Shown here piece by piece: positions 1 through 64,000 of a DNA stretch of 64,000 bases. Both the position numbers and the translations under genes were made by a program. The stretch is from Neisseria meningitidis (GTDB lineage: Bacteria > Pseudomonadota > Gammaproteobacteria > Burkholderiales > Neisseriaceae): NCBI RefSeq assembly GCF_900638555.1, contig NZ_LR134525.1:868001-932000 (forward strand). Direction: 5' to 3'. How positions within the stretch are numbered: the first letter of the stretch is position 1; each line of letters opens with the position of its first letter. The notes beneath the pieces are model-generated. The model ran no database searches. It was not told the DNA's origin and saw only the letters and a program-made list of their open reading frames with translations.

Positions 1-577
1 CGGCGTAAGATCCGGCTTCGTCTCCTTCGCCCCCAACCTTGCCGCCGTCAAACTGAACGACTATGCCAAAGTCAAAAAACTGATTGCCAAAACCAAACAA
101 AAAGCCGAGATCGTTATTGTGATGTTCCACGGCGGCGCAGAAGGGAAACAGGCGGAACACCTGCCGTTCGATACCGAAATCTTCTATGGGGAAAACAGGG
201 GCAACGTCGTTGAGTTTGCGCGGCTTGCCGTCGATTCCGGCGCGGATGCCGTATTCGGGCAGGGGCCGCACGTTACACGCGCCGTCGAACTTTACCGCGA
301 CCGCTTCATCTCCTACAGCGGCGGCAACTTTGCCACCTACGGCGCAATCAACACCTCCGGCATCAGCGGCATTGCGCCGATTTTCAAAATTATCACCGAC
401 AAACAGGGTAAATTTATTTCCGGAACTATCATCCCTATTACCCAAGCCGACGATAAAATCCCCAAAATCGACCCCGAGAAAACCGTTATCGGGCGGATTA
501 TTTATCTGAACCGCAGCGATTTCCCCAACGGGAACGGGCTGGATGTCTCGCCCGACGGCAACATCACGCGCCGGTAA
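1..577 (+). CDS. CapA-family (PGA_cap) metallophosphatase-like protein, 3' part
   Basis: The reading frame is open from the window edge, so only the C-terminal part (about 190 residues) is seen. It shows the CapA-family pattern: MFHGGAE, then FGQGPHV, then YSGGNF, matching the metallophosphatase-like fold of the CapA/poly-gamma-glutamate synthesis family. Members are usually exported or periplasmic and act on the cell envelope; the substrate here is unknown. The N-terminus, and any signal peptide, lies outside the window. A DUS inverted pair follows the stop. Family call fairly sure, function not. Confidence 0.8.
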   Translation, partial: GVRSGFVSFAPNLAAVKLNDYAKVKKLIAKTKQKAEIVIVMFHGGAEGKQAEHLPFDTEIFYGENRGNVVEFARLAVDSGADAVFGQGPHVTRAVELYRDRFISYSGGNFATYGAINTSGISGIAPIFKIITDKQGKFISGTIIPITQADDKIPKIDPEKTVIGRIIYLNRSDFPNGNGLDVSPDGNITRR

Positions 578-605
578 AAAGATATTGGAAATACCGTCCG
601 AACAA

Positions 606-644
606 ATGCCGTCTGAAAGCCTTTTTCCGGGTTTCAGACGGCAT
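606..644. terminator. DUS inverted-pair terminator
   Basis: ATGCCGTCTGAAA and its reverse complement form a 13-bp stem between the CapA-family stop and the bioB stop. The genes converge, so it can stop transcription from both sides. Confidence 0.75.
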
Positions 645-654
645 TTTGCAATCG

Positions 655-1707
655 TCAATAATCCACTTTAATCCCCGAGGCTTTTTCCACTTCGGCGACC
701 TCGCCTTCCAGCTCAAACTGTAAGGGATACAGGTTAAGCTTTTCCATCAGGATTCTGTCGCCGTCTTCGTCCGGATTGCCTGTGGTCAACAGCTTGTCGC
801 CGTAAAAAATCGAATTCGCGCCCGCCATAAAGCACATCGCCTGCATCGCTTCCGGCATATTGCTGCGCCCTGCCGACAGCCGGACATAACTTTGCGGCAT
901 CGTAATCCGCGCCACGGCGATGGTGCGAACAAATTCCGTCCAGTCCAAATCTTCGGCATCGTCAAGCGGCGTGCCTTCCACTTTGACCAACCGGTTAATC
1001 GGCACGCTTTCGGGCTGCGGGTCGAGGTTGGCGAGGCTGGCAATCAGCCCGGCGCGTTCGGCACGAGTTTCGTTCATCCCGACGATGCCGCCGCAGCAGA
1101 CTTTCAAACCGGCGTTGCGGACTTTGCCCAAGGTGTCCATACGGTCTTCATGCCGGCGTGTATGGATGATGTCGTTGTAGCGGTCGGGGTCGGTGTCGAG
1201 GTTGTGGTTGTAATAATCCAAGCCCGCCTCTTTCAAGTCTTCCGCCATACCTTCTTCGAGCATACCGAACGTGCCGCAGGTTTCCATACCCAAGCCCTTG
1301 ACGGCTTTGATGATTGCGGAAACCGTCTCCACGTCTTTGGGTTTGGGGCCGCGCCATGCCGCGCCCATACAAAACCGGCTTGCGCCGCGCGATTTGGCGA
1401 TTTTGGCTTTTTCGACGATTTCATCCACATCCATCATCTGCTCTTTGCCCAGATTGGTGTTGTGGTGCGCCGATTGCGGACAGTAGGCGCAATCTTCGGG
1501 ACAACCGCCGGTTTTGATGGACAACAGCGTGGAAAGCTGGATTTCGCGCGGGTTGAAATTTTGGCGGTGGATTTCGGCGGCTTGGTAAATGAGGTCGAGG
1601 AAGGGAAGTCCGAACAGGGCTTCGACATCGCATTTTTTCCAATAGCGCGCGGTGGGATGCGGCTTGCACTCGGTCTTGCGGCGCAAGGCTACGGGGGATA
1701 CGGTCAT
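655..1707 (-). CDS. bioB: Biotin synthase BioB
   Basis: Radical-SAM enzyme that inserts sulfur into dethiobiotin, the last step of biotin synthesis in the cytosol. The 350-residue protein has the CxxxCxxC cluster site at C69/C73/C76 ([12 protein letters not shown]), the YYNHNLDT segment, and [11 protein letters not shown] carrying the second-cluster cysteine. The open frame extends 66 codons upstream, but that part is DUS-derived low-complexity sequence. I place the start at MTVSPVAL because it sits behind a purine-rich site and fits the family length. It stands apart from other bio genes here. Confidence 0.95.
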
Positions 1708-1870
1708 AATGTGTTCTTTCGTATTTACAGCGGCGCAATGACGCTGACGTGCAGACCGCCGGCGCAATGACGGCGGTTGCGGGTAATCAAATGGCTGAAA
1801 ACAGCGGCGGCAAGTGTAACGCGTTTGAAAATACGGGGCAAACGGTTTTTCCGCCTTTGTGCCGCGCAGC

Positions 1871-1911
1871 CGGGCGATGCCGTCTGAAGGGCTTTCAGAC
1901 GGCATCGCCCG
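1871..1911. terminator. DUS hairpin between mpl and bioB
   Basis: An 18-bp stem (CGGGCGATGCCGTCTGAA and its complement) with a 5-nt loop, a few bases past the mpl stop. Strong intrinsic terminator candidate for mpl. Confidence 0.75.
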
Positions 1912-1913
1912 GG

Positions 1914-3290
1914 CTATCTCAAAGCGTCCAGCAGTTTGGTGTGTATTCCGCCGAAACCGCCGTTGCTCATCACCAAAATATGGTCGCCTGCTTCGGCGTT
2001 TTTCACGATTTCGGCAACGAAGGCATCGAAGTCTTTGCCGACGTGCAGCCTGCCGCCCAAAGGCGCGAGGGCTTCGGCAACGTCCCAGTCCGCGCCGCCG
2101 GCGTAGCAGAACACTTGGTCGGCTTCTTTGAGGCTTGCGGGCAGGGCGGCTTTCATCGTACCCAGCTTCATCGTATTGGAACGCGGTTCGAGGACGGCGA
2201 GGATGCGCGCGCCGCCGACGCGCTGGCGCAAACCTTGAATCGTGGTTTCGATAGCGGTCGGATGGTGGGCGAAGTCGTCGTAAACGGTGATACCGTTTGC
2301 CGTGCCTTTGATTTCCATGCGGCGTTTGACGTTTTTAAACGTGCTCAAGGCTTCGCAGGCCGTCTGAATGTCGACTCCGGCATGACGCGCGGCGGCGATG
2401 ACGGCGAGCGCGTTCATGCGGTTGTGTCCGCCCATCAAACTCCAAGCGACGTGTCCGGCTTTTTTGCCGTCAAGCAACACGTCGAACGAGCCATCGGCAT
2501 TGGCTTCGCCGGCCTGCCAGCCGTGTTCCGTGCCGAATTTTTCCACCGGCGTCCAGCAGCCTTTGTCCAAAGTGTCTTGCAGGCTTTGCTGCCGTCCGTT
2601 GCAGACGATGAGGCCTTCAGACGGCACGGTACGCACGAGGTGGTGGAACTGGGTCTGTATCGCGCCCAAATCGGCGAAGATGTCGGCGTGGTCGAATTCC
2701 AGATTGTTCAACACGGCGGTACGCGGACGGTAATGCACGAATTTGGAGCGTTTGTCGAAAAACGCGGTGTCGTATTCGTCGGCTTCAATGACGAAAAACG
2801 GCGATTGGCTGTTCGGGTCTTGGCGCGGCGTTTGCGGCAGGCGGGCGGAAACGCTGAAGTTTTCCGGTACGCCGCCGATAAGGAAGCCCGGTGCGAGTCC
2901 GGCATATTCCAAAACCCACGCGAGCATAGACGCGGTGGTCGTTTTGCCGTGCGTCCCCGCCACGCCGAGTACCCAATGATGGTGCAGCACGTTTTCAGCC
3001 AGCCATTGCGGGCCGGAAATATAAGGCAGCCCACGGTTCAAAATCGCTTCAACCACATCCATCCCGCGCTTGGCGACATTGCCGATAACGTAAACGTCGG
3101 CTTTAAATTCGTCCAACTGCGCGGTGTCGAAGCCTTCATACACGCCTATGCCCAAGGCTTCGAGCTGGGTGCTCATCGGCGGATACATCTTCGCATCGCA
3201 ACCGCTGACTTCAAACCCTGCTTCTTTGGCAATGGCGGCAATCCCACCCATAAACGTGCCGCCGATACCGATAATGTGGATGTGTTTCAT
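1914..3290 (-). CDS. mpl: UDP-MurNAc:tripeptide ligase Mpl
   Basis: Murein-recycling ligase that joins the recovered tripeptide L-Ala-gamma-D-Glu-meso-DAP to UDP-N-acetylmuramate in the cytosol. The 458 residues have the Mur-ligase layout: N-terminal [11 protein letters not shown] nucleotide fold, P-loop GTHGKTTT near residue 112, IEADEYD near mid-protein, and YDDFAHHP in the C-terminal half. Length matches the family. Start ATG has AGGGAA upstream. A small secreted-protein gene lies 61 bp upstream on the same strand. Confidence 0.95.
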
Positions 3291-3351
3291 CAGAGTTCCC
3301 TAATCGTTCAAATTCTATTATTCAACGCCGTCATGGCTGATTCGGTTTCAA

Positions 3352-3657
3352 TCAATGCGTCTTTGCACCGGTATTCGAAGCATCCTTATGCGTATTCTCT
3401 CTCGGATTTTGGACGTGTTCGTCCCTCACCGTGTCCGAATAATCGCCGACCCCTGCGTCTTCCGCCCTGTCTTTTACTGCCGGTCTAACCGAACTGTACA
3501 CCAGGTCCCGCCCCAAACCCGCGTTGGTACAATGTTTTCCCGGAGTTTGGCTGTAACTGGTTTTACCATTATGGCGGCACGCGTAAACATTTGCCGAAAA
3601 TACGGTCTGAACCGCTGTAACAAGCAACATACTTCCAATTATTTTAGATACGCGCAT
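3352..3657 (-). CDS. Small exported Cys-containing protein
   Basis: 101 residues with a clear signal peptide (hydrophobic core IIGSMLLVTAVQTVFSANVYA, cleavage probably after A near residue 26). The segment after cleavage, CRHNGKTSYSQTPGKHC, resembles the start of DUF4124-type periplasmic proteins; the C-terminus is polar and probably disordered. A textbook AAAGGAGG site precedes the ATG. It lies 11 bp downstream of the next unknown gene and upstream of mpl, so the three may be co-transcribed. Function not recognised. Confidence 0.7.
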   Translation of the reverse strand: MRVSKIIGSMLLVTAVQTVFSANVYACRHNGKTSYSQTPGKHCTNAGLGRDLVYSSVRPAVKDRAEDAGVGDYSDTVRDEHVQNPRENTHKDASNTGAKTH

Positions 3658-3668
3658 ATCAACCTCCT

Positions 3669-4022
3669 TTATCGTTCTTCTTCAAAAAAGGGAATGTATT
3701 TCAATAGCACTTCATCTAATTCTTTCATTCCCTGCTCATAATTGAACGGGTATTCCCAACCATCCCCTACTTTGATTTCAGAAATATCTTTAAACTTCCG
3801 CTTAAGGGCGGACACTTTGTCCATATCGTCATCAATTTCCTGTTTGCCGAACGGTATTTTCCGCTTTTCCAAAACCTCGTCATAATAACAAGATAAATTA
3901 AGCAATAGCCCCCAAGCACTATTTGCAATTACGACTAATCTATGTTTTTCTCTGGTTAAATAATCTGCACCGCTATCATAGATTGCCCTTGTCGGGTCAT
4001 AAAAAAATTCGCAATTTTTCAT
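3669..4022 (-). CDS. Hypothetical protein, AT-rich
   Basis: About 117 residues from MKNCEFFYD; the frame is open 23 codons further up, but GGGGAC just upstream of this ATG favours the shorter form. The protein is charged and soluble with no membrane segment and no domain I recognise. Base composition is AT-richer than the mpl/trmH neighbours, suggesting acquired DNA. Stop is 11 bp before the exported-protein gene. The upstream frame (4037-4216) looks like a gene remnant, so this may be part of a decayed island. Confidence 0.5.
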   Translation of the reverse strand: MKNCEFFYDPTRAIYDSGADYLTREKHRLVVIANSAWGLLLNLSCYYDEVLEKRKIPFGKQEIDDDMDKVSALKRKFKDISEIKVGDGWEYPFNYEQGMKELDEVLLKYIPFFEEER

Positions 4023-4036
4023 AGCGTCCCCACACT

Positions 4037-4216
4037 TTAACCGATTCGCAATTTTATATCCGCGATTTTGCAAGCTGCCCATAAAAACCAATTGCCTGCC
4101 AAGCCGGCACTACTTGTTAAAGATGCCCGATAATGCCGCAACTCTTCCGTATTTACCGACAAACGCCCTATTTGCTTAGAGCTGTTTTGTTTCCCGAAAA
4201 ACTTTAATCCATTGAT
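4037..4216 (-). other. Start-less open frame, possible gene remnant
   Basis: About 59 codons are open without any start codon; the residues (QIGRLSVNTEELRHY, then LAGNWFLWAA) look protein-like rather than random. It overlaps the alternative start of the neighbouring AT-rich gene. It may be the 3' remnant of a lost gene; I cannot name a family. Confidence 0.25.
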
Positions 4217-4283
4217 TTAACAAATTTTTTACCAAATTATTTATTTGTTCGGATTCCATTAACCCAATTTTGAGCAATATCTG

Positions 4284-4481
4284 TCAAAACCATTTCCACC
4301 ACATCCAAAACAAAACCGCCGCCGCCACGGTATTGGACAATAAGATGAGTTTCCACTGCCCGTCCTTCCGCAATGCCGCCTTCTTGGGCTTCAAAGCACC
4401 CGCATAAAAAAACGGCGACAGCAGCATAGAAGCGATACATAAGAAAATCAATACGCCGTAATAGATTTTTTCAGACGGCAT
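4284..4481 (-). CDS. Small two-helix membrane protein
   Basis: 65 residues with two hydrophobic helices (YYGVLIFLCIASMLLSPFFYAG and LILLSNTVAAAVLFWMWW) joined by a basic loop, so a small inner-membrane protein. The start codon lies inside a DUS, which is why it begins MPSEK; GAGG precedes it. It begins 9 bp after the stop of the RNA methyltransferase gene and is probably its operon partner. Function unknown. Confidence 0.65.
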   Translation of the reverse strand: MPSEKIYYGVLIFLCIASMLLSPFFYAGALKPKKAALRKDGQWKLILLSNTVAAAVLFWMWWKWF

Positions 4482-4490
4482 TTCTTTTCC

Positions 4491-5276
4491 TCAATACGCC
4501 GACCGCTGCCGCATCTGTTCAAACAGGCAGATTGTCGCCGCCATCGCGACATTTAAAGACTCGGTTGCATCGTGCATCGGAATCCTGACACACTTGTCCG
4601 CCCTGTCCAAAACCGCTTTACCGACCCCCGCGCCTTCGTTGCCAAACACCCAGGCTGTCGGTTCGCACAAATCTTCGCCGTACAAAACCGCCTGCTTTTC
4701 CTCTCGCAAGGCGGTGGCAAACACACGGCCTTTATAGCTCGCCAACCATATTTCCAAATCCGCCTGCGAATAAATGTCCAACAAGAAATGCGCGCCCATC
4801 CCCGCGCGCAATACCTTGGGCGACCAAACATCCGCTGAACCCCTGCCCAAAACGACCGTACCTACCCCTGCCGCCGCCGCGCTCCGCAACACCGTGCCGA
4901 CATTGCCCGGGTCTTGCACGCCGTCCAAAACCACGCAGTCGCCGCCGGCAGGCAAAGCACCCGCATCCGGAATATCAATCAGCGCAAGCACATCATCCGC
5001 ACAAGTCAAGCTGCTGATTTTTTTCAATATGCCGTCTGAAACGGAAAAAACCTTGCCTTCCGGCACAACCGCCCTCAGCCTGCGGACTTCTTCAGACGGC
5101 ATTTTGCCCTCGGGAATATATACCCCGACCGGTTTTCTGCCGGATTGCAGGAAAACCTGAAGCAGGTGCACGCCCTCCAAAACGGTTTGGGCGTATTGCC
5201 GTCTGAACTTTCCTTGCGACAACAGGCGGTGCAGGTGCCGGATGTGTTCATTATTGGTCGAACTGATGTGTTTCAC
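4491..5276 (-). CDS. SPOUT/TrmH-family RNA 2'-O-methyltransferase
   Basis: 261-residue SAM-dependent RNA ribose methyltransferase. The three SPOUT knot motifs are present: NVGTVLRSAAAAG (motif 1, mid-protein), VFGNEGAGV (motif 2) and the C-terminal IPMHDATESLNVAMAA (motif 3, cofactor loop). The N-terminal region NEHIRHLHRLL and FRRQYAQTVLEG is the substrate-binding domain of the RlmB/TsnR type. The start is GTG. Which rRNA or tRNA nucleotide it modifies cannot be read from sequence. A DUS lies within the coding region. Confidence 0.88.
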   Translation of the reverse strand: MKHISSTNNEHIRHLHRLLSQGKFRRQYAQTVLEGVHLLQVFLQSGRKPVGVYIPEGKMPSEEVRRLRAVVPEGKVFSVSDGILKKISSLTCADDVLALIDIPDAGALPAGGDCVVLDGVQDPGNVGTVLRSAAAAGVGTVVLGRGSADVWSPKVLRAGMGAHFLLDIYSQADLEIWLASYKGRVFATALREEKQAVLYGEDLCEPTAWVFGNEGAGVGKAVLDRADKCVRIPMHDATESLNVAMAATICLFEQMRQRSAY

Positions 5277-5349
5277 TTCACAAGCCTTTTAGAAATATGC
5301 AACCGGACAATACCCGTCTGAACGCCGCCGAAATCTGTTTGCGATATTA

Positions 5350-6687
5350 TCAAAATAAAATGGGAAAGTCAGGATGGACGGGCAAAATGCCGTCTGAAAC
5401 CGAGTATTGGAAATCCGCACAACAGTTTGCCAACGCCAATGGACGGTTTCCGCTGTCGGCAACAAGCGGCCAAATTGGGCGCAGGACAGGCAAAACCCGT
5501 TTCCCCTGAAGGATTTTTTTCACATCCTTATGGATGCCGCCGACAGCCAACGTATCCGATACCGCTACCGTCCTCAAAATTCCGTCCTGCTCCAAAAGAT
5601 GCTCAGGAAGCCCAAACGGATGACGTTTTAAAACAAATCCCTGCCCCGTCAATATTTCCCTTAAATTTCCGCTTATCTGCCTGTCTTTCAAAAACCGCAG
5701 TTTATCCGTTTTTTCCAGTCGGAACACAAACAGCCTGCCTGCATAATGATGCAATTCAAAGCCTTGCAAGTTCCAACGTCCGGTTTTTGCCTCCGTCAAA
5801 ACCCGGGCAATGTCGGCAAGGGCATTCTGATTCGGCATGGGGATGCCGTTTTCCTTCAAAAAATACCGCAAAATATGGGTTTTCCGGCGTGGGGAAAACG
5901 CCTGCCAACGCACCGTATCGAAACTGCCTTCCTCACAGACCCAACGGCAGTCCTGACCGATGATTTCGTCCAACAAAGCCAAATCTTCCTGCAAAGCGCG
6001 GACATTGTTCAGTACATGCCGCCCGAAATGGGGAATCTGCGCCGAAAGTTCGGGCAAAATACGGTGCCGGAAGCGGTTTCGCAAATAAGCCGTATCGCTA
6101 TTGCTTTCGTCCTCGATATTCGGCAAACCGTGTTTTTGGGCATAATCCCATATGTCTTGGCGCGAAAAAGGCAGCAAAGGCCGCCAGATGATGCCTTTTT
6201 CCCCAAAAGGGCGGACGGTGGGCATAGCCGCCAAAGCGCGCAAACCGCCGCCGCGAGCGACTGCCAGCATAAAGGTTTCGATTTGATCGTCCCTGTGGTG
6301 CGCCAACGCCAAAACGTCAAAGCCTTTTTCGGCAAACGCGGCATAACGCTTTTGCCGCGCCGCCGCCTCGATGCCCAAACCGTTTTTTTCCACGCAGACC
6401 TTAACCGTTTCCAGCCCCACCCCGAGCATATCGCAATAGTTTTGGCAGAAATCTGCCCAATCGTCGGCACGGGGACTCAAGCCGTGATGGATATGCAATG
6501 CATCCGGAATAAAACCGCCCTTTTTTCCGGCGCGGACAAGCAGATGCAGCAAAACGACGGAATCCAAGCCGCCGCTTAATGCCACCGCTGTTTTTTTTCC
6601 ATTCAGACCTTGAGGAAAACAATCCTTCAAGCATTGCTCAAACGCATCTAAAGTCAGCACGGTTCCGTCCCGATAAAGAAAAAGCAA
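5350..6687 (-). CDS. tilS: tRNA(Ile)-lysidine synthase TilS
   Basis: Essential ATP-dependent enzyme that converts C34 of the AUA-reading tRNA-Ile to lysidine. The 445 residues carry the PP-loop ALSGGLDSVVLLHLL near residue 40, the LHIHHGLSPRADDW segment and LALAHHRDDQIETF, followed by the TilS C-terminal substrate domains. A DUS is embedded near the 3' end, read as SVSDGI, and the last residues FPILF look unconserved. It is downstream of accA with a hairpin between them. Confidence 0.93.
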   Translation of the reverse strand: MLFLYRDGTVLTLDAFEQCLKDCFPQGLNGKKTAVALSGGLDSVVLLHLLVRAGKKGGFIPDALHIHHGLSPRADDWADFCQNYCDMLGVGLETVKVCVEKNGLGIEAAARQKRYAAFAEKGFDVLALAHHRDDQIETFMLAVARGGGLRALAAMPTVRPFGEKGIIWRPLLPFSRQDIWDYAQKHGLPNIEDESNSDTAYLRNRFRHRILPELSAQIPHFGRHVLNNVRALQEDLALLDEIIGQDCRWVCEEGSFDTVRWQAFSPRRKTHILRYFLKENGIPMPNQNALADIARVLTEAKTGRWNLQGFELHHYAGRLFVFRLEKTDKLRFLKDRQISGNLREILTGQGFVLKRHPFGLPEHLLEQDGILRTVAVSDTLAVGGIHKDVKKILQGKRVLPVLRPIWPLVADSGNRPLALANCCADFQYSVSDGILPVHPDFPILF

Positions 6688-6712
6688 GCAGTTTCAGACA
6701 AACTGCTTGCTG
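6686..6712. terminator. Hairpin between accA and tilS
   Basis: GCAAGCAGTTT and AAACTGCTTGC form an 11-bp stem with a 5-nt loop in the 40-bp gap after the accA stop. It could attenuate read-through into tilS; there is no long T-run. Confidence 0.4.
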
Positions 6713-6727
6713 CTTGTTCTACCTGAA

Positions 6728-7686
6728 TTATTGTTCCGAAAATTTGCCGTAAGCCATAATGCGGTCGAAACGGCGCGAAAGCAAATCGGCAAGCGGGATG
6801 CTTTGCGCTTCGTGCAGTTGTTTTTCCAAAACGGCTTTCACGTTTTTCATGGTTTGCCCAAAATCCCGATGCGCGCCGCCCAATGGTTCTTTGATGACGG
6901 TATCGACCAAGTCCAGCTTTTGCAGGCGGTCAGCAGTAATGCCCAAAGCCTGAGCCGCATCCGCCGCCTTTTCGGCGGTTTTCCACAAAATCGAAGCGCA
7001 GCCTTCGGGGAAATAACGGAATAGGTCGAGTATTGCAGCATATTGACGTAATCGCCCACGGCGACCGCCAACGCACCGCCCGAACCGCCTTCGCCGATGA
7101 CGGTACACAAAACAGGAACGCGCAGGCGTGTCAGTTCGTACAGGTTTTTGCCGATGGCTTCCGACTGCCCGCGTTCTTCCGCGCCGATGCCGGGATACGC
7201 GCCCGGTGTATCGATAAAGGTCATGACGGGCAAGCCGAATTTTTCTGCCGTTTTCATCAGGCGCAGGGCTTTGCGGTAGCCCTCGGGGCGCGGCATACCG
7301 AAGTTGCGGCGGATTTTTTCTTTGGTGTCGCGCCCTTTCTGATGCCCGACGACCATCACGCTTTGTCCGTTGAAACGCGCCAATCCGCCGACAATCGCAT
7401 GATCGTCGGCAAAGTGGCGGTCGCCGTGCAGCTCTTCAAAATCAGTAAACAGTGCCTCAATGTAATCCAAAGTATAGGGACGCTGCGGATGCCGGGAAAC
7501 CTGTGAAACCTGGGCGGGCGTAAGTTTGCTGAAAATCGATTTGGTCAGGTCGTTGCTTTTTTTCTGCAAACGGTGTATTTCGTCCGAAATATCGACGGCA
7601 GACTCGTCTTGGACGAAACGCAGCTCATCGATTTTGTTGGTCAGTTCGGCTATGGGTTGTTCAAAATCCAAAAAAACAGGTTTCAT
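6728..7686 (-). CDS. accA: Acetyl-CoA carboxylase carboxyltransferase alpha subunit, frameshifted
   Basis: AccA carries the carboxyltransferase half-reaction that makes malonyl-CoA for fatty-acid synthesis and is normally essential. The first frame runs from [10 protein letters not shown] through [16 protein letters not shown] and [10 protein letters not shown] motifs to QYSTYSVIS, then turns nonsensical. The correct continuation ([19 protein letters not shown] to the end AYGKFSEQ) lies one frame over. Restoring one C in the run at 7007-7010 (GGGG on the + strand) gives a 319-residue protein, the E. coli length. The break is therefore a sequencing error, a very recent mutation, or recoding. 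Confidence 0.9.
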
Positions 7687-7896
7687 AGAATGAAGCTCTC
7701 ATCAACAGATTCTGCCGCTATCATACGCTATTTGTGCATATTCCGCAGTTAATTTATTGTCCAAAACGGCTTTTCCACACCCTCTTTTTGTGTTCGGACA
7801 GCATGGAAAACAGTGGATTAGTGCATATATACTAGTTATAGGCGGCGTATCTTATGCTAAACTTGAAACAAATTCAATTATTTCAAACAAAATCGT

Positions 7897-8298
7897 ATGA
7901 AAGACAAGCACGATTCTTCCGCCATGCGGCTGGACAAATGGCTTTGGGCGGCACGTTTTTTCAAGACCCGTTCCCTTGCGCAAAAGCACATCGAACTGGG
8001 TAGGGTTCAAGTAAACGGCTCGAAGGTCAAAAACAGTAAAACCATAGACATCGGCGATATTATCGACCTGACGCTCAATTCCCTTCCCTATAAAATCAAG
8101 GTTAAAGGTTTGAACCACCAACGCCGCCCGGCATCCGAGGCGCGGCTTCTGTATGAAGAGGACGCGAAAACGGCAACATTGAGGGAAGAGCGCAAACAGC
8201 TCGACCAATTCAGCCGCATCACTTCCGCCTATCCCGACGGCAGACCGACCAAGCGCGACCGCCGCCAACTGGACAGGCTGAAAAAAGGAGACTGGTAA
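7897..8298 (+). CDS. hslR: Hsp15, S4-domain ribosome-recycling protein
   Basis: 133 residues, the same length as E. coli Hsp15. It binds free 50S subunits carrying a stalled nascent chain. The S4 RNA-binding domain is at the N-terminus: MRLDKWLWAARFFKTRSLAQ, ELGRVQVNG, then DIIDL. The C-terminus is basic (RPTKRDRRQLDRLKK). It is transcribed divergently from accA across an AT-rich 210-bp gap that must hold both promoters. Confidence 0.92.
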   Translation: MKDKHDSSAMRLDKWLWAARFFKTRSLAQKHIELGRVQVNGSKVKNSKTIDIGDIIDLTLNSLPYKIKVKGLNHQRRPASEARLLYEEDAKTATLREERKQLDQFSRITSAYPDGRPTKRDRRQLDRLKKGDW

Positions 8299-8365
8299 AA
8301 CCATTCCCGCTGCAAACAGAAGCACGAACCGCGTACCGCCGCATTTCAGACGGCATTCCCGAAAC

Positions 8366-8563
8366 TTATTCCGCCTCGTCTATCCATGCCTGCTGCACGG
8401 CTTCGAGGATGCGTTCGCCGCAACGGGCGGGGTCGTCGTCAAATTCGGGCAATGCCATAATCAGGTCGCGCAGTTGGGTAAAGCGCACGGTTCTGGGATC
8501 GATGGTTTCGCCGTGCAGGTCATAGAGTTCTTCGGCGATACGCCGGGTGTCGGTCCATTTCAT
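8366..8563 (-). CDS. iscX: Fe-S cluster assembly protein IscX
   Basis: 65-residue acidic IscX/YfhJ protein (MKWTDTRRIAEELYDLHGE, ending AWIDEAE) that binds IscS and modulates iron-sulfur cluster assembly. Length matches the family. It is on the same strand as fdx and hscA further up, but an unrelated gene in the opposite direction and a CREE now separate them, so the ancestral isc operon has been opened here. Confidence 0.93.
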   Translation of the reverse strand: MKWTDTRRIAEELYDLHGETIDPRTVRFTQLRDLIMALPEFDDDPARCGERILEAVQQAWIDEAE

Positions 8564-8635
8564 ATGAATTTCCTTTTATCGTCCGGCATTGAAGCCGTGT
8601 AGAATATGTTTCGGCAAAACTGCCGCACCTTGAGG

Positions 8636-8776
8636 ATGGCTGAATGTTTCAACTCGCCGGACAACACATCAAGCACCAGCCTATGTGTCGTCCTGATCTG
8701 GGAGGAGTTGTCCCTCCCAAACAAATCTGATTCTACCGCCCCGAAGAGCGGGGTTTCAACCGACAAGGAAGATTGA
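8636..8776 (+). CDS. Possible 46-codon upstream ORF
   Basis: An open frame starting MAECFNSPDN ends with TGA overlapping the ATG of the next gene (TGATG). GAGG lies just before its start. The overlap suggests translational coupling, but composition is ordinary and I see no homology. It contains a 25-nt hairpin motif shared with the hpnE leader. Confidence 0.3.
   Translation: MAECFNSPDNTSSTSLCVVLIWEELSLPNKSDSTAPKSGVSTDKED
8737..8761 (+). repeat. 25-nt leader hairpin motif, copy 1
   Basis: CGCCCCGAAGAGCGGGG forms a small stem, followed by TTTCAACC. The same 25 nt with two changes in the loop occurs upstream of hpnE (14528-14552). Both copies sit 14-25 nt before a start codon. Confidence 0.55.
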
Positions 8777-9363
8777 TGAACAATATGTTTGCCGCAAAAT
8801 TGTCCAAACTGGTTTATACCGCTTCCGACCATCCTGATTCCCTGTCGGAGATGGAGGAGTTTGACCGCCTGATTCTGCTGATACGCAAACTGTATCAAAT
8901 ATTGGACGGGCAACATATCCTCTCCAGAGTAACGGTTTGCCTTCACCACCAAAACCGGCGCGGCCTGATTGCCTTGGATAAAGCGGCTGCCGGTTGCGAT
9001 GCGGCAATGTTGCGCGCCCAACGTTGGCGTATCTACACGCAGATTGCGGAACGCCTTTCCGGGTCGGGCGGCGGCTTCACGGTTACGGCAGAAAGCGTGT
9101 CCGCCGCCTGCCCGGAGCTTGAAGGACGCTATCTCGAGCTTGTCCGCCGCGCCGCCGTCTCTTTCGGTTTCACGCAAGGACAGGAAAATCCGGCAGGCGG
9201 ACAGGAAAAAACACAAGCCGTCCCGGATGCCGCATCGGGTCATTCCGTCAGAAAACCAATCAAAATCAATATAGAAGCGAAAGTGGAACGCTATCCGGCA
9301 TACCGCCCGACCGCCGCCCTGAAAGTAACCCGCCGGCGGTTTTTCCGGCTGCAAAACCGATAA
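8776..9363 (+). CDS. Conserved-looking hypothetical protein
   Basis: 195 residues from MNNMFAAKL, with AAGGAAG well placed upstream. The frame would also allow a TTG one codon earlier. Residues 1-120 are mixed alpha-helical and rich in Leu/Arg; residues 135-165 are a Gly/Gln/Pro-rich linker; the C-terminus is strongly basic (RRRFFRLQNR). There is no signal peptide or membrane segment. I do not recognise a family. It is flanked by iscX and a CREE, both consistent with an inserted gene. Confidence 0.55.
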   Translation: MNNMFAAKLSKLVYTASDHPDSLSEMEEFDRLILLIRKLYQILDGQHILSRVTVCLHHQNRRGLIALDKAAAGCDAAMLRAQRWRIYTQIAERLSGSGGGFTVTAESVSAACPELEGRYLELVRRAAVSFGFTQGQENPAGGQEKTQAVPDAASGHSVRKPIKINIEAKVERYPAYRPTAALKVTRRRFFRLQNR

Positions 9364-9443
9364 ATACCCGTGCATCGCGCCCGAGTAATCCGCCTCGGAT
9401 GCCGCACCAATCCGTTCCGTCAGAAAACCGATAAAAATCAATA

Positions 9444-9548
9444 TATAGTGAATTAAATTTAAACCGGTACAGCGTTGCCTCGCCTTGCCGTACTATTTGT
9501 ACTGTCTGCGGCTCGCCGCCTTGTCCTGATTTTTGTTAATTCGCTATA
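9444..9548. repeat. Correia repeat element, short 105-bp form
   Basis: Begins TATAGTGAATTAA and ends TTAATTCGCTATA, the characteristic terminal inverted repeat, with TA at each outer edge. It lacks the central ~50-bp segment present in the other three copies in this window. The 9364-9649 gap otherwise contains a DUS hairpin and no gene. Confidence 0.88.
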
Positions 9549-9611
9549 GAATCGAAAGTTCCGCCTGTACGAACGCCTGTTTTCGGGCGATTGCGCCTTA
9601 TCCGCGCAACA

Positions 9612-9645
9612 ATGCCGTCTGAAGCGTGCCGGCTTCAGACGGCCT
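9612..9645. terminator. DUS hairpin after fdx
   Basis: ATGCCGTCTGAAGC and GCTTCAGACGGCCT pair over 12 bp immediately beyond the fdx stop. Confidence 0.7.
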
Positions 9646-9649
9646 GTTT

Positions 9650-9991
9650 TCAGTGTTCTTCGCGCGCGTGGTTGATGGTGTATTTGGGGATTTCCACAAT
9701 CAAATCTTCGCCGGCGACAACCGCCTGACAACTCAGGCGCGAATCGGCTTCCAAACCCCAAGCCTGATCGAGCAGGTCTTCTTCCAATTCGGTCGGCTCT
9801 TCCAGGCTGTCGAAACCTTTGCGGATAATCACGTGGCAGGTTGTGCAGGCGCAGGATTTTTCGCAGGCGTGATCGACTTCGATATCATGGTCGAGCAGCA
9901 CGTCAAGGACGGTTTTACCTTCGGGTGCGTTATCGATGACTGCACCCTCGGGGCATAATGTCGTGTGTGGAAGTACGGTGATTTTGGGCAT
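9650..9991 (-). CDS. fdx: Isc-type [2Fe-2S] ferredoxin
   Basis: 113-residue ferredoxin that supplies electrons for Isc cluster assembly. The four ligands are visible in CEKSCACTTCHV (three Cys spaced C-x5-C-x2-C) and LSCQAV downstream. The acidic patch EEPTELEEDLLDQAWGLE and the C-terminal YTINHAREEH match the family. Start ATG follows a purine-rich site. It is last in a minus-strand row that begins with hscA. Confidence 0.95.
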   Translation of the reverse strand: MPKITVLPHTTLCPEGAVIDNAPEGKTVLDVLLDHDIEVDHACEKSCACTTCHVIIRKGFDSLEEPTELEEDLLDQAWGLEADSRLSCQAVVAGEDLIVEIPKYTINHAREEH

Positions 9992-10045
9992 TTTTATTGT
10001 CTTTCTGTAAAAAGTGTTTGTGTTCGTTTTCGGAAAACTGTCTGC

Positions 10046-10297
10046 CTAATGTCGCGGTTCGAGCAGGTCGGCAACATTTTGCCAGCCCGTCAGGCAGGCA
10101 AAATCGAGGGCGGTATAGCCTTCCGATGTCGTTGAGGCAGGATTTGCGCCGTATTCAAGCATGGCTTGAACCATAAGTGCATTTCCTGCGATGGCTTCAT
10201 GATGAAGCGGCGTATAGCCGTCTTCGTCCTGTTCCCGCAGATAATCCGAGTTTTGGGACAACTGTTGCCGAAAATCGTCAATACAGTTCCGGCACAT
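10046..10297 (-). CDS. Small ankyrin-repeat protein
   Basis: 83 residues from MCRNCIDDF, chosen because GGAAGAG sits 6 nt upstream; an in-frame ATG at 10339 would add 14 residues. Two ankyrin repeats are visible: [19 protein letters not shown] (with [14 protein letters not shown]) and [21 protein letters not shown]. It overlaps the end of the DUF2314 gene by 20 bp, which implies translational coupling. Ankyrin repeats bind partner proteins, and the obvious candidate is the product of the overlapping gene. Confidence 0.75.
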
Positions 10298-10808
10298 CGG
10301 ATGCTCTTCCAGATTTTCGGGATGTTCTTTTTTCTTCATACACCAGCAATATCTGCCCGGGATCGCCGAAATCGATTCCCCATGCGGCATCGTGTTCGGT
10401 GCGCTCCTCTTCCGTCATCTGCCCGCGCATTGCCTGTACGGTAAAGCCGCCGTAGGGAATGCCGTTGCACACGAACATCCAGTCGCTGATGTCGTCAACC
10501 GGAACGCAAATGCTTTCGCCTTGTTCGACATTAGTCAGTTCGCCGGGTTTATTGTTCAGCACACCGTAAATGTAAAGACCGTCAAAATAAATATCGTCGA
10601 TCCACATATGTTCGCAAATTTCGCCGTCTTCGCCGTCTTGGAAAAAAGGGGCTTTGACCATGGCAAAATCTAAGGCGGGAATGATGCGGCGGCGTTCCCA
10701 AAAAAGCTCGCGCCAAAAGTATTTGAATGTTTTACGGGCGCGTTCGCCGGCACGGTTTACCGGTTCGTCTGCCTGTTCTACATAATAAATGACGGAATCG
10801 CCCATCAT
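10278..10808 (-). CDS. DUF2314-domain protein
   Basis: 176 residues from the ATGATG after GAGGAG. The core matches the DUF2314/YegJ type: [15 protein letters not shown], then [42 protein letters not shown] and [12 protein letters not shown]. The family is uncharacterised; in many genomes it sits with ankyrin-repeat or immunity-like genes. No signal peptide. It overlaps the ankyrin gene at its 3' end, and the last ~20 residues ([13 protein letters not shown]) may be unconserved read-on. Confidence 0.75.
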
Positions 10809-10843
10809 ACTGCTCCTCAACGTGTACGGTATCTGTTTGCACC

Positions 10844-11500
10844 TTACCGTGGTTTTCTGCCTTCGGCATCCGATTCGGATTTGAAAAGTTCCAAATATTC
10901 GGAATAGGCTTTTTCCAAATCCGCCCGCGAAAAACAGGTGTAAATATGGATGCCGTCTGCAATTTCGTCGGTCAGCCTCGTACCGCTTTTGCGTAAATAT
11001 GCTTCTTTAAAAAGGCGGATTTTCGATTTTTTCGGCTTGTAGGATGCCGCGCCCGCCAAAAGCCGGGGCAGCGCGTAAGGGTATTCCCGGTGTCCGCGCC
11101 GTACCAAATCAAGCAGTTGTTTGCGACCGGATCCGGCATTCCCTTCCTGCCTGCGTTCGTGGACGCTTTTTTCAAATTCCGATTCCGCCGTTTCGTTTTT
11201 CGGGAACACGATTTCGCCGCGAAGCGATAAAAACAAACGTTTTACAAGATTCTCGTCCACGGCGAACAATTCGGTATCGCCTATCCTGCTTTTACTAAAA
11301 ATTTCATGGAGCAGGTTTTCTTTTTCTTTGTAATTGTCGGTTTTGACGGCGAGGATGCGTTCCAACCCGGCAACGTTCGCATAACCGTTGTTTTCCAAAT
11401 GGCGCATTCTGCCTTCAAAATTGCTTACATCCGAAATGCCGATTTTATACACGCCCTTGATGACGGTTTTCATCAGATAGACAATGCCTGACTTTTCCAT
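10844..11500 (-). CDS. GIY-YIG / T5orf172-like protein
   Basis: 218 residues. The first ~100 match the T5orf172/MUG113 branch of the GIY-YIG fold: [20 protein letters not shown], then [33 protein letters not shown]. The remainder is basic and helical. GIY-YIG proteins cut or bind DNA, but catalytic activity cannot be asserted here. It precedes the DUF2314 and ankyrin genes and follows hscA, so the three form a cassette inside the isc cluster. Confidence 0.7.
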
Positions 11501-11581
11501 TGTTGTTTTTTATTTTATTTCTGTGAGATGATATTTTTTCAGACGACCTCTTTATCCAATGCCGTCTGAAACCATTTGCCG

Positions 11582-13444
11582 TCAAATATTATCAACGCTT
11601 TGACCAGTCAACGCGCGTTGGATATTGCGGTTCATGCGTTTGGCGGCGAAGTTGTCGGTGCTGCGGCTGAGTTTGGCGACGGCGGAGCGGATGTCTTCGG
11701 CTTTTCCGTCTTTCAGACGGCCTTGCAAATCGGCGATGCCTTGCCGGATCTGTTGCAATTCTTTGGCATCCAGTAAATCGCTGTCCAACTCGAGGGCGGC
11801 GTTGACGGCATCGGTCAGGCTTTCGGCTTCGACTACGGCTTCGGCGCGGGCGCGTGCCGCCATATCTTCGGCGGCGTTGTCCATACTGTCTTTAAGCATT
11901 CGGGTAATCGCGCCGTCGTCCAAGCCGTAGGAAGGTTTGACTTCGATTTGCGCCTGTACGCCGGTGCTTTGTTCTTGGGCGGAAACGGACAGCAGCCCGT
12001 CCGCATCGATTTGGAAGGTTACGCGGATACGCGCCGCACCCGCCGCCATCGGTGGAATGCCGCGCAGGGTGAATTTGGCAAGGCTGCGGCAGTCAGAAAC
12101 GAGCTCGCGCTCGCCTTGCACGACGTGTATCGTCATCGCGGTTTGACCGTCTTTGAAGGTGGTAAAGTCCTGCGCGCGCGCGGTGGGGATGGTGGAATTG
12201 CGCGGGATGATTTTTTCCGCCAAGCCGCCGTAGGTTTCCAAACCGAGCGACAAAGGTGTAACGTCCAGCAGCAGCCATTCGCCGTCGGTTTTGTTGCCTG
12301 CGAGGACGTTTGCCTGTATGGCGGCGCCGAGCGCGACGACTTCGTCGGGATTGAGGTTGTTCAGCGGGGTTTGTCCGAAGAAGGTGGCGACTGCCTGTTG
12401 GACGTGCAGCATACGGGTCGAACCGCCGACCATAATCACGCCTTTGACTTCGTTTTTACCGACACCGGCATCTTTCAACGCCTGTGTGACCGGTTCGAGC
12501 GTTTTCATCACCAAATGCTGCGTCAGGTTGTGGAACTCGGCGCGACTGATGCTTGTGTCGATTGCCATGCCGTCTGAAAGCGTCGCCTGAATGCGCGCTT
12601 CGGTTTGCGTGGTTAATTGTTCTTTGGCGGCGCGGACGAGCGAGAGCAGGAGTTGGCTGTCTTGTTCGTTGAGTTGGGAGAGTCCGTTTTGTTCGAGCAG
12701 GCGGCAGAACAGGCGGTGGTCGAAATCGTCGCCGCCCAACGCGCTGTTGCCGCCGGTGGCTTTGACTTCAAACAGTCCTTTGGTCAGTTGCAATACGGAT
12801 ACGTCGAATGTGCCGCCCCCTAAGTCGTACACGACAAACGTGCCTTCCGAGGCGTTGTCCAGCCCGTAGGCGATTGCGGCAGCGGTGGGTTCGTTGAGCA
12901 GGCGCAATACGTTCAAACCCGCCAGACGCGCGGCATCTTTGGTGGCTTGGCGTTGGGCATCATCGAAATAGGCAGGGACGGTAATCACCACGCCGACCAA
13001 ATCGCCGCCCAAGGTTTCTTCGGCGCGCGATTTAAGGGTTTTGAGGATTTCCGCCGACACTTCGACAGGCGTTTTCACCCCCTGCCGCGTATGCAGTTCG
13101 ATAACGCGTTGATTGTCGCCGAAACGGTAAGGCAGGTAATGCGTATTTTGATGCAGATCGGCAAGCGTCCGCCCGATAAGGCGTTTGGCGGAGCTAACGG
13201 TGTTCAGCGGGTCGGTTTTTTGGGCGGACAGGGCGGTTTTGCCGACTTCAATGCCGCCGTTTTCCAGATAGCGGACGACGGAAGGCAGGGTAACGCGCCC
13301 TTCGGCATCGGGCAGGCAGGCGGCACTGCCGCTGCGGACGGTGGCAACCAAGCTGTTGGTCGTACCCAAATCGATGCCTGCCGCCAAACGGTGTCGGTGC
13401 GGGGCGGCGGACATACCCGGTTCTGAAATCTGCAAAAGAGCCAT
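11582..13444 (-). CDS. hscA: Fe-S chaperone HscA
   Basis: 620-residue Hsp70-type chaperone that, with HscB, releases Fe-S clusters from IscU. The ATPase domain shows [48 protein letters not shown] and [13 protein letters not shown]. The substrate-binding domain follows [13 protein letters not shown]. The frame is open 116 codons further upstream, but that is the antisense of the hpnD region; [10 protein letters not shown] is the family start. hscB is not adjacent. Confidence 0.95.
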
Positions 13445-13614
13445 AAATTCTGCCTGTCGGTGCGGTGTGTAAAGGAAGGAAGTCGGCATTTTAACAGAAT
13501 TTGCGCCGATAGTTGAGCAAACCGCTAAGGATTGGGCCGTGCCGCCGAAATTGCCCTCTACCGCCAAATGCCGATAAAATCCGTCTTTCTCGCCCATCAT
13601 TAGGAATATAAATC

Positions 13615-14487
13615 GTGAAAGGACTCGACTATTGCCGTCAAAAAGCAGAAGAAAGCCGCTCCAGTTTTTTATCGGGCTTCCGTTTCCTGACTCAGAAAAA
13701 ACGGGATGCGGTAACGGTTTTATATGCTTTTTGCCGCGAATTGGACGATGTGGTTGACGAATGTTCCAACCCCGATGTTGCACAGGCAACATTGAACTGG
13801 TGGCGCGGCGATTTGGACAAGGTGTTCGGTGGCGAGATGCCGGAACACCCCGTCAATCAGGCCTTGCAGCAGGTTAAGGAAACCTTCAAGCTGCCGAAAT
13901 ATGAACTGGAAGCCTTAATCGACGGGATGCAGATGGATTTGGTTCAAGCCCGTTACGGCAGTTTTGAAGAATTGAAACTGTATTGCCACCGCGTCGCAGG
14001 CGTAGTCGGCTGCCTGATTGCGCGGATTTTGGGGTTTTCAGACAGCAAAACACTGGAATACGCCGACAAAATGGGACTTGCGCTGCAACTAACCAACATC
14101 ATCCGCGATGTCGGCGAAGACGCCCGTAATGGGCGGATTTACCTGCCGATGGAGGAAATGCGGCGGTTTGATGTCCCCGCAAGTGTGATTTTGCAGTGCC
14201 GGCCGACAGAAAATTTCACCGAATTGATGGCATTCCAAATAAAGCGTGCGCGTGAAACCTACCGTGAAGCCGTATCGCTGCTGCCTGATGCCGACAAAAA
14301 AGCCCAAAAAGTCGGACTGGTTATGGCGGCGGTTTATTACGCGCTTTTAAACGAAATCGACCGAGACGGCGCGCAAAACGTCCTCAAATACAAAATCGCC
14401 CTCCCTTCGCCGCGCAAAAAACGCATTGCCCTGAAAACCTGGTTATTCGGATTCAAACCGCGCCCCGGCACGCCGGAACGGGCATAA
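13615..14487 (+). CDS. hpnD: Presqualene diphosphate synthase HpnD
   Basis: 290-residue squalene/phytoene-synthase-family enzyme condensing two farnesyl diphosphates to presqualene diphosphate. Both Asp-rich Mg sites are present: [11 protein letters not shown] near residue 40 and [18 protein letters not shown] near residue 160. The start is GTG with AGGAA upstream. It is followed by hpnE 78 bp later. The partner HpnC, which normally makes hydroxysqualene, is not in this window. Confidence 0.9.
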
Positions 14488-14527
14488 GGCGCATACCGCC
14501 CGCCCTTCAGGAAAACCCAACCCCCGC

Positions 14528-14552
14528 CGCCCCGAAAAACGGGGTTTCAACC
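14528..14552 (+). repeat. 25-nt leader hairpin motif, copy 2
   Basis: CGCCCCGAAAAACGGGG stem plus TTTCAACC, 14 nt before the hpnE start; nearly identical to 8737-8761. It may act on translation of hpnE. Confidence 0.55.
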
Positions 14553-14565
14553 ATTGGAGGAATAA

Positions 14566-15879
14566 ATGATGAACACGCCGCATCCGCGCCCGAAAATCGC
14601 CGTCATCGGCGCAGGCTGGGCAGGACTGTCCGCCACCGTCACCTTGGCGCGGCACGCCGACGTTACCCTGTTTGAAGCCGGCCGGCAGGCGGGCGGCAGG
14701 GCGCGCGCACTGGCCGGAAATACCGACGGTTTCGGTTTTTTGGACAACGGGCAGCACATTTTGCTCGGCGCATACCGGGGCGTGTTGCGCCTGATGAAAA
14801 CCATCGGTTCAGACCCCCGTGCCGCCTTTTTGCGCGTACCGCTGCACTGGCATATGCACGGCGGTTTGCAGTTCCGCACCCTCCCCCTGCCCGCGCCGCT
14901 GCATATTTTGGGCGGCGTGCTGCTTGCCCGGCGCGTACCGTCCGCATTCAAAGCCAAACTGCTTGCCGATATGTCCGATTTGCAGAAGTCCGCACGCCTC
15001 GGACAGCCCGACACGACAGTTGCACAATGGCTGAAACAGCGGAACGTGCCGCGTGCCGCCGTGATGCAGTTTTGGCAGCCGCTGGTGTGGGGTGCGCTCA
15101 ACACGCCTTTGGAAACCGCAAGCCTGCGCGTGTTGTGCAACGTTTTGTCCGACGGCGTGCTGACGAAAAAATCCGGCAGCGACTATCTCCTACCCAAGCA
15201 GGATTTGGGCGCAATCGTCGCCGAACCCGCCTTGGCGGAGCTTCAACGGCTCGGCGCGGACATCCGCCTCGAAACGCGCGTATGCCGTCTGAACACCCTC
15301 CCGGACGGGAAAGTGCTCGTCAACGGCGAAGCTTTCGATGCCGCCGTCCCCGCCACCGCGCCCTACCACGCCGCCGCGCTCCTGCCCGAAGGCACGCCCG
15401 AACACGTTCAGACGGCATATCAAAACCTTCGCTACCACGCCATCACCACCGTCTATCTGCGCTACGCCGAACCCGTCCGCCTGCCCGCCCCGCTGACCGG
15501 CCTTGCCGACGGCACGGTGCAATGGCTGCTTTGCCGGGGCAGGCTCGGACTGCCTGAAAACGAAGTGTCCGCCGTCATCAGCGTTTCCGACCGCGTCGGC
15601 GCGTTTGCAAACCGGGCGTGGGCGGACAAAGTTCACGCCGACCTCAAACGCATCCTTCCGCATTTGGGCGAACCCGAAGCCGTGCGCGTCATCACCGAAA
15701 AACGCGCCACAACCGCAGCCGATGCCCCGCCGCCGGATTTGTCGTGGTTGCACCGGCACCGCATCTTCCCCGCCGGCGACTACCTCCACCCAGACTACCC
15801 CGCCACGCTCGAAGCCGCCGTACAATCAGGTTTCGCGTCGGCGGAAGCCTGCCTGCAAAGCCTGAGCGATGCCGTCTGA
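14566..15879 (+). CDS. hpnE: Hydroxysqualene dehydroxylase HpnE
   Basis: 437-residue FAD-dependent amine-oxidase-fold enzyme that reduces hydroxysqualene to squalene. The N-terminal dinucleotide motif is IAVIGAGWAGLSAT near residue 10, followed by LFEAGRQAGGRA and the LDNGQHILLGAYRG segment. GGAGG sits before ATGATG. It forms a two-gene unit with hpnD, with a conserved 25-nt hairpin in the leader between them. It is very GC-rich compared with the acquired genes. Confidence 0.9.
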   Translation: MMNTPHPRPKIAVIGAGWAGLSATVTLARHADVTLFEAGRQAGGRARALAGNTDGFGFLDNGQHILLGAYRGVLRLMKTIGSDPRAAFLRVPLHWHMHGGLQFRTLPLPAPLHILGGVLLARRVPSAFKAKLLADMSDLQKSARLGQPDTTVAQWLKQRNVPRAAVMQFWQPLVWGALNTPLETASLRVLCNVLSDGVLTKKSGSDYLLPKQDLGAIVAEPALAELQRLGADIRLETRVCRLNTLPDGKVLVNGEAFDAAVPATAPYHAAALLPEGTPEHVQTAYQNLRYHAITTVYLRYAEPVRLPAPLTGLADGTVQWLLCRGRLGLPENEVSAVISVSDRVGAFANRAWADKVHADLKRILPHLGEPEAVRVITEKRATTAADAPPPDLSWLHRHRIFPAGDYLHPDYPATLEAAVQSGFASAEACLQSLSDAV

Positions 15880-15961
15880 AAACGCCGGCCGGTATCGGGA
15901 CGCTTTACAAGGTGCGGCAAAACGCTAAAATACCTTAACCGACCACCAAAAAGGAAAAAGT

Positions 15962-16681
15962 ATGGCGACACTGTCCGACAAAACCATCTTAGTAACCGGC
16001 GCATCGCAAGGTCTGGGCGAACAGGTCGCCAAAGCCTATGCGGCGGCAGGCGCAACCGTGATTTTGGTTGCCCGTCATCAGAAAAAACTGGAAAAAGTGT
16101 ATGACGCGATTGTCGAAGCCGGATACCCCGAACCATTCGCCATCTGCTTTGACCTTATTAGCGCGGAAGAAAAAGAATTTGAACATTTCGCCGCCACCAT
16201 TGCCGAAGCCACGCAAGGCAAACTGGACGGCATCGTCCACTGCGCCGGCTATTTTTACGCGCTCTCGCCGCTGGATTTCCAAACCGTCGCCGAATGGGTC
16301 AACCAATACCGCATCAACACCGTCGCCCCGATGGGGCTGACCCGCGCCCTCCTTCCCCTGCTGAAACAGTCGCCGGACGCATCCGTTATCTTCGTCGGCG
16401 AAAGCCACGGGGAAACCCCCAAAGCCTACTGGGGCGGCTTCGGCGCGTCCAAAGCCGCGTTGAACTACCTGTGCAAAGTCGCCGCCGACGAATGGGAACG
16501 CTTCGGCAACCTGCGCGCCAACGTCCTCGTCCCCGGACCCATCAATTCCCCGCAACGCATCAAATCCCATCCGGGCGAAGCCAAAAGCGAACGCAAAAGC
16601 TACGGGGACGTGCTGCCCGCATTTGTCTGGTGGGCAAGTGCCGAAAGCAAAGGGCGGAGCGGCGAAATCGTTTACCTCTAA
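15962..16681 (+). CDS. YciK-like SDR-family protein with altered active site
   Basis: 239-residue short-chain dehydrogenase. The Rossmann motif is LVTGASQGLGEQ near residue 12 and the NAG-equivalent is HCAGYFY. The expected YxxxK is GFGASKAA, so Phe stands where the catalytic Tyr should be, and the usual Ser position reads FVGESHG. It aligns best with the YciK branch. It may therefore be a weak or non-classical reductase, or a binding protein. AAGGAAAAAG precedes the ATG. Not obviously in an operon. Confidence 0.8.
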   Translation: MATLSDKTILVTGASQGLGEQVAKAYAAAGATVILVARHQKKLEKVYDAIVEAGYPEPFAICFDLISAEEKEFEHFAATIAEATQGKLDGIVHCAGYFYALSPLDFQTVAEWVNQYRINTVAPMGLTRALLPLLKQSPDASVIFVGESHGETPKAYWGGFGASKAALNYLCKVAADEWERFGNLRANVLVPGPINSPQRIKSHPGEAKSERKSYGDVLPAFVWWASAESKGRSGEIVYL

Positions 16682-16801
16682 ATCCGGAAAAGGCAGGCAT
16701 CCCGCCCGCGCCGCGATTCCGTTTGAAAAATATCCGTACCTTCCGTGCGCATCCGTCCCGCACAGACAAACACCTTGACTTAAATTTACATAAGGACAAT
16801 A

Positions 16802-16840
16802 ATGACAACCCGTTATTTCCTTAACTTGACCTTAGGGTAA
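16802..16840 (+). CDS. Possible 12-residue leader peptide
   Basis: ATG with AAGGAC upstream encodes MTTRYFLNLTLG and stops 5 nt before the lipoprotein ATG at 16846. The stop region supplies that gene's weak ribosome site, so the two may be translationally coupled. Purely positional evidence. Confidence 0.35.
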   Translation: MTTRYFLNLTLG

Positions 16841-16845
16841 ATTTT

Positions 16846-17517
16846 ATGAAAACCGTTTCCACCGCCGTTGTCCTTGCCGCCGCTGCCGTTTCACTGACCG
16901 GCTGTGCGACCGAATCCTCACGCAGTCTCGAGGTAGCAAAAGTCGCCTCCTACAATACGCAATATCACGGTGTTCGTACCCCGATTTCCGTCGGAACATT
17001 CGACAACCGCTCCAGCTTCCAAAAAGGCATTTTCTCCGACGGGGAAGACCGTTTGGGCAGCCAGGCAAAAACCATTCTAGTAACGCACCTGCAACAGACC
17101 AACCGCTTCAACGTACTGAACCGCACCAATTTGAACGCATTAAAACAGGAATCCGGCATTTCCGGCAAAGCGCATAACCTGAAAGGCGCAGATTATGTCG
17201 TTACCGGCGATGTAACCGAATTCGGACGCAGAGATGTCGGCGATCATCAGCTCTTCGGCATTTTGGGTCGCGGCAAATCGCAAATCGCCTATGCAAAAGT
17301 GGCTCTGAATATCGTCAACGTCAATACTTCCGAAATCGTCTATTCCGCACAGGGCGCGGGCGAATACGCACTTTCCAACCGTGAAATCATCGGTTTCGGC
17401 GGCACTTCCGGCTACGATGCGACTTTGAACGGCAAAGTTTTAGACTTGGCAATCCGCGAAGCCGTCAACAGCCTGGTTCAGGCTGTTGACAACGGCGCAT
17501 GGCAACCCAACCGTTAA
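16846..17517 (+). CDS. CsgG/curli-assembly-like lipoprotein
   Basis: 223 residues with a lipoprotein signal ending LTGC (Cys about residue 20). The rest matches the CsgG-type domain: ISVGTFDNRSSFQKG, LVTHLQQTNRFNVLNR, GADYVVTGDVTEF and VNVNTSEIVYSAQGAGEY. CsgG proteins form outer-membrane export pores, but this short relative lacks the curli genes. It is first of a three-lipoprotein operon, 7 bp before the DUF4810 gene. Outer-membrane location is inferred. Confidence 0.85.
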   Translation: MKTVSTAVVLAAAAVSLTGCATESSRSLEVAKVASYNTQYHGVRTPISVGTFDNRSSFQKGIFSDGEDRLGSQAKTILVTHLQQTNRFNVLNRTNLNALKQESGISGKAHNLKGADYVVTGDVTEFGRRDVGDHQLFGILGRGKSQIAYAKVALNIVNVNTSEIVYSAQGAGEYALSNREIIGFGGTSGYDATLNGKVLDLAIREAVNSLVQAVDNGAWQPNR

Positions 17518-17523
17518 GGAGAA

Positions 17524-17895
17524 ATGATGAATCCGAAAACCTTGAGCCGTTTGTCGCTGTGTGCGGCGGTCTTGGCTCTGACCGCCTGCGGCGGCAACGG
17601 GCAAAAATCCCTGTATTATTACGGCGGCTATCCCGATACCGTCTATGAAGGTTTGAAAAACGACGACACTTCGTTGGGCAAGCAGACCGAAAAGATGGAA
17701 AAATACTTTGTGGAAGCCGGCAACAAAAAAATGAATGCCGCCCCGGGTGCGCACGCCCATCTGGGACTGCTGCTTTCCCGTTCGGGAGACAAAGAGGGCG
17801 CGTTCCGCCAGTTTGAAGAAGAGAAAAGGCTGTTTCCCGAATCGGGCGTATTTATGGACTTCCTGATGAAAACCGGTAAAGGAGGCAAGCGATGA
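17524..17895 (+). CDS. DUF4810 lipoprotein
   Basis: 123 residues with lipobox LTAC (Cys near residue 22). The body reads YYYGGYPDTVYEGLKN, followed by a TPR-like helical stretch (AHLGLLLSRSGDKEGAFRQFEEEKRLFPES). GGAG precedes the ATG. It overlaps the next gene by 4 bp (ATGA), so all three lipoproteins should be made together. Family is uncharacterised; probably part of an envelope complex with its neighbours. Confidence 0.82.
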   Translation: MMNPKTLSRLSLCAAVLALTACGGNGQKSLYYYGGYPDTVYEGLKNDDTSLGKQTEKMEKYFVEAGNKKMNAAPGAHAHLGLLLSRSGDKEGAFRQFEEEKRLFPESGVFMDFLMKTGKGGKR

Positions 17896-18539
17896 AACCT
17901 TTGATTTTAGGGCTTGCCGCCGTGTTGGCGCTGTCTGCCTGCCAAGTTCAAAAAGCGCCCGATTTCGACTACACGTCATTCAAGGAAAGCAAACCGGCTT
18001 CAATTTTGGTGGTTCCGCCGCTGAACGAATCGCCCGATGTCAACGGAACATGGTGTGTACTGGCTTCGACCGCCGCGCCGCTTTCCGAAGCCGGCTATTA
18101 CGTCTTCCCCGCCGCAGTCGTGGAGGAAACCTTCAAACAAAACGGCTTGACCAATGCCGCCGATATTCACGCCGTCCGGCCGGAAAAACTGCATCAGATT
18201 TTCGGCAATGATGCGGTTTTGTACATTACGGTTACCGAATACGGCACTTCATATCAAATTTTAGACAGCGTGACGACCGTATCCGCCAAAGCACGGCTGG
18301 TCGATTCCCGCAACGGAAAAGAGTTGTGGTCGGGTTCGGCCAGCATCCGCGAAGGCAGCAACAACAGCAACAGCGGCCTGTTGGGGGCTTTGGTCAGCGC
18401 AGTGGTCAATCAGATTGCCAACAGCCTGACCGACCGCGGTTATCAGGTTTCCAAAACCGCCGCATACAACCTGCTGTCGCCCTATTCTCACAACGGCATC
18501 TTGAAAGGTCCGAGATTCGTCGAAGAGCAGCCCAAATAA
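17892..18539 (+). CDS. DUF799 lipoprotein (GNA1162-type antigen)
   Basis: 215 residues with lipobox LSAC (Cys near residue 17). Characteristic DUF799 sequence: ILVVPPLNESPDVNGTW, then AVVEETFKQNGLTN and VLYITVTEYGTSYQILDS. This is the protein known in meningococcus as GNA1162, a surface-lipoprotein vaccine candidate whose fold resembles TolB-like domains. Last gene of the csgG-like/DUF4810/DUF799 operon; DUS hairpin follows the stop. Confidence 0.87.
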   Translation: MKPLILGLAAVLALSACQVQKAPDFDYTSFKESKPASILVVPPLNESPDVNGTWCVLASTAAPLSEAGYYVFPAAVVEETFKQNGLTNAADIHAVRPEKLHQIFGNDAVLYITVTEYGTSYQILDSVTTVSAKARLVDSRNGKELWSGSASIREGSNNSNSGLLGALVSAVVNQIANSLTDRGYQVSKTAAYNLLSPYSHNGILKGPRFVEEQPK

Positions 18540-18582
18540 GCATATGCCGTCTGAACCTCTCCGAGCTTCAGACGGCATATGC
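18540..18582. terminator. DUS hairpin ending the lipoprotein operon
   Basis: GCATATGCCGTCTGAA and its complement form a 16-bp stem directly at the stop of the DUF799 gene. Confidence 0.75.
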
Positions 18583-18643
18583 GAATCTTGATACTTGCAA
18601 GCCGCACCGCCCAAAATCGGGCGGCCGGTTTCAATATCCGAAC

Positions 18644-18680
18644 AAGGTTCGGGTTCTGTATTTTGCAGAACCCGAACCTT
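18644..18680. terminator. Perfect 15-bp stem-loop
   Basis: AAGGTTCGGGTTCTG and its exact complement around TATTTTG, followed by TTTTATT. A second terminator before the ABC-transporter gene. The 18540-18826 gap holds only these two stems and a DUS near 18795. Confidence 0.7.
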
Positions 18681-18826
18681 TTATTCAAATTTAAACTTAA
18701 TTCCGGCGTGGTTGTATGGTAAATTAACACGCAATATGCCCTGACCTGCAAAACTTCCCCAAACTTCATCAAAAAATCAACTGTACCCGTCTTTTCAGAC
18801 GGCATTGATACCGTAAGAGATTTCCC

Positions 18827-20008
18827 ATGCAAAAATGGCAAACCGAGCTTTATTCCACACCGCTTTGGCTTTTACAGACTCTCTTGATAGTTTCTGCCGC
18901 TTCAGCGGTGATTCTGTTTTTGACACGGAAAACGCGCTTCGGGCGGGAGTTTGCCTATATCCTGCGCCTTTGTCTGACACCGAAAAGCGCGGTCAAAGTA
19001 TTGCTGCTGATTACGGCAATGGTTACGCTGCTGTTAACCGAAGTACGGCTGAATGTGTTGAGTACCTTTATGTCCAAAGGGCTTTACGACTCGATGCAGG
19101 ATTTGAATGCTTCGGCATTTTGGATGTTTGCCGCAATGAACGCGGGCGTGGTGCTGATACGGGCGTTTAACAACGTCGTCAACGACTTCCTCGATCAAGG
19201 CTTGGCGATTAAATGGTCGGAGCGGCTCAACGAAGTGCTGACAGCACGCTGGCTTGCCGACAAAAACTACTACCGCCTGCAAATGCGCCGCCACGCGCCA
19301 GACAACATCGACCAGCGTATCCAACAGGACGCGCAGGAATTTATCGCTTCGACCATCGAATTTGTGCGCGGCATGGTCAATTCGGTCGTTACTTCTCTGG
19401 AATTTGCCGTTGTTTTGCGGGGCTTGGCTGGCATCCTGACCGTGTTCGGCTTCGACATTCCGCACGGCATCGTTTGGTTTGTCTATATATTTGTGATTTT
19501 GGCGACCTTTATCGCCATGTGGATAGGCAACCCTTTGATTCGTTACAATTATGAAAACGAAAAACTCAACGGCGACTACCGTTATTCCCTCATCCGCGTG
19601 CGCGACCACGCCGAAAGCGTGGCGTTTTACAACGGCGAAAAACATGAATACGACCAGCTTTCCGACCGCTTTAAAGCCATTATCCGCAACCGTTGGCGCA
19701 TTGCGCGGCAAAGCGTCTGCTTAAGCGGCTTTAACGGTATGTTCACCAACGGCATCAAACTCTTCCCGATTATTTTGCAAGCTCCGCGCCTGTTTGCCGG
19801 ACAAATCAAAATCGGCGACATCCAGCAAACCGTCCAAGCCTTCGCGCGACTGCAAAACGCGCTTTCTTTCTTTCGAATGTTCTACAACAAATTCACCGCC
19901 TACCGCGCCCGATTGGAGCGTCTGTACGGCTTTTTGCTGAGTACCGAAGAACAACACAGCGCGCGACAACCCGAGATTAGCGAAGTTTCAGACGGCATTG
20001 CACTGGAA
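18827..20008 (+). pseudogene. SbmA/YddA-like ABC transporter, membrane half, cut by prophage
   Basis: 394 codons of the transmembrane domain of an ABC exporter of the SbmA/BacA/YddA type: several hydrophobic helices (LLQTLLIVSAASAVILFL, VLLLITAMVTLLLTEV, HGIVWFVYIFVILATFIAM) and the conserved LNEVLTARWL, NYYRLQ and RDHAESVAFYNGE segments. The native frame reads to GIALE, then enters prophage DNA, where 19 foreign codons precede a stop at 20068. The ATPase half resumes at 57125. Joined, the gene would encode about 590 residues. Confidence 0.92.
20005..20008. repeat. Target-site duplication, left copy
   Basis: GGAA abuts the prophage end TGTAAGG and recurs as GGAA at 57125-57128. Fusing the two flanks over these 4 bp restores the ABC reading frame (ALE-NVALF). 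Mu makes 5-bp duplications; the fifth base differs (TGGAA against GGAAA). Confidence 0.65.
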
Positions 20009-20090
20009 TGTAAGGCGGCGGCAGCTTTTGCACGAATTGGCGGCAGCTTTTGCACCGCCGAAGCGTAGGAAATTGTATTAGCTTTTGCAC
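20009..20090. promoter_or_regulatory. Prophage right (tail-fibre-side) end, transposase-binding repeats
   Basis: Three exact copies of AGCTTTTGCAC at 20023, 20045 and 20080 inside the terminal 82 bp. The same core occurs inverted at the other prophage end (57100). Spacing and placement fit MuA recognition sites. Confidence 0.7.
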
Positions 20091-20096
20091 AAATTT

Positions 20097-20127
20097 ATCC
20101 CCGTTTAATGGTCTGTTAAACGGGGAT
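20097..20127. terminator. Terminator of the tail operon
   Basis: ATCCCCGTTTAA and TTAAACGGGGAT form a perfect 12-bp stem with a 7-nt loop, downstream of the last minus-strand prophage gene. Confidence 0.75.
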
Positions 20128-20177
20128 TATCTTATGCCTTTAAAAGTAGTACGCTACTTGCGGTCAGAACTTATAAA

Positions 20178-20387
20178 TCAGGTGGTCGTCGTAGCTTGAA
20201 TTGCTGTTGATGTGCTGCTCACAGTCAAGGTTTGGCTGCCTGCAAAACGCTCCCATCCGGTCAGGCGCAGTTCTGCCACGAGGTCAAGATAAGCAGGCAG
20301 TTCGCTGCGGGTGCCGGAGAAGAAGACAAATGGCGGCCGCACCATTGCCATCAGGCGCAGAAACTCTACCATGCCGAAGTAGTTCAT
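20178..20387 (-). CDS. Small prophage protein, last gene of tail operon
   Basis: 69 residues (MNYFGMVEFLRLMAMVRP) with a hydrophobic N-terminal third and a Thr/Ser-rich C-terminus (TVSSTSTAIQATTTT). Its ATG overlaps the stop of the preceding gene (ATGA), so it belongs to the tail operon. I recognise no domain. Position after the tail-fibre assembly gene suggests an accessory role in adsorption, but that is inference only. Confidence 0.55.
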   Translation of the reverse strand: MNYFGMVEFLRLMAMVRPPFVFFSGTRSELPAYLDLVAELRLTGWERFAGSQTLTVSSTSTAIQATTTT

Positions 20388-20680
20388 CGCGTCCCCTTTT
20401 CCCCGGCGGCGCGGCTTTGGTTGAACCGCGCGTCGTGCTGCCTGCCTTTCAGTTCGCTGATATACGCCTGCCGACAGTGTTGGCGGTCGAAAAACACGCC
20501 GTTAATCAGGGTATATAAAATCTTCCAGCGGGTTTTGGGCTTTTGGGCGAGCCGCGCGCCGCGATAGGTGCGGCTTGAGAGGGTTTCGTCCGCCGCGCCG
20601 CCGGTTAGGGCGTTGAACAGTTGGTCGATGGCTACCAACAGGTGGTAAACGTATTTTTTCAGCCGATGTTTAGCGTCCAT
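20384..20680 (-). CDS. Small basic prophage protein
   Basis: 98 residues, basic, one moderately hydrophobic segment (YHLLVAIDQLFNALTGG), then RWKILYTLINGVFFDRQHCRQAYISEL. It overlaps its upstream neighbour by 22 bp and its downstream neighbour by 4 bp, typical of a compact phage operon. Function not recognised. Confidence 0.55.
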   Translation of the reverse strand: MDAKHRLKKYVYHLLVAIDQLFNALTGGAADETLSSRTYRGARLAQKPKTRWKILYTLINGVFFDRQHCRQAYISELKGRQHDARFNQSRAAGEKGTR

Positions 20681-21264
20681 TCTTCGATTTCCTTTTCCAG
20701 CGCGTCCAATCCGGGCGCGGTTTCGATGGTGTTCAATTTGTCTTCGAGCTGCTGACGCTTTCCGATAATCGCGCCGGCGGCAACAGCCAGGCGGGCGGAT
20801 TTTTCGATAACTTTTTCAATCAAAACGTCCAATTCCACGCCCCTTGTGGCGGCGATTTGCGCCAGCATCGGGGTCGGGGCGTTGTTGTCCGCCTGCCGCG
20901 CGAGGGCTTCTTTTTCCTGCCTGTAAAAGCTGTCGATTTCCACTTGGGGATAGCCCGCCAAGAGGCTGTTTTTGAGTTCGTCCGCCTTTGCCGCGAGGCG
21001 GAATGCCGTGGCGGTTTTTTGTTCGGCGAAACGGGCGGCGGCAGCGGCTTCGCCGATTTCCCATTTCTTGCCGTCCCATTCGTGGTATTCAGACGGGCGC
21101 GGCGGGGTTAAAACGGGGCGACCGTCGGAATCTGCGGCAATCTGCCCTCCCTGCGCCTGTCCTGCCAAAAGGGCGGCGTATTCTTCGGCGCGGACGGCAA
21201 CCGCGCCTTCGGGGATGCCGCCCAATGTGTCGTCGTAAAAGCCGTTTTTGAAATAGATGGTCAT
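20659..21264 (-). CDS. Tail-fibre-assembly-like phage protein
   Basis: 201 residues. The N-terminal MTIYFKNGFYDDTLGGIPEG followed by a tryptophan-rich YHEWDGKKWEI segment is the pattern of proteins encoded next to Mu/lambda-type tail fibres (tail assembly/chaperone class); the C-terminal half is helical (KADELKNSLLAGYPQVEIDSF). Separated from the tail fibre by the BrnTA pair and the repeat array, which appear to have been inserted between them. Confidence 0.65.
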   Translation of the reverse strand: MTIYFKNGFYDDTLGGIPEGAVAVRAEEYAALLAGQAQGGQIAADSDGRPVLTPPRPSEYHEWDGKKWEIGEAAAAARFAEQKTATAFRLAAKADELKNSLLAGYPQVEIDSFYRQEKEALARQADNNAPTPMLAQIAATRGVELDVLIEKVIEKSARLAVAAGAIIGKRQQLEDKLNTIETAPGLDALEKEIEEWTLNIG

Positions 21265-21343
21265 TTCGGGGTTTCCTTTTTTGTATTTACATTTTGGTTT
21301 TTTGCCGCTTATAATGTAACGACAAAATACGCTGCAAGCTGCA

Positions 21344-21631
21344 ATGAAGATTGAATTTGACTCCGAAAAAAATCAACGCAATATCGAAGAGCGGAATTTG
21401 CCCTTTGAATCAGTCGGGCAAATACGCTGGACAACGGCCGTTATTGTGCCCGATGTCCGCTTTGATTACCCCGAACCGCGTTATGTTGCCGCTGCTTATC
21501 TAGGCGATACGCAACGCCTGCACATTGTCTGTTTTACGCCGATAAAAGACGGCATCCGTGTCATCAGTTTTCGCAAAGCGAATAAAAGAGAGGTTAAAAA
21601 ATATGCAACGTCAATCCTTAACAAACGCTGA
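21344..21631 (+). CDS. brnT: BrnT-type toxin
   Basis: 95 residues matching BrnT, a RelE-fold ribonuclease toxin: MKIEFDSEKNQRNIEERN, YVAAAYLGDTQRLHIVCFTP and the C-terminal RVISFRKANKREVKKY. It overlaps the BrnA gene by 29 bp and is transcribed against the tail operon. As in other BrnTA pairs, toxin comes first and the antitoxin should autorepress the promoter in the AT-rich sequence just upstream (21265-21343). Confidence 0.87.
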   Translation: MKIEFDSEKNQRNIEERNLPFESVGQIRWTTAVIVPDVRFDYPEPRYVAAAYLGDTQRLHIVCFTPIKDGIRVISFRKANKREVKKYATSILNKR

Positions 21632-21905
21632 CGGCGAAGTGCGGGAACTTGCCGCCGAAGATTTTGCGCTTGCCCGCCCCATTGCCGAAGCCCTGCCCGA
21701 AGACTTGGCACAGGTGCTTTTTTCCCATCAAAAACAATTGGAAGAAAAGGGCGTAATGCAAAAACGAAACACAGGCAAAACCCCGAAACAACTCGTTACC
21801 ATACGCCTGTCCGCCGATGTGGTCGAAAAATTCCGCGCCGGCGGCAAGGGCTGGCAGACGCGCATCAACGAGGTTTTGCGCCAATATGTCGCCCAATTGA
21901 AATAA
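21603..21905 (+). CDS. brnA: BrnA-type antitoxin
   Basis: 100 residues starting MQRQSLTNADG, inside the brnT 3' end. The C-terminal part KQLVTIRLSADVVEKFRAGG and WQTRINEVLRQYVAQL is a ribbon-helix-helix DNA-binding domain; the N-terminal part should wrap BrnT. The longer open frame starting at 21558 is unlikely because it runs deep into brnT. A stabilising cargo module of the prophage. Confidence 0.87.
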   Translation: MQRQSLTNADGEVRELAAEDFALARPIAEALPEDLAQVLFSHQKQLEEKGVMQKRNTGKTPKQLVTIRLSADVVEKFRAGGKGWQTRINEVLRQYVAQLK

Positions 21906-22055
21906 CGGGGGCGGCCGCTGCTTATCGGGCGCGCCCGACTATCCTTTCCCGCGCGGTTTCGGCCGTGCGGTTTTTTGTTGCCGGTGCCGTCCGAAGGGGG
22001 CAGCGGCTTTTTGCGCGGTCATTCCCGCCTTTCGTTATTCCCGCCACTTTCCGTC

Positions 22056-22576
22056 ATTCCCGCGAAGGCGGGAATCCCGAAACCCCTGCCGCCGTCATTC
22101 CCGCGAAAGCGGGAATCCAGTCCGTTCGGTTTCAGCCGTTTCCGATAGATTCCTGCCGCGTTTGGGGTCTGGATTCCCGCTTTCGCGGGAATGACGGCGG
22201 CGGGGGTTTCTGTTTTTTCCGATAAATTCCTGCCGCGTTTGAGGTCTGGATTCCCGCCTGCGCGGGAATGACGGCGGCGGGGGTTTCTGTTTTTTCCGAT
22301 AAATTCCTGCCGCGTTTGGGGTCTGGATTCCCGCCTGCGCGGGAATGACGGCGGCGGGGGTTTCTGTTTTTTCCGATAGATTCCTGTTGCGTCGGGGTCT
22401 GGATTCCCGCTTTCGCGGGAATGACGGCGGCGGGGGTTTCTGTTTTTTCCGATAGATTCCTGCCGCGTTTGGGGTCTAGATTCCCGCTTTCGCGGGAATG
22501 ACGGTGGCGGGGGTTTCTGTTTTTTCCGATAGATTCCTGCCGCGTTTAGGGGCTGGATTCCCGCTTTCGCGGGAAT
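22056..22576. repeat. Array of eight dRS3 repeats, mostly 77-bp period
   Basis: ATTCCCNNNNNNNNGGGAAT occurs at 22056, 22097, 22173, 22250, 22327, 22403, 22480 and 22557. The last six are spaced 76-77 bp, with near-identical spacers containing GGTTTCTGTTTTTTCCGAT. This is a neisserial repeat array, unusual inside a phage. No gene lies in 21906-22971. Confidence 0.9.
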
Positions 22577-22689
22577 GACGAAAGCGGCGGGAATGACGAA
22601 GAGTGGCAGGATTGGCGGGGCATAGGTTTCGGGGGATTGGCGGCGCGGCCGGTTTCGGTCGGATTGCTTGGATCGGCGGGCTGAAGCCC

Positions 22690-22969
22690 ATCTCTACAAC
22701 TCGTCTCTACAACCCATCTCTACAACCCATCTCTACAGCTATCTCTACAGCTATCTCTACAGCTATCTCTACAGCTATCTCTACAGCTATCTCTACAGCT
22801 ATCTCTACAGCTATCTCTACAGCTATCTCTACAGCTATCTCTACAGCTATCTCTACAGCTATCTCTACAGCCATCTCTACAGCCATCTCTACAGCCATCT
22901 CTACAGCCATCTCTACAGCCATCTCTACAGCCATCTCTACAACCATCTCTACAACCCATCTCTACAGCC
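22690..22969. repeat. 12-bp minisatellite next to the tail-fibre stop
   Basis: From 22729 to 22956 there are 19 exact-period units: 11 of ATCTCTACAGCT, 6 of ATCTCTACAGCC and 2 of ATCTCTACAACC; degenerate copies flank both sides. On the minus strand, in the tail-fibre frame, the unit encodes CRDS or CRDG. Confidence 0.92.
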
Positions 22970-22971
22970 CG

Positions 22972-24945
22972 CTAGTCTTGCAGTGCCTCGAGCAAGCCGT
23001 CTCGGCGGCGGCGGTTTCGGGGTCCGGTTGATGTTCTTCCACTCTCTCTTTGCGGTTCTTCGTTGGTTTCAGGTATTTCGGGGCCTATCGGGGAGCTGGC
23101 GGCGTTTCCCGAGGCGGCTTTGCCGATGGCCATCCAGTCGCAACTGCCTTCGTACCAGTTGGTAATAATGGCGGCGGCGTGGTTTTTTGCGCGGATAAAC
23201 AGCCAGTTGTGTTGCCTTCGATCGCCGGTAACGCGTCCCGAATGGCGTTCGGATACGAAGCATTTGACGTTGCCGTCGGCAAAGGCGACGGGGAAGACGA
23301 CTTCGTTTTCGATGGGGCCGCCGCTTCTTGTAAACCTGTAACTGCCGGTCTGTATCATTGTGCCGTCGGGGAATCTGACAATATCCACGCCGCCGATGGT
23401 TTGGCGTGTGAATTGCGCGGCAACGGCGGTGCTGATTTTTTCGTCCAGCCCTTGGATTTGGGCGGCGGTGTGGGTGTGGTCGCGGTCGGCTTTGTCTTGG
23501 AGGTTTTGCGCCAGCGTGCCCGCGTCCAGCGCGCCTGCGTTGATGGTTTCGCCGTGGGACTTTATCCAGAACACGGCTTCGCCCAAGGTGTCGGCGGCTT
23601 TGATGCACAGTTTTAAAACCAGGGCTTTGGGGCGGTTTTCGTCGCCGCCCGTTGCCATTTTGCTGTCCGGGCGCGGGGTTAAAAAGCCGTTGTCGCTTAA
23701 ATTTTCGTCCGTCCAAGTCGATACGAGCGAGCTTCTCTGCCTTTCGTTGTGGTCTTCGTAACCGAGGGCTGCCGCGTGCGGGTGGTTTACCCAGTGTGAA
23801 AATACTTTGTGGACGTGCCGTTTGATTTCGTCTTCCTGCTTCGTTCCGACTGCCAAGCTGTTGCCTGCGTTGCGGATAAAGCGGTCTTCCGCCTGCGGGA
23901 CGTTTTGGATGCTGCCGTATTTTCCGGTCAGCAGGCGGTACAGCTCGGGATAAGCGGTTTTGGTTACGCGCGTGCGGATGTCGTCAAACGCCAGCCAGCC
24001 GGTCGGGATTTGGTCGGACGGAAACCACGCGGTGATGCCGATGTCGGTACGGCTTAAATCGGGCAGGCGGTTGCTGTTGCCCAGGGCGCGGTAGAGGTCG
24101 GGGAAGGTGTTTTGTGCAAAGGTCGTGCCGTTGGCTTTGAGATAGCCTGCGGGGTTTTGTACGGCTTTGGGAAAGGATACGATCGCGCCGACGGGGATGC
24201 CGTCCGAATTGAGTTTTTTCCATGCGGACCAGTTGTCGTTTGCGCTGCTTACCTGGTGGCGTTCGTACACGTCGGACGTGTAGGCGGGATAACCCAACTG
24301 CCTGCACCAGCCGGGTTGCGTTCCGGCGATGACTTGGATATGGCAGGCGGTGTTTTCAACGGGCAGGTTGGAGCTGCCGACCGCCGTCGGCAGGGAATAG
24401 ACGCCGTCTGTTTTGAGGGTGTTCAAATCGCCCCGGAAGGTTTCTACTTTGAAGTTGCCGATGCCGTATCCGGACAGTGTGTTCGGTTTGCCTTCGATGT
24501 CTTCGTTAAAACGCGGTTTGTTGGCTTGGTGGAAGATGTCGTGGTTGTTGTAGGAAATGCGGTTGTTTGCGCCGTGCAGGCGCAGGGTGTCGTCGCCGAA
24601 GACGATGTGGGCGTTGTCGGCATCCGCGCCGATGTAGGCTTTGTGGCCGCCGTTCCAGTTCGTCTGGTTGGCGGATAAATGGATGCCGCTTTGGAATTGG
24701 GTTGCGGCGGTAAAGGTTTTTTGGCCGGTGATGGTTTGGTCGCCGGTGATAACTACAGCCAGCCTATTTAGTGCTGCCAGTAATTGATTAGGCTGCGACT
24801 TATCCGGCCGGATACCGGCCGCATTCAGCACGGTCAGCAGCTCGGATTGCACTTGGTTGAGCCACCACGCGGGCAGGATGGTGCCAAATTCGGACACGCC
24901 GTCGCCGTCGTGGAAGGTCTTGTCGGGGGTTTCGATGGGGTGCAT
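22972..24945 (-). CDS. Phage tail fibre protein with collar domain
   Basis: 657 residues. The N-terminus (MHPIETPDKTFHDGDGVSEF, PAWWLNQVQSELL) is the baseplate-attachment part of Mu-type fibres. Repeated beta motifs and two collar-like segments follow (GYLKANGTTFAQNTFPDLYRALG; TGWLAFDDIRTRVTKTAYPELYRLL). A receptor-binding domain is expected at the C-terminus. The TAG stop is followed in frame by 83 more open codons made of the 12-bp repeat, so the stop may have cut off a repetitive tip. First structural gene reached from the left end. Confidence 0.88.
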   Translation of the reverse strand: MHPIETPDKTFHDGDGVSEFGTILPAWWLNQVQSELLTVLNAAGIRPDKSQPNQLLAALNRLAVVITGDQTITGQKTFTAATQFQSGIHLSANQTNWNGGHKAYIGADADNAHIVFGDDTLRLHGANNRISYNNHDIFHQANKPRFNEDIEGKPNTLSGYGIGNFKVETFRGDLNTLKTDGVYSLPTAVGSSNLPVENTACHIQVIAGTQPGWCRQLGYPAYTSDVYERHQVSSANDNWSAWKKLNSDGIPVGAIVSFPKAVQNPAGYLKANGTTFAQNTFPDLYRALGNSNRLPDLSRTDIGITAWFPSDQIPTGWLAFDDIRTRVTKTAYPELYRLLTGKYGSIQNVPQAEDRFIRNAGNSLAVGTKQEDEIKRHVHKVFSHWVNHPHAAALGYEDHNERQRSSLVSTWTDENLSDNGFLTPRPDSKMATGGDENRPKALVLKLCIKAADTLGEAVFWIKSHGETINAGALDAGTLAQNLQDKADRDHTHTAAQIQGLDEKISTAVAAQFTRQTIGGVDIVRFPDGTMIQTGSYRFTRSGGPIENEVVFPVAFADGNVKCFVSERHSGRVTGDRRQHNWLFIRAKNHAAAIITNWYEGSCDWMAIGKAASGNAASSPIGPEIPETNEEPQRESGRTSTGPRNRRRRDGLLEALQD

Positions 24946-24955
24946 GGTTTAGTCC

Positions 24956-25516
24956 TTATCGGTAGGTAAATCGGATAGCGGTGTGGGCGGGCTTGAGGCG
25001 GTTGAACAGGCTCTCGATCACGGCATCGCTGTAATCGGTCAGCCTGTCGCCCGCCGCCGAGATACCGGCGCGGAATCGGGTAATGCGGTTGTTGCCGCCG
25101 CGCACGTTAACGTGCCACACCCACATGATTTCCTGCGGCGCAAGACGGTCGCCGGCGCGGTTTACACCGGCGCGGAACGGCTGCGGTTCGTCGATTTGGA
25201 TTTGATAGCCCGCCGCCTCGGCCAAACGCACAAAATAAGGAATACTCAAGCCGCCTGTTTCGTTTAGCTTGGCCATGACGGCCAACACACGGCGCTGGCG
25301 GTTTTTGCCCGTACCGTCCAAACCTAATACGCGCTCCCAATCGGCCAGCATTTGGCCGGCGCTGCGTGGGTCGACGGCATCGGCAACGCTTTGAGCCGAT
25401 TCCGCCACCGCATCCAGCGCTGCGCCGTCTATTTCTGCCTGCGCTCGCACACGCGGGGCATTGCGGGCATACGACACGGGGGGCAACAGGCCCCGCAAGA
25501 TGTCTTGATAGCTCAT
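24956..25516 (-). CDS. Mu gp48-like baseplate protein (DUF2313/YmfQ)
   Basis: 186 residues of the YmfQ/DUF2313 family: MSYQDILRGLLPPVSYA, DPRSAGQMLADWERVLGL, RRRVLAVMAKLNETGGLS-like segment, and MWVWHVNVRGGNNRITRFRAG. It links the baseplate to the tail fibre. Its ATG overlaps the gp47 stop (ATGA). Intact, in contrast with the damaged genes just upstream. Confidence 0.85.
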   Translation of the reverse strand: MSYQDILRGLLPPVSYARNAPRVRAQAEIDGAALDAVAESAQSVADAVDPRSAGQMLADWERVLGLDGTGKNRQRRVLAVMAKLNETGGLSIPYFVRLAEAAGYQIQIDEPQPFRAGVNRAGDRLAPQEIMWVWHVNVRGGNNRITRFRAGISAAGDRLTDYSDAVIESLFNRLKPAHTAIRFTYR

Positions 25517-26017
25517 GACGGCATCTCCGTTACATTAATCGCACCCGCTTTAAACCACTCGATGCGGTTAACCGTATCGGCGGCACGGTTGGCCGTCGGC
25601 GCAGTCAGACGGCGGTCGATCACACCATCCACATTGCTGATAGCAGCCTCGATTTGCGACACAGTCAGGCCGTCGCCGGGATCAGGGTGTCGAAATATTC
25701 TTTTAGGGCCGTCCGTATGCGGCGCTTGGCCTCGTCCAAGTCGATACCGTCGAGCTTGACTTGCACGGTAACAGGCACCGCCGTTACGGTTGGCTTGAGT
25801 ACCAGCGCATTTTTTGCCGTTACCGGGCGCATCTCGTCGATATAAGCCTGTACGCGGCGCACAGTTTCTTCCGACGGCACACCGTCGGCGGAGGTAATGG
25901 CAATATCCACCGTACCCAAGCCGCGGCGCAGCGGATAAACATATGCGCTGGTTACGCCGTCAACACTCAACGCCCAGTTTTTATAGTCGTAACGGTTGCC
26001 GCCTGCGGGCGGTCGGC
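25513..26017 (-). pseudogene. gp47 (baseplate J-like), C-terminal half, frameshifted
   Basis: From GGNRYDYKNWALSVDGV to the end this is the C-terminal half of Mu gp47, the baseplate wedge protein. The N-terminal half is missing and the sequence joins directly to gp45. A second lesion near 25676-25680 (one G/C missing) switches frame within LIPGDGLTVSQIE; both frames together run to the ATGA overlap with gp48. No functional gp47 can be made unless a helper supplies it. Confidence 0.8.
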
Positions 26018-26214
26018 GGATGGCTGGCAAAGCCGTATTCCTGCAAATGTTCAAGGTCTTGCAGGGTTTCGTCGGCCAAGCCGCTCAACTGCACGCGCTG
26101 TATCGGCTCGGACGACACCACCAGCGTGATTTTTCCCCGAAAGGCCGCGCGCAGGGTTTCGCCGATATTTTTAGCAGTTTGTGCCGTTTTTTTCGCCAAT
26201 TTACTCAAACTCAT
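26014..26214 (-). pseudogene. gp45 (baseplate spike) N-terminal remnant
   Basis: The first 67 codons match the Mu gp45/V spike N-terminus (GKITLVVSSEPIQRVQLSGLADETLQDLEHLQEYGFASHPP). The frame then runs out of register into gp47 sequence and stops at 25981. The spike OB-fold and tip, gp46, and the gp47 N-terminus are absent, so one deletion with CG-rich microhomology near 26010-26020 removed roughly 1-1.5 kb by comparison with Mu. Confidence 0.78.
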
Positions 26215-27356
26215 TCAAACACCGCCGTTTCTGCTTGTTTTTTGCCGCCTTTTTTGCCCTTATGGCTCACGCCTTTGCGTTTGCCTTTGCGCTTGCGCGC
26301 CGCCTCGGCCTTTTTGGGGTAAGCGTCGGGTGTCCAAATACCGTCCTCTTTGAGCCGCAGCTCGGTTTGCGTGCCATCCATGCGGGATAGCATAAACCGC
26401 CGCCCCATCAGAAAAAACACCGCATCGATACCGTGCTCGTCGTCGATCACATGCACACGCTGGCCAGGTTGCCACAATACGCCGTCGCGGGTTTTATGGC
26501 CGCCCACGGTTATCGTGAGTGTCAATCCCTCCAGCCGCCAGTCGGCCAGCTGCTTTTTAGCCTGCTTTTGCAATGCGGCCAAATTGTCGGCATCGGACAC
26601 CACCACCGTTTTAGGGCGGTGCAGCGTCATCGTCGGGTCTTTGTACACCCACTTTAAATCGTGTTTGGCGCTGTCGCCGCTGCGGCCGTGCGATTGCGCC
26701 AAAAAAGTAACCTCGGAAAAGCGGTTGTCGGTATCCCACTCAATGTCCATGCGCTCGATATTGCGGCGGCTGTCGGTGCGGCTCCAACACAATGTCGCCA
26801 CCGGCGGGCTGCTGTAATCCGCACCGCCCACCACCAACGTGCCGTCCGGCTCCAGCCACGGATGCAGCCCGACCGAGTTGGCAATATGGGTTAATGCCTG
26901 CCATACGGTTTCGCCCGGCTCGATGTCGATTTTGTCCAAAGCGGGGTTGTTTTCGGCCTTAAGCACCACCGCTTTAATCTGCGGCCACGGCGCGGCCAGC
27001 TTTTTGGCTGCATCCAATACCGTCATGCCCTTTACATTGAGCTGCGGCGCGGAGCAATCCACCAAAAAACCGGCCAAATCACGCCCGCTCAAGCTCAACT
27101 CGCGGCCGCCCTTGCTTTTGCCGTGGCGCTGGCTGCCGATGATGCCCGTCATCACGATTTGCCCGTCTATCACTACCTCGCAGCTCTCTCCGCTTAAATC
27201 GGGTATGGCCGCCTCCGGCCCCAACCTGCCGATGACAAAATCGAAGCTGTCGGCAGGGATTAAAAAGTCGCTGTCGATGTCGTAGCGCTCCCAGTGGCGG
27301 TGCTCTTTACCGCCCACGCGCACCGACACGGCATAGCCGTATGAATTATTTTGCAT
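26211..27356 (-). CDS. Mu gp44/P-like baseplate hub protein
   Basis: 381 residues of the Mu P (gp44) hub family, with WERYDIDSDFLIPADSFDF, SLSGRDLAGFLVDCSAP and GMTVLDAAKKLAAPW. The C-terminus is a long basic tail (RKRKGKRKGVSHKGKKGGKK), longer than usual for a hub protein. It overlaps the gp45 start by 4 bp and the gp43 stop by 11 bp. Confidence 0.85.
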   Translation of the reverse strand: MQNNSYGYAVSVRVGGKEHRHWERYDIDSDFLIPADSFDFVIGRLGPEAAIPDLSGESCEVVIDGQIVMTGIIGSQRHGKSKGGRELSLSGRDLAGFLVDCSAPQLNVKGMTVLDAAKKLAAPWPQIKAVVLKAENNPALDKIDIEPGETVWQALTHIANSVGLHPWLEPDGTLVVGGADYSSPPVATLCWSRTDSRRNIERMDIEWDTDNRFSEVTFLAQSHGRSGDSAKHDLKWVYKDPTMTLHRPKTVVVSDADNLAALQKQAKKQLADWRLEGLTLTITVGGHKTRDGVLWQPGQRVHVIDDEHGIDAVFFLMGRRFMLSRMDGTQTELRLKEDGIWTPDAYPKKAEAARKRKGKRKGVSHKGKKGGKKQAETAVFE

Positions 27357-28677
27357 AGCTGTTGACCAAAGTGCCGCGCTTGATAAACGCGGGGTGGTGG
27401 ATATGGGGATTGAGCCGCACCAGCTCTGCTGCGCGGGCTATATCGCCGTAAAACTCGTGGGCGATTTGGTGTATCGTACCGTCGATTGGGGCTTGGCGCA
27501 CAATCAGCGGCGGCTTTTGGTTGATGACCGCCGCAACCAACGCATTCAGACGGCCTGCCGCCGCGCGCAGGGATTCTGCCGTTTGGTAAGCCTCGGTATA
27601 CACGGCGTTGGCCGTCAGCCCACCAGACTCGGCAGCAGCCGTCTGCACCGCCCGTAAGGCGGCAATCTCGGCCTGCATACGGCGGCGCATGGCGCGGTTA
27701 ACCTCAATCAAATCGGGCGCGGTCATCTCTTCGCCATGCGCCTCGATTAATGCCGTTGCCACCGACAACAGCGATGACGTGGATAACAGGCGCACCGCCT
27801 GCGCTACCGGCTGCACCTGTTTGGCGGTTAAACGGTTCAGGCGGTTTTGCAGGCCGTCTGAAAAGCGGCCGGTCAGCAAATTATCAGGGATAGCGGCGGC
27901 ACGGTCGGCAACAGCCGCAGCCCCGTCAAACCGCTGTCGCGGCGACCAACCGGCATGGTGCATGGCATTATCGGCCAAACCCGCCTCACGGCGTATGCCA
28001 GTATCTACCATGACCGATATATCCGCAAACAGCTTGGCCGAGCCGTTTTTAAACGCCGCTGCGCTGTATCCGCCCCGATCGGGAAAGGCAATTTTGTCCA
28101 AATCAAACAAACGGCGCACCGCACCAAACGTACCCGATGCCGCACTCCAAATGCCCAGCGCGCTGCCCCATAAAGCCGATACGCCCGCATCCACCGCCAA
28201 CACCGCATCAACAAAGCCGATAGCCGCCTCGCGGTAGGTGTCGATATCAGCAATCAACGCCTCAAGCTCGACCAAAAAGGCGTTTTCAAAAACAAAGATT
28301 TCCTGCGCTTCGGCCGCCTCGCGGAAAGTAATATCGATGCCCGCATAATCCACATAATCGGCCTCATGTCGGTAACTCCATGATGCCGCAATCATGTTGT
28401 GCATCCGCCCCCAAACAGGGTGCACCAGCACGCCGCCGCCCGGCTGCTCCAGCGCATCCAGCAGCTTTTTCAGACGGCCTGCATAGCCCTTGCCCCAAAA
28501 CACCGCATTAATCTGCACCTGCCGCCCGGTCATGCCCATGTCTTCAAGGTCGATACCCTGCACAAACGGCCGCGCATGCTCGGCCAATGCCTTGCCGTTG
28601 CTCTCGTCCACCACCTCAATATCAAAGCCGACGCCCTTGTAAGATGCGTCCTGCAATAAGGTATGCCATCCGCTCAT
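27346..28677 (-). CDS. Mu gp43/N-like DNA circularisation and tail protein
   Basis: 443 residues. The N-terminal ~100 (LLQDASYKGVGFDIEVVDES, GRRxQINAVFWGKGY-like, GVLVHPVWGRMHNMI, YVDYAGIDITFRE) is the DNA-circularisation N-terminal domain of Mu gpN; the helical remainder links tape measure to hub. The start overlaps the tape-measure stop by one base (TAATG), indicating coupled translation. Confidence 0.86.
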   Translation of the reverse strand: MSGWHTLLQDASYKGVGFDIEVVDESNGKALAEHARPFVQGIDLEDMGMTGRQVQINAVFWGKGYAGRLKKLLDALEQPGGGVLVHPVWGRMHNMIAASWSYRHEADYVDYAGIDITFREAAEAQEIFVFENAFLVELEALIADIDTYREAAIGFVDAVLAVDAGVSALWGSALGIWSAASGTFGAVRRLFDLDKIAFPDRGGYSAAAFKNGSAKLFADISVMVDTGIRREAGLADNAMHHAGWSPRQRFDGAAAVADRAAAIPDNLLTGRFSDGLQNRLNRLTAKQVQPVAQAVRLLSTSSLLSVATALIEAHGEEMTAPDLIEVNRAMRRRMQAEIAALRAVQTAAAESGGLTANAVYTEAYQTAESLRAAAGRLNALVAAVINQKPPLIVRQAPIDGTIHQIAHEFYGDIARAAELVRLNPHIHHPAFIKRGTLVNSYAK

Positions 28678-30848
28678 TATTGACCCGCTCCACGGCCGAA
28701 CATGGCCACTTGATACCGCGATACCTCATTCGCGATAACACGTCCGTCGATATTCAGGCTCACATTGGTATTGATGGTCTGACTTGCCGACGCCATCGCA
28801 CTTTGCACTTGTGCCAAACCTGTTGTAACTGCAGCCGTATCCTGCGCCAATGCTGCCTGATACGCCGCCGTCTGCTGCTGAATGGCTGCCTGATACGCCG
28901 CCGTCTGAGTTGAAAACAACGGAGACAACATCTTATCGGTAGGCTGCGCTGACGGAGCAGCCAAATACTGAGGGACACCACCCCGCGCCTGTTCCCGCTT
29001 CGGCGCAGGTTCAAATCGGATACCGTTGTTTTTCAGACGATTAATCATTTCAGGAGTTGTCTTGGTACCACGCAAACCCTTTGGCAATGTGCCGTCACCC
29101 AAAGACTCGGAATACAGCAACATACCTAACAAACCCGCCCGTTTAACTAACGCTGGATTATTCATGAGCCCGCTACCGGCAGATTTTCCCCATGACAGCA
29201 ACTTACCGCCTGCCGCTGTGGCACCTGCTGCCACGCCGCCTGCGGAAGCCTTACCCCATACCAACGCTTTACTACCTACATCTTTCAGAAAGCCTGCACC
29301 TTTACCGCCACCGGCGGTTAATAACATTGCGGCAGACGCCGCTGTTGCCGCCGTCGTCAATGCTTGCAGGGCTAGAGTGGCATTAGGGTATTCCGCTGCC
29401 AGCTTTTTAAACGAGGTTTCCATATCCACCAATGTTCCCGTCAGACTTTCCCGCAACATTGCCAGCGATTCCTGTTGCTCTTGTTGCGCCGCTGCCGACA
29501 ACATTCGCGCCTCGTTGTTCTTAGCAATTTTTCCGTTATCCAACGTTACGCCAGCCAACGAAGCCATATATTCACGGATTTGCGTCATATCCGTTGCAGC
29601 CAGCAAACCTTGTTTTGCCTGCAAATCAGGCAGCAGTTGCGCCAAAAGCGCGCCCTTAAGCATATTTGCCTGCTCCGCCGCCGTCTTATCGCCTGCAGCC
29701 GCGCGTTTCTTATAATCTTGGTATTGCTTATCCTTTACTAGCATGGCATCGGCAAGACGGGACAACACCTGCACTGCGTTTTCGCCGTTTTGCTTGCCTT
29801 GCACAACCGAGCCTATCCAATCGACACCTTTCTTCGGGTCATTTGGATTTGCCATCTTCTTCAGACGACCTATCGTGTAAGGCGACAGAGTTTTACTCAA
29901 AAGATTTTGCACATTAGTCGCCGCTTCGGCAGGACTGCCCGATTTATTCGCCGCAGATTGTAAGAGTGAGAGCAGGTAGTCCAAACCGCCGACACCATTC
30001 ATCCCTGCCTGTTGCGCGGCAGGGAGCAGGCTCGGCAGCTCCCGAACCATATCCCGCACCTCGAAAGTGCCGTCTAAACCCGATTGCAAGACGTGCTCAA
30101 GCCCGAGTTGCAGGTCTTTACCGCTCATGCCGCCATCTTTCAGGGTTTTAATCAGTTTTGCCGTATCCTCGCCACTGCCTTCTGAGGCAAGTGCAAAAGC
30201 ATATGCCGCCTGCGCTTCATTCTTGGTTTGGGCAAAATTCAGACTGGTGGTCATCATGCCGCTGATTAAATCCAAAGCCTTATCGTGGGTCCCGCCATTT
30301 TTCTCGACAAGTTCAAGTGCCAAATCCTTGATCTGTTGCGCACCTTCAGTTGCAATCCACGCTGCCGATTTACTGTTATCCTCAATAAATGCCTGTCTGG
30401 ACACGCGGTTGATGTTCTCATCAAGCTGCTTTCTGTTGTCCATAGCAGGCTTAAGCACCGTATACGCTGCCGCGCCACCAGCCACCGCAGCTGCACCGAA
30501 TCTTCCGATTTTTCCCATCTTGTCCGCAAATCCCGTGCCCTGTTTCAGTTCCGCGTTCAGCTCGCGAATTCGGTTACGCGTAGCGACCGCCGCCCGTGCC
30601 AAATCATTTTGTGATGCCTTGCCGCTGCGCGCCAAACGGTTAAACGCAGCCTGTGTCAGCATGATTTCGCGTTGAATCTGTTTTTCTGAGCGGATGCCGG
30701 TCAACGCATAAGTATGGCTTTGCCGTTCAAGTTGCGCCCGCGATTTCGCGGTACGATCTAATTGTCGTTGAGTATCAGCCAGTAGCCGTCTCGCTCCGTC
30801 ATCTCGGGCGGTTAACACCAACGACAGTTTCATGTTCCCGTTTGCCAT
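28677..30848 (-). CDS. Tail tape measure protein
   Basis: 723 residues with the long helical, Ala/Gln-rich composition of a tape measure: coiled-coil N-terminus (DTQRQLDRTAKSRAQLERQS), a hydrophobic central stretch (AATAASAAMLLTAGGGKGAG; ASAGGVAAGATAAGGKLL) and a degenerate repeat QTAAYQAAIQQQTAAYQAAL near the end. It sets tail length and may help DNA ejection. Shorter than typical for a Myovirus of this type but with no visible break. Confidence 0.88.
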   Translation of the reverse strand: MANGNMKLSLVLTARDDGARRLLADTQRQLDRTAKSRAQLERQSHTYALTGIRSEKQIQREIMLTQAAFNRLARSGKASQNDLARAAVATRNRIRELNAELKQGTGFADKMGKIGRFGAAAVAGGAAAYTVLKPAMDNRKQLDENINRVSRQAFIEDNSKSAAWIATEGAQQIKDLALELVEKNGGTHDKALDLISGMMTTSLNFAQTKNEAQAAYAFALASEGSGEDTAKLIKTLKDGGMSGKDLQLGLEHVLQSGLDGTFEVRDMVRELPSLLPAAQQAGMNGVGGLDYLLSLLQSAANKSGSPAEAATNVQNLLSKTLSPYTIGRLKKMANPNDPKKGVDWIGSVVQGKQNGENAVQVLSRLADAMLVKDKQYQDYKKRAAAGDKTAAEQANMLKGALLAQLLPDLQAKQGLLAATDMTQIREYMASLAGVTLDNGKIAKNNEARMLSAAAQQEQQESLAMLRESLTGTLVDMETSFKKLAAEYPNATLALQALTTAATAASAAMLLTAGGGKGAGFLKDVGSKALVWGKASAGGVAAGATAAGGKLLSWGKSAGSGLMNNPALVKRAGLLGMLLYSESLGDGTLPKGLRGTKTTPEMINRLKNNGIRFEPAPKREQARGGVPQYLAAPSAQPTDKMLSPLFSTQTAAYQAAIQQQTAAYQAALAQDTAAVTTGLAQVQSAMASASQTINTNVSLNIDGRVIANEVSRYQVAMFGRGAGQ

Positions 30849-30959
30849 AAAAAGCAGCCTTTAAACGTATTAACTCAAGGTCAATTATCGTTTAAAGGCT
30901 GTTTAAGGGAGGCGGTATGGGCTTCAACCCCGTTTTCGTGCTTTATTTGTTTGTTGCGT

Positions 30960-30965
30960 TATAAT
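30960..30965 (+). promoter_or_regulatory. Candidate -10 of the lipoprotein cargo gene
   Basis: TATAAT 38 nt upstream of the ATG, in an AT-rich gap between the tape-measure gene and the lipoprotein; no good -35. AATGATAACCATTTTATT follows and resembles a Fur-type box. Confidence 0.4.
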
Positions 30966-31002
30966 ACCAGAATGATAACCATTTTATTCAAAGGGATATT
31001 TT

Positions 31003-31605
31003 ATGAATATGAAAAAATTGATTTCCGCAATTTGTGTTTCAATTGTTTTATCAGCCTGCAACCAACAATCAAAAACGGCACAAGCCGAAGAACCTGTCCA
31101 AAGTATCCAGGCTGCTGATTGTACCGCCCCAATGGACATCACAGTTGAACAATATCTCATCAATTTGGAGCAAGCATTTAAAACTCAGAACGTCTCAACA
31201 AAAATCCATAATAAAAATATTGTCAAGACCGATTGTGGTTATGACCTTACTTTGGTAATGGATTTTGGGGCGATTGCGCTCAAACTGGACGAGCAGCAAA
31301 AAATTAGAGCTATCTCAGTAGGCTACATTTTAAAAACCGACGGAGAGAAAGGACAAAATCTAGTCAATAATGCCATAAATGGATTACACAGTATTCAGGC
31401 AGTTCTGTCTTTAACTACCACAGACAAATTGGGCGAATCGGAAGCAGGAAAACAACTTTTTACAGCTTTAACCGAAGTCGTCAAAGAATCCAATCAGACA
31501 GGAGCAACAGCGCAAAAAGACGTTCCGGCAGATGGTATTTTATATAGCGTTGTTTTTGAAAAAGAAACAAACACCATTGCAATAATCGGCAGAAAACAAC
31601 CCTAA
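31003..31605 (+). CDS. Prophage-carried lipoprotein (moron)
   Basis: 200 residues; lysine-rich start MNMKKLISAIC, hydrophobic core and lipobox LSAC (Cys near residue 19). The mature part is polar with a charged repeat-free sequence (QAADCTAPMDITVEQYL). No family recognised. AT-rich, opposite in strand to the tail genes, with its own promoter and terminator, so a typical cargo gene expressed from the lysogen. Surface antigens have been reported for the meningococcal Mu-like prophage; this is the best candidate here. Confidence 0.75.
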   Translation: MNMKKLISAICVSIVLSACNQQSKTAQAEEPVQSIQAADCTAPMDITVEQYLINLEQAFKTQNVSTKIHNKNIVKTDCGYDLTLVMDFGAIALKLDEQQKIRAISVGYILKTDGEKGQNLVNNAINGLHSIQAVLSLTTTDKLGESEAGKQLFTALTEVVKESNQTGATAQKDVPADGILYSVVFEKETNTIAIIGRKQP

Positions 31606-31617
31606 CCGTCAAATAAA

Positions 31618-31650
31618 AAAAAGGTCGTCTGAAACTCAGACGACCTTTTT
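31618..31650. terminator. Variant-DUS hairpin after the lipoprotein gene
   Basis: AAAGGTCGTCTGA and TCAGACGACCTTT around AAC, with A and T runs: a bidirectional terminator. One arm is AGGTCGTCTGAA, a DUS dialect of other Neisseria species. Confidence 0.8.
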
Positions 31651-31882
31651 ATTTTTCCTCCGGCTTTCTCAGCCGTTTCGACACAATCACTCCCTCTTCC
31701 TTCGGCGTTTTTATGCCCAGGCTCGACAGGATGTCTTCAAACCATGCCGACAGCTCGGCGTGGCACATATCGCGCACTGCGTCCGCCCCTATCCCCGCCT
31801 TGCCATCAGGATGATCGCCTGACGGTAGCTTTTGTGTGCCGTCAGGTAGCTGCGTTTTACTGCTCCGCCGCCGACGGCGCAT
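31649..31882 (-). CDS. Tail assembly chaperone extension ORF (frameshift product)
   Basis: 77 codons, overlapping the end of the gp41-like gene in the +1/-2 frame. Its ATG has no ribosome site (GGCGAGCCCCG precedes it), so it is probably reached by recoding. A CCC-GAT at 31886-31881 is a plausible slip point, since Pro-tRNA could move from CCC to CCG. Residues VRDMCHAELSAWFEDIL resemble the extension domain of tail chaperones (G/GT logic). Confidence 0.6.
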   Translation of the reverse strand: MRRRRRSSKTQLPDGTQKLPSGDHPDGKAGIGADAVRDMCHAELSAWFEDILSSLGIKTPKEEGVIVSKRLRKPEEK

Positions 31883-32222
31883 CGGGGCTCGCCGTAGCGG
31901 CGGACGGTTTTAGGCGCAAATCCTCCTGAGCCGCCATCACGGTATGGTAGTCTTCGGTAGAGAGGTTTTCCATCAGCCACTGCGCCGTCAGGATGTCGGA
32001 TGGGATACCTTGGGCTTCAATCTGCTGCGACCAGTAGGTCAGCGTCTCTAGGACGTCGCGTTGCAGCAGTTCGGCTTTTGTGGCGTTTTCGGGCAGCTCG
32101 GGCAAGTCATCAATCAGGGCGAACGCCGCCAGTTCGCCGCCGACGGTCAGTGGCTTGAGGCGTAATTCAGATACGACTTTGCCATTGTAGGTCAGCCCGT
32201 GGGTCAGTTTGACGGTAATCAC
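31857..32222 (-). CDS. Tail assembly chaperone, Mu gp41-like
   Basis: 121 residues beginning MITVKLTHGLTYNGKVVSELRLKPL, the phage_TAC (Mu E/gp41) pattern. It lies between tube and tape measure, the universal position for tail chaperones, which coat the tape measure during tail assembly. The gene ends in a GC-rich overlap with the frameshift ORF. Confidence 0.85.
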   Translation of the reverse strand: MITVKLTHGLTYNGKVVSELRLKPLTVGGELAAFALIDDLPELPENATKAELLQRDVLETLTYWSQQIEAQGIPSDILTAQWLMENLSTEDYHTVMAAQEDLRLKPSAATASPDAPSAAEQ

Positions 32223-32225
32223 GCA

Positions 32226-32603
32226 TTACTCCTTGATTTTGTGCAAAGCAATCATCTCAATGTCGATGCGTGCCTCGTTATCGACTTCATATTGCTCGCC
32301 GGTATCGACGGTAAAGCAGTCGAGGTAGGAAGTGCGGCGATCTTCGTCGTTGATGGGGTAAATCGTGATTTTCGCCTTGGTGATGTTGTCCCAGTCGATT
32401 TCCGTACCGTCGATCGGAATGGCGGCGGTAACGCTTAATTTGTGTTCGGTTACGCCGTCACAATAACCGTTGACTCGGCCGTTGCGGTTCATCGTTTTGA
32501 CCGGCTTGCGGCCTGTAGTGGTTTGCGGCTTGATGCTCACAATCTCGATATCGCGGCCGTTCATCTCCATAATCACCGCGTCGGCATAGGTAGCGTCGCT
32601 CAT
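32226..32603 (-). CDS. Tail tube protein, Mu gpM-like
   Basis: 125 residues of the Mu tube family: MSDATYADAVIMEMNGRDIEI, GRVNGYCDGVTEHKLSVTAAI and YLDCFTVDTGEQYEVDNEARI. Length fits contractile-tail tubes. It follows the sheath gene after a 64-bp gap containing a DUS pair (32624 and 32652), which may lower read-through from sheath to tube. Confidence 0.85.
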   Translation of the reverse strand: MSDATYADAVIMEMNGRDIEIVSIKPQTTTGRKPVKTMNRNGRVNGYCDGVTEHKLSVTAAIPIDGTEIDWDNITKAKITIYPINDEDRRTSYLDCFTVDTGEQYEVDNEARIDIEMIALHKIKE

Positions 32604-32667
32604 GCTTTATCCTTTTTTAAGGTTTCAGACGGCCTTTAAACCTGTTTTAAACGCCGTCTGAAAAGGG

Positions 32668-34080
32668 TTACAAAATCAAATCAATGCGCCCGGCAAAGAC
32701 GTGCAGGCCGTTGACCACATCGGCGGGGATAATGGCATTAACACGGTTGGGGTCGTTTTGCGCACGCGCCACCACCAGCTTGCCTTTGTTGGCCTCGGCG
32801 TTTTCGATGATTTCGGCTTGGTCGAGCTTAATCAGCACGTCCAAAATCTCGCTCTTAACCTTGGGCAGCAGGCGGTCGCTCAATTTGTCGCGCGGAAAAC
32901 GCAGGGCAATGCGCTCTTTAACGCTGCGGCGCACATAATCCAGCGTGCGGATGGTGGTAATGTCGAGTAGTGCCGGGTCGTCGGTGTTGTTGGCCGACTT
33001 GGTATAGGTGGATACGGCACGCATAATCTGCACGCGGTTGTTGACCACTGTGAGCGGGGTCAAGCCGTTGTACAGCGCATTGTTGCATTCTGCAAACAGC
33101 GGCCATTGCGCATCAGGTGTAACGGCCAGCCCTTTGATTTCCAGCGTGTTCAGCGGCTTGGCAGGGTCTTCTTCAAAGGCCAACACCGCCGCATAACCTG
33201 CGGCGATGATGCCGTTTGGCTCTACCGCACCTTTGTACCAAGCACAGGTCATGCGGCCGTCGTTGATTTCGCCGGTAGCGGTGGTGGCCGTGCTCAAGGC
33301 CGCACTCATACCCAATACGCCGATACAGCCGCGCTGCTCGATGGCGTTGGATACGTTGGTAATATGGTTGCTCAAGGCTTTGGCGTTGGCGTCATCGCTA
33401 AACGGGCTGCAAATAATGTGATAATGCTTGCCCGCCACTTTGGACAAGGCCGTGGCAATGTCCGCATTTTTGGCACCGCCGGTAAAGGCATTGGCTTGAT
33501 AAGTTAGGCCGGTATTGCCGGTGCTCACGGTTAAGCCGCTCTCGTTGCCGATCTCGCCTTTGTGTTTGGCCGTCAGCGTAACGGCTGCGCCGCTGCCGGA
33601 TGCGGTAACGGTTACATCGGCGGCAGTGATGGCGGTTTTCAGACGGTCTGCCACTGTGGCGGCGGTCTCGCCGGTGTTAACGGCCGTGCTTACCTGCTTG
33701 CCGCCAATCGTGATTTCCACCACGCCCGGCGCGGTGGCCGTGCCGGAAAGGGTAACGGTTGCGGTTGCCTGCACGCCTGCGCTGTGGTCGGCAATACCGA
33801 TAACGGTCAAATCCAAATAAGGGTTGTTGGCAAATGCTTGGCGCACCATCAAATGCGCCAGCGAGCCTTGTCCGAACAAATCGGCCGCCTCGGCATCGCT
33901 AAATAGTTGCACCGGCTCTAAGGCGGGCTGTATGCCCGCGGTCAGCATGGGTGCAACCATCAATACCTTTTGCGGATTTTGCGGCAAACCTTGTACGGCA
34001 TTGCGGGTGTTAAATTCAATATACTGCCCGGGCACGCGGATGCTGCCCGGAATCGTGTCAAAATCAATATGGGGCATCAT
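32668..34080 (-). CDS. Contractile tail sheath protein, Mu gpL-like
   Basis: 470 residues. N-terminal MPHIDFDTIPGSIRVPGQYIEF and the C-terminal RVNAIIPADVVNGLHVFAGRI are hallmarks of Mu L. The middle contains a Thr/Val/Ala-rich Ig-like insert (GTATAPGVVEITIGGKQV). ATGATG gives two possible starts 3 bp apart. No damage seen, so sheath could be made. Confidence 0.92.
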   Translation of the reverse strand: MMPHIDFDTIPGSIRVPGQYIEFNTRNAVQGLPQNPQKVLMVAPMLTAGIQPALEPVQLFSDAEAADLFGQGSLAHLMVRQAFANNPYLDLTVIGIADHSAGVQATATVTLSGTATAPGVVEITIGGKQVSTAVNTGETAATVADRLKTAITAADVTVTASGSGAAVTLTAKHKGEIGNESGLTVSTGNTGLTYQANAFTGGAKNADIATALSKVAGKHYHIICSPFSDDANAKALSNHITNVSNAIEQRGCIGVLGMSAALSTATTATGEINDGRMTCAWYKGAVEPNGIIAAGYAAVLAFEEDPAKPLNTLEIKGLAVTPDAQWPLFAECNNALYNGLTPLTVVNNRVQIMRAVSTYTKSANNTDDPALLDITTIRTLDYVRRSVKERIALRFPRDKLSDRLLPKVKSEILDVLIKLDQAEIIENAEANKGKLVVARAQNDPNRVNAIIPADVVNGLHVFAGRIDLIL

Positions 34081-34277
34081 TACTCTCCCTTAGTATTGCG
34101 GGTTTTGGTATTTGGGGCGGCATCCTCAACCACCACCAAATCGCCGTCATCAATCATGCGGCGGTAATACAGGCTGTTGCCGTCCACCTCCACCGGCTCT
34201 TGGCCGATATATTCGTGCGGGTTGTGTTCGGTCGGCACACGCAGGCCGTCTGCCGCCGTTACTTTGATTTTGCTCAT
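34080..34277 (-). CDS. DUF2635 phage protein (Mu gp38-like)
   Basis: 65 residues: MSKIKVTAADGLRVPTEHNP, then the VDGNSLYYRRMIDDGDLVV segment typical of DUF2635. Always next to the sheath gene in Mu-like phages; role in tail assembly is presumed. Overlaps both neighbours (1 bp with the sheath, 4 bp with gp37). Confidence 0.85.
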   Translation of the reverse strand: MSKIKVTAADGLRVPTEHNPHEYIGQEPVEVDGNSLYYRRMIDDGDLVVVEDAAPNTKTRNTKGE

Positions 34278-34924
34278 TGCTTATCCTTAAGGGTTAGGTT
34301 TACAGGTATTTCATCGGCGGATTGCGGGTCGTAAATTTTGCCGTCCAACCCCTCGAAATCAGGCCACGGCTCGCTCAATGTACCCTGATACTTGGTAAAG
34401 ATATGGTTGGGGTCGTCGGGATTGTCGGTGCGTTCGGGGTAGCGGTCATTTTCCAACCCGCAGGTGTTAAAGCGGATGGCATACTCAACCGCATATATGC
34501 TTACTGCGGCGTTTTGCACCAGCACATGATTGGCAATCGCGCGCACCGCTTTGGGCACCAAGCCGCGGCTATCGGCAAAACCGAGCCGCTGGCCGTCAAG
34601 CAGGCGGCGAACAGCGCGGATTAAATCGTTGCTGCCGATTTCGCGGCTGTCGATGCCGCCTTGCCGCTGCGCCTGCTCGTTGCGCAGATTGCGGGCCGCC
34701 ACCATCACCACAAATTCGGCGGTATCCTGATAACGTCCGCATACGCCGCCGGTGCTGGCAGGCTCAACTTTGCTGCCGCCATACGTTACCCAAACCGCAG
34801 GCAGCGTATGGATTTGCCCCGCCAAATCGTCGGCCTCGCCGTTGTAGCTTTTAACCGTGCGCACCATGCGACCCAAGCCCCGTTTCAGACGGTCTGTTAT
34901 CGCTTGCTCAATATCAGTGATCAC
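34274..34924 (-). CDS. Mu gp37-like protein (DUF1834)
   Basis: 216 residues matching DUF1834/Mu gp37: MITDIEQAITDRLKRGLG, LPAVWVTYGGSKVEP and IRFNTCGLENDRYPERTDNPDD. Probably a neck or tail-terminator protein. The start is GTG and overlaps the gp36 stop by 11 bp. Confidence 0.85.
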   Translation of the reverse strand: MITDIEQAITDRLKRGLGRMVRTVKSYNGEADDLAGQIHTLPAVWVTYGGSKVEPASTGGVCGRYQDTAEFVVMVAARNLRNEQAQRQGGIDSREIGSNDLIRAVRRLLDGQRLGFADSRGLVPKAVRAIANHVLVQNAAVSIYAVEYAIRFNTCGLENDRYPERTDNPDDPNHIFTKYQGTLSEPWPDFEGLDGKIYDPQSADEIPVNLTLKDKQ

Positions 34925-35132
34925 GCCCGAACACCTTATTTTTACCGTTTAGAAACACAATACCGTCTTCGCCCGCGGCCACTTCTTCGCCGCTATCATC
35001 CACGCCCAGCTGCACTTCGCCTTTGGCCATAGCACGCAGCAGGTCGAGCACGTCGATTTTGTAGCGGTTGCGGATTTCGTCGGTAATCAACACGCCCTGA
35101 GCCGCCGTCAGACGGTAGCGGGCAATGTCGCA
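34914..35132 (-). pseudogene. gp36 (DUF1320) C-terminal remnant
   Basis: 72 codons, CDIARYRLTAAQGVLITDEI through LLRAMAKGEVQLGV to the stop, are the C-terminal half of the DUF1320 neck protein (Mu gp36). The N-terminal half and its start codon are missing; the sequence joins gp35 near 35140-35160 in another frame. Confidence 0.78.
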
Positions 35133-35508
35133 GCATAGGCTCGGCGCAGATTGCCTTCCACACCGCTTCGCCGACTTCGGCGCGCTTCACTTCGCGCCAG
35201 CCGCCGTCAAACAGCAGGCCGCCGCGCCAAAATTCTTTGCCGTCTGCGCCGGTACTGACGAGCATCACATCGCGGCTGTCCGCCAAAGCGTCGGCGGCAC
35301 GTTGCGTATGCTGCACTTTGAGTTCGGCAAGTTCGGCGGACAGTGCCTTTTTGTCGTCTTCGGCTTTTTCCAAGGCTGTGGTCAGCATTTCGACATCGTT
35401 TCGGGCGGCGGCAAGCTCTGCCTGCACGGCGTCCAATTCGGCTTTGATGTCTTCAAACGACGGGGCGGCGGTTTCGGCGGTTTCTGGTTTGTTGTTGGTT
35501 TTTGCCAT
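34996..35508 (-). CDS. gp35-like head protein, C-terminus replaced
   Basis: 170 codons. The first ~124 residues (MAKTNNKPETAETAAPSFED, coiled-coil, then FWRGGLLFDGGWREVKRAEVGE and AVWKAICAEP) match Mu gp35/HI1506-type proteins. After AEPML the frame enters out-of-register gp36 DNA, giving about 46 unrelated residues (Arg/Pro-rich). AAGGAG precedes the ATG. The natural end should come within a few residues of AEP, so function may survive. Confidence 0.7.
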   Translation of the reverse strand: MAKTNNKPETAETAAPSFEDIKAELDAVQAELAAARNDVEMLTTALEKAEDDKKALSAELAELKVQHTQRAADALADSRDVMLVSTGADGKEFWRGGLLFDGGWREVKRAEVGEAVWKAICAEPMLRHCPLPSDGGSGRVDYRRNPQPLQNRRARPAACYGQRRSAAGRG

Positions 35509-35534
35509 GATGACTCCTTGTTTCAGACGGCGGC

Positions 35535-36607
35535 GGATTCGCATTTGAAGTGCAACTTTCCCTAACAGAAAAAGGCCAGTATGCGGTAGCATACGGCCTT
35601 TCCTGCAAGAAAGATTGCCATGAGCTACACGCAACTGACCCAAGGCGAACGATACCACATCCAATACCTGTCCCGCCACTGCACCGTCACCGAAATCGCC
35701 AAACAGCTTAACCGCCACAAAAGCACCATCAGCCGCGAAATCAGACGGCACCGCACCCAAGGGCAGCAATACAGCGCCGAAAAAGCCCAGCGGCAAAGCC
35801 AGACTATCAAACAGCGTAAGCGACAACCCTATAAGCTCGATTCGCAGCTGATTCAGCACATCGACACCCTTATCCGCCGCAAACTCAGTCCCGAACAAGT
35901 ATGCGCCTACCTGTGCAAACACCACCAGATCACGCTCCACCACAGCACCATTTACCGCTACCTTCGCCAAGACAAAAGCAACGGCAGCACGTTGTGGCAA
36001 CATCTCAGAATATGCAGCAAACCCTACCGCAAACGCTACGGCAGCACATGGACCAGAGGCAAGTACCCAACCGTGTCGGCATAGAAAACCGACCCGCTAT
36101 CGTCGACCAAAAATCCCGTATCGGCGATTGGGAAGCCGACACCATTGTCGGCAAAGGACAGAAAAGCGCATTATTGACCTTGGTCGAACGCGTTACCCGC
36201 TACACCATCATCTGCAAATTGGATAGCCTCAAAGCCGAAGACACTGCCCGGGCAGCTGTTAGGGCATTAAAGGCACATAAAGACAGGGTGCACACCATCA
36301 CCATGGATAACGGCAAAGAGTTCTACCAACACACCAAAATAACCAAAGCATTGAAAGCGGAGACTTATTTTTGTCGCCCTTACCATTCTTGGGAGAAAGG
36401 GCTGAATGAGAACACCAACGGACTCATCCGGCAATACTTCCCCAAACAAACCGATTTCCGTAACATCAGTGATCGGGAGATACGCAGGGTTCAAGATGAG
36501 TTGAACCACCGACCAAGAAAAACACTTGGCTACGAAACGCCAAGTGTTTTATTCTTGAATCTGTTCCAACCACTAATACACTAGTGTTGCACTTGAAATC
36601 CGAATCC
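35535..36607. mobile_element. IS1655-like element (IS30 family)
   Basis: About 1.07 kb bounded by imperfect 22-bp inverted repeats containing AAGTGCAAC (35535-35556 and 36586-36607). It encodes an IS30-family transposase on the + strand. The left flank is 30 bp from the gp35 start and the right flank is inside the major capsid gene, so sequence between was lost at or after insertion. Confidence 0.85.
35620..36584 (+). pseudogene. IS30-family transposase, one-base frameshift
   Basis: The first frame gives the HTH part: MSYTQLTQGERYHIQYLSRH, NRHKSTISREIRRH. It ends at 36084. The second frame resumes at VGIENRPAIVDQKSRIGDWEADTIVGKG and holds the DDE catalytic residues (GDWEAD, TMDNGKEF, ENTNGLIRQY). 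Adding one A at about 36060-36062 (RGKVPNRVG expected) restores one 320-residue protein. Either inactive or a sequencing artefact. Confidence 0.85.
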
Positions 36608-36672
36608 AAGGCCGTTTGAAATTCTTTGCGGAATGCTGCCGTGATTGCGGTCAAAATCGCTGATTTGTCCAT
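36608..36672 (-). pseudogene. Major capsid protein gpT, 5' remnant
   Basis: Only the first ~22 codons remain (MDKSAILTAITAAFRKEFQT), matching the start of Mu T/gp34 major head proteins; its ATG overlaps the gp32 stop (TAATG) as expected. IS1655 follows. On the other side of the IS, a few codons (ESAAV then TGA near 35525) may be the 3' tip. Nearly 300 codons are gone. Confidence 0.78.
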
Positions 36673-37733
36673 TACTTACCTTCGCTTTCTTTGATTTTTA
36701 CAAATTCTTCGCCGGACATGCCCAGCATTTTTGCTGCGGCTGCCTCTTCCGCAGTCAGTGCGGCGACGCGTTCGTCGGGTGCTTTGCCGCCCGTTTGCGA
36801 GCCTGCCAGTGCAGCGACCGGCTGGGCGTTTTCAATAAAGCCGGTCAAAAATGCCAAGCCGCCCGGCTGTTTCAATACGCCTTTTGCCCACTCCTTCTGA
36901 GCAGGCAGCAATTTGCCTGAAGTCAGCGCGGCGGTAATCAATTCGTTGCCTTTGTCTGCTTCCTGCTTGGCAGTCAGCGCGGCGACTTTGCTTTGCAGCT
37001 CTTGAACCACTGAGATAGGCGCGTATTTAGTCAAATCAGGCTTGGCGGTTTGCGCCGTCAATGCCGCGATGCGGCTGTCTTTTTCCGCCAGCTGCGCGAA
37101 CACGTCGGCAGACAATGCCACGTCTTTCGGCTTGGCTTCCACGAGCGCGGACAATGCCGCCTTCAGTTCTTCTTCGCCCGCATCAGGCAGGTCGAACAGT
37201 TGCTGTAACAACTCTTTCATAGGGTTTTGCTCCGTTTCCGGTTTTAAAATTTGCGCCGACGCTGCCGCCAGCACCTCGTCCATACCGTCCAACGCGGGGA
37301 AATTTGTCAGCGCGGCGTGAAAAATTTTGCTTACATATCCCTTTGTGTCATAGGAAAACACAGCAGAGATGTAGCGATACTCTTTTGCGGCAATTGCCGC
37401 AGCCGCCTTGTCCGTCCACTCCACTTCGGCAAACATGCCTTTAGGCGTGAACTCCAGCCAACGCATCCAACCGGCGGCAGGTGCAGGTTGTCCGTTTTTC
37501 TCTTTGTAGAGCGTCTGGTGTTCATAATCGACAACCAACTGATTGCGCGAGCTGTTGGCCAACAACGCGACATCATGACCGTTTTCTTCGGTCAGATACC
37601 ACGCAGGGACATCAGTCGGACGACCGTCTACTGCGCGAAATTCGCCATATGGCAGCAGTTGGATTCGCCCGTCTTTTGGCTGCACCTCGAAACTGCACAC
37701 GGCAAGTAGGGTTTTTTGTGCATTTTTGGACAT
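36672..37733 (-). CDS. Head protease/scaffold, Mu gp32 (I/Z)-like
   Basis: 353 residues from MSKNAQKTLLAVCSFEV, chosen for the GAGAGG site. The N-terminal half is the Mu I protease (VPAWYLTEENG, QLVVDYEHQTL, AGWMRWLEFT, EYRYISAVFSY); the C-terminal helical half is the scaffold (Z). An internal ATG at MKELLQQLF may give the separate scaffold product, as in Mu. It is intact although its capsid substrate gene is destroyed. Confidence 0.85.
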   Translation of the reverse strand: MSKNAQKTLLAVCSFEVQPKDGRIQLLPYGEFRAVDGRPTDVPAWYLTEENGHDVALLANSSRNQLVVDYEHQTLYKEKNGQPAPAAGWMRWLEFTPKGMFAEVEWTDKAAAAIAAKEYRYISAVFSYDTKGYVSKIFHAALTNFPALDGMDEVLAAASAQILKPETEQNPMKELLQQLFDLPDAGEEELKAALSALVEAKPKDVALSADVFAQLAEKDSRIAALTAQTAKPDLTKYAPISVVQELQSKVAALTAKQEADKGNELITAALTSGKLLPAQKEWAKGVLKQPGGLAFLTGFIENAQPVAALAGSQTGGKAPDERVAALTAEEAAAAKMLGMSGEEFVKIKESEGK

Positions 37734-37920
37734 GTGTACCTCTCTCAATACGGTCATTTTGCCTATTTGAAAAAACAACAAAGAGTAGGCGTGCTTCAAA
37801 CCCTCCCGCCATTTTTTTAAAACCTGTCCGCGCGATACACAATTAATCGTTTTCAGGGGCTTTTTAGAAGCGTCTAGGATTGATTTTTATATCTTGGGCA
37901 GGGGTTTGTATTACCCGCAT

Positions 37921-37948
37921 AAAAAAACGCGCTAAAAAGCGCGTTTTT
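37921..37948. terminator. Terminator between gp31 and gp32
   Basis: AAAAACGCGCT-AAAA-AGCGCGTTTTT forms an 11-bp stem with flanking A and T runs, 16 bp before the gp31 stop on the operon's downstream side. The 230-bp gap must also hold a promoter for gp32. Confidence 0.7.
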
Positions 37949-37963
37949 GAGGGTTTTATAAAT

Positions 37964-38380
37964 TCACGGTATCAGACCCGAAAAATAATCCTGCACATCG
38001 TCCATCAAAGCCTGTTTGTCGTCGTCCGTCAGCGTCAAAAATTCCCGTTGCGGAATCCGAACTTTGCGGTTGCGCCCCGCCATACCGCCGAAGTTGTGGA
38101 TGGCGGCATAGACGATATTCGTACCGACAAGGGCTGTATCGTTGTCTGACAGTGTGGAAAAACTGTCTTTCAGACGACCCGAATCCGAAAGCGGCTTGCC
38201 GTCGCGGTATTTTAGCCCCAACCATTTCGGACGGCCTGCGTAGCGGAAATTGAGCTTGACCGCCGTGTGCATGGTTTCGGACAGTCGGCGCATCAGCAGG
38301 TAGCGGTTTTCGATCCCGTTGCCAAGCCGCTCGATTTGGTTTAGGACGACAAAGATATTGTCTATTTTGACATCAATCAT
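37964..38380 (-). CDS. Virion morphogenesis protein, Mu gpG/gp31-like
   Basis: 138 residues of the phage virion-morphogenesis family: LMRRLSETMHTAVKLNFRYAG, then KPLSDSGRLKDSFST and IPQREFLTLTDDDKQALMDD. It assists head-tail joining. It lies between MuF and gp32 in Mu order, with 109 bp to MuF and no gene in that gap. Confidence 0.85.
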   Translation of the reverse strand: MIDVKIDNIFVVLNQIERLGNGIENRYLLMRRLSETMHTAVKLNFRYAGRPKWLGLKYRDGKPLSDSGRLKDSFSTLSDNDTALVGTNIVYAAIHNFGGMAGRNRKVRIPQREFLTLTDDDKQALMDDVQDYFSGLIP

Positions 38381-38489
38381 GGTATGATTCCTTATAGGCG
38401 TTGGAAAAGCGGTGATAATCTCGATACCGCAGCCTGCCCTTTAGGGTGTACGAGAGCGTGTGCAAGTGAATTCGAGCCTTGCCCAACGT

Positions 38490-39785
38490 CTATTTCAATA
38501 CTTTCTTCTTCGCCATAAATTTGGCAATCTCTTTGTCGTTGCTGATTCGGTACGACTGTAGATAAATCTCATCCACCTCCTTAATATATTTTAAAACTGC
38601 CCACAATGCCGAGCCTTTATAGCGAGCTGTGAAAATCAATTCACGATTGTCGCGGATGACATGTTCAGGGTTTTGCAGCATATCCGGCAAAAAAGCATAG
38701 TAGGAGTCATCGAAATTCTGCCCCTCACGGCTGTCTACCTGTTTAACCAACGTATCATCAGACAGCCACACCGTCGCTCGAGTCATACCTGCCAGTTCTT
38801 GCATTTCCTTGCTCAATACACCCGCAGCAAATTTAAGCTGTCTTGATAGCGCGTTTCGGATTTTGATTTTCTGCTCTTTATCGGGCTTGCCATCAATATT
38901 CAAACGTTGCTTGACTTCATAAAACTCTTTTTCAAGCTGTTTAAAGCTGGTTTTAAAATCCGCACCACCCATTTCCGCTTTGGCAAATTGATGCGCCAAC
39001 GCACGGTCGTACTTGTCTAAATCGGGGCGGTAGTTCATTCGTCCGGCGTTGTAATCAAATCCTCGATCGGTCGTGTACAGACTGCCATCCGGTGCTTTAT
39101 AGGCAAGGGTCAGATAAGTATCGCCTTTTTTGTTGTAGATTTTATGGGTCTCGACCAGATTGTCCGCCGTGCTTTGCCCGACAATCCGCCCCTGGCGTTC
39201 CACATCCCGCTCCGACAGAGCGATGACCGAGCAGCGGCAGTTGTAGCCGTTGGGCGGGTAAAACGTTGCCCAAAACGGGTCGTCGTAGCGGTACACCAGC
39301 CCGTCTATTGCCGAATGCGCCGGACGGGTGCGGCTGTCGCCTACCGCGTCATACATCCAATAAGGTCGTGCATCAATATTTGCCATATATCCTTGATATT
39401 GACCGGCGTTGTAGGCAGTTTGCATGTTGGTACGGTAAATCGTCTCCAACCTCCGCGGCGAACCGAATACCTCGCCGGTGGCTGGGTCGATGATATCCTT
39501 GCCGTTATGCCCGTTCGGATGCAGCCAGCCCTTGTTGCTGAGCAGATTCAAGATACCTTTTCGCCAATCGTCAAACGACTGTCCACTTTTTGCCGATTCA
39601 ACCATCGAAGTTTTGATGTCGTTGAGCATATCCAAGTCGGTCATGCGGGCAATCGTATAGACTTTGGCAATTTCGGAGGCTGTCAGATTGCGGTAGCTCT
39701 CCGCCGTAACCTTTTTACTTTCCAGCCACTCGATTGCCTTTTTTGGCGGCAGACTTAAGGCAAATCCCAAATCAGGCGCGGGCAT
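38490..39785 (-). CDS. MuF head morphogenesis protein (gp30)
   Basis: 431 residues from MPAPDLGFAL; the open frame extends 29 codons up but lies inside the portal gene. The MuF domain shows IYRTNMQTAYNAGQYQG, DSRTRPAHSAIDGLVYR and WATFYPPNGYNCRCSVIAL. The C-terminal ~150 residues (MTRATVWLSDDTLVKQ, ELIFTARYKGSALWAVL) look like a fused barnase-EndoU-type phage domain. It overlaps the portal stop by 14 bp. Confidence 0.88.
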   Translation of the reverse strand: MPAPDLGFALSLPPKKAIEWLESKKVTAESYRNLTASEIAKVYTIARMTDLDMLNDIKTSMVESAKSGQSFDDWRKGILNLLSNKGWLHPNGHNGKDIIDPATGEVFGSPRRLETIYRTNMQTAYNAGQYQGYMANIDARPYWMYDAVGDSRTRPAHSAIDGLVYRYDDPFWATFYPPNGYNCRCSVIALSERDVERQGRIVGQSTADNLVETHKIYNKKGDTYLTLAYKAPDGSLYTTDRGFDYNAGRMNYRPDLDKYDRALAHQFAKAEMGGADFKTSFKQLEKEFYEVKQRLNIDGKPDKEQKIKIRNALSRQLKFAAGVLSKEMQELAGMTRATVWLSDDTLVKQVDSREGQNFDDSYYAFLPDMLQNPEHVIRDNRELIFTARYKGSALWAVLKYIKEVDEIYLQSYRISNDKEIAKFMAKKKVLK

Positions 39786-41340
39786 GGTCTTGTCCCAAAA
39801 TATCGCTGATAAACAAGGCCTGCTGCATATAGGTACGCAGTTTCGCGTTGTCCAAATTCGGATAAAGCGCATTCAGTGCGGCATCTGCCTCCTCGTAGCT
39901 GTTGCAAGCATTAAGTGCGGCAACCGCCTGACGCACCATCGGGTTGAGCTGAGAATTGAAATCGGGCTCAACCAGCGCGTCATCCAACGCGCCGTCCAAT
40001 ATTTCCTGATGCCTGCCCGTAGCCTTAGATGGTACGGTGTGGGCGGATAAAGCCGCCAATGCAGTTCTGTTTATCGGATTGTCCGGTACCTGCCGCACCA
40101 ACACAGCCTCACCCTCCTGCACATCTGGAATGACCAGTTTGTCGCGCACCCAGCTTTCGGGGATTTGTACGCCGACATCCACCAGTTTCGGGATAGCGTC
40201 GGCAAAGACCGCGATGTCTTTCGGCTCGCGCGTGTCAAATTCAAATTTCGGCACGCGGTTTGGGTCGGCATTGGGATAGTTGATTTGCAGGAACGGTCCG
40301 ATGATTTGGCTTGTGATGGTTTGCGCCACCTGTTTTGCGTCCGACACCAGCAAATCGCGGCGTACCTCGTTGTGGATATTGCCCAGCGCGTTGGTGCTGG
40401 ATTTTCCGTCCGCACCGCTGGTTAGCGTTTGCCCCAAAATCAGCCGCGCCGCCGATTTTTCGCACCAGTCGGCCATCTGCAAAAACGGATTGCTGGTTGC
40501 CATCGTACCGCTTGCAGCGTTGTGCAGCTCGATTTCCATACCTTCTGGCATGATGCCTGCCGCGTTGTGACCGATTTCCGCCACCGCTCGAAGCAGGGTG
40601 TTTTTTTCCTCTTTGGTTGCGCCCGCGCCGTATTTGCCGATACGGATGGGCATGCCGTACAGCTCCAAAAACTCGGCAAAATCGTGGACGGCGTAGTGTT
40701 TGAACATATACAGCCAGGAAAGCGTGCGGAAAAGCCCGTTGCGCGCCTGCTGGACGCTGCGCGATTTTTGGGTATGAACGACCCAGCCCAGCGGCCACAA
40801 CGCTTCGCCTTCCGGATTTTCGCGGGTACGCAGCAGCAGCCCGTTGTCTTTGTCCCATTTGAACCAGCTTTGCGGGCGGTGGATAAAGTTTCGGGGTAGG
40901 TAAAGGCCGTCTGAAAATACCCACTCGACCTCCAACGCAGAAAATCCGTGCCCTACCGCGTCCATCAAATCCATAATCAGGTCTTCGAGGGTAGGCAGGC
41001 TGTCCATCATTTCGTAGGCTTGGTCGGACAGCTTTTCTTCTTCGGGCGTCGCATTTCGCGGCGGGGCGACGCGCCAGTTGAGCGTCAGCAGCGCGCGTTT
41101 GCGCGTCCCCATATTTGCCGCGATGTCGCTGTCGCGCTCCTCAATGTCCGCGAAAAGCTCGTGTTGGGCGCGGATGTCGCCGCTTTCCGCATCCTCGAAG
41201 AGGGCCCGCATCTTTTGCGGTGTAATAAAATTGGACGGATGCTCGGCGATAACCCGACCGGTCGCCGTAATTTGAGCCACGTCCGTCTGCAATGCAGCTT
41301 CGGGCTTTTGGATTTTAGTTTTATTGTTCTTTTTTGCCAT
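39772..41340 (-). CDS. Portal protein, DUF935 (Mu gp29)
   Basis: 522 residues. Conserved DUF935 segments: RDSDIAANMGTRKRALLTLNW, ALEVEWVFSDGLYLPR and YGMPIRIGKYGAGATKEE, and LILGQTLTSGADG. The first in-frame ATG (41352) overlaps the ribosome site; MAKKNNKT has TGGAG correctly placed. The start overlaps the terminase stop by one base. Forms the DNA-entry ring of the head. Confidence 0.92.
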   Translation of the reverse strand: MAKKNNKTKIQKPEAALQTDVAQITATGRVIAEHPSNFITPQKMRALFEDAESGDIRAQHELFADIEERDSDIAANMGTRKRALLTLNWRVAPPRNATPEEEKLSDQAYEMMDSLPTLEDLIMDLMDAVGHGFSALEVEWVFSDGLYLPRNFIHRPQSWFKWDKDNGLLLRTRENPEGEALWPLGWVVHTQKSRSVQQARNGLFRTLSWLYMFKHYAVHDFAEFLELYGMPIRIGKYGAGATKEEKNTLLRAVAEIGHNAAGIMPEGMEIELHNAASGTMATSNPFLQMADWCEKSAARLILGQTLTSGADGKSSTNALGNIHNEVRRDLLVSDAKQVAQTITSQIIGPFLQINYPNADPNRVPKFEFDTREPKDIAVFADAIPKLVDVGVQIPESWVRDKLVIPDVQEGEAVLVRQVPDNPINRTALAALSAHTVPSKATGRHQEILDGALDDALVEPDFNSQLNPMVRQAVAALNACNSYEEADAALNALYPNLDNAKLRTYMQQALFISDILGQDHARA

Positions 41341-42962
41341 TATCGGCTCCATTTACTTTTTATCTCGTCATCAAAATCGTTATCGGTAGGGCTTTGCCAT
41401 TCTATCGGCACACAATTGGCCACCGCCCCCGACCAGAGCATATGCACTGCATCAGGACCATCATCATGATCAGCCTTTGGAAAATGGCGGAACTGCTGTA
41501 TCAGCGTCTGTTGGCTCTCATTCAACAGAATCAAACCGTTCGCCATGTGAGGCTGTAAAGTCTCAATCCGCAAGAGCTTGTCCGATACCGGCTTGACCAC
41601 CCGCGCCGGGACAGGTATTCCACGCGCCGCGCTGCGCTTGACCAGCTCATCTTTCAAAAATTCCTGAAACTGAACCGTCTCAACAAACCACAGTTTGCAA
41701 CGATATTGACGGTGCAATCTGATAACGTCCTCAATAATCAAATCAGGGAGACGTTTTTTAATCTGAGCTTCCACGACATACAGTTTGCCGGTTTCACGTT
41801 GATAACCGCCAATGATAATCGCCGACGGGTCACGGCTCGCCCCCGCTTTACCCAGCGACGGGTCGAGCGCACCGAAATACACCAAATCGGACGGCAGGTC
41901 GTTCCAAAACTTCATCGACTTGGCAAACGGCGCATCTTCGCCGCTGACCGGGTCGTTTTGATATTCGCTGTCAAATGTCGCATGACCGTCACGCGCACGG
42001 ATTTTCATCAGCGCGAGTACGCCGCGAGCCGCCCAGCTTGTTTGCGCACCGCGCTCCATCTCGTCTTTATTGGCGAGATAAAACGCCTCGGCCACAGTCT
42101 CGCCGTCGTTTCGGAAAAGTTCCTCCCATCTGTCCCACAAATCCATGCGGTCGGGCCAGCGTTTCATCGCCTTAAACTTAATACCGTGCCAAAACGGGTT
42201 ATTCAAAGTGCGGTTAAGTACGCTGTCGTAATGCAAAATCGTGCCGATATATATCACATCGTATTTCTGGCCGACACCGCCCAAAGGCAATACAGTCTTA
42301 GTCAGCCACGCATTGAGCTTGTCGCGCTGTTCGGGGTTGCGGACTTGCTCGTCATTCTCAATATCGTCCAAAACAGTTAAGTCAGGACGGTAAGGGCCGT
42401 GACGCAAACCGCGCAGCTTTTTACCGCTACCGGCCACTTGGACTTTAACGTCATTGGCCGTCACAATCGTACCGGCCTGCCATACGCGGCCCTGCCCGCA
42501 TACTTCCGGAAAGTCGGTTTTCAAGCGCGGATTAAATTCCAATTCCGCCTTGATGGCTTCGAGCATCGGGTATGCCTGATCTATGCTGTCCATCACAATA
42601 ACGGCATAATGTTTTTGGCCTGTCACAATACACCACAGCGTAAACAACTGAGTAACCTGCGTCGACTTACCCTCGCCACGCGGCGCACCCACCGCCTCAT
42701 TTTCCCCTTTGGGGGAGCGGATAATCTCCGGCAGACGGCTGAATAAAAACGCATGCAGTTCGGATTTTTCAGGGGAGCGGATATAATGCGGAAAGTAGGT
42801 GTTGACGAAATACTCGTAACCGCCTACCGGGTCAAACACCTTGGCACGGCGTGCAGCAATAGCCTTGGGCGACGCATCGAAGCCGTCCACCTCTGCCTCA
42901 ATAATTTGGCGGAGTTGGGCGGCATATTCGGCAAGTGACTTTAAAAACTCTTTGGACTTCAT
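41340..42962 (-). CDS. Terminase large subunit (Mu gp28)
   Basis: 540 residues. The ATPase shows Walker A APRGEGKST near residue 117 and Walker B LTVLDDIEND near residue 208; the nuclease half has YFGALDPSLGKAGASRDPSA and a late DGPDAVHML Asp-containing motif. It packages phage DNA by the Mu headful mechanism. No damage visible. Confidence 0.92.
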   Translation of the reverse strand: MKSKEFLKSLAEYAAQLRQIIEAEVDGFDASPKAIAARRAKVFDPVGGYEYFVNTYFPHYIRSPEKSELHAFLFSRLPEIIRSPKGENEAVGAPRGEGKSTQVTQLFTLWCIVTGQKHYAVIVMDSIDQAYPMLEAIKAELEFNPRLKTDFPEVCGQGRVWQAGTIVTANDVKVQVAGSGKKLRGLRHGPYRPDLTVLDDIENDEQVRNPEQRDKLNAWLTKTVLPLGGVGQKYDVIYIGTILHYDSVLNRTLNNPFWHGIKFKAMKRWPDRMDLWDRWEELFRNDGETVAEAFYLANKDEMERGAQTSWAARGVLALMKIRARDGHATFDSEYQNDPVSGEDAPFAKSMKFWNDLPSDLVYFGALDPSLGKAGASRDPSAIIIGGYQRETGKLYVVEAQIKKRLPDLIIEDVIRLHRQYRCKLWFVETVQFQEFLKDELVKRSAARGIPVPARVVKPVSDKLLRIETLQPHMANGLILLNESQQTLIQQFRHFPKADHDDGPDAVHMLWSGAVANCVPIEWQSPTDNDFDDEIKSKWSR

Positions 42963-42982
42963 TCAATTACCTTATGCAGTTG

Positions 42983-43489
42983 CTACCTGTATTTCTTTTC
43001 AATTTCCACACCCAACGGCTCGACCAGCTCGACATAAGCCTGCAAGTGTTGCGGGTATCGCTCCCTGACCACTTCGCCGAACAATTCCAACACCTCGATT
43101 GCCGTCGCCAGTTTTGACGTTTCCGGCATCACTTTGGCGTTTGCCGCCACGGTCTTGGTAAACGCGTCGGACAGGCTTGTCAACAGTTTGGCGCGCTCGG
43201 ACGGCATCAGCCCTTCAATCGACGTGTCTTGCAACATTGTCATCGTTGACTGGTACTGCACCAAAAAACCCGCCAGCAGCGAACGGCTCAAGTCTTCGAT
43301 GCCGCCGCCTGCCAAGGTATAGGCGGCGCGCACTTTGTCCCAATCGTCGCTGCTTTCCTTGGCGGCGCGTTTCCAGCTGCGGGCGGTCGCAATCGGGATT
43401 TCGCACATCATCGCCGCGATTTCAAGCGTCTGCCCGTCGCTGACGTACAATCGGCGCAGCTTTTCGCGGATTTCCTTCGGATGCGCCAT
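42983..43489 (-). CDS. Probable small terminase (DUF1804)
   Basis: 168 residues of DUF1804: MAHPKEIREKLRRLYVSDGQTLEIAA, then CEIPIATARSWKRAAKE, a helix-turn-helix-like start, followed by a helical body. It precedes the large terminase by 20 bp, the position of the DNA-recognition subunit in Mu-like phages. Confidence 0.82.
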   Translation of the reverse strand: MAHPKEIREKLRRLYVSDGQTLEIAAMMCEIPIATARSWKRAAKESSDDWDKVRAAYTLAGGGIEDLSRSLLAGFLVQYQSTMTMLQDTSIEGLMPSERAKLLTSLSDAFTKTVAANAKVMPETSKLATAIEVLELFGEVVRERYPQHLQAYVELVEPLGVEIEKKYR

Positions 43490-43490
43490 A

Positions 43491-43688
43491 TCAGCCCCCG
43501 AACTTGGCTCTCAGCAGCTCCCAGCCGGTCGTTACAATCACACCGCCGAGACCGCCGTAAACCGCCGCAGATTTCTTGCAGTCTTTCTTAATTTGCTGCA
43601 ATTCCTCGTCCATTCGAGCCTGATTGGCGAGCATGTCATCCTGCTTGGCTTCGATACGCGCCAAGACTTCCAAAATCGGGTCGCTCAT
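43491..43688 (-). CDS. Small prophage protein with one membrane segment
   Basis: 65 residues: a charged helical N-terminus (ILEVLARIEAKQDDMLANQA) followed by YGGLGGVIVTTGWELLRAKF, a weak membrane segment. Overlaps the DUF2730 gene by 4 bp and ends 2 bp before the small terminase. Occupies the Mu gp26 position. Role unknown. Confidence 0.65.
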   Translation of the reverse strand: MSDPILEVLARIEAKQDDMLANQARMDEELQQIKKDCKKSAAVYGGLGGVIVTTGWELLRAKFGG

Positions 43689-43951
43689 GATTTGTCCGCT
43701 TTCCTGTCCAATTTTTCGTTTACTTTTTCCAACTTGTTTTCAATTCGTTCTAAGGCTGCCGCAATATTAGTGCTGTCTGCCTTGGCATCTTGCTTGGTGT
43801 GATAAGAGAGCTTGACCGCGTGCAGCTCCTCTTTAAGGTCGTCAATGCGCTTGTCCGCCTCTTTCAGACGGCCTGAAATGCCGTTGACCCAAAACCAAAA
43901 CGCCGCCGTTGCAATCGGCCACAGGGTTTTAAACCCAAATTCAAAATCCAT
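43685..43951 (-). CDS. DUF2730 phage protein (Mu gp25-like)
   Basis: 88 residues: one N-terminal membrane helix (TLWPIATAAFWFWVNG) then a long coiled coil (LKEADKRIDDLKEELHAVKL; ALERIENKLEKVNEKLD). This is the DUF2730 layout. Found between the lysis and terminase genes of Mu-like phages; function not established. Confidence 0.82.
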   Translation of the reverse strand: MDFEFGFKTLWPIATAAFWFWVNGISGRLKEADKRIDDLKEELHAVKLSYHTKQDAKADSTNIAAALERIENKLEKVNEKLDRKADKS

Positions 43952-43962
43952 TTAAAACCCCT

Positions 43963-44291
43963 TTAAACCGGCACATCGCCAAATACGATACGGACCGCGT
44001 AGCCTTCGGGATGACGACTCGCCGCCTCGACCTTTTGGCCGTCTGAAAAGACTGAGTAATATTTCCGCAAAATACCAATCACATCAGCAGGGGCGTCGCG
44101 GAAAACTCCACACAAAAGGTCGTCTGAAAATCCTTATCCATGCGTACCGCGTAATCGATACCGGCCTTATCCAACAAATCGGAAACATGAATGACAAACG
44201 GCTCTTGCTCGCGTGCGCGGCTCAATCCCAGCTCTAAATCCGCATGGCGGCAGGCGACCGTGCGTTGCACCAACTCACGATAAGTCGTCAT
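43963..44291 (-). pseudogene. Mu gp24-region protein, frameshifted
   Basis: The first frame starts MTTYRELVQRTVACRHADLE and reads to FQTTFCVEF, then stops at 44079. The continuation RDAPADVIGILRKYYSVFSDGQ to YAVRIVFGDVPV lies in the next frame. One extra T in the tract at 44102-44105 explains it. Joined length about 109 residues. Head-side helper protein of unknown role. Confidence 0.6.
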
Positions 44292-44605
44292 CGCGCACCC
44301 TCCGAACCGTCAACTGCCGCTTGACTGTTGACCCAGTCGCGCCAAGCCTGATTTTGATTTTCCAGTTCGGCAACATAGCCGCCAAACTCGGCGGCGTGTT
44401 CCAACAGCGTTACTGTCTTGCCGTCTTTCGGCGGATTTGGGCGTACCGGCGCGACCATCAATGCGGCAGGCGGTGTCGGCATGACCGCCTTTTCGACAAC
44501 CTTAATTTCCGTAGCCGAGGGCGCGCTTGTAGAGCTGCAAGCCGTGATGGCCAAAGCCGTCAATACAACCGCCGCCTGCATTTTTACGGTCTTGAGTAAG
44601 GACAT
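44288..44605 (-). CDS. Outer-membrane spanin lipoprotein (Rz1)
   Basis: 105 residues with a signal ending ITAC (Cys near residue 22), then a Ser/Pro-rich stretch (PTPPAALMVAPVRPNPP) typical of Rz1. Its first ~104 bp lie within the Rz gene in another frame, the classic nested spanin arrangement. Pairs with Rz to fuse inner and outer membranes at the end of lysis. Confidence 0.82.
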   Translation of the reverse strand: MSLLKTVKMQAAVVLTALAITACSSTSAPSATEIKVVEKAVMPTPPAALMVAPVRPNPPKDGKTVTLLEHAAEFGGYVAELENQNQAWRDWVNSQAAVDGSEGAR

Positions 44606-44921
44606 TTTCGATTTCCTTTTTATTTTCCGTTTTCAGACGGCTGACTTCCGCCTGTTTTTTCGCCAAAGCCATGCCGACGGCGTGCGCCTTGACTTCATAT
44701 TTTTTAGCTTCCGCACGCGCCTGTTCCAGTTCGCGGGCGTAGTTTTGAGCCGACAACAGCAGGGCTTGCGCCTTGTCGCGCTTCATTTTCTCAATGACCG
44801 CCTGCTGCTTCGCAAAAGCCGACTTGTAGCCTTGATGGTGCGACACCGCCAAACCCGTGCCGACAAGCGCGATGATGGCAATCGGTTGCCAGTTATTCGC
44901 CAGCAGTTTCACGAGATTCAT
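44502..44921 (-). CDS. Inner-membrane spanin (Rz)
   Basis: 139 residues from MNLVKLLANNW: an N-terminal membrane anchor (PIAIIALVGTGLAVSHHQG) followed by a periplasmic coiled coil (AVIEKMKRDKAQALLLSAQN; RELEQARAEAKKYEV). The upstream extension of the open frame is not supported. It overlaps the upstream DUF2644 gene by 29 bp. Confidence 0.82.
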   Translation of the reverse strand: MNLVKLLANNWQPIAIIALVGTGLAVSHHQGYKSAFAKQQAVIEKMKRDKAQALLLSAQNYARELEQARAEAKKYEVKAHAVGMALAKKQAEVSRLKTENKKEIENVLTQDRKNAGGGCIDGFGHHGLQLYKRALGYGN

Positions 44922-45129
44922 TCTCGACCTCCTGACGTTTGACGCTGACCAACGAACGCGCCACCGCATAGCCGCCGACAATGCCCAAATACACCGCCCA
45001 AATCTCCGCCGACGGGTCGGGCAGCATCACAAACTTAACCGTCCCCGCCGCGCAGGCAACGTTTGCCCACAGTTTCGAGTGCGACACATTGCCTGTCGCT
45101 GGGTTTTTAAAAATATCCAAAATACGCAT
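44893..45129 (-). CDS. DUF2644 membrane protein, possible holin
   Basis: 78 residues (MRILDIFKNPATGNVSHSKLW) with two hydrophobic stretches (LWANVACAAGTVKFVML and IWAVYLGIVGGYAVARSL) and a charged C-terminus. DUF2644 proteins sit in Mu-like lysis cassettes; size and topology suit a holin, though this is inferred from context. Confidence 0.72.
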   Translation of the reverse strand: MRILDIFKNPATGNVSHSKLWANVACAAGTVKFVMLPDPSAEIWAVYLGIVGGYAVARSLVSVKRQEVENESRETAGE

Positions 45130-45131
45130 TG

Positions 45132-45296
45132 CTATTCCACACTTTTGGTTTGCAGGTGCCGTTTCAGCATTTCCTGATAATTGGCCAGTTCGCCCTCCGC
45201 AAATTCAAACGCCGCCAAGTCTGCCTGTTCGCTTGCCTCACGGCTTTTGGCCGACCACAGCCCAATCATCTTTTCGTAAAACGCAACCTGTCCCAT
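45132..45296 (-). CDS. 54-residue lysis-region protein
   Basis: Starts MGQVAFYEKMIGLWSAKSRE and is helical and charged throughout (LAAFEFAEGELANYQEMLKR). It starts 3 bp after the preceding stop and ends 3 bp before the DUF2644 start, so it fits the tight operon. No domain recognised; absent from simple length-limited gene calls. Confidence 0.6.
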   Translation of the reverse strand: MGQVAFYEKMIGLWSAKSREASEQADLAAFEFAEGELANYQEMLKRHLQTKSVE

Positions 45297-45298
45297 GA

Positions 45299-45505
45299 TT
45301 AACGACGATTCTTGCGTTTGCGCGCCGCGCGTTTCGCGGCTGCCACGCCTGAGTTTCTTAAATTTGGGCGTGGATAGGTGTGTATCGGACGAACATTTGG
45401 CATCTGTATAAGTGCGCGGTTTACCTGCTCATTACTAGGATTTTCTCCAATCAATTTTGTAAGAAAATAGGAAGCAGCTTCTTTCAATTTACCAATAATA
45501 TTCAT
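45299..45505 (-). CDS. 68-residue basic protein downstream of endolysin
   Basis: MNIIGKLKEAASYFLTKLIG start, then a proline-containing middle, and a strongly basic tail (AAAKRAARKRKNRR). Its ATG overlaps the amidase stop (ATGA). The frame is open 20 codons further up but that lies in the amidase gene. Function unknown; the basic tail could bind nucleic acid or membrane. Confidence 0.6.
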   Translation of the reverse strand: MNIIGKLKEAASYFLTKLIGENPSNEQVNRALIQMPNVRPIHTYPRPNLRNSGVAAAKRAARKRKNRR

Positions 45506-46047
45506 ACTCTTGCCGCCCCCAATTCCATCGCAATCGCGTCCGCAATCGCGCGGCAGATGCCCCATTTAGTCGTCTTAAACAAGGCCAAATCAGTGTCGTT
45601 GCTGATGAAAAAAGGCTCAAACACAATGCCGCCGGCTTGTGCATAAGCCAGGCGCGAATGCTGGCCCGCATTGTCGGGTTTAAAGCCGTCTTCGCCGCGC
45701 AGTTTCCAGCCGGTTTTCTTGGCAACGGCTTTGCTCAACACCTGACACCAGCGTTTGTTTTTAACGGTACTCAAGGCTTCGATGCCTGTCGCCGCTTTGC
45801 TGACGGCAGCGTTGGTGTGAAACTCAATCGCCACATCCGAGCCGCGAATCAGCTTGACCGCTTCGCGCAGCGGCATATTGCCTTTGCCCGTGCCGTCGGT
45901 TTTAACAGTCAAACCGTAGTCATCGCGCAAAATAGCAGCCACGATATTGCGCATATCCTGCGCCAAGTCCGCCTCACGGTCGCTTCCGTTGACCGCACCC
46001 GGGTCGGTGTTGCTGTGTCCAGCGGTTAAGGTTACGGTTTTGCCCAT
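45502..46047 (-). CDS. Endolysin: N-acetylmuramoyl-L-alanine amidase
   Basis: 181 residues of the Amidase_3 fold: TLTAGHSNTDPGAVNG (first Zn His), DVAIEFHTNAAVSK (second His with Glu/Asn), and GGIVFEPFFISND with the catalytic Glu. It cleaves the glycan-peptide bond of peptidoglycan for phage release. No signal peptide, so it needs a holin. A CREE lies 29 bp upstream. Confidence 0.9.
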   Translation of the reverse strand: MGKTVTLTAGHSNTDPGAVNGSDREADLAQDMRNIVAAILRDDYGLTVKTDGTGKGNMPLREAVKLIRGSDVAIEFHTNAAVSKAATGIEALSTVKNKRWCQVLSKAVAKKTGWKLRGEDGFKPDNAGQHSRLAYAQAGGIVFEPFFISNDTDLALFKTTKWGICRAIADAIAMELGAARV

Positions 46048-46075
46048 TCATCATCTCCAAAAAATATTGATTGCA

Positions 46076-46230
46076 TATAGTGGATTAACAAAAATCAGGA
46101 CAAGGCGACGAAGCCGCAGACAGTACAGATAGTACGGAACCGATTCACTTGGTGCTTCAGCACCTTAGAGAATCGTTCTCTTTGAGCTAAGGCGAGGCAA
46201 CGCCGTACTGGTTTTTGTTAATCCACTATA
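46076..46230. repeat. Correia repeat element, full 155-bp form
   Basis: TATAGTGGATTAAC to GTTAATCCACTATA with the usual internal CAGGACAAGGCGA and the central AGAATCGTTCTCTTTGAGC block. It sits between mor and the endolysin, where a Mor-activated late promoter would be expected. The 46048-46354 gap contains only this element and a short DUS hairpin. Confidence 0.95.
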
Positions 46231-46310
46231 ACATTTGAAAACCCCATTAAACCGTCTTTAACCCATCGTCCCGAACGGTAGATGTTTCACCCCTGCAAAC
46301 CAAAAAAAAG

Positions 46311-46330
46311 ACCGTCTGAATACAGACGGC
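46311..46330. terminator. DUS hairpin after mor
   Basis: CCGTCTG-AATA-CAGACGG preceded by an A-run, 25 bp past the mor stop. Confidence 0.6.
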
Positions 46331-46354
46331 CAAAGCCTGGTCACACATCACTGC

Positions 46355-46786
46355 CTAAAATAAAGCTGCCTGCTGTGCCGCAGGTCGGCTCATTTCATTG
46401 ATAATCGTATATCCCGTTCGTGAAGAGATGCCGTATTTAGGGCATAGCTTCGTCATCGCCATAAGCCCGCTCTTCTTATCAATATCGCGCAATTTGACAA
46501 ACTCCTGATAAAACCTATGGTTTCTCAACTGTATTAACGCCTTGCCGCACCGTGGGACATACAATTCCTCGCCACCATATACCTGCAACAGCTCATGTGT
46601 TTTCACTTCGCCGATGGCTTCGACCAAAATTGCCAAACGCTCGGTGTCCACCTTGCCCTTACCAAATTTAAACCGCGCCCCGCCAATCGCCTTGACCAGC
46701 TGTTCCGTCGCTGCCAGTCCGATGACATCCACAATGTCCAACACGGTATCCGGCAATAAATGTTCAACTTTTTCGAACCCCATCAT
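46355..46786 (-). CDS. mor: Mor-family transcription activator
   Basis: 143 residues. The C-terminal half is the Mor/C domain: RGKALIQLRNHRFYQEFVKL-like stretch, then GLMAMTKLCPKYGISSRTGYTII, a helix-turn-helix. Mor switches Mu-like phages from early to late transcription. Start at ATGATG behind GGGTGGGG; overlaps gemA by 23 bp. No separate C activator was seen, so Mor may drive late genes directly. Confidence 0.9.
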   Translation of the reverse strand: MMGFEKVEHLLPDTVLDIVDVIGLAATEQLVKAIGGARFKFGKGKVDTERLAILVEAIGEVKTHELLQVYGGEELYVPRCGKALIQLRNHRFYQEFVKLRDIDKKSGLMAMTKLCPKYGISSRTGYTIINEMSRPAAQQAALF

Positions 46787-47198
46787 CCCCACCCGCTTTT
46801 TCCGTTTTCCTGTTTTCCGCAATCTGCAACGCAGCAACCAGTTTATGTAGCTGCGTATCGTCTAAATATTCGACCTTATCCTTACCAAACATCCGCCGCG
46901 CCATTGCGTGTGCATAGTTCCAATGTTTGCCGCCGACGGTCAGCAGGGCTTCGACTTTGTCCAGCATTGCCGCTGATGATGTCCGACGCAGATGCGGTTT
47001 GCCGTGTGGGTTACCTTTTGCTTTAGGCTTAAATCCGTGCGACCGCATATCAGCGACAACAGACTCAAGTTCAGAAACATCCATATCCGCACACGACCGC
47101 TTATCCGTCACACGCTCCAACACCGCGCGATAGGTACCGTCATCCAAGCCCAGCTCCTTTTGAGCAATCTTAATTTTCGCAATCAACGCCCGGCGCAT
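46764..47198 (-). CDS. gemA: GemA-family protein (DUF1018, Mu gp16)
   Basis: 144 residues: LIAKIKIAQKELGLDDGTYR, then SHGFKPKAKGNPHGKPHLR and HAMARRMFGKDKVEYLDDTQ, typical of gp16/GemA, a regulator reported to alter host gene expression and supercoiling in Mu. It is first of a two-gene unit with mor. Two copies of an 18-bp AT-rich operator-like sequence precede it. Confidence 0.88.
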   Translation of the reverse strand: MRRALIAKIKIAQKELGLDDGTYRAVLERVTDKRSCADMDVSELESVVADMRSHGFKPKAKGNPHGKPHLRRTSSAAMLDKVEALLTVGGKHWNYAHAMARRMFGKDKVEYLDDTQLHKLVAALQIAENRKTEKAGGDDGVRKS

Positions 47199-47209
47199 TA
47201 TCTCTCCAA

Positions 47210-47268
47210 TACAACATATAGTATAAATTAGCGCATTTTATACAATAAAATACAATATATAGTATTAA
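47210..47268. promoter_or_regulatory. Two operator-like 18-mers upstream of gemA
   Basis: TACAACATATAGTATAAA (47210-47227) and TACAATATATAGTATTAA (47251-47268), 41 bp apart, just ahead of the gemA start. A third copy is inverted at 48066. Probably repressor or activator sites for the middle promoter. Confidence 0.6.
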
Positions 47269-47304
47269 GCCGATGTTTTTTTGCGAAACGGACAGACATA
47301 AAAA

Positions 47305-47362
47305 ATGCCGTCTGAAAACGAGCTTTGCGAGTTTCGCCAAAACGTTTCAGACGACCTTTTTT
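47305..47362. terminator. DUS hairpin after the 47371 gene
   Basis: TGCCGTCTGAAAACG and CGTTTCAGACGACCTTTTTT pair. One arm carries the AT dialect and the other the AG/muc dialect, a chimaeric pair. Confidence 0.6.
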
Positions 47363-47370
47363 ACTACAAT

Positions 47371-47787
47371 CTAATCACTGTCTTTTTCGCGCCGTTGCTT
47401 TTCCAAGGTTTGCGCTTTACCTCTGTTGATTCCTGCAAAATATCCCAAAGCTACCGCCCCGCCGATTTTGACAATTTCAATAGCGACGCTGTCCTTATCG
47501 CGCCATAACGCAGTAATCAGCACGGCGGCAATCAGAAAAGAAATAGCAATCACGGCATTCAGACGGCGTTTGTGTACCTCTTTGAAAATCTCACCATGTT
47601 GCTGTTCACCCTGTTTTTGCGCTTCGATGGTAGCCAGTGCAATGCGTTCGTGAGATTGGATTTCGTCCTTACGGCTTTCCAACTCCTTCTGTTTGACTGC
47701 AATATCCTGTTTTTGAAGTTCTAAAAACTCCTGAAGCATTTTCTGCTGCTCATCGGCCGGCAGATTCTCGGATTTTTCCCCGCTCAT
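47371..47787 (-). CDS. Prophage membrane protein with coiled-coil N-terminus
   Basis: 138 residues: charged coiled coil (LQEFLELQKQDIAVKQKELE; SHERIALATIEAQKQGEQQ), then two membrane segments (LNAVIAISFLIAAVLITALW and IVKIGGAVALGYFAGI) and a basic tail. It overlaps its upstream partner by 4 bp. Function unknown; a two-gene cargo pair next to operator copy 3, possibly superinfection-related, which is inference. Confidence 0.65.
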   Translation of the reverse strand: MSGEKSENLPADEQQKMLQEFLELQKQDIAVKQKELESRKDEIQSHERIALATIEAQKQGEQQHGEIFKEVHKRRLNAVIAISFLIAAVLITALWRDKDSVAIEIVKIGGAVALGYFAGINRGKAQTLEKQRREKDSD

Positions 47788-47975
47788 AAATCAACCGCCA
47801 CTAAGGTTTTGTAACGGACTTTGAATTTGCCGTAACCCCGAGCCCCTATTTTCGGCGGCACAAATTCCACGGACGCAATATTGCCCGTCTTACGGTCTTT
47901 ACGGACTTCTTCCAAATAATCGGCAGCATTGAGCAGCCGTTCGCGGACTGCCGTATATTCTTTGACGGTATTCAT
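47784..47975 (-). CDS. 63-residue partner of the membrane protein
   Basis: MNTVKEYTAVRERLLNAADY, then IASVEFVPPKIGARGYGKFK: a small basic soluble protein. ATGA overlap with the membrane-protein gene indicates joint translation. A third operator-like 18-mer lies about 90 bp upstream. No family recognised. Confidence 0.6.
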   Translation of the reverse strand: MNTVKEYTAVRERLLNAADYLEEVRKDRKTGNIASVEFVPPKIGARGYGKFKVRYKTLVAVDL

Positions 47976-48065
47976 TTTTCAACCTCGCCCAAATAGTGCA
48001 AATATTAGCATATGGGATTTATTTTTCAAGAAAATCAAATCCATATAAAACAACCGTATAATATT

Positions 48066-48083
48066 TTAATACTATATATGGTA
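48066..48083. promoter_or_regulatory. Third operator-like 18-mer, inverted
   Basis: TTAATACTATATATGGTA; its complement differs from the 47251 copy at one position. Lies upstream of the minus-strand two-gene unit. The 47976-48343 stretch otherwise holds a DUS terminator and the promoter at 48242. Confidence 0.6.
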
Positions 48084-48173
48084 AATTTCTTCTAAAAATA
48101 CACACTAAAATACCATATCTTGATAACCGCAACGCCGCACAAATGGCAGGGCATTGATGCCCGACAACAAAAA

Positions 48174-48215
48174 ATGCCGTCTGAAACAGCATTCGAGCTG
48201 TTTTCAGACGGCATT
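48174..48215. terminator. AT-DUS hairpin between divergent units
   Basis: ATGCCGTCTGAAA and TTTCAGACGGCAT flank a second small inverted repeat (CAGC/GCTG), with A/T runs outside. Insulates the plus-strand island from the minus-strand genes. Confidence 0.7.
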
Positions 48216-48241
48216 TTTCTTTGATTTTGTTGGGGAAAGGG

Positions 48242-48270
48242 TTGACTTTTAACGTGTCCACGTTTATAAT
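48242..48270 (+). promoter_or_regulatory. Strong promoter with internal operator
   Basis: TTGACT and TATAAT are separated by exactly 17 bp. The spacer contains the perfect palindrome AACGTGTCCACGTT (48251-48264). It faces the micropeptide/RHH modules, so these should be strongly but repressibly transcribed. Confidence 0.8.
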
Positions 48271-48343
48271 TCAATTCATCGGCGTAGTGAGGGCCGATAC
48301 GGGAAAAGCCCCACCGAAGCGGGGCTCAACTGGGAGAAAGAAG

Positions 48344-48415
48344 ATGAATAAACGCACTATTCAAATTCTCATCTTGGTCGCAGTTTTCATGTTGGCAAGT
48401 GCTAATGCCTACTAA
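48344..48415 (+). CDS. Ibs-like hydrophobic micropeptide 1
   Basis: 23 residues: MNKRTIQ, then a single membrane helix ILILVAVFMLA, ending SANAY. GGGAGAAAG sits before the ATG, and a GCCCC/GGGGC hairpin (48307-48326) lies in the leader. Size, composition and final Tyr recall Ibs-type type I toxins. A GC hairpin (48427-48452) follows, then the RHH-like gene. Could alternatively be a leader peptide. Confidence 0.6.
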   Translation: MNKRTIQILILVAVFMLASANAY

Positions 48416-48497
48416 AGACTGACCAGCTGGGGGCGGTCGCCGCTGTCCCCAGTCCCAATCTTACAAAATACGGTTTAAAAAATCAAGGAGTTTGCCT

Positions 48498-48665
48498 ATG
48501 GTTGATGAAAAACTGGCAGAAAACCGAAAGCGTTACGAGCAGAAACGGGTGATTAAGAAAGTCTCGTTCAATGCCGAAACGGAAAAAGAACTTTTGGAAT
48601 ATGCCCAAAATATCGATTTTTCCCAATGGGTTAAATCAATCATCAAAGAAAAAATCAAAAAATAG
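48498..48665 (+). CDS. Small ribbon-helix-helix-like protein 1
   Basis: 55 residues: basic start (ENRKRYEQKRV), a likely beta strand IKKVSFN, helix ETEKELLEYAQNI, turn DFSQ and helix WVKSIIKEKI, the order of an Arc/MetJ-type RHH. AAGGAG precedes the ATG. Two paralogues follow downstream with the same core K-VSF-EKEL-DFS-WVKS. Most likely a DNA-binding regulator of its own module. Confidence 0.65.
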   Translation: MVDEKLAENRKRYEQKRVIKKVSFNAETEKELLEYAQNIDFSQWVKSIIKEKIKK

Positions 48666-48716
48666 CTTGACTAAATTCTAGAAATACTAGATAATACGCC
48701 TATCTGATAAAGCAAA

Positions 48717-48741
48717 GCCCCGAAGCGGCAACTTCGGGGGC
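48717..48741 (+). ncRNA. GC hairpin in leader of module 2
   Basis: GCCCCGAAG-CGGCAA-CTTCGGGGGC forms a strong stem before AAAGGAGG. It matches in position the hairpins at 48307, 49131 and 49575. Structured leader RNA or terminator. Confidence 0.5.
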
Positions 48742-48769
48742 TTATCGGATAGAAAGGAGGCTTGTGGAA

Positions 48770-48835
48770 ATGACAAAACTGGCGAAAGTTGTTTTTTTCA
48801 TCATTCTGCTTTTAAGCTGTAGTCCGGCTTACTAA
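48770..48835 (+). CDS. Ibs-like hydrophobic micropeptide 2
   Basis: 21 residues: MTKLAK, then VVFFIILLLSC, ending SPAY. AAAGGAGG precedes it; a GTG two codons upstream is an alternative start. Same length class, hydrophobicity and final AY as peptide 1, although the sequences differ, so the pair appears under selection for character rather than exact sequence. Lipobox-like LLSC is present but the peptide is too short for a lipoprotein. Confidence 0.6.
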   Translation: MTKLAKVVFFIILLLSCSPAY

Positions 48836-48937
48836 GCAAGTTGATTAAACACAAGGGGTGGCAGAACACCGCGCCCCTTTCGCCAACCTTTCTGCAAGCC
48901 ATTTTACTACAACGATTTTAAAAATCAAGGATTGCCT

Positions 48938-49123
48938 ATGCCTGATGAAAAAACGCTAAAAGCAAAACAAGCTGAATATCAGCGAAAGTATGACCAAAAG
49001 CGGCTGATGAAAACAGTTTCTTTCCATTTGGAAAGAGAGAAAGAGTTGGTGGATTTTATGCAAAAAGAAATTCCCGACTTTTCAAACTGGGTTAAATCAG
49101 TCATGAAGGAAAAAATGAAATAA
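48938..49123 (+). CDS. Small ribbon-helix-helix-like protein 2
   Basis: 61 residues; paralogue of the 48498 product with LMKTVSF strand, EREKELVDFMQKEIP helix and DFSNWVKSVMKEK. The leader AAAAATCAAGGA..TTGCCTATG matches that of paralogue 1 almost base for base, showing unit duplication. A TTG two codons upstream also opens the frame, but the ATG has the right spacing. Confidence 0.65.
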   Translation: MPDEKTLKAKQAEYQRKYDQKRLMKTVSFHLEREKELVDFMQKEIPDFSNWVKSVMKEKMK

Positions 49124-49130
49124 GAAAATT

Positions 49131-49154
49131 CCGCCGATGGGAAAACATCGGCGG
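49131..49154 (+). ncRNA. GC hairpin of module 3
   Basis: CCGCCGATG-GGAAAA-CATCGGCGG, followed by AACAGGTGGAAAGC. Same placement as the other module hairpins, but no micropeptide follows it. Confidence 0.45.
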
Positions 49155-49200
49155 AACAGGTGGAAAGCAGAGCAGCAACTCTCTTTATGTAGGGCATGAA

Positions 49201-49249
49201 AAAAGGCCGTCTGAAACAGGTTTTAAACCCCATTTCAGACGGCTTTTTG
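49201..49249. terminator. AG-DUS hairpin, duplicated at 50498
   Basis: GGCCGTCTGAAA and TTTCAGACGGC around CAGGTTTTAAACCCCA. The same ~45 bp recurs at 50498-50545. Confidence 0.75.
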
Positions 49250-49323
49250 TTGTAATACATCTTGATTAAAATGGTTTTTAGTATTACCATAATCGTGTTT
49301 TAAAACCTATTTAAAGGAAGATT

Positions 49324-49524
49324 ATGGACTCGATTAAAAAGGCTCAAGAAAAATACGCACTCAAGCGAGTAGTGAAAACAGTATCGTTCAATTCCGAAAA
49401 AGAACTTGATTTAATTAAATTTTCTGAAAATTTAGATTTTTCAAACTGGGTAAAATCGAAAATTAGAGGAGATATGGAATCGGAAAAATTCAAAAAGAAA
49501 GCAAAAAAGAATATTGACAAATAG
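49324..49524 (+). CDS. Small ribbon-helix-helix-like protein 3
   Basis: 66 residues; third paralogue: RVVKTVSFNSEKELDLIKFS, then NLDFSNWVKSKI, with a lysine-rich tail KFKKKAKKNIDK. AAAGGAAG precedes the ATG. No micropeptide precedes it, so this module may have lost one. Very AT-rich coding sequence compared with phage structural genes. Confidence 0.62.
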   Translation: MDSIKKAQEKYALKRVVKTVSFNSEKELDLIKFSENLDFSNWVKSKIRGDMESEKFKKKAKKNIDK

Positions 49525-49542
49525 AATTACCATAATTTAAAA

Positions 49543-49604
49543 TTTCCATATCTTGTGCAACACAAGATATGGAAATCCCCGATAAGTGACAGCTTATCGG
49601 GGAT
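49543..49604 (+). terminator. Paired perfect hairpins after module 3
   Basis: TTTCCATATCTTGTG/CACAAGATATGGAAA (15-bp stem, 3-nt loop) is followed directly by ATCCCCGATAAG/CTTATCGGGGAT (12-bp stem). The first could be an operator or an RNA; the second matches the module hairpins. Confidence 0.6.
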
Positions 49605-49655
49605 AGTGGAAAAGCAACGTTAGAGCGTTCTTTTCCTTGTCATCTCAACCTTGAA

Positions 49656-50264
49656 ATGAAAGATAATTTTACCATGAATACCCAACTCATCCCAACTGTT
49701 TCAGGTCAATTGGACAATCAAACACAAGCACTGGTTGATGCTCATGACCTGCATAAGTTCTTAGGTGTGGAAACACCATTTTCTAAATGGATTCAGCGTC
49801 GCATTGAAGAATACGGATTTACACAAGCCCTTGATTTTATCGGCGTGGACAAAATTGTCCGCACCGAAGCAGGTTTCTTTGGACAGCGTGATAAAACTGT
49901 TCAGGGGTATTATTTATCCCTCGACATGGCAAAAGAGCTGTGCATGGTGGAGCGCAACGACAAAGGACGCCAAGCCCGCCGATATTTTATCGAAATGGAG
50001 AAACAGGCAAAAGCCCTGCCTGATGCCGTGCTATACCGCATCGATGCATTGGAAGACGCCTATTTCCAAGCCGCGCCCGAAATGCTCGCGCTGCTGCGCT
50101 ACCGCAGTATGGGCTTGAACCTGACCGAAATAGGCAAACTCTTGGACATGAACCCCGGCGCGGTTTCCTACCGTCTCAAAAAACTCAACGATTTGGGTTT
50201 CTTGGAATATGTCCCCAAGCCCAAAATGGTGGTGCAACAACAGTCTTTGGGATTGGAGGGTTAA
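49656..50264 (+). CDS. AntA/AntB-family antirepressor
   Basis: 202 residues from MKDNFTMNTQ (or 196 from the second ATG; neither has a strong ribosome site). The AntA domain is residues 25-110: LVDAHDLHKFLGVETPFSKW, YGFTQALDFIG, GYYLSLDMAKELCMVERNDK. The C-terminal part holds a helix-turn-helix (NLTEIGKLLDMNPGAVSYRL). Antirepressors inactivate phage repressors to trigger induction. Likely to work with the 71-residue protein 4 bp downstream. Confidence 0.85.
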   Translation: MKDNFTMNTQLIPTVSGQLDNQTQALVDAHDLHKFLGVETPFSKWIQRRIEEYGFTQALDFIGVDKIVRTEAGFFGQRDKTVQGYYLSLDMAKELCMVERNDKGRQARRYFIEMEKQAKALPDAVLYRIDALEDAYFQAAPEMLALLRYRSMGLNLTEIGKLLDMNPGAVSYRLKKLNDLGFLEYVPKPKMVVQQQSLGLEG

Positions 50265-50267
50265 GCC

Positions 50268-50483
50268 ATGAATACCACCTATACTCTGACTTTCGACCAA
50301 GACAGCCTCAAAGCCCTGAATCTGCTGGTGTTCACGCTCAACCATCTGAAAGTTTTGGATATGGACATGGAAGGAATCGAAGACGGTTTGTCTGCCGTGA
50401 TTGAAACCGCCTCCGAGAAAGCCGACAAGCTGTCCGCCGCTTTCTACAACGCCGTGTACGAGCAGGAAGAGAAAGCAGCCTGA
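50268..50483 (+). CDS. 71-residue acidic partner of the antirepressor
   Basis: MNTTYTLTFDQDSLKALNLL, then a helical acidic body (SEKADKLSAAFYNAVYEQEE). Starts 3 bp after the antirepressor stop and ends before the duplicated DUS terminator, so it is co-transcribed. No domain recognised. Confidence 0.6.
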   Translation: MNTTYTLTFDQDSLKALNLLVFTLNHLKVLDMDMEGIEDGLSAVIETASEKADKLSAAFYNAVYEQEEKAA

Positions 50484-50497
50484 ATCTAGGGTATGAA

Positions 50498-50545
50498 AAA
50501 AGGCCGTCTGAAACAGGTTTTAAACCCCATTTCAGACGGCCTTTA
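50498..50545. terminator. AG-DUS hairpin, second copy
   Basis: Same sequence as 49201-49249, closing the plus-strand island. Confidence 0.75.
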
Positions 50546-50642
50546 ATCATGGGTTAAAGCCTATTTGAACCGGCTAGGCAAGCTCCTGCTCCGTAGGCTC
50601 AATCACGTTTCAACACACTGAATTGAAATCAGGCTGTTGATT

Positions 50643-51161
50643 TTATAGAATTTGTTCGCTCGGCTCAATCACAAAATCCTCCACGCCGCTCACAATCTTA
50701 ATCCCCGGCACTTGGCCGTCTGAAAAACGCTCTTTTTGATTCAGGATGGCGTCTTTGTCGATTTCCTTTTTAGTGCGGACAAACTCGGCAAAGGCGGATT
50801 TTTCCGAGAGCCACGCCAAGACGGCGGCCACGCCCGTTACCTTGACGGATGGCGGACGGATGCGCCATTTAATCAGGCCGGTAGTAAAGTCCACGGTTTT
50901 GGTTTTACCGTTTTCCGTCAGCTCGTCCTTATGTGCCTCGCAGTATGCGGCCACACGTTCGGTCAGGCTCATGATTTCGGCACACATCGGCGCGGCTTGG
51001 GCGGCATATTCTTCTTCAATGGCCGCTTTTTTGTCTCCGGCTTCGGTTTCCAGGCGTTTGACTTCGCGCTGCAAGTCGCCGATTTGGCGGATAAATGCAG
51101 TAACTTCCGTTTTGTCTTGTGCCGCTTCGATGGCGGGCTGTTTGATTCGGGTTTTAGCCAT
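50643..51161 (-). CDS. gam: Gam, host-nuclease inhibitor
   Basis: 172 residues of Mu Gam, a Ku-like DNA-end-binding protein that shields phage DNA: AFIRQIGDLQREVKRLETEA coiled coil, then GLIKWRIRPPSVKVTG and KEIDKDAILNQKER. AGGAAGAG precedes the ATG. Last gene of the early run before the inserted island. Confidence 0.9.
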   Translation of the reverse strand: MAKTRIKQPAIEAAQDKTEVTAFIRQIGDLQREVKRLETEAGDKKAAIEEEYAAQAAPMCAEIMSLTERVAAYCEAHKDELTENGKTKTVDFTTGLIKWRIRPPSVKVTGVAAVLAWLSEKSAFAEFVRTKKEIDKDAILNQKERFSDGQVPGIKIVSGVEDFVIEPSEQIL

Positions 51162-51184
51162 TTTCTCTTCCTTTCAGGTTGGGT

Positions 51185-51271
51185 TTAACATTTCGGCTTA
51201 CTCAAGCCTTGTTCGCGTTCGTGCTTGGCAAGTGCTTCAACTTTCGCGCGGTTTCTCAAAAACTTAAACAT
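51185..51271 (-). CDS. 28-residue early protein
   Basis: MFKFLRNRAKVEALAKHERE, ending KPKC; basic and amphipathic. GGAGGAAG precedes the start, and its ATG overlaps the stop of the previous ORF (TGATG). Too short to assign, but the ribosome site and coupling are convincing. Confidence 0.5.
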   Translation of the reverse strand: MFKFLRNRAKVEALAKHEREQGLSKPKC

Positions 51272-51438
51272 CACACTTCCTCCCATAAAGTTATCGCCTG
51301 AGCCAAAGTTTCCGCCTCGGCAGTCTTCCACATCCCGTCCGGCGCACGCGCTGCAATCACAAAGCCTTCGCCGTCCTTTTTCATAATCATCAGCTCGCCA
51401 CGGTCTTCGATCCATTCTGCAATTTCTTTTGCATTCAT
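51271..51438 (-). CDS. 55-residue early protein
   Basis: MNAKEIAEWIEDRGELMIMK, then FVIAARAPDGMWKTAEAETL: a small alpha/beta protein. Starts after AGGAAA; stop overlaps the next ATG. No family recognised. Confidence 0.55.
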   Translation of the reverse strand: MNAKEIAEWIEDRGELMIMKKDGEGFVIAARAPDGMWKTAEAETLAQAITLWEEV

Positions 51439-51517
51439 TTCCTAAATCCTTTTAAATCAATACCTTATATTTTCAATAAGACAAAAAAATATAGAGCAAC
51501 ATCAACGGCTTACCGTT

Positions 51518-51640
51518 TTAATTGTCGTCATACCCGTCATGGCCTTCGCCTATCATGTGCAACACGACGATTCTGGCCGGCATTTCAAGCCAAATCCCCA
51601 GCAGCACCAACACCGCCAATCCGACAACAGACCAAATCAT
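51518..51640 (-). CDS. 40-residue membrane protein
   Basis: MIWSVVGLAVLVLLGIWLEM is a single membrane helix, followed by the polar tail GEGHDGYDDN. AGGAG precedes the ATG. Overlaps the upstream ORF by 4 bp. The larger frame starting at 51766 is a shadow of that ORF. Confidence 0.55.
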   Translation of the reverse strand: MIWSVVGLAVLVLLGIWLEMPARIVVLHMIGEGHDGYDDN

Positions 51641-51792
51641 TTTTTCTCCTCCTTCTTCTCGGCAGGCCGTCTGAAACGCGCCTGATATTCTTCGATTTCG
51701 CGCTCCCGGCTTTTTTGCGCCATTCGCGCCGTCGCACGCCTGCGGTGTTGTCCCCAAGCCTGCCAATCCGTATTACGTCGTCCGAAACTCAT
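51637..51792 (-). CDS. 51-residue basic early protein
   Basis: MSFGRRNTDWQAWGQHRRRA, then a charged helix and a DUS-encoded FRRPAEKKEE. Overlaps both neighbours by 4 bp. Basic; may bind nucleic acid. Confidence 0.5.
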   Translation of the reverse strand: MSFGRRNTDWQAWGQHRRRATARMAQKSREREIEEYQARFRRPAEKKEEKK

Positions 51793-51908
51793 TTCACACA
51801 TCCTTTCACAATCGCCTTATCGCCATATTTCGCACGGATTTCCTTGACCGCCCGATCCAAAGCCTCTTTTTTCGCCGCAGGGCTCAATAAAATTGGCTTA
51901 TCACTCAT
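51789..51908 (-). CDS. 39-residue early protein
   Basis: MSDKPILLSPAAKKEALDRA, ending IVKGCVK. Linked by ATGA overlap to the next ORF and by 8 bp to the previous one. No family recognised. Confidence 0.5.
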   Translation of the reverse strand: MSDKPILLSPAAKKEALDRAVKEIRAKYGDKAIVKGCVK

Positions 51909-52167
51909 AAACAATCCCTTTCATTTTTTCCTCGACGCTCATTGACTCGTATTGCGCTTCCCATACCTTGACCTCCAAATCCGCCTGTCTTTCCATCTTC
52001 TCAACCTTCGTCGGCTCTTTCGCAACCGGTTCGGGTTCTTTCGCGCAGGAATGCAACGCCATTCCCGCCACAAAACACCACACGCCCACCGTCAAACCAA
52101 CCGGCACACACCGCCAAAAAGAGCGTGCCACAAACATCTTCCAATCAACTTTCTTCAAAACTTGCAT
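51901..52167 (-). CDS. 88-residue early membrane protein
   Basis: From MQVLKKVDWKMF (AGGAAA upstream); one membrane helix (VPVGLTVGVWCFVAGMALHS) followed by a Cys and a charged helical tail rich in Glu/Lys. The frame opens 8 codons earlier. It is first of the tiny-ORF chain after muB. Confidence 0.55.
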   Translation of the reverse strand: MQVLKKVDWKMFVARSFWRCVPVGLTVGVWCFVAGMALHSCAKEPEPVAKEPTKVEKMERQADLEVKVWEAQYESMSVEEKMKGIVYE

Positions 52168-52256
52168 TTTGCGTTTTCCTTTAGAAAACAATAACTTATT
52201 AAAATCATAGGGTAAAAAATATATAGCCCTGTCAGAGACTTACCGTTTCAGACGGC

Positions 52257-53171
52257 CTATCGGATAATCAGGGAGCTGTATTTCTTAACGATACCGGCCT
52301 GCATCTTGATACCGTTCTTGTTCGCCGTGCGTACCGCGCCGCGCATCAATTTGCTCATCCGGCGCGTATTGCCGTTGCTATGTTTAACCAGTTCCAAGAG
52401 CGTTTCTTCGTCCGCATCAGGCAAAGCTGCTCTCGCAATCTCAAAGAGTTCGTCATCCGGCAAAGATTCGCCCAAATTCAGCGCAACAGACACGCGGCTG
52501 TAAAGCTGTACCAGCTCGCCATGCTTACCGCGCAGGTTGGCCACCAGTCGGGGCATACCGCTCAACACCAAACCGCAGCCCGTTTCATCATGCAGTCGGC
52601 GGATAATCTCAAGGGCGCGTAACGGCAGGTTTTCCGCTTCATCGACCACAATCAGACGGCCTGAATCACGCAATCTGTCCGATACCGATTCAAACAAATC
52701 ATTCAAACTGCCCATCGCCGATACCTTCGCCGCTACTGCCAACTTGCGCATCAGCACAAGTGCCGTAAAGCTCGGATTAGCCTCAATCAAGATGGCCGCA
52801 GGGTTTTTCTCGCAGTAGTTTTTGACCGCCTGAGTCTTGCCCAATCCCGCCTGACCGTAGATCACCACTGTTTCGCCGCCTTCGTGCGCAGCGCGCATCA
52901 CTTCCACGATTCGGCGGGTCGTCTTAGTCGATACAAAACCCAACACCAGCTCTTCGCGTTTCGCTTTACTGTCCTGCATCTCCAAAAACGCCTCGATTTT
53001 CGGCTCGATGGTTTCATAATTACCGCCTTTTTCCGCATAAGTACCGTTCAGATACATACTGACGGATGCCGGCGAAGTATCGATACCGCGTGCCAGTTGG
53101 GTTTGGCTCATACCCGATTTTTCTTTAAACTCAGCCAGTTTTTGTTGCAATGCTTGATTGATTTGTTTCAT
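52257..53171 (-). CDS. MuB-like transposition target ATPase
   Basis: 304 residues. N-terminal XRE-type helix-turn-helix (MSQTQLARGIDTSPASVSMY) and an AAA ATPase with Walker A IYGQAGLGKTQAV near residue 100 and Walker B GRLIVVDEAENLP. MuB binds target DNA, activates MuA and gives target immunity. Ends 2 bp after a DUS. Intact. Confidence 0.92.
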   Translation of the reverse strand: MKQINQALQQKLAEFKEKSGMSQTQLARGIDTSPASVSMYLNGTYAEKGGNYETIEPKIEAFLEMQDSKAKREELVLGFVSTKTTRRIVEVMRAAHEGGETVVIYGQAGLGKTQAVKNYCEKNPAAILIEANPSFTALVLMRKLAVAAKVSAMGSLNDLFESVSDRLRDSGRLIVVDEAENLPLRALEIIRRLHDETGCGLVLSGMPRLVANLRGKHGELVQLYSRVSVALNLGESLPDDELFEIARAALPDADEETLLELVKHSNGNTRRMSKLMRGAVRTANKNGIKMQAGIVKKYSSLIIR

Positions 53172-53200
53172 TTTTAATATCCTTGAGTTTTAAACAACCT

Positions 53201-53377
53201 TTAAAGGCCGTCTGAAATGAAAGAGTTTCCCGATTTAGAAATTTGAGCCTGATTCCGTTCAGCGGGAACACCTTGAATCTTTACTTGAAATCGTTGAATC
53301 CGCCCAAGGGCTCGCTTGAGTTTCAATTTTTCAACAAGCTCGGTCGAAAACGCCGCATTTTTCTGTTTGTCCATCAT
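53201..53377 (-). CDS. 58-residue protein between MuA and MuB
   Basis: MMDKQKNAAFSTELVEKLKL, then RALGRIQRFQVKIQGVPAER; ends FISDGL where a DUS is read. GGAAAAC precedes two tandem ATGs. It starts 9 bp after the muA stop. Conserved position suggests a real small early gene; no function known. Confidence 0.5.
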   Translation of the reverse strand: MMDKQKNAAFSTELVEKLKLKRALGRIQRFQVKIQGVPAERNQAQISKSGNSFISDGL

Positions 53378-53385
53378 GTTTTCCT

Positions 53386-55359
53386 TTATCTATCCGCCTC
53401 AAATAGCACAAAATCGTCCGTGCCCGTTTTCGGCAATACCGCATACTCCGCCTCGATGACGTTTCCGCCCAAATGTCCCAGCTCGTCCCAAACTGCCGCC
53501 TGTTCCAAAGCCGGATTGACTTCCGCATTTGCGAGCTTGATTGCATTTTCCGCCCGCTTGATTTTGCCTTTTCGGCGTTTTTCCGCCAGTTGGTCGATAC
53601 GAGCCGTCGGGAAAGCCTCGCGGGTATTGCCGTCGGCCTGCGCCTTAGTGATAAACTTGCCGTCCATATCAAACACATTGACCGCCGACGCATCGCTCAA
53701 ATCGTAGCTGACCCGTACCTCGTCTTTGTGATACTCCGCCAGCTCAGTTGAGAAATAAGAGTTGTTGAACAAATCCAGCCAACCGCGCTGTACCTTTCGC
53801 ACCTCTTGCGGCATAAACATCGTCGCCAGCTCTTCTGCCGACAACATATCCGGCGCGATACCGTCCTGTTCCAGCCTCATTTCCCGATAAGCCTTCGGCG
53901 AATAATGCCCGCCGTCAGGATGTCGGGGCAGCTCGCCGTGCGGGCGGTTGTTGTATTCATCGATACACTTGACCACATCCGCGATAAAGCGCGACCAGCT
54001 CGGCAGTTTTTTCAAATATTTCTGTTGTTCCTCCGTCAAATCCTTGCCTTTTTCCAAAGCATTAAAAGCACTTTCCATCTTGCGGTATATCAGGTTCTTC
54101 GTGCTGCTGTCCATCCCCGCGCTCGCAAACGTCTCATACTGTCGCGCCATCTCAATCAGATTGTCTTTCCACCATCGTTCGATGATGCCTCGACCTTGCG
54201 GGTTGCCCGCAATACCCGTTTCATGGCGGATACCCAGTCGGGACGTAATACCCGTGATTTCATGGTCAATCGTCTTGCCGGTTTGGCCGCCGCCGTTATC
54301 CGAGTAATAGATAATCGGCAAACCAAAATGCTTGACCCCGATACGCAGAGCATCCGATACCGCCACACAACTTTCAGCCAACGAAACCGAAAAACCGACC
54401 ACAAACCGCGTACAACCATCAATAATCACCGTCACTTCCGGCTTAAACGGCCTGCCGTGTACCGGATGCGCCACCTTCGCCTTAAAGCTGTGGCCGTCGC
54501 CGATCCAAACATCGTTCGGCTTCAAAGCCCCCCAATCACGTTTCACATAAGGCAGCAGCGATTTATAAGCCGCCCCCGTTTTCCTGCCGCGCTCCTGCAT
54601 AATCAGCGGCAGCTTGTCCCAAACGCGCCGCACCATACTCAAATTAGGCACATCATTGACCGGCATATTTTCCGCTTCCGCCCACTGCACAAACCGGCGG
54701 TAGCTGTGTGCCAGCTTCGGAGCTGAAGGGATGTTGTGAAACTGCATAAACATCGGCAACCAACCGTAGCTCTCAATCGGCTTAACCGCCTTCGTCGTCT
54801 TCGGAGCCAAAGCAACCAGCCGCTCCGTCGCGTTTTCCGCTTTCAAATAAGCAGAAATCCAGCCGTCTAAAGTACGTTCGCCAACCTTTGCCGACCGGCT
54901 GCGGTCATTGGCCTTTTCCAAGTTCCCAAGCGTGACCGCGTCCAATTTACTTTCTGCCAGCAAGCCCAAAAACTGAGCCACCGCAGCCTTGGCAGAGCAA
55001 TCGTATTCGTATTTAATCCCCAACACCGCCACCACCACCGCACATCGCGCATCCGCCACCGACCGTTGTTTCTCGTTCAACAGCTTGGCCGCTTCAGCCA
55101 GTGCCTGAGCCGACATCGCCGTCCCTGGTCTGACTTGGGGCAGGGTTTTCGGCATCTTCTCCGCCAGCTCGTCCGACTGCCGTTTCATGATGGCTGCTCG
55201 GATTTCAATAGGTAGGGCATATTCAACACCACCACCCTTACCTTGACGCCTTCTCGTTTGCCAACCATCCCTTTGCGCTTTTTTTCTCAGCCCTATTACT
55301 GTTCTTGGCATATTTGGCAACCCAAAATTAAGCAGGCTTTTGAGATCCATATATTCCAT
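53386..55359 (-). CDS. MuA-like DDE transposase
   Basis: 657 residues, matching Mu A (663). N-terminal winged helix (PRTVIGLRKKAQRDGW), then the catalytic core with D in WIGDGHSFKAK, D in YYSDNGGGQTGK and E in GRGIIERWWKDN. The C-terminal part carries the MuB-contact region. ATG choice: MEYMDLK, with a second ATG 3 codons later. Catalytic residues are intact, so transposition in trans is possible. Confidence 0.95.
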   Translation of the reverse strand: MEYMDLKSLLNFGLPNMPRTVIGLRKKAQRDGWQTRRRQGKGGGVEYALPIEIRAAIMKRQSDELAEKMPKTLPQVRPGTAMSAQALAEAAKLLNEKQRSVADARCAVVVAVLGIKYEYDCSAKAAVAQFLGLLAESKLDAVTLGNLEKANDRSRSAKVGERTLDGWISAYLKAENATERLVALAPKTTKAVKPIESYGWLPMFMQFHNIPSAPKLAHSYRRFVQWAEAENMPVNDVPNLSMVRRVWDKLPLIMQERGRKTGAAYKSLLPYVKRDWGALKPNDVWIGDGHSFKAKVAHPVHGRPFKPEVTVIIDGCTRFVVGFSVSLAESCVAVSDALRIGVKHFGLPIIYYSDNGGGQTGKTIDHEITGITSRLGIRHETGIAGNPQGRGIIERWWKDNLIEMARQYETFASAGMDSSTKNLIYRKMESAFNALEKGKDLTEEQQKYLKKLPSWSRFIADVVKCIDEYNNRPHGELPRHPDGGHYSPKAYREMRLEQDGIAPDMLSAEELATMFMPQEVRKVQRGWLDLFNNSYFSTELAEYHKDEVRVSYDLSDASAVNVFDMDGKFITKAQADGNTREAFPTARIDQLAEKRRKGKIKRAENAIKLANAEVNPALEQAAVWDELGHLGGNVIEAEYAVLPKTGTDDFVLFEADR

Positions 55360-55360
55360 T

Positions 55361-55612
55361 TCAACCCACTCCGAGCATCTCTTTCAATTCAGCTATCTTT
55401 TTGTCTCGACAATCTGTTTTCTTGTAATGCGGAAAAACTTCAACTAAATCTTTTTGAATCACTTTCGCGATTGCTTCCGCAATTCTTTTGCTTCCTCGTC
55501 CATTTCTTATGACCTCAGAAACAGATTGGTTAGTTACCCCTAAAGCCGAAGCCAACATTCTTGCCGATATATTTTTTTCTTCTAAGGATTTATAGATTTC
55601 GTTCGCTTGCAT
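55361..55612 (-). CDS. Ner-like repressor
   Basis: 83 residues with a lambda-like helix-turn-helix (ARMLASALGVTNQSVSEVIR) and GSKRIAEAIAKVIQKD. In Mu, Ner turns down early and repressor transcription. It is the first early gene, divergent from the repressor. Confidence 0.88.
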   Translation of the reverse strand: MQANEIYKSLEEKNISARMLASALGVTNQSVSEVIRNGRGSKRIAEAIAKVIQKDLVEVFPHYKKTDCRDKKIAELKEMLGVG

Positions 55613-55694
55613 AATGCCTCCATGATAGAATCCATTACTTACTTACCTTACAGGCTTTAATGCCTGCCTTAACTGTTACTTGGATGATATACAC

Positions 55695-55714
55695 AAAATA
55701 TTTGGTAATATTTT
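55695..55714. promoter_or_regulatory. Perfect 20-bp palindromic operator
   Basis: AAAATATT-TGGT-AATATTTT, 11 bp before the repressor ATG and within the divergent repressor/Ner control region. Likely bound by the repressor, Ner or both. Confidence 0.7.
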
Positions 55715-55725
55715 GCGGTGTTTTT

Positions 55726-56541
55726 ATGGAACGCATTGATTTAGCATTGAATTTAGTTGAAGAGAGAAGCCGACTTGGATACTCTCGAAAGAATTTTGCT
55801 GAGCAAACTGGATGCAGTGCAGAAAGTTTGAGACTGTATGAAAGCGGGCAGGTCAACATTCCTGCGGACTTTTTACTTGCTGCTGTCCAATTAGGGGTGG
55901 ATATTCAATTTGTCTTTACAGGCATTCATTCGGCAAATTTAAATGCTGTTTCAGACGACCTTAATAAAAAATTGGACGACGCTATTGGCAAATCAAACGT
56001 TGAGAATCAGATTAACGGCAACGTCAGTAACGCTGTTATCGCCTCATCTGGTTCGGTTGTTCATCAAATTAATACCCAAAATCACGTCATCAGAACCCGT
56101 GTCGATTCAAAACCCGGCAAGGAACATATAACGCTTGAGCAAGCTTCAAAGCTGCAACAACTTGTTAAACAAGTTGCCGCAGCAGAAGAGATTGCCAAAC
56201 GGTCGCCAAAATCAATCCGTGCAATTTGGGCTAGTCTGAATGCTCACTGTAAAGTTCCAAGTTACAAACTAATCGCATTGAGCGATTACGACAAAGCAGA
56301 AACTTATCTCAGAAAATGGCTGGGTAGGTTGAGCAATACAGCAACATCAAAGAACAACGATCCCGACTGGCGAAAAAAGAAATACGCTTATATCAAATTA
56401 AATGTAAAACAGCTTGAGCTTGAAGATTGGTTGAAAAGTTACCTCGAAAAAAATTTCTCAGTAGAAAGCCTGACTGAATTAAGTGATGAAGATTTGCAAA
56501 AAACATATGCAGCAGTATCGACTAAAAAACGGAAAAAATAG
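55726..56541 (+). CDS. Prophage repressor, XRE plus ORF6C-like domain
   Basis: 271 residues from MERIDLALNL. N-terminal XRE helix-turn-helix (SRKNFAEQTGCSAESLRLYE); linker rich in Asn/Val/Ile (NQINGNVSNAVIASSGSVVH); C-terminal domain KEHITLEQASKLQQLVKQVA, RAIWASLNAHCKVPSYKLIA, resembling ORF6C of phage antirepressor/regulator proteins. No S24 peptidase, so RecA-triggered cleavage is not expected; relief may depend on AntA. No clear ribosome site. Confidence 0.82.
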   Translation: MERIDLALNLVEERSRLGYSRKNFAEQTGCSAESLRLYESGQVNIPADFLLAAVQLGVDIQFVFTGIHSANLNAVSDDLNKKLDDAIGKSNVENQINGNVSNAVIASSGSVVHQINTQNHVIRTRVDSKPGKEHITLEQASKLQQLVKQVAAAEEIAKRSPKSIRAIWASLNAHCKVPSYKLIALSDYDKAETYLRKWLGRLSNTATSKNNDPDWRKKKYAYIKLNVKQLELEDWLKSYLEKNFSVESLTELSDEDLQKTYAAVSTKKRKK

Positions 56542-56544
56542 GCT

Positions 56545-56585
56545 TAAACATGAAACTCCGCCTTTAAATTCAAGTTTCATGTTTA
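56545..56585. repeat. Inverted repeat IR1 after the repressor
   Basis: TAAACATGAAACT and AGTTTCATGTTTA, 13-bp arms, 15-nt spacer. Shares AACATGRAACT with IR2. Confidence 0.6.
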
Positions 56586-56639
56586 GCTTATGGTCTTCAG
56601 ATGCTTTTTTTAGATGTATGATATTAAAAGATTTTTTCA

Positions 56640-56669
56640 AACATGGAACTATTATACAAGTTCCATGTT
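56640..56669. repeat. Inverted repeat IR2, with -10-like loop
   Basis: AACATGGAACT and AGTTCCATGTT, 11-bp arms, loop ATTATACA. Read on the minus strand, the loop contains TGTATAAT, so a promoter may lie inside the palindrome. Confidence 0.6.
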
Positions 56670-56679
56670 CAGTTTCTAG

Positions 56680-56916
56680 TTAAAGCCTTTTATAAACATT
56701 CTAATCAACCACGCCGAAACCGAGCCGCGCGACGGCCTATATGTCTTGCGTATAGGCAATGACCTCTTTGTCAAACGTGTGCAACGTATACCGGGCAAAC
56801 TGCTTGTAACGTCTGAAAATCCACGTTACGCACCGTTTGAAATAGATTTGAGTAATACCCAAGACGACATCGCCATCATAGGCCGTGTTGAGTGGTATGG
56901 CCGGAGTATTGATTAA
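56680..56916 (+). pseudogene. S24 (LexA/CI-type) repressor, C-terminal remnant
   Basis: 79 codons open without a start: INHAETEPRDGLYVLRIGND, LFVKRVQRIPGKLLVTSENP, and IIGRVEWYGRSID. This is the C-terminal part of an S24 phage repressor with the conserved LFVKR lysine. The N-terminal HTH and the catalytic Ser are missing. Together with IR2 just upstream, it is probably the relic of the original immunity region. 56917-57124 holds no gene. Confidence 0.78.
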
Positions 56917-57005
56917 ATCCATTTTAAAAACCTCTTAAAACAGTTTTAAAAATTCCCTAATCTCGTCAGCTTTAAACAGAAAACCGCGCATTCCGGCGCG
57001 GTTTT

Positions 57006-57124
57006 GTGAAAAAGCTGGCGTAACTTTTCCGGATACAAAAAAACGCCGAAATCCACGTCTTCCGAAGATTTCAGCGTTTTTTTACTCTATTTGTTCCTTG
57101 TGCAAAAACTAACAGTCCCCCACA
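57006..57124. promoter_or_regulatory. Prophage left (repressor-side) end, transposase sites
   Basis: GTGCAAAAACT at 57100 and GTGAAAAAGCT at 57006 are inverted matches (1 mismatch each) of the AGCTTTTGCAC repeats at the other end. The element ends CA at 57123-57124. Confidence 0.6.
57037..57083. terminator. Terminator near the prophage end
   Basis: AAAAACGCCGAAATC and GATTTCAGCGTTTTTTT pair around a 13-nt loop, insulating host and phage transcription. Confidence 0.65.
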
Positions 57125-57128
57125 GGAA
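57125..57128. repeat. Target-site duplication, right copy
   Basis: GGAA directly after the prophage CA end, matching 20005-20008. Confidence 0.65.
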
Positions 57129-57716
57129 AACGTCGCTCTGTTCCGCCACAACGGCGAAATCCTGTTGAGCGGCATCAACATCAAACTCAAAAGCGGCGAT
57201 TCCCTGCTGATACGCGGCCCGAGCGGTTGCGGCAAAACTTCGTTGCTGCGCGCGCTGGCTGGGCTTTGGCCGTTCGGCAGCAGCGGCAAAGTCAGCCGTC
57301 CGCCGCATCAAGACATCCTCTTCCTGCCGCAACGCCCGTACACGGCACAGGGCAGCCTGCGCGACGCGGTTTGTTATCCCGACATCGACAAACAGCATCC
57401 GGAGCTAATCGAAGCCATGAACACCTGCCGCTTGGGTTATCTGATTGACAAATTGGACAAAACAGACGACTGGCAGCACAAACTCTCCCTGGGCGAACTG
57501 CAACGCGTCGCCTTCGTCCGCGCCCTGCTTTCCAAGCCCAAAATCGTCCTGCTCGACGAAGCCACCGCCGCCTTGGACGAACCGGCCGAAGCCGCGCTCT
57601 ACCGCGCCTTAAAGCAAAAACTGCCCGACAGCATCATCATCAGCATCGGACACCGAAGCACGCTCAACGCGTTCCACAATATGCGCCTCGATGTCGGCAA
57701 CGTTGCCTGCGGTTGA
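57125..57716 (+). pseudogene. SbmA/YddA-like ABC transporter, ATPase half
   Basis: About 195 codons continue the gene cut at 20008. Walker A GPSGCGKTSLLRALAGLWP, Q-loop LFLPQRPYTAQGS, signature LSLGELQRVAF, Walker B KIVLLDEATAALDE and the H-loop SIGHRST are all present. A TTG at 57165 could give a truncated free ATPase, but there is no obvious promoter other than read-out from the prophage end. Confidence 0.9.
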
Positions 57717-57756
57717 ACGATGCCGTCTGAAGCCGTTTTCAGACGGCATCGTTCAA
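57713..57756. terminator. Long DUS hairpin after the ABC gene
   Basis: TTGAACGATGCCGTCTGAA and its complement form a 19-bp stem at the stop codon. Confidence 0.75.
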
Positions 57757-57820
57757 ATTGATAAAGCACGCGAAAACAACGTACAATAAACCCGTTTACC
57801 ACCCCTCGGAATGCCGAACC

Positions 57821-58489
57821 GTGAACCAGCTTATTTTCGACTTTGCCGCACACGACTATCCGAGTTTCGACAAATTCCTCGGCACGGAAAACGCGGAACT
57901 GGTCTATGTCCTCCGACACAAACACGGACAGTTTATCTATGTCTGGGGTGAAGAAGGTGCGGGCAAAAGCCATCTTTTGCAGGCGTGGGTCGCACAGGCG
58001 CTCGAAGCCGGCAAAAACGCCGCCTATATCGATGCCGCCTCCATGCCGCTGACCGATGCCGCGTTCGAGGCGGAATACCTCGCCGTCGATCAAGTCGAAA
58101 AACTGGGCAACGAAGAACAAGCCCTGCTTTTTTCCATCTTCAACCGCTTCCGCAACAGCGGCAAAGGCTTTTTGCTGCTCGGTTCGGAATACACGCCCCA
58201 GCAGCTTGTCATCCGCGAAGATTTGCGGACGCGTATGGCGTACTGCCTCGTTTACGAAGTCAAACCCTTAACCGACCAAGAAAAAATCGACGCGCTCGCC
58301 AGTATGGCGGCGGCACGCCAAGTAACCGTCGATTCCGAAATTTTCGAATACCTGCTCAAACACTGGCGGCGCGATATGGACAGCCTGATGATGATGCTCG
58401 ACACGCTGGACAACTACGCCGTCACGATGGGCAAACGCATCACCCTGCCGCTTTTGCGCCAGCTTTTGAAACAACAGGAAACCCAATGA
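57821..58489 (+). CDS. hda: Hda, DnaA-inactivating ATPase
   Basis: 222 residues of the DnaA-related AAA family. The clamp-binding motif NQLIFDF is at the very N-terminus, Walker A GEEGAGKSHLLQA near residue 40, sensor region LRTRMAYCLVYEV. Hda with DNA-loaded clamp stimulates DnaA-ATP hydrolysis. The start is GTG, since upstream codons are the previous terminator. Its stop overlaps the next ATG (ATGA). Confidence 0.9.
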   Translation: MNQLIFDFAAHDYPSFDKFLGTENAELVYVLRHKHGQFIYVWGEEGAGKSHLLQAWVAQALEAGKNAAYIDAASMPLTDAAFEAEYLAVDQVEKLGNEEQALLFSIFNRFRNSGKGFLLLGSEYTPQQLVIREDLRTRMAYCLVYEVKPLTDQEKIDALASMAAARQVTVDSEIFEYLLKHWRRDMDSLMMMLDTLDNYAVTMGKRITLPLLRQLLKQQETQ

Positions 58490-59153
58490 AAAACCTCGCC
58501 ATCTTCGACCTCGACAACACCCTCATCAACACCGATTCCGACCACGCCTGGCCGCAATACCTCATCAAAAAAGGCTTGGTTGACGCTGCCGAAACCGAAG
58601 CGCAAAACGAAAAATTCTACCGCGACTACCAAAACGGCTGCCTCGACATCGACGCATTCCTCAAATTCCACCTCGCCCCGCTCGCCCGTTACAGCAAAGA
58701 AGAGCTGGCGGAATTTCACCGCGAATTTATGGCGGAATACATCATCCCCCACATCTCGCCTATGCAGCGTATGCTGGTGCAGAGCCACCAAATGGCAGGC
58801 GACGAAACCCTCGTCATCTCATCGACCAACGAGTTCATCATCACCCCGTCTGCCGCCTTTTCGGCATTACCAACATCATCGGCACACAACTCGAATCCGG
58901 TTCCGACGGCCGCTACACCGGCAATTACATCGGCACGCCCAGCCTCAAAGAAGGTAAAATCACCCGCCTGAACCAATGGCTCGCCGAACGCGGCGAAACG
59001 CTCGAAAGCTACGGCAAAACCTATTTTTACAGCGACTCCAAAAACGACCTGCCGCTGCTGCGCCTCGTCGACGAACCCGTCGCCGTCAACCCCGATGCCG
59101 AGCTGGAAAAAGAAGCCAAAGAAAAAGGCTGGCCGGTTTTGAATTTCAAATGA
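58486..59153 (+). CDS. HAD-superfamily (IB) phosphatase, frameshifted
   Basis: Motif I FDLDNTLINTDSDHAW and motif II VISSTNEFIITP lie in the first frame; after 58843 the correct frame (VCRLFGITNIIGTQLESG) is one base over and holds motif III/IV YSDSKNDLPLLRLVDEP to the end GWPVLNFK. One C is missing from the run at 58844-58847. Repaired length is 222 residues, typical of SerB-like HAD-IB enzymes. Coupled to hda by ATGA. Substrate unknown. Confidence 0.85.
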
Positions 59154-59156
59154 CGC

Positions 59157-59195
59157 AATGCCGTCTGAAGCCCGATTCGGCGTTCAGACGGCATT
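59157..59195. terminator. DUS hairpin after the HAD gene
   Basis: AATGCCGTCTGAAGCC and TTCAGACGGCATT pair; also supplies an uptake signal. Confidence 0.7.
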
Positions 59196-59292
59196 GAGGC
59201 TGAAATCCAAAAAACTCAAAGCCACAGGAATTTATCCGGAAAAACAAAAAACACAGGAATTCATCGGGAAAAACAACAATCTTTCCACCGTC

Positions 59293-59312
59293 ATTCCCAC
59301 GAAAGTGGGAAT
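59293..59312. repeat. dRS3 repeat
   Basis: ATTCCCACGAAAGTGGGAAT. The 59154-59449 gap holds this, a DUS hairpin and AT-rich sequence. Confidence 0.85.
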
Positions 59313-59449
59313 CTTGATCCGTCCGCACGGAAACTTATATTTCGTCATTTGCACCCGACATAATTCAATACTTTATTTTGCAATAAATTAACGGATGCTG
59401 ACAAATTAGATTGGATTAATTACCCTATTATCCATATTGGGTTATCGGG

Positions 59450-59956
59450 TTGCTAATTGAGCAGAGCGTAGCAAACCATAAAGTGAGTGTTTCCACCCAC
59501 TCTGCATTTACTATGAAGTGGTTATTAAATATGATAATGAGACCTATTAAATTTAGTATGGTAAATACGTTATTATTTATTGTTATATGTAGTTCATTTT
59601 TTGATCTGCTCGTTCAATTATGTACAATTTTATTTCATAGCCAAAAAATATACTTTATTACATTATTTTTATTATTTATTTTTAATTTTGTTACAAAATC
59701 TATCTATATGGCAATTATTTATCCTATTTTATATTTTTTTACGATAAAAAAATATTATCCTTACTCTAGGAAAGTGATAATTCTATTATCATTAGCATTA
59801 TCTATATATTTTAGTTTTATGGACTTTTACTTTTTTTCCATATATTCAGATAACCTTAGCTATGAAACGGAGCCTTTACATTTATACATCCCTATTATTA
59901 TTAATTTTTTCTCACTTTTAGTTTCTAATTTTATTTTATCTTTTATCAACAAGTAA
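59450..59956 (+). CDS. Very AT-rich multi-helix membrane protein
   Basis: 168 codons from a TTG, or 147 from the ATG at 59513 (MKWLLNMIM). Four to five hydrophobic helices (MVNTLLFIVICSSFFDLLV, ITLFLLFIFNFV, YMAIIYPILYFF, VIILLSLALSIYFSFMDFYF, YIPIIINFFSLLVSNFI). Composition is far more AT-rich than any neighbour, and dRS3 and CREE repeats surround it, so acquired DNA is likely. No family recognised. No good ribosome site for either start. Confidence 0.5.
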   Translation: MLIEQSVANHKVSVSTHSAFTMKWLLNMIMRPIKFSMVNTLLFIVICSSFFDLLVQLCTILFHSQKIYFITLFLLFIFNFVTKSIYMAIIYPILYFFTIKKYYPYSRKVIILLSLALSIYFSFMDFYFFSIYSDNLSYETEPLHLYIPIIINFFSLLVSNFILSFINK

Positions 59957-60053
59957 ATGTATATACAAACTACAATCCAAAAGATCCTAAGCAAACCACC
60001 AATCCCACACCACCCTTACCGGTTCAAATCCGCACAAAAACCCACATCCCGTC

Positions 60054-60073
60054 ATTCCCACGAAAGTGGGAAT
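60054..60073. repeat. dRS3 repeat
   Basis: ATTCCCACGAAAGTGGGAAT, 8 bp before the first right-arm CREE. Confidence 0.85.
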
Positions 60074-60081
60074 CTGGGACG

Positions 60082-60236
60082 TATAGTGGATTAACAAAAA
60101 TCAGGACAAGGCGACCAAGCCGCAGACAGTACAAATAGTACGGAACCGATTCACTTGGTGCTTCAGCACCTTAGAGAATCGTTCTCTTTGAGCTAAGGCG
60201 AGGCAACGCCGTACTGGTTTTTGTTAATCCACTATA
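60082..60236. repeat. Correia repeat element, 155 bp (copy A)
   Basis: TATAGTGGATTAACA to TGTTAATCCACTATA with the internal block intact. Separated by 100 bp from a near-identical copy. No gene in 59957-60589. Confidence 0.95.
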
Positions 60237-60287
60237 AAATCTAAAGAAACCTTTTTTCCCGATAAGTTTCCGTGCCGACAGGTCTAG

Positions 60288-60307
60288 ATTCCCGCCTGCG
60301 CGGGAAT
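60288..60307. repeat. dRS3 repeat between the two CREEs
   Basis: ATTCCCGCCTGCGCGGGAAT. Confidence 0.85.
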
Positions 60308-60336
60308 GACGGATCTTAGGCTTCTGTTTTTGTTTC

Positions 60337-60491
60337 TATAGTGGATTAACAAAAATCAAGACAAGGCGACCAAGCCGCAGACAGTACAAATAGTACGGAA
60401 CCGATTCACTTGGTGCTTCAGCACCTTAGAGAATCGTTCTCTTTGAGCTAAGGCGAGGCAACGCCGTACTGGTTTTTGTTAATCCACTATA
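60337..60491. repeat. Correia repeat element, 155 bp (copy B)
   Basis: Same length and orientation as copy A; the only difference seen is CAAGACAAGG for CAGGACAAGG near the start. Confidence 0.95.
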
Positions 60492-60589
60492 TTTTTTCAG
60501 GAATGACGGTTTGGAAATTGCCCGAAACCCCAAAAACAGAAACCGGACAAACGGGTTTTCCGCCAAAGCCGGCATTTTCCGACTTTGCT

Positions 60590-61495
<906 letters not shown>

Positions 61496-61530
61496 CTATT
61501 GTTGACAATTTCGGCTTATGTTAACGCCAA

Positions 61531-61560
61531 ACGCCGTCTGAAACAATCTTCAGACGGCAT
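61531..61560. terminator. DUS pair upstream of argB
   Basis: GCCGTCTGAA and TTCAGACGGC around ACAAT, in the gap between the divergent argB and carboxypeptidase genes; more likely an uptake site than a functional terminator. Confidence 0.5.
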
Positions 61561-61655
61561 CCGGCAGACTTTCGAGCAGGTTGAAGCCTTGCGATACGGG
61601 CGGTAAAATCGCGGTTTATCCGGTTCGAGAAACCGGCGACAGCAAGGACTTTCCC

Positions 61656-62786
61656 ATGATTAAAATCAGCACCCGCTTCGATGCCGGCTCGGTCGTCGTC
61701 AAAGACCTGACCGATCCTTCCAACATCCGCCTCGCCCTGCGTCCCGACAACGCCTCCGATTTTGCACAATGGTTCTACTTCCGGCTGCAAGGCGCGGCAT
61801 ATCAAAACTGCATCATGCATTTTGAAAACGCGGCAGAAGCCGCCTACCCGAAAGGCTGGGAAGGCTATCAGGCGTGTGCCTCATACGACCGCCGCAACTG
61901 GTTCCGCGTACCGACTTCCTACGAAAACGGCGTACTGACCGTCAATCATACGCCGCTGTCCAACAGCGTGTATTACGCCTATTTCGAACCTTACTCCGAA
62001 GAACAGCATTTAAACCTCCTCGGCGACGCGCAAGGCAGCGGCCTGTGCCGCATCGACGACTTGGGCAGCACCGTGCAAGGGCGCGACATCAATCTGCTGA
62101 CCATCGGCAATCAGGTCGAAAGCGATCTGAAAATCTGGATTACCGCCCGCCAGCATCCGGGCGAAACCATGGCGGAATGGTTTGTCGAGGGGCTGCTCGG
62201 CAGGCTGCTCGATCCGCAAGACCCGACAGCGCGCACCCTGCTCGACCGCGCCACGTTCTATATCGTCCCCAATATGAACCCCGACGGTTCGGCACTGGGC
62301 AACCTTCGTACCAACGCCGCCGGTGCGAACCTCAACCGCGAATGGGAAAATCCGACTTTGGAAAAAAGCCCCGAAGTGTTCTTCGTGCGCGAAAAAATGC
62401 TGGAAACCGGCGTGGATTTGTTCTTGGACATCCACGGCGACGAAGGGCTGCCCTTTATCTTTGTTGCAGGAACTGAAGGCGTGCCAAACTACAATCCGCG
62501 CATTTCCGCGTTGGAAACACAGTTCAAAACCGCCCTTTTGAACGCCAGCCCCGATTTCCAAGACGAATACGGTTACGAAAAAGATGCGCCCGGTCAGGCA
62601 AACATGACCTTGGCAACAAACTGGGTCGGCAACCGTTTCAACTGCCTTGCCTATACGTTGGAAATGCCGTTCAAAGACAATGCCAACCTGCCCGACGACG
62701 ATTTCGGATGGAACGGTCAACGGTCGTTGCGCTTGGGCGAAGCCGCGTTGTCCGCCATCCTCAACATCATCGGCGATTTGCGCTGA
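61656..62786 (+). CDS. M14-family zinc carboxypeptidase
   Basis: 376 residues from MIKISTRFD (AAGGAC upstream); the longer frame is not supported. The first ~130 residues form the beta-sandwich of cytosolic M14 (CCP-like) enzymes. The catalytic domain has Zn ligands H and E in RQHPGETMAEWF, NMNPDGSALGN, the third ligand in DIHGDEGLPF and the catalytic Glu in YTLEMPFK. No signal peptide, so cytosolic. Substrate may be a C-terminal Glu/Lys peptide; not known. Confidence 0.87.
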   Translation: MIKISTRFDAGSVVVKDLTDPSNIRLALRPDNASDFAQWFYFRLQGAAYQNCIMHFENAAEAAYPKGWEGYQACASYDRRNWFRVPTSYENGVLTVNHTPLSNSVYYAYFEPYSEEQHLNLLGDAQGSGLCRIDDLGSTVQGRDINLLTIGNQVESDLKIWITARQHPGETMAEWFVEGLLGRLLDPQDPTARTLLDRATFYIVPNMNPDGSALGNLRTNAAGANLNREWENPTLEKSPEVFFVREKMLETGVDLFLDIHGDEGLPFIFVAGTEGVPNYNPRISALETQFKTALLNASPDFQDEYGYEKDAPGQANMTLATNWVGNRFNCLAYTLEMPFKDNANLPDDDFGWNGQRSLRLGEAALSAILNIIGDLR

Positions 62787-62800
62787 AACCCTTATTGCAG

Positions 62801-62838
62801 AAATGCCGTCTGAAGCATCATGCCTTTCAGACGGCATT
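62801..62838. terminator. DUS hairpin between carboxypeptidase and lgt
   Basis: AAATGCCGTCTGAA and TTCAGACGGCATTT pair around a 10-nt loop. Confidence 0.7.
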
Positions 62839-62856
62839 TGAAAACGAAAGCCCGTT

Positions 62857-63717
62857 ATGATTACCCATCCCCAATTCGACCCCGTCCTTATCAGTATCGG
62901 CCCGCTTGCCGTCCGCTGGTATGCCCTAAGCTACATCCTCGGATTTATTCTTTTTACCTTTCTCGGCAGAAGGCGCATCGCGCAAGGCTTGTCCGTTTTT
63001 ACCAAAGAATCGCTCGACGACTTCCTGACATGGGGCATTTTGGGCGTAATTTTGGGCGGGCGTTTGGGTTACGTCCTGTTTTACAAGTTTTCCGACTACC
63101 TCGCCCATCCGCTTGATATTTTCAAGGTATGGGAAGGCGGAATGTCGTTCCACGGCGGCTTTTTGGGTGTAGTTATTGCCATATGGTTGTTCGGTCGCAA
63201 ACACGGCATCGGCTTCCTCAAACTGATGGACACGGTCGCACCGCTCGTTCCACTGGGTCTCGCTTCGGGACGTATCGGCAACTTCATCAACGGCGAACTT
63301 TGGGGACGCGTTACCGACATCAACGCATTTTGGGCAATGGGCTTCCCGCAGGCGCGTTACGAAGACCTCGAAGCCGCCGCGCACAATCCGCTTTGGGCAG
63401 AATGGCTGCAACAATACGGTATGCTGCCGCGTCATCCCTCGCAGCTTTATCAGTTTGCACTTGAAGGCATCTGCCTGTTCGCCGTCGTTTGGCTGTTCTC
63501 TAAAAAACAGCGGCCGACCGGACAAGTCGCCTCACTCTTCCTCGGCGGCTACGGCATATTCCGCTTCATTGCCGAATTTGCACGCCAACCCGACGACTAT
63601 CTCGGGCTGCTGACCTTGGGGCTGTCGATGGGGCAATGGTTGAGCGTCCCGATGATTGTTTTGGGTATCGTCGGCTTTGTCCGGTTCGGCATGAAAAACA
63701 GCACTGACCGCCTGTGA
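62857..63717 (+). CDS. lgt: Prolipoprotein diacylglyceryl transferase Lgt
   Basis: 286 residues. Essential inner-membrane enzyme that attaches diacylglycerol to lipobox cysteines, so it serves every lipoprotein in this window. Motifs: HGGFLG, and [14 protein letters not shown], with about seven membrane helices. Start has GAAAG upstream. DUS pair follows. Confidence 0.95.
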
Positions 63718-63723
63718 AAAATA

Positions 63724-63763
63724 CCGTCTGAAACATGGAAATCCGGTTTCAGACGGCATTTTT
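63724..63763. terminator. DUS hairpin between lgt and the SEC-C gene
   Basis: ACCGTCTGAAAC and GTTTCAGACGGCATTTTT pair; the genes converge here. Confidence 0.7.
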
Positions 63764-63789
63764 ACGTTTGGTTCATGGAAACAAACGCT

Positions 63790-64000
63790 TCAATTCTTAC
63801 CGCAACACGCCTTGTATTTTCTGCCGCTGCCGCACGGACAGGGATCGTTCCTGCCTGTTTTTTCGCCTTCCCTGCGGACGGTTTGCGGCTTGTTGATGAC
63901 CGCCTGCCAGTAGCGGTAGATATCCGCCAATGCATAAGGCAACTCGGATTCCAGTTCCGCCAGCTCGCCTTCTGTGAATTGCAGACGGATAGTGCCGTTG
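63790..64000 (-). CDS. SEC-C motif protein, C-terminal part
   Basis: The frame is open from the right window edge. The end reads [19 protein letters not shown], a canonical CxCxGSGxxxKxCC zinc motif like that of SecA and YecA/UPF0149-type proteins. The preceding helical part ([20 protein letters not shown]) fits the UPF0149/YecA class. N-terminus is outside the window. Confidence 0.8.

Follow-up and report, generated by a model that had tools for sequence, protein, structure and literature searches.

Within the window, by which the whole stretch of 64,000 nt of Neisseria meningitidis DNA analyzed here is meant, a gene for a hydrophobic micropeptide is twice followed by a gene for a small protein, and a third small-protein gene lies downstream. 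The question raised by this locus is what kind of system couples such a peptide to such a protein: the preliminary description had compared the peptides with type I toxins of the Ibs class and the proteins with ribbon-helix-helix (RHH) regulators of the type II style, and had not recognized the arrangement. The answer proposed here is that units 1 and 2 are probably Ibs/Sib-type type I modules, each provided with a dedicated autorepressor as its third gene and carried by a prophage.

Organization of the locus

The host element of the cassette is a Mu-like prophage, with genes for a transposase, a DNA transposition protein, a Gam-like protein and a late activator (minus strand). The cassette itself lies on the plus strand, flanked by the Gam-like gene and by a run of minus-strand phage genes. 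Units 1 and 2 have the same order, namely a promoter with a palindrome in its spacer, a GC hairpin, the hydrophobic peptide, a second hairpin, a leader and a small protein of the phrog_8400 family; unit 3 consists of an operator and a small protein only and is followed by an AntA antirepressor gene. The leaders of units 1 and 2 are near-identical (direct repeats D5 and D6), and the three small-protein genes are related to one another, repeats D1 and D2 being present in three copies. The two peptide ORFs, the hairpins, the near-identical leaders and the three related small proteins of the preliminary description were all recovered in place, as was the lack of a peptide in the third unit, where none precedes the gene at 49324..49524. 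When the phage collection, which may omit near records, was searched, neither a DNA nor a protein match to the locus was obtained; in the plasmid collection, five records matched. Inverted repeats at 48171-48218 and 49201-49248 flank both toxin units and contain GCCGTCTGAA, which we take to be the neisserial DNA uptake sequence.

In unit 1, a toxin-operon promoter (TTGACT-17-TATAAT, 11/12) was predicted on the plus strand at 48242..48270, and its spacer holds the putative operator, the palindrome AACGTGTCCACGTT (48251..48264). A GC hairpin (48307..48326) with TTTT after it in minus-strand reading is the predicted antisense RNA terminator; it closely resembles the sib terminators of E. coli, and a simple terminator scan missed it. 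The ORF at 48344-48415 (plus strand) encodes an Ibs-like peptide of 23 amino acid residues with the C-terminus NAY. On the minus strand, a Sib-like antisense RNA of ∼150 nt, its ends placed from promoter and terminator, was predicted at 48302..48451, over the whole peptide gene. The predicted promoter of this RNA (48458..48486, minus strand; TTGATT-17-TAAGAT) scores 8/12 and therefore falls under the 9/12 threshold of the promoter scan. The RHH-like small protein of 55 residues is encoded on the plus strand at 48498..48665 and, like the other two of the window, matches phrog_8400 (E 3e-32).

In unit 2, the corresponding promoter (TTGACT-17-GATAAT, 10/12) was predicted at 48667..48695 on the plus strand, with the palindrome TCTAGAAATACTAGA as the putative operator (48677..48691). 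The GC hairpin at 48715..48743, terminator-like at 48739-48718 of the minus strand, is the predicted end of the antisense RNA of this unit (48711..48894, minus strand), which was delimited in the same way as that of unit 1. The Ibs-like peptide has 21 residues when read from ATG (48770-48835, plus strand; 23 from GTG at 48764) and ends in PAY. The antisense promoter (TTGATT-16-TAAAAT, 9/12) was predicted at 48901..48928 on the minus strand, and an RHH-like protein of 61 residues is encoded at 48938..49123 on the plus strand (phrog_8400, E 5e-31).

In unit 3, the operator copy TAGTATTACCATAAT (49279..49293; direct repeat D10) lies upstream of the repressor gene and overlaps a promoter-like site at 49266-49293. 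The gene, on the plus strand, specifies an RHH-like protein of 66 residues (phrog_8400, E 1.2e-17). A second copy of the same operator (49522-49536, again D10) sits in a promoter predicted before the antirepressor gene (TTGACA-18-TAAAAT, 11/12; 49514..49543, plus strand), and the AntA-type antirepressor of 202 residues is encoded at 49656..50264 on the plus strand (Pfam AntA 2.1e-22; phrog_5817 3e-63). At 49575-49640, the antirepressor gene was seen to have a structured 5′ leader, a variable GC hairpin followed by a stem of the GGAAAGCAACG...CGTTCTTTCC type, which recurs 3′ of the repressor gene in several loci.

Predicted antisense RNA anatomy and relation to Ibs/Sib

The GC hairpins of the preliminary description are present and take on a more definite reading: the one before the peptide is best read on the minus strand, where it is likely the terminator of the antisense RNA, and the one after the peptide is likely the 5′ stem of that RNA. 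The leader AAAAATCAAGGA is present as well and appears to have a double role: it is the small protein's ribosome site and also, when the minus strand is read (TTGATTTTT), the -35 element of the antisense promoter. The minus-strand promoters of units 1 and 2 point back across the peptide gene. Of 36 leader clusters, 33 have a strict antisense promoter, where shuffles lead to an expectation of 2.5, and of nine units that have a small protein without a peptide, one has it; unit 3, scored through its identical copy L023, has no strict antisense promoter. For the five E. coli K-12 loci, the promoter rule put all of the Sib 5′ ends at most 1 nt from their annotated positions (predicted 39, 38, 35, 39 and 39 nt past the stop codon; annotated 39, 38, 35, 40 and 40 nt). 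The antisense RNAs of the window would start 35 nt (unit 1) and 58 nt (unit 2) past the peptide stop, unit 2 being of a subtype whose 5′ part is longer, and that of unit 1, as placed, would end ∼42 nt before the peptide start; the E. coli Sib RNAs extend from 35-40 nt past the stop to 42-46 nt before the start. As for the 5′ stem, compensatory changes were observed on both sides in 9 cells, a value that none of 500 shuffles attained, and 3 of 6 pairs showed compensation, which 70 of the 500 shuffles also attained. An antisense RNA that extends over the complete toxin gene, ribosome site included, with promoter and terminator conserved, is predicted on this basis. The identity of this RNA with the prophage-borne gonococcal smRNA 7 was considered and rejected, as the probe given in the section of the publication at hand (PMC4148029) is absent from all loci collected here. 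The section at hand of a gonococcal RNA-seq paper (PMC4176332) contains no datum on this locus.

The relation to sib was analyzed with covariance models. The model R1, for which 11 sequences from a single subtype of these antisense RNAs were used, found all five sib genes of E. coli K-12 on the right strand, with E-values (8.7e-13 to 6.4e-10; next match 0.2) that are rough owing to a short calibration. In the genome of the window, R1 matched unit 1 at the equivalent of 48294-48459 and did not find unit 2. In 10 of 15 loci, the Rfam model SIB_RNA could be aligned along its full length, antisense to the peptide; the E-values over the 15 loci were 0.008 to 9.7, all of them below the family cut-off and those of 3 to 10 singly meaningless. 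The best SIB_RNA score in a two-locus search was 33.9 bits (E 7.8e-4), and in the search of the window's own genome the sole match at E ≤ 1 was this locus (E 0.083); within unit 1, the match spans 48328-48486. The SIB gathering score of 56 bits was reached by none of 46 genomes of the genus (best 44.5 bits, unit 1 only 21.2 bits), and the modules are therefore not filed as members of RF00113. Under strict filters, which also missed the window's own genome, SIB was detected in two genomes each at the level of the order (399 genomes) and of the class (369 genomes). Judged by these comparisons, the modules are related to the Ibs/Sib kind yet lie outside RF00113, and the assignment of the peptides to the Ibs class in the preliminary description is borne out by the antisense alignments of SIB_RNA and by the recovery of the E. 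coli sib genes with R1.

The peptides themselves measure 18-24 residues across the modules (23 and 21 in the window) and, like the Ibs/Sib toxins of about 18-19 residues, are single-helix and hydrophobic. When differences were counted at codon positions 1/2/3 in three peptide groups (203/90/231, 72/63/73 and 1291/535/1364), the second position was found to change least in all three, weakly so in the second group; this is consistent with the codon pattern of a selected hydrophobic peptide. In L024 and L037 (N. gonorrhoeae, viral contig), the peptide C-terminus differs and has no AY, and the promoter, the antisense promoter and the repressor are kept. A lipoprotein reading of peptide 2 (LSCS) was dropped because L002 has S at that position.

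Taken side by side with E. coli Ibs/Sib (RF00113), the modules described here share the length and hydrophobicity of the peptide, the C-terminal AY in most, a predicted antisense RNA that spans the entire toxin gene, at distances that agree in unit 1, a near-identical terminator hairpin and the occurrence of neighbouring copies. They differ in that a strong toxin promoter contains a predicted operator and that a small repressor-like gene shares the strand of the toxin gene, in the many copies on phage contigs and in scoring below the Rfam cut-off.

Recurrence of the modules and repressor-operator covariation

The order of peptide, hairpin and small protein is more than a product of chance and recurs in many other loci. 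A module row was defined by an intact peptide from a hand-made list, and frame-broken copies are therefore outside the count. Four of 59 rows, truncated by contig ends (L103, L042, L088 and L148), were left out and, with L054 added, the final count was 56 modules; the palindrome (24 classes), leader-cluster (36) and partner-less promoter analyses were run without L054. As a partner, an ORF of 45-100 residues with an ATG, starting 45-170 nt after the peptide, was accepted. Such an ORF was present in 51 of the 56 distinct intact modules with full context and absent from 5, many of the rows being related and modules found through the repressor being over-represented; by the same rule, it was present in none of the five E. 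coli loci. A promoter score of at least 9/12 was reached in 47 of the 51 modules with a partner, in three of the five partner-less modules and in none of the five E. coli loci. R1, which makes no use of the repressor, found 25 places, and 20 of these were followed by a small repressor-like ORF, as judged by eye; the places without one lie in the genomes G026 (four) and G047 (one). One of the four peptides in G026 is frame-broken and three are intact, and the G047 copy has a poor -35 element. The degraded copies among these, together with L047, which has no working repressor and a broken toxin gene as well, are a handful of cases that fit with a dependence on the repressor; the three intact G026 peptides do not add to them.

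Several of the loci have features of their own. In L095 (G041:C46:4500-16500), four Ibs/Sib-like modules lie within ∼10 kb, and the small RHH-type protein that comes after the peptide differs from module to module. Two loci come from other families of the class: L172 (G719), a stand-alone Ibs-like module near a sequence that resembles a tRNA by eye, and L173 (G728), where a broken peptide frame is followed by a small protein that resembles, again by eye, the phrog_3887 type. The pairing of peptide and small protein may reach beyond Neisseriaceae. At positions 1697-1781 of L040, a match to the Rfam family sRNA-Xcc1 was observed above the gathering score (71 bits versus 53).

Since the peptide and the repressor gene share a strand, with the peptide first, the peptide might be regarded as a leader or attenuator for that gene, with the antisense RNA tuning the repressor in the manner of P22 sar/ant; the antisense -35 element also overlaps the repressor leader, and convergent transcription could therefore affect the repressor. 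This explanation is judged unlikely: with its 5′ end ∼47 nt before the start of the unit 1 repressor, the predicted antisense RNA leaves that start uncovered, peptide and antisense RNA have relatives in a toxin pair that stands on its own in E. coli, a stand-alone copy exists (L172), and repressor-only units do without the peptide.

Under the reading of the units as type I modules with a linked autorepressor, the small protein should be a DNA-binding protein. SIB and R1 searches of the genus and the family also brought up modules that lack a phrog_8400 protein, most of which carry another small protein at the same place. Of five such partners scanned, two matched phrog_3887 and three phrog_27481, and sorting of the first 50 partners by motif gave 29 phrog_8400-like, 12 phrog_27481-like and 9 phrog_3887-like proteins (one of the nine assigned manually and not by the script; the added L054 is phrog_8400-like). 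Pfam RHH_1 was passed by three of nine scanned partner proteins of other modules (27.6, 29.9 and 24.3 bits versus 20.5) and not by the other six. For phrog_8400, no Pfam or NCBIfam RHH match above the cut-off was obtained: among 30 members, RHH_1 was absent, and one CcdA match (0.025) and five DUF3950 matches (best 0.0033) were recorded. Stathmin and SNARE matches of this family, below the cut-off, were set aside as helix-composition matches. A PDB sequence search with phrog_8400 gave no usable match. AlphaFold models of the family, the first of them poor, consist of helices with no paired strand; the monomer model (pLDDT 80.5) has helices at 4-21, 31-44 and 48-60 and no element at 22-30, and Foldseek found nothing for it in the PDB.

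The promoter regions were then compared. Over 24 operator classes, an excess of palindromes was observed (z 6.3; none of 500 shuffles as high), and the control inside the partner gene gave a z of -1.8. Taken singly, the palindrome reached p < 0.05 in only 9 of the 24 classes, and neither operator of the window did so (shuffle p 0.073 for unit 1 and 0.256 for unit 2); in L054, the spacer is a poor palindrome. Operator similarity tracked the predicted strand residues of the repressor (Mantel r 0.66, permutation p 2e-4; 25 phrog_8400 modules), and the correlation was 0.64 when peptide similarity was removed (n 25); operator and peptide, with the repressor accounted for, were unrelated (partial r 0.03, p 0.28; n 25), all of these p values being optimistic because the module rows are related. 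The run without L054 (n 24) gave 0.66, 0.65 and 0.07. Natural swaps were also observed. Unit 1 and L001 have an identical peptide, a different operator and a different repressor, and the same peptide occurs with another repressor and another operator in unit 1 versus L001/L029, L044 versus L052 and L007 versus L043; conversely, the same operator is found with different peptides in L011, L017, L044, L048 and L050.

A near-exact second operator copy (at least 13 of 14-15 positions) was found just 3′ of the repressor gene in 7 of the 25 modules and was absent in 18. In L007, the second copy matches at 13 of 15 positions, and an operator of another class fits equally well; in unit 3, it lies within the 11/12 promoter before the antirepressor gene. 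In nine of nine loci (the seven with a second operator and two picked by hand), the next gene matches antirepressor or Rha families.

The small proteins therefore hold up as DNA-binding candidates on account of the promoter palindromes, the covariation of operator and protein and the RHH_1-passing partners, and phrog_8400 itself remains without a profile match. Of the type II style that the preliminary description had seen in them, the regulator-like character stands; the proteins look like transcriptional autorepressors of their own operon, not like toxin-binding type II antitoxins.

It could also be argued that the modules are Ibs/Sib relics without present function, which travel with phage repressor genes. 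The frame-broken peptides in homologous islands that the preliminary description had named as contrary evidence do occur in a few copies (L047, in which both the repressor and the toxin gene are broken, G026d, G018:C63 and L173), and the gonococcal copy has an altered peptide C-terminus. The tabulated module peptides are intact, however, and the codon-position pattern, the antisense promoter kept in 33 of 36 leader clusters and the repeated exchange of operator and repressor while the peptide stays as it is make it improbable that the modules are mere relics. That the small proteins are type II-like protein antitoxins which bind the peptide, with the operator serving the usual autoregulation, would suit the gene order of a toxin followed by a small DNA-binding-like protein, RHH proteins being common type II antitoxins, but is very improbable, given that identical or near-identical peptides occur with different repressors and the operator changes with the repressor, that similar peptides have partners of three families with no conserved peptide/protein interface visible, and that the antisense RNA anatomy already supplies an antitoxin.

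Proposed mechanism and biological meaning

For Ibs/Sib-type modules with a dedicated autorepressor, the following scheme is proposed. A strong sigma-70 promoter would give an mRNA for the single-helix membrane peptide and the downstream small RHH-type repressor. A convergent promoter, situated directly 5′ of the repressor gene, would drive an antisense RNA of some 150-185 nt; this RNA would extend over the whole peptide gene with its ribosome site as far as the GC hairpin and, like Sib in the case of Ibs, prevent the peptide from being translated. By binding the palindrome that separates the -35 and -10 elements, the repressor would switch off its own promoter and with it the transcription of toxin and repressor; the toxin mRNA would be kept low, and the antisense RNA would block the remainder. 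Some loci, unit 3 of the window among them, also have this operator in the promoter region of the antirepressor gene downstream, and there the repressor would silence both the toxin and the antirepressor. Should the repressor be lost, diluted or removed, the toxin would rise, together with the antirepressor where the second operator exists, and this release would make the cell or the prophage dependent on keeping the repressor. For this scheme, sequence comparison supplies the parts with their order and recurrence, the relation to sib and the covariation of operator and repressor; transcription, DNA binding, toxicity and the biological role are inferred.

A broader proposal, which is taken seriously and held with reserve, is that of a recurrent three-part phage cassette. 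Its constant core may be the Ibs/Sib toxin with the antisense RNA, and the RHH repressor with its operator may be an exchangeable specificity cartridge; by silencing toxin and antirepressor, the repressor would tie the survival of the cell to the regulatory state of the prophage. If this were true, loss, titration or mismatch of the repressor would be costly, as in repressor addiction or the exclusion of related phages.

Known systems resemble the modules in part. TisB/IstR-1 and SymE/SymR are type I toxins controlled by LexA, the global SOS repressor. Toxin transcription under a DNA-binding protein, combined with RNA control, is common to them and to the modules; their repressor is the global one and not a linked, self-regulated gene. 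In P22 immI, the RHH repressors Arc and Mnt are found with the sar antisense RNA and the Ant antirepressor, and sar tunes ant. RHH-type repressors, an antisense RNA and an antirepressor thus share one phage locus in both cases, whereas here the antisense RNA lies over a membrane peptide, not over ant, and the repressor families are interchangeable. In yonT/SR6 of the Bacillus prophage SPbeta, too, an antisense RNA accompanies a prophage type I toxin whose mRNA is polycistronic; in the section of the source at hand, SR6 overlaps the toxin 3′ end and no repressor gene is named in the yonT operon (PMC5848175). The Ibs/Sib toxins, according to the sections at hand of the sources and in part to general background, are mainly known as stand-alone chromosomal repeats of E. 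coli, the use of which is unclear (PMC4147584, PMC8309996).

The new part is the linked small repressor-like gene, drawn from three families, with a predicted operator inside the toxin promoter; neither this three-part design nor another Ibs/Sib-plus-repressor system was found described in the literature searched, and earlier mention of Ibs homologues outside enterics is possible. Tandem cassettes with different operators in one prophage would be a natural set for the study of RHH operator specificity, and with the linked antirepressor a role in the phage switch becomes directly testable. The cassettes would show how a type I module gets wired to a transcription factor, and prophage cassettes with exchangeable repressor families would give Ibs/Sib a mobile setting and a testable regulator.
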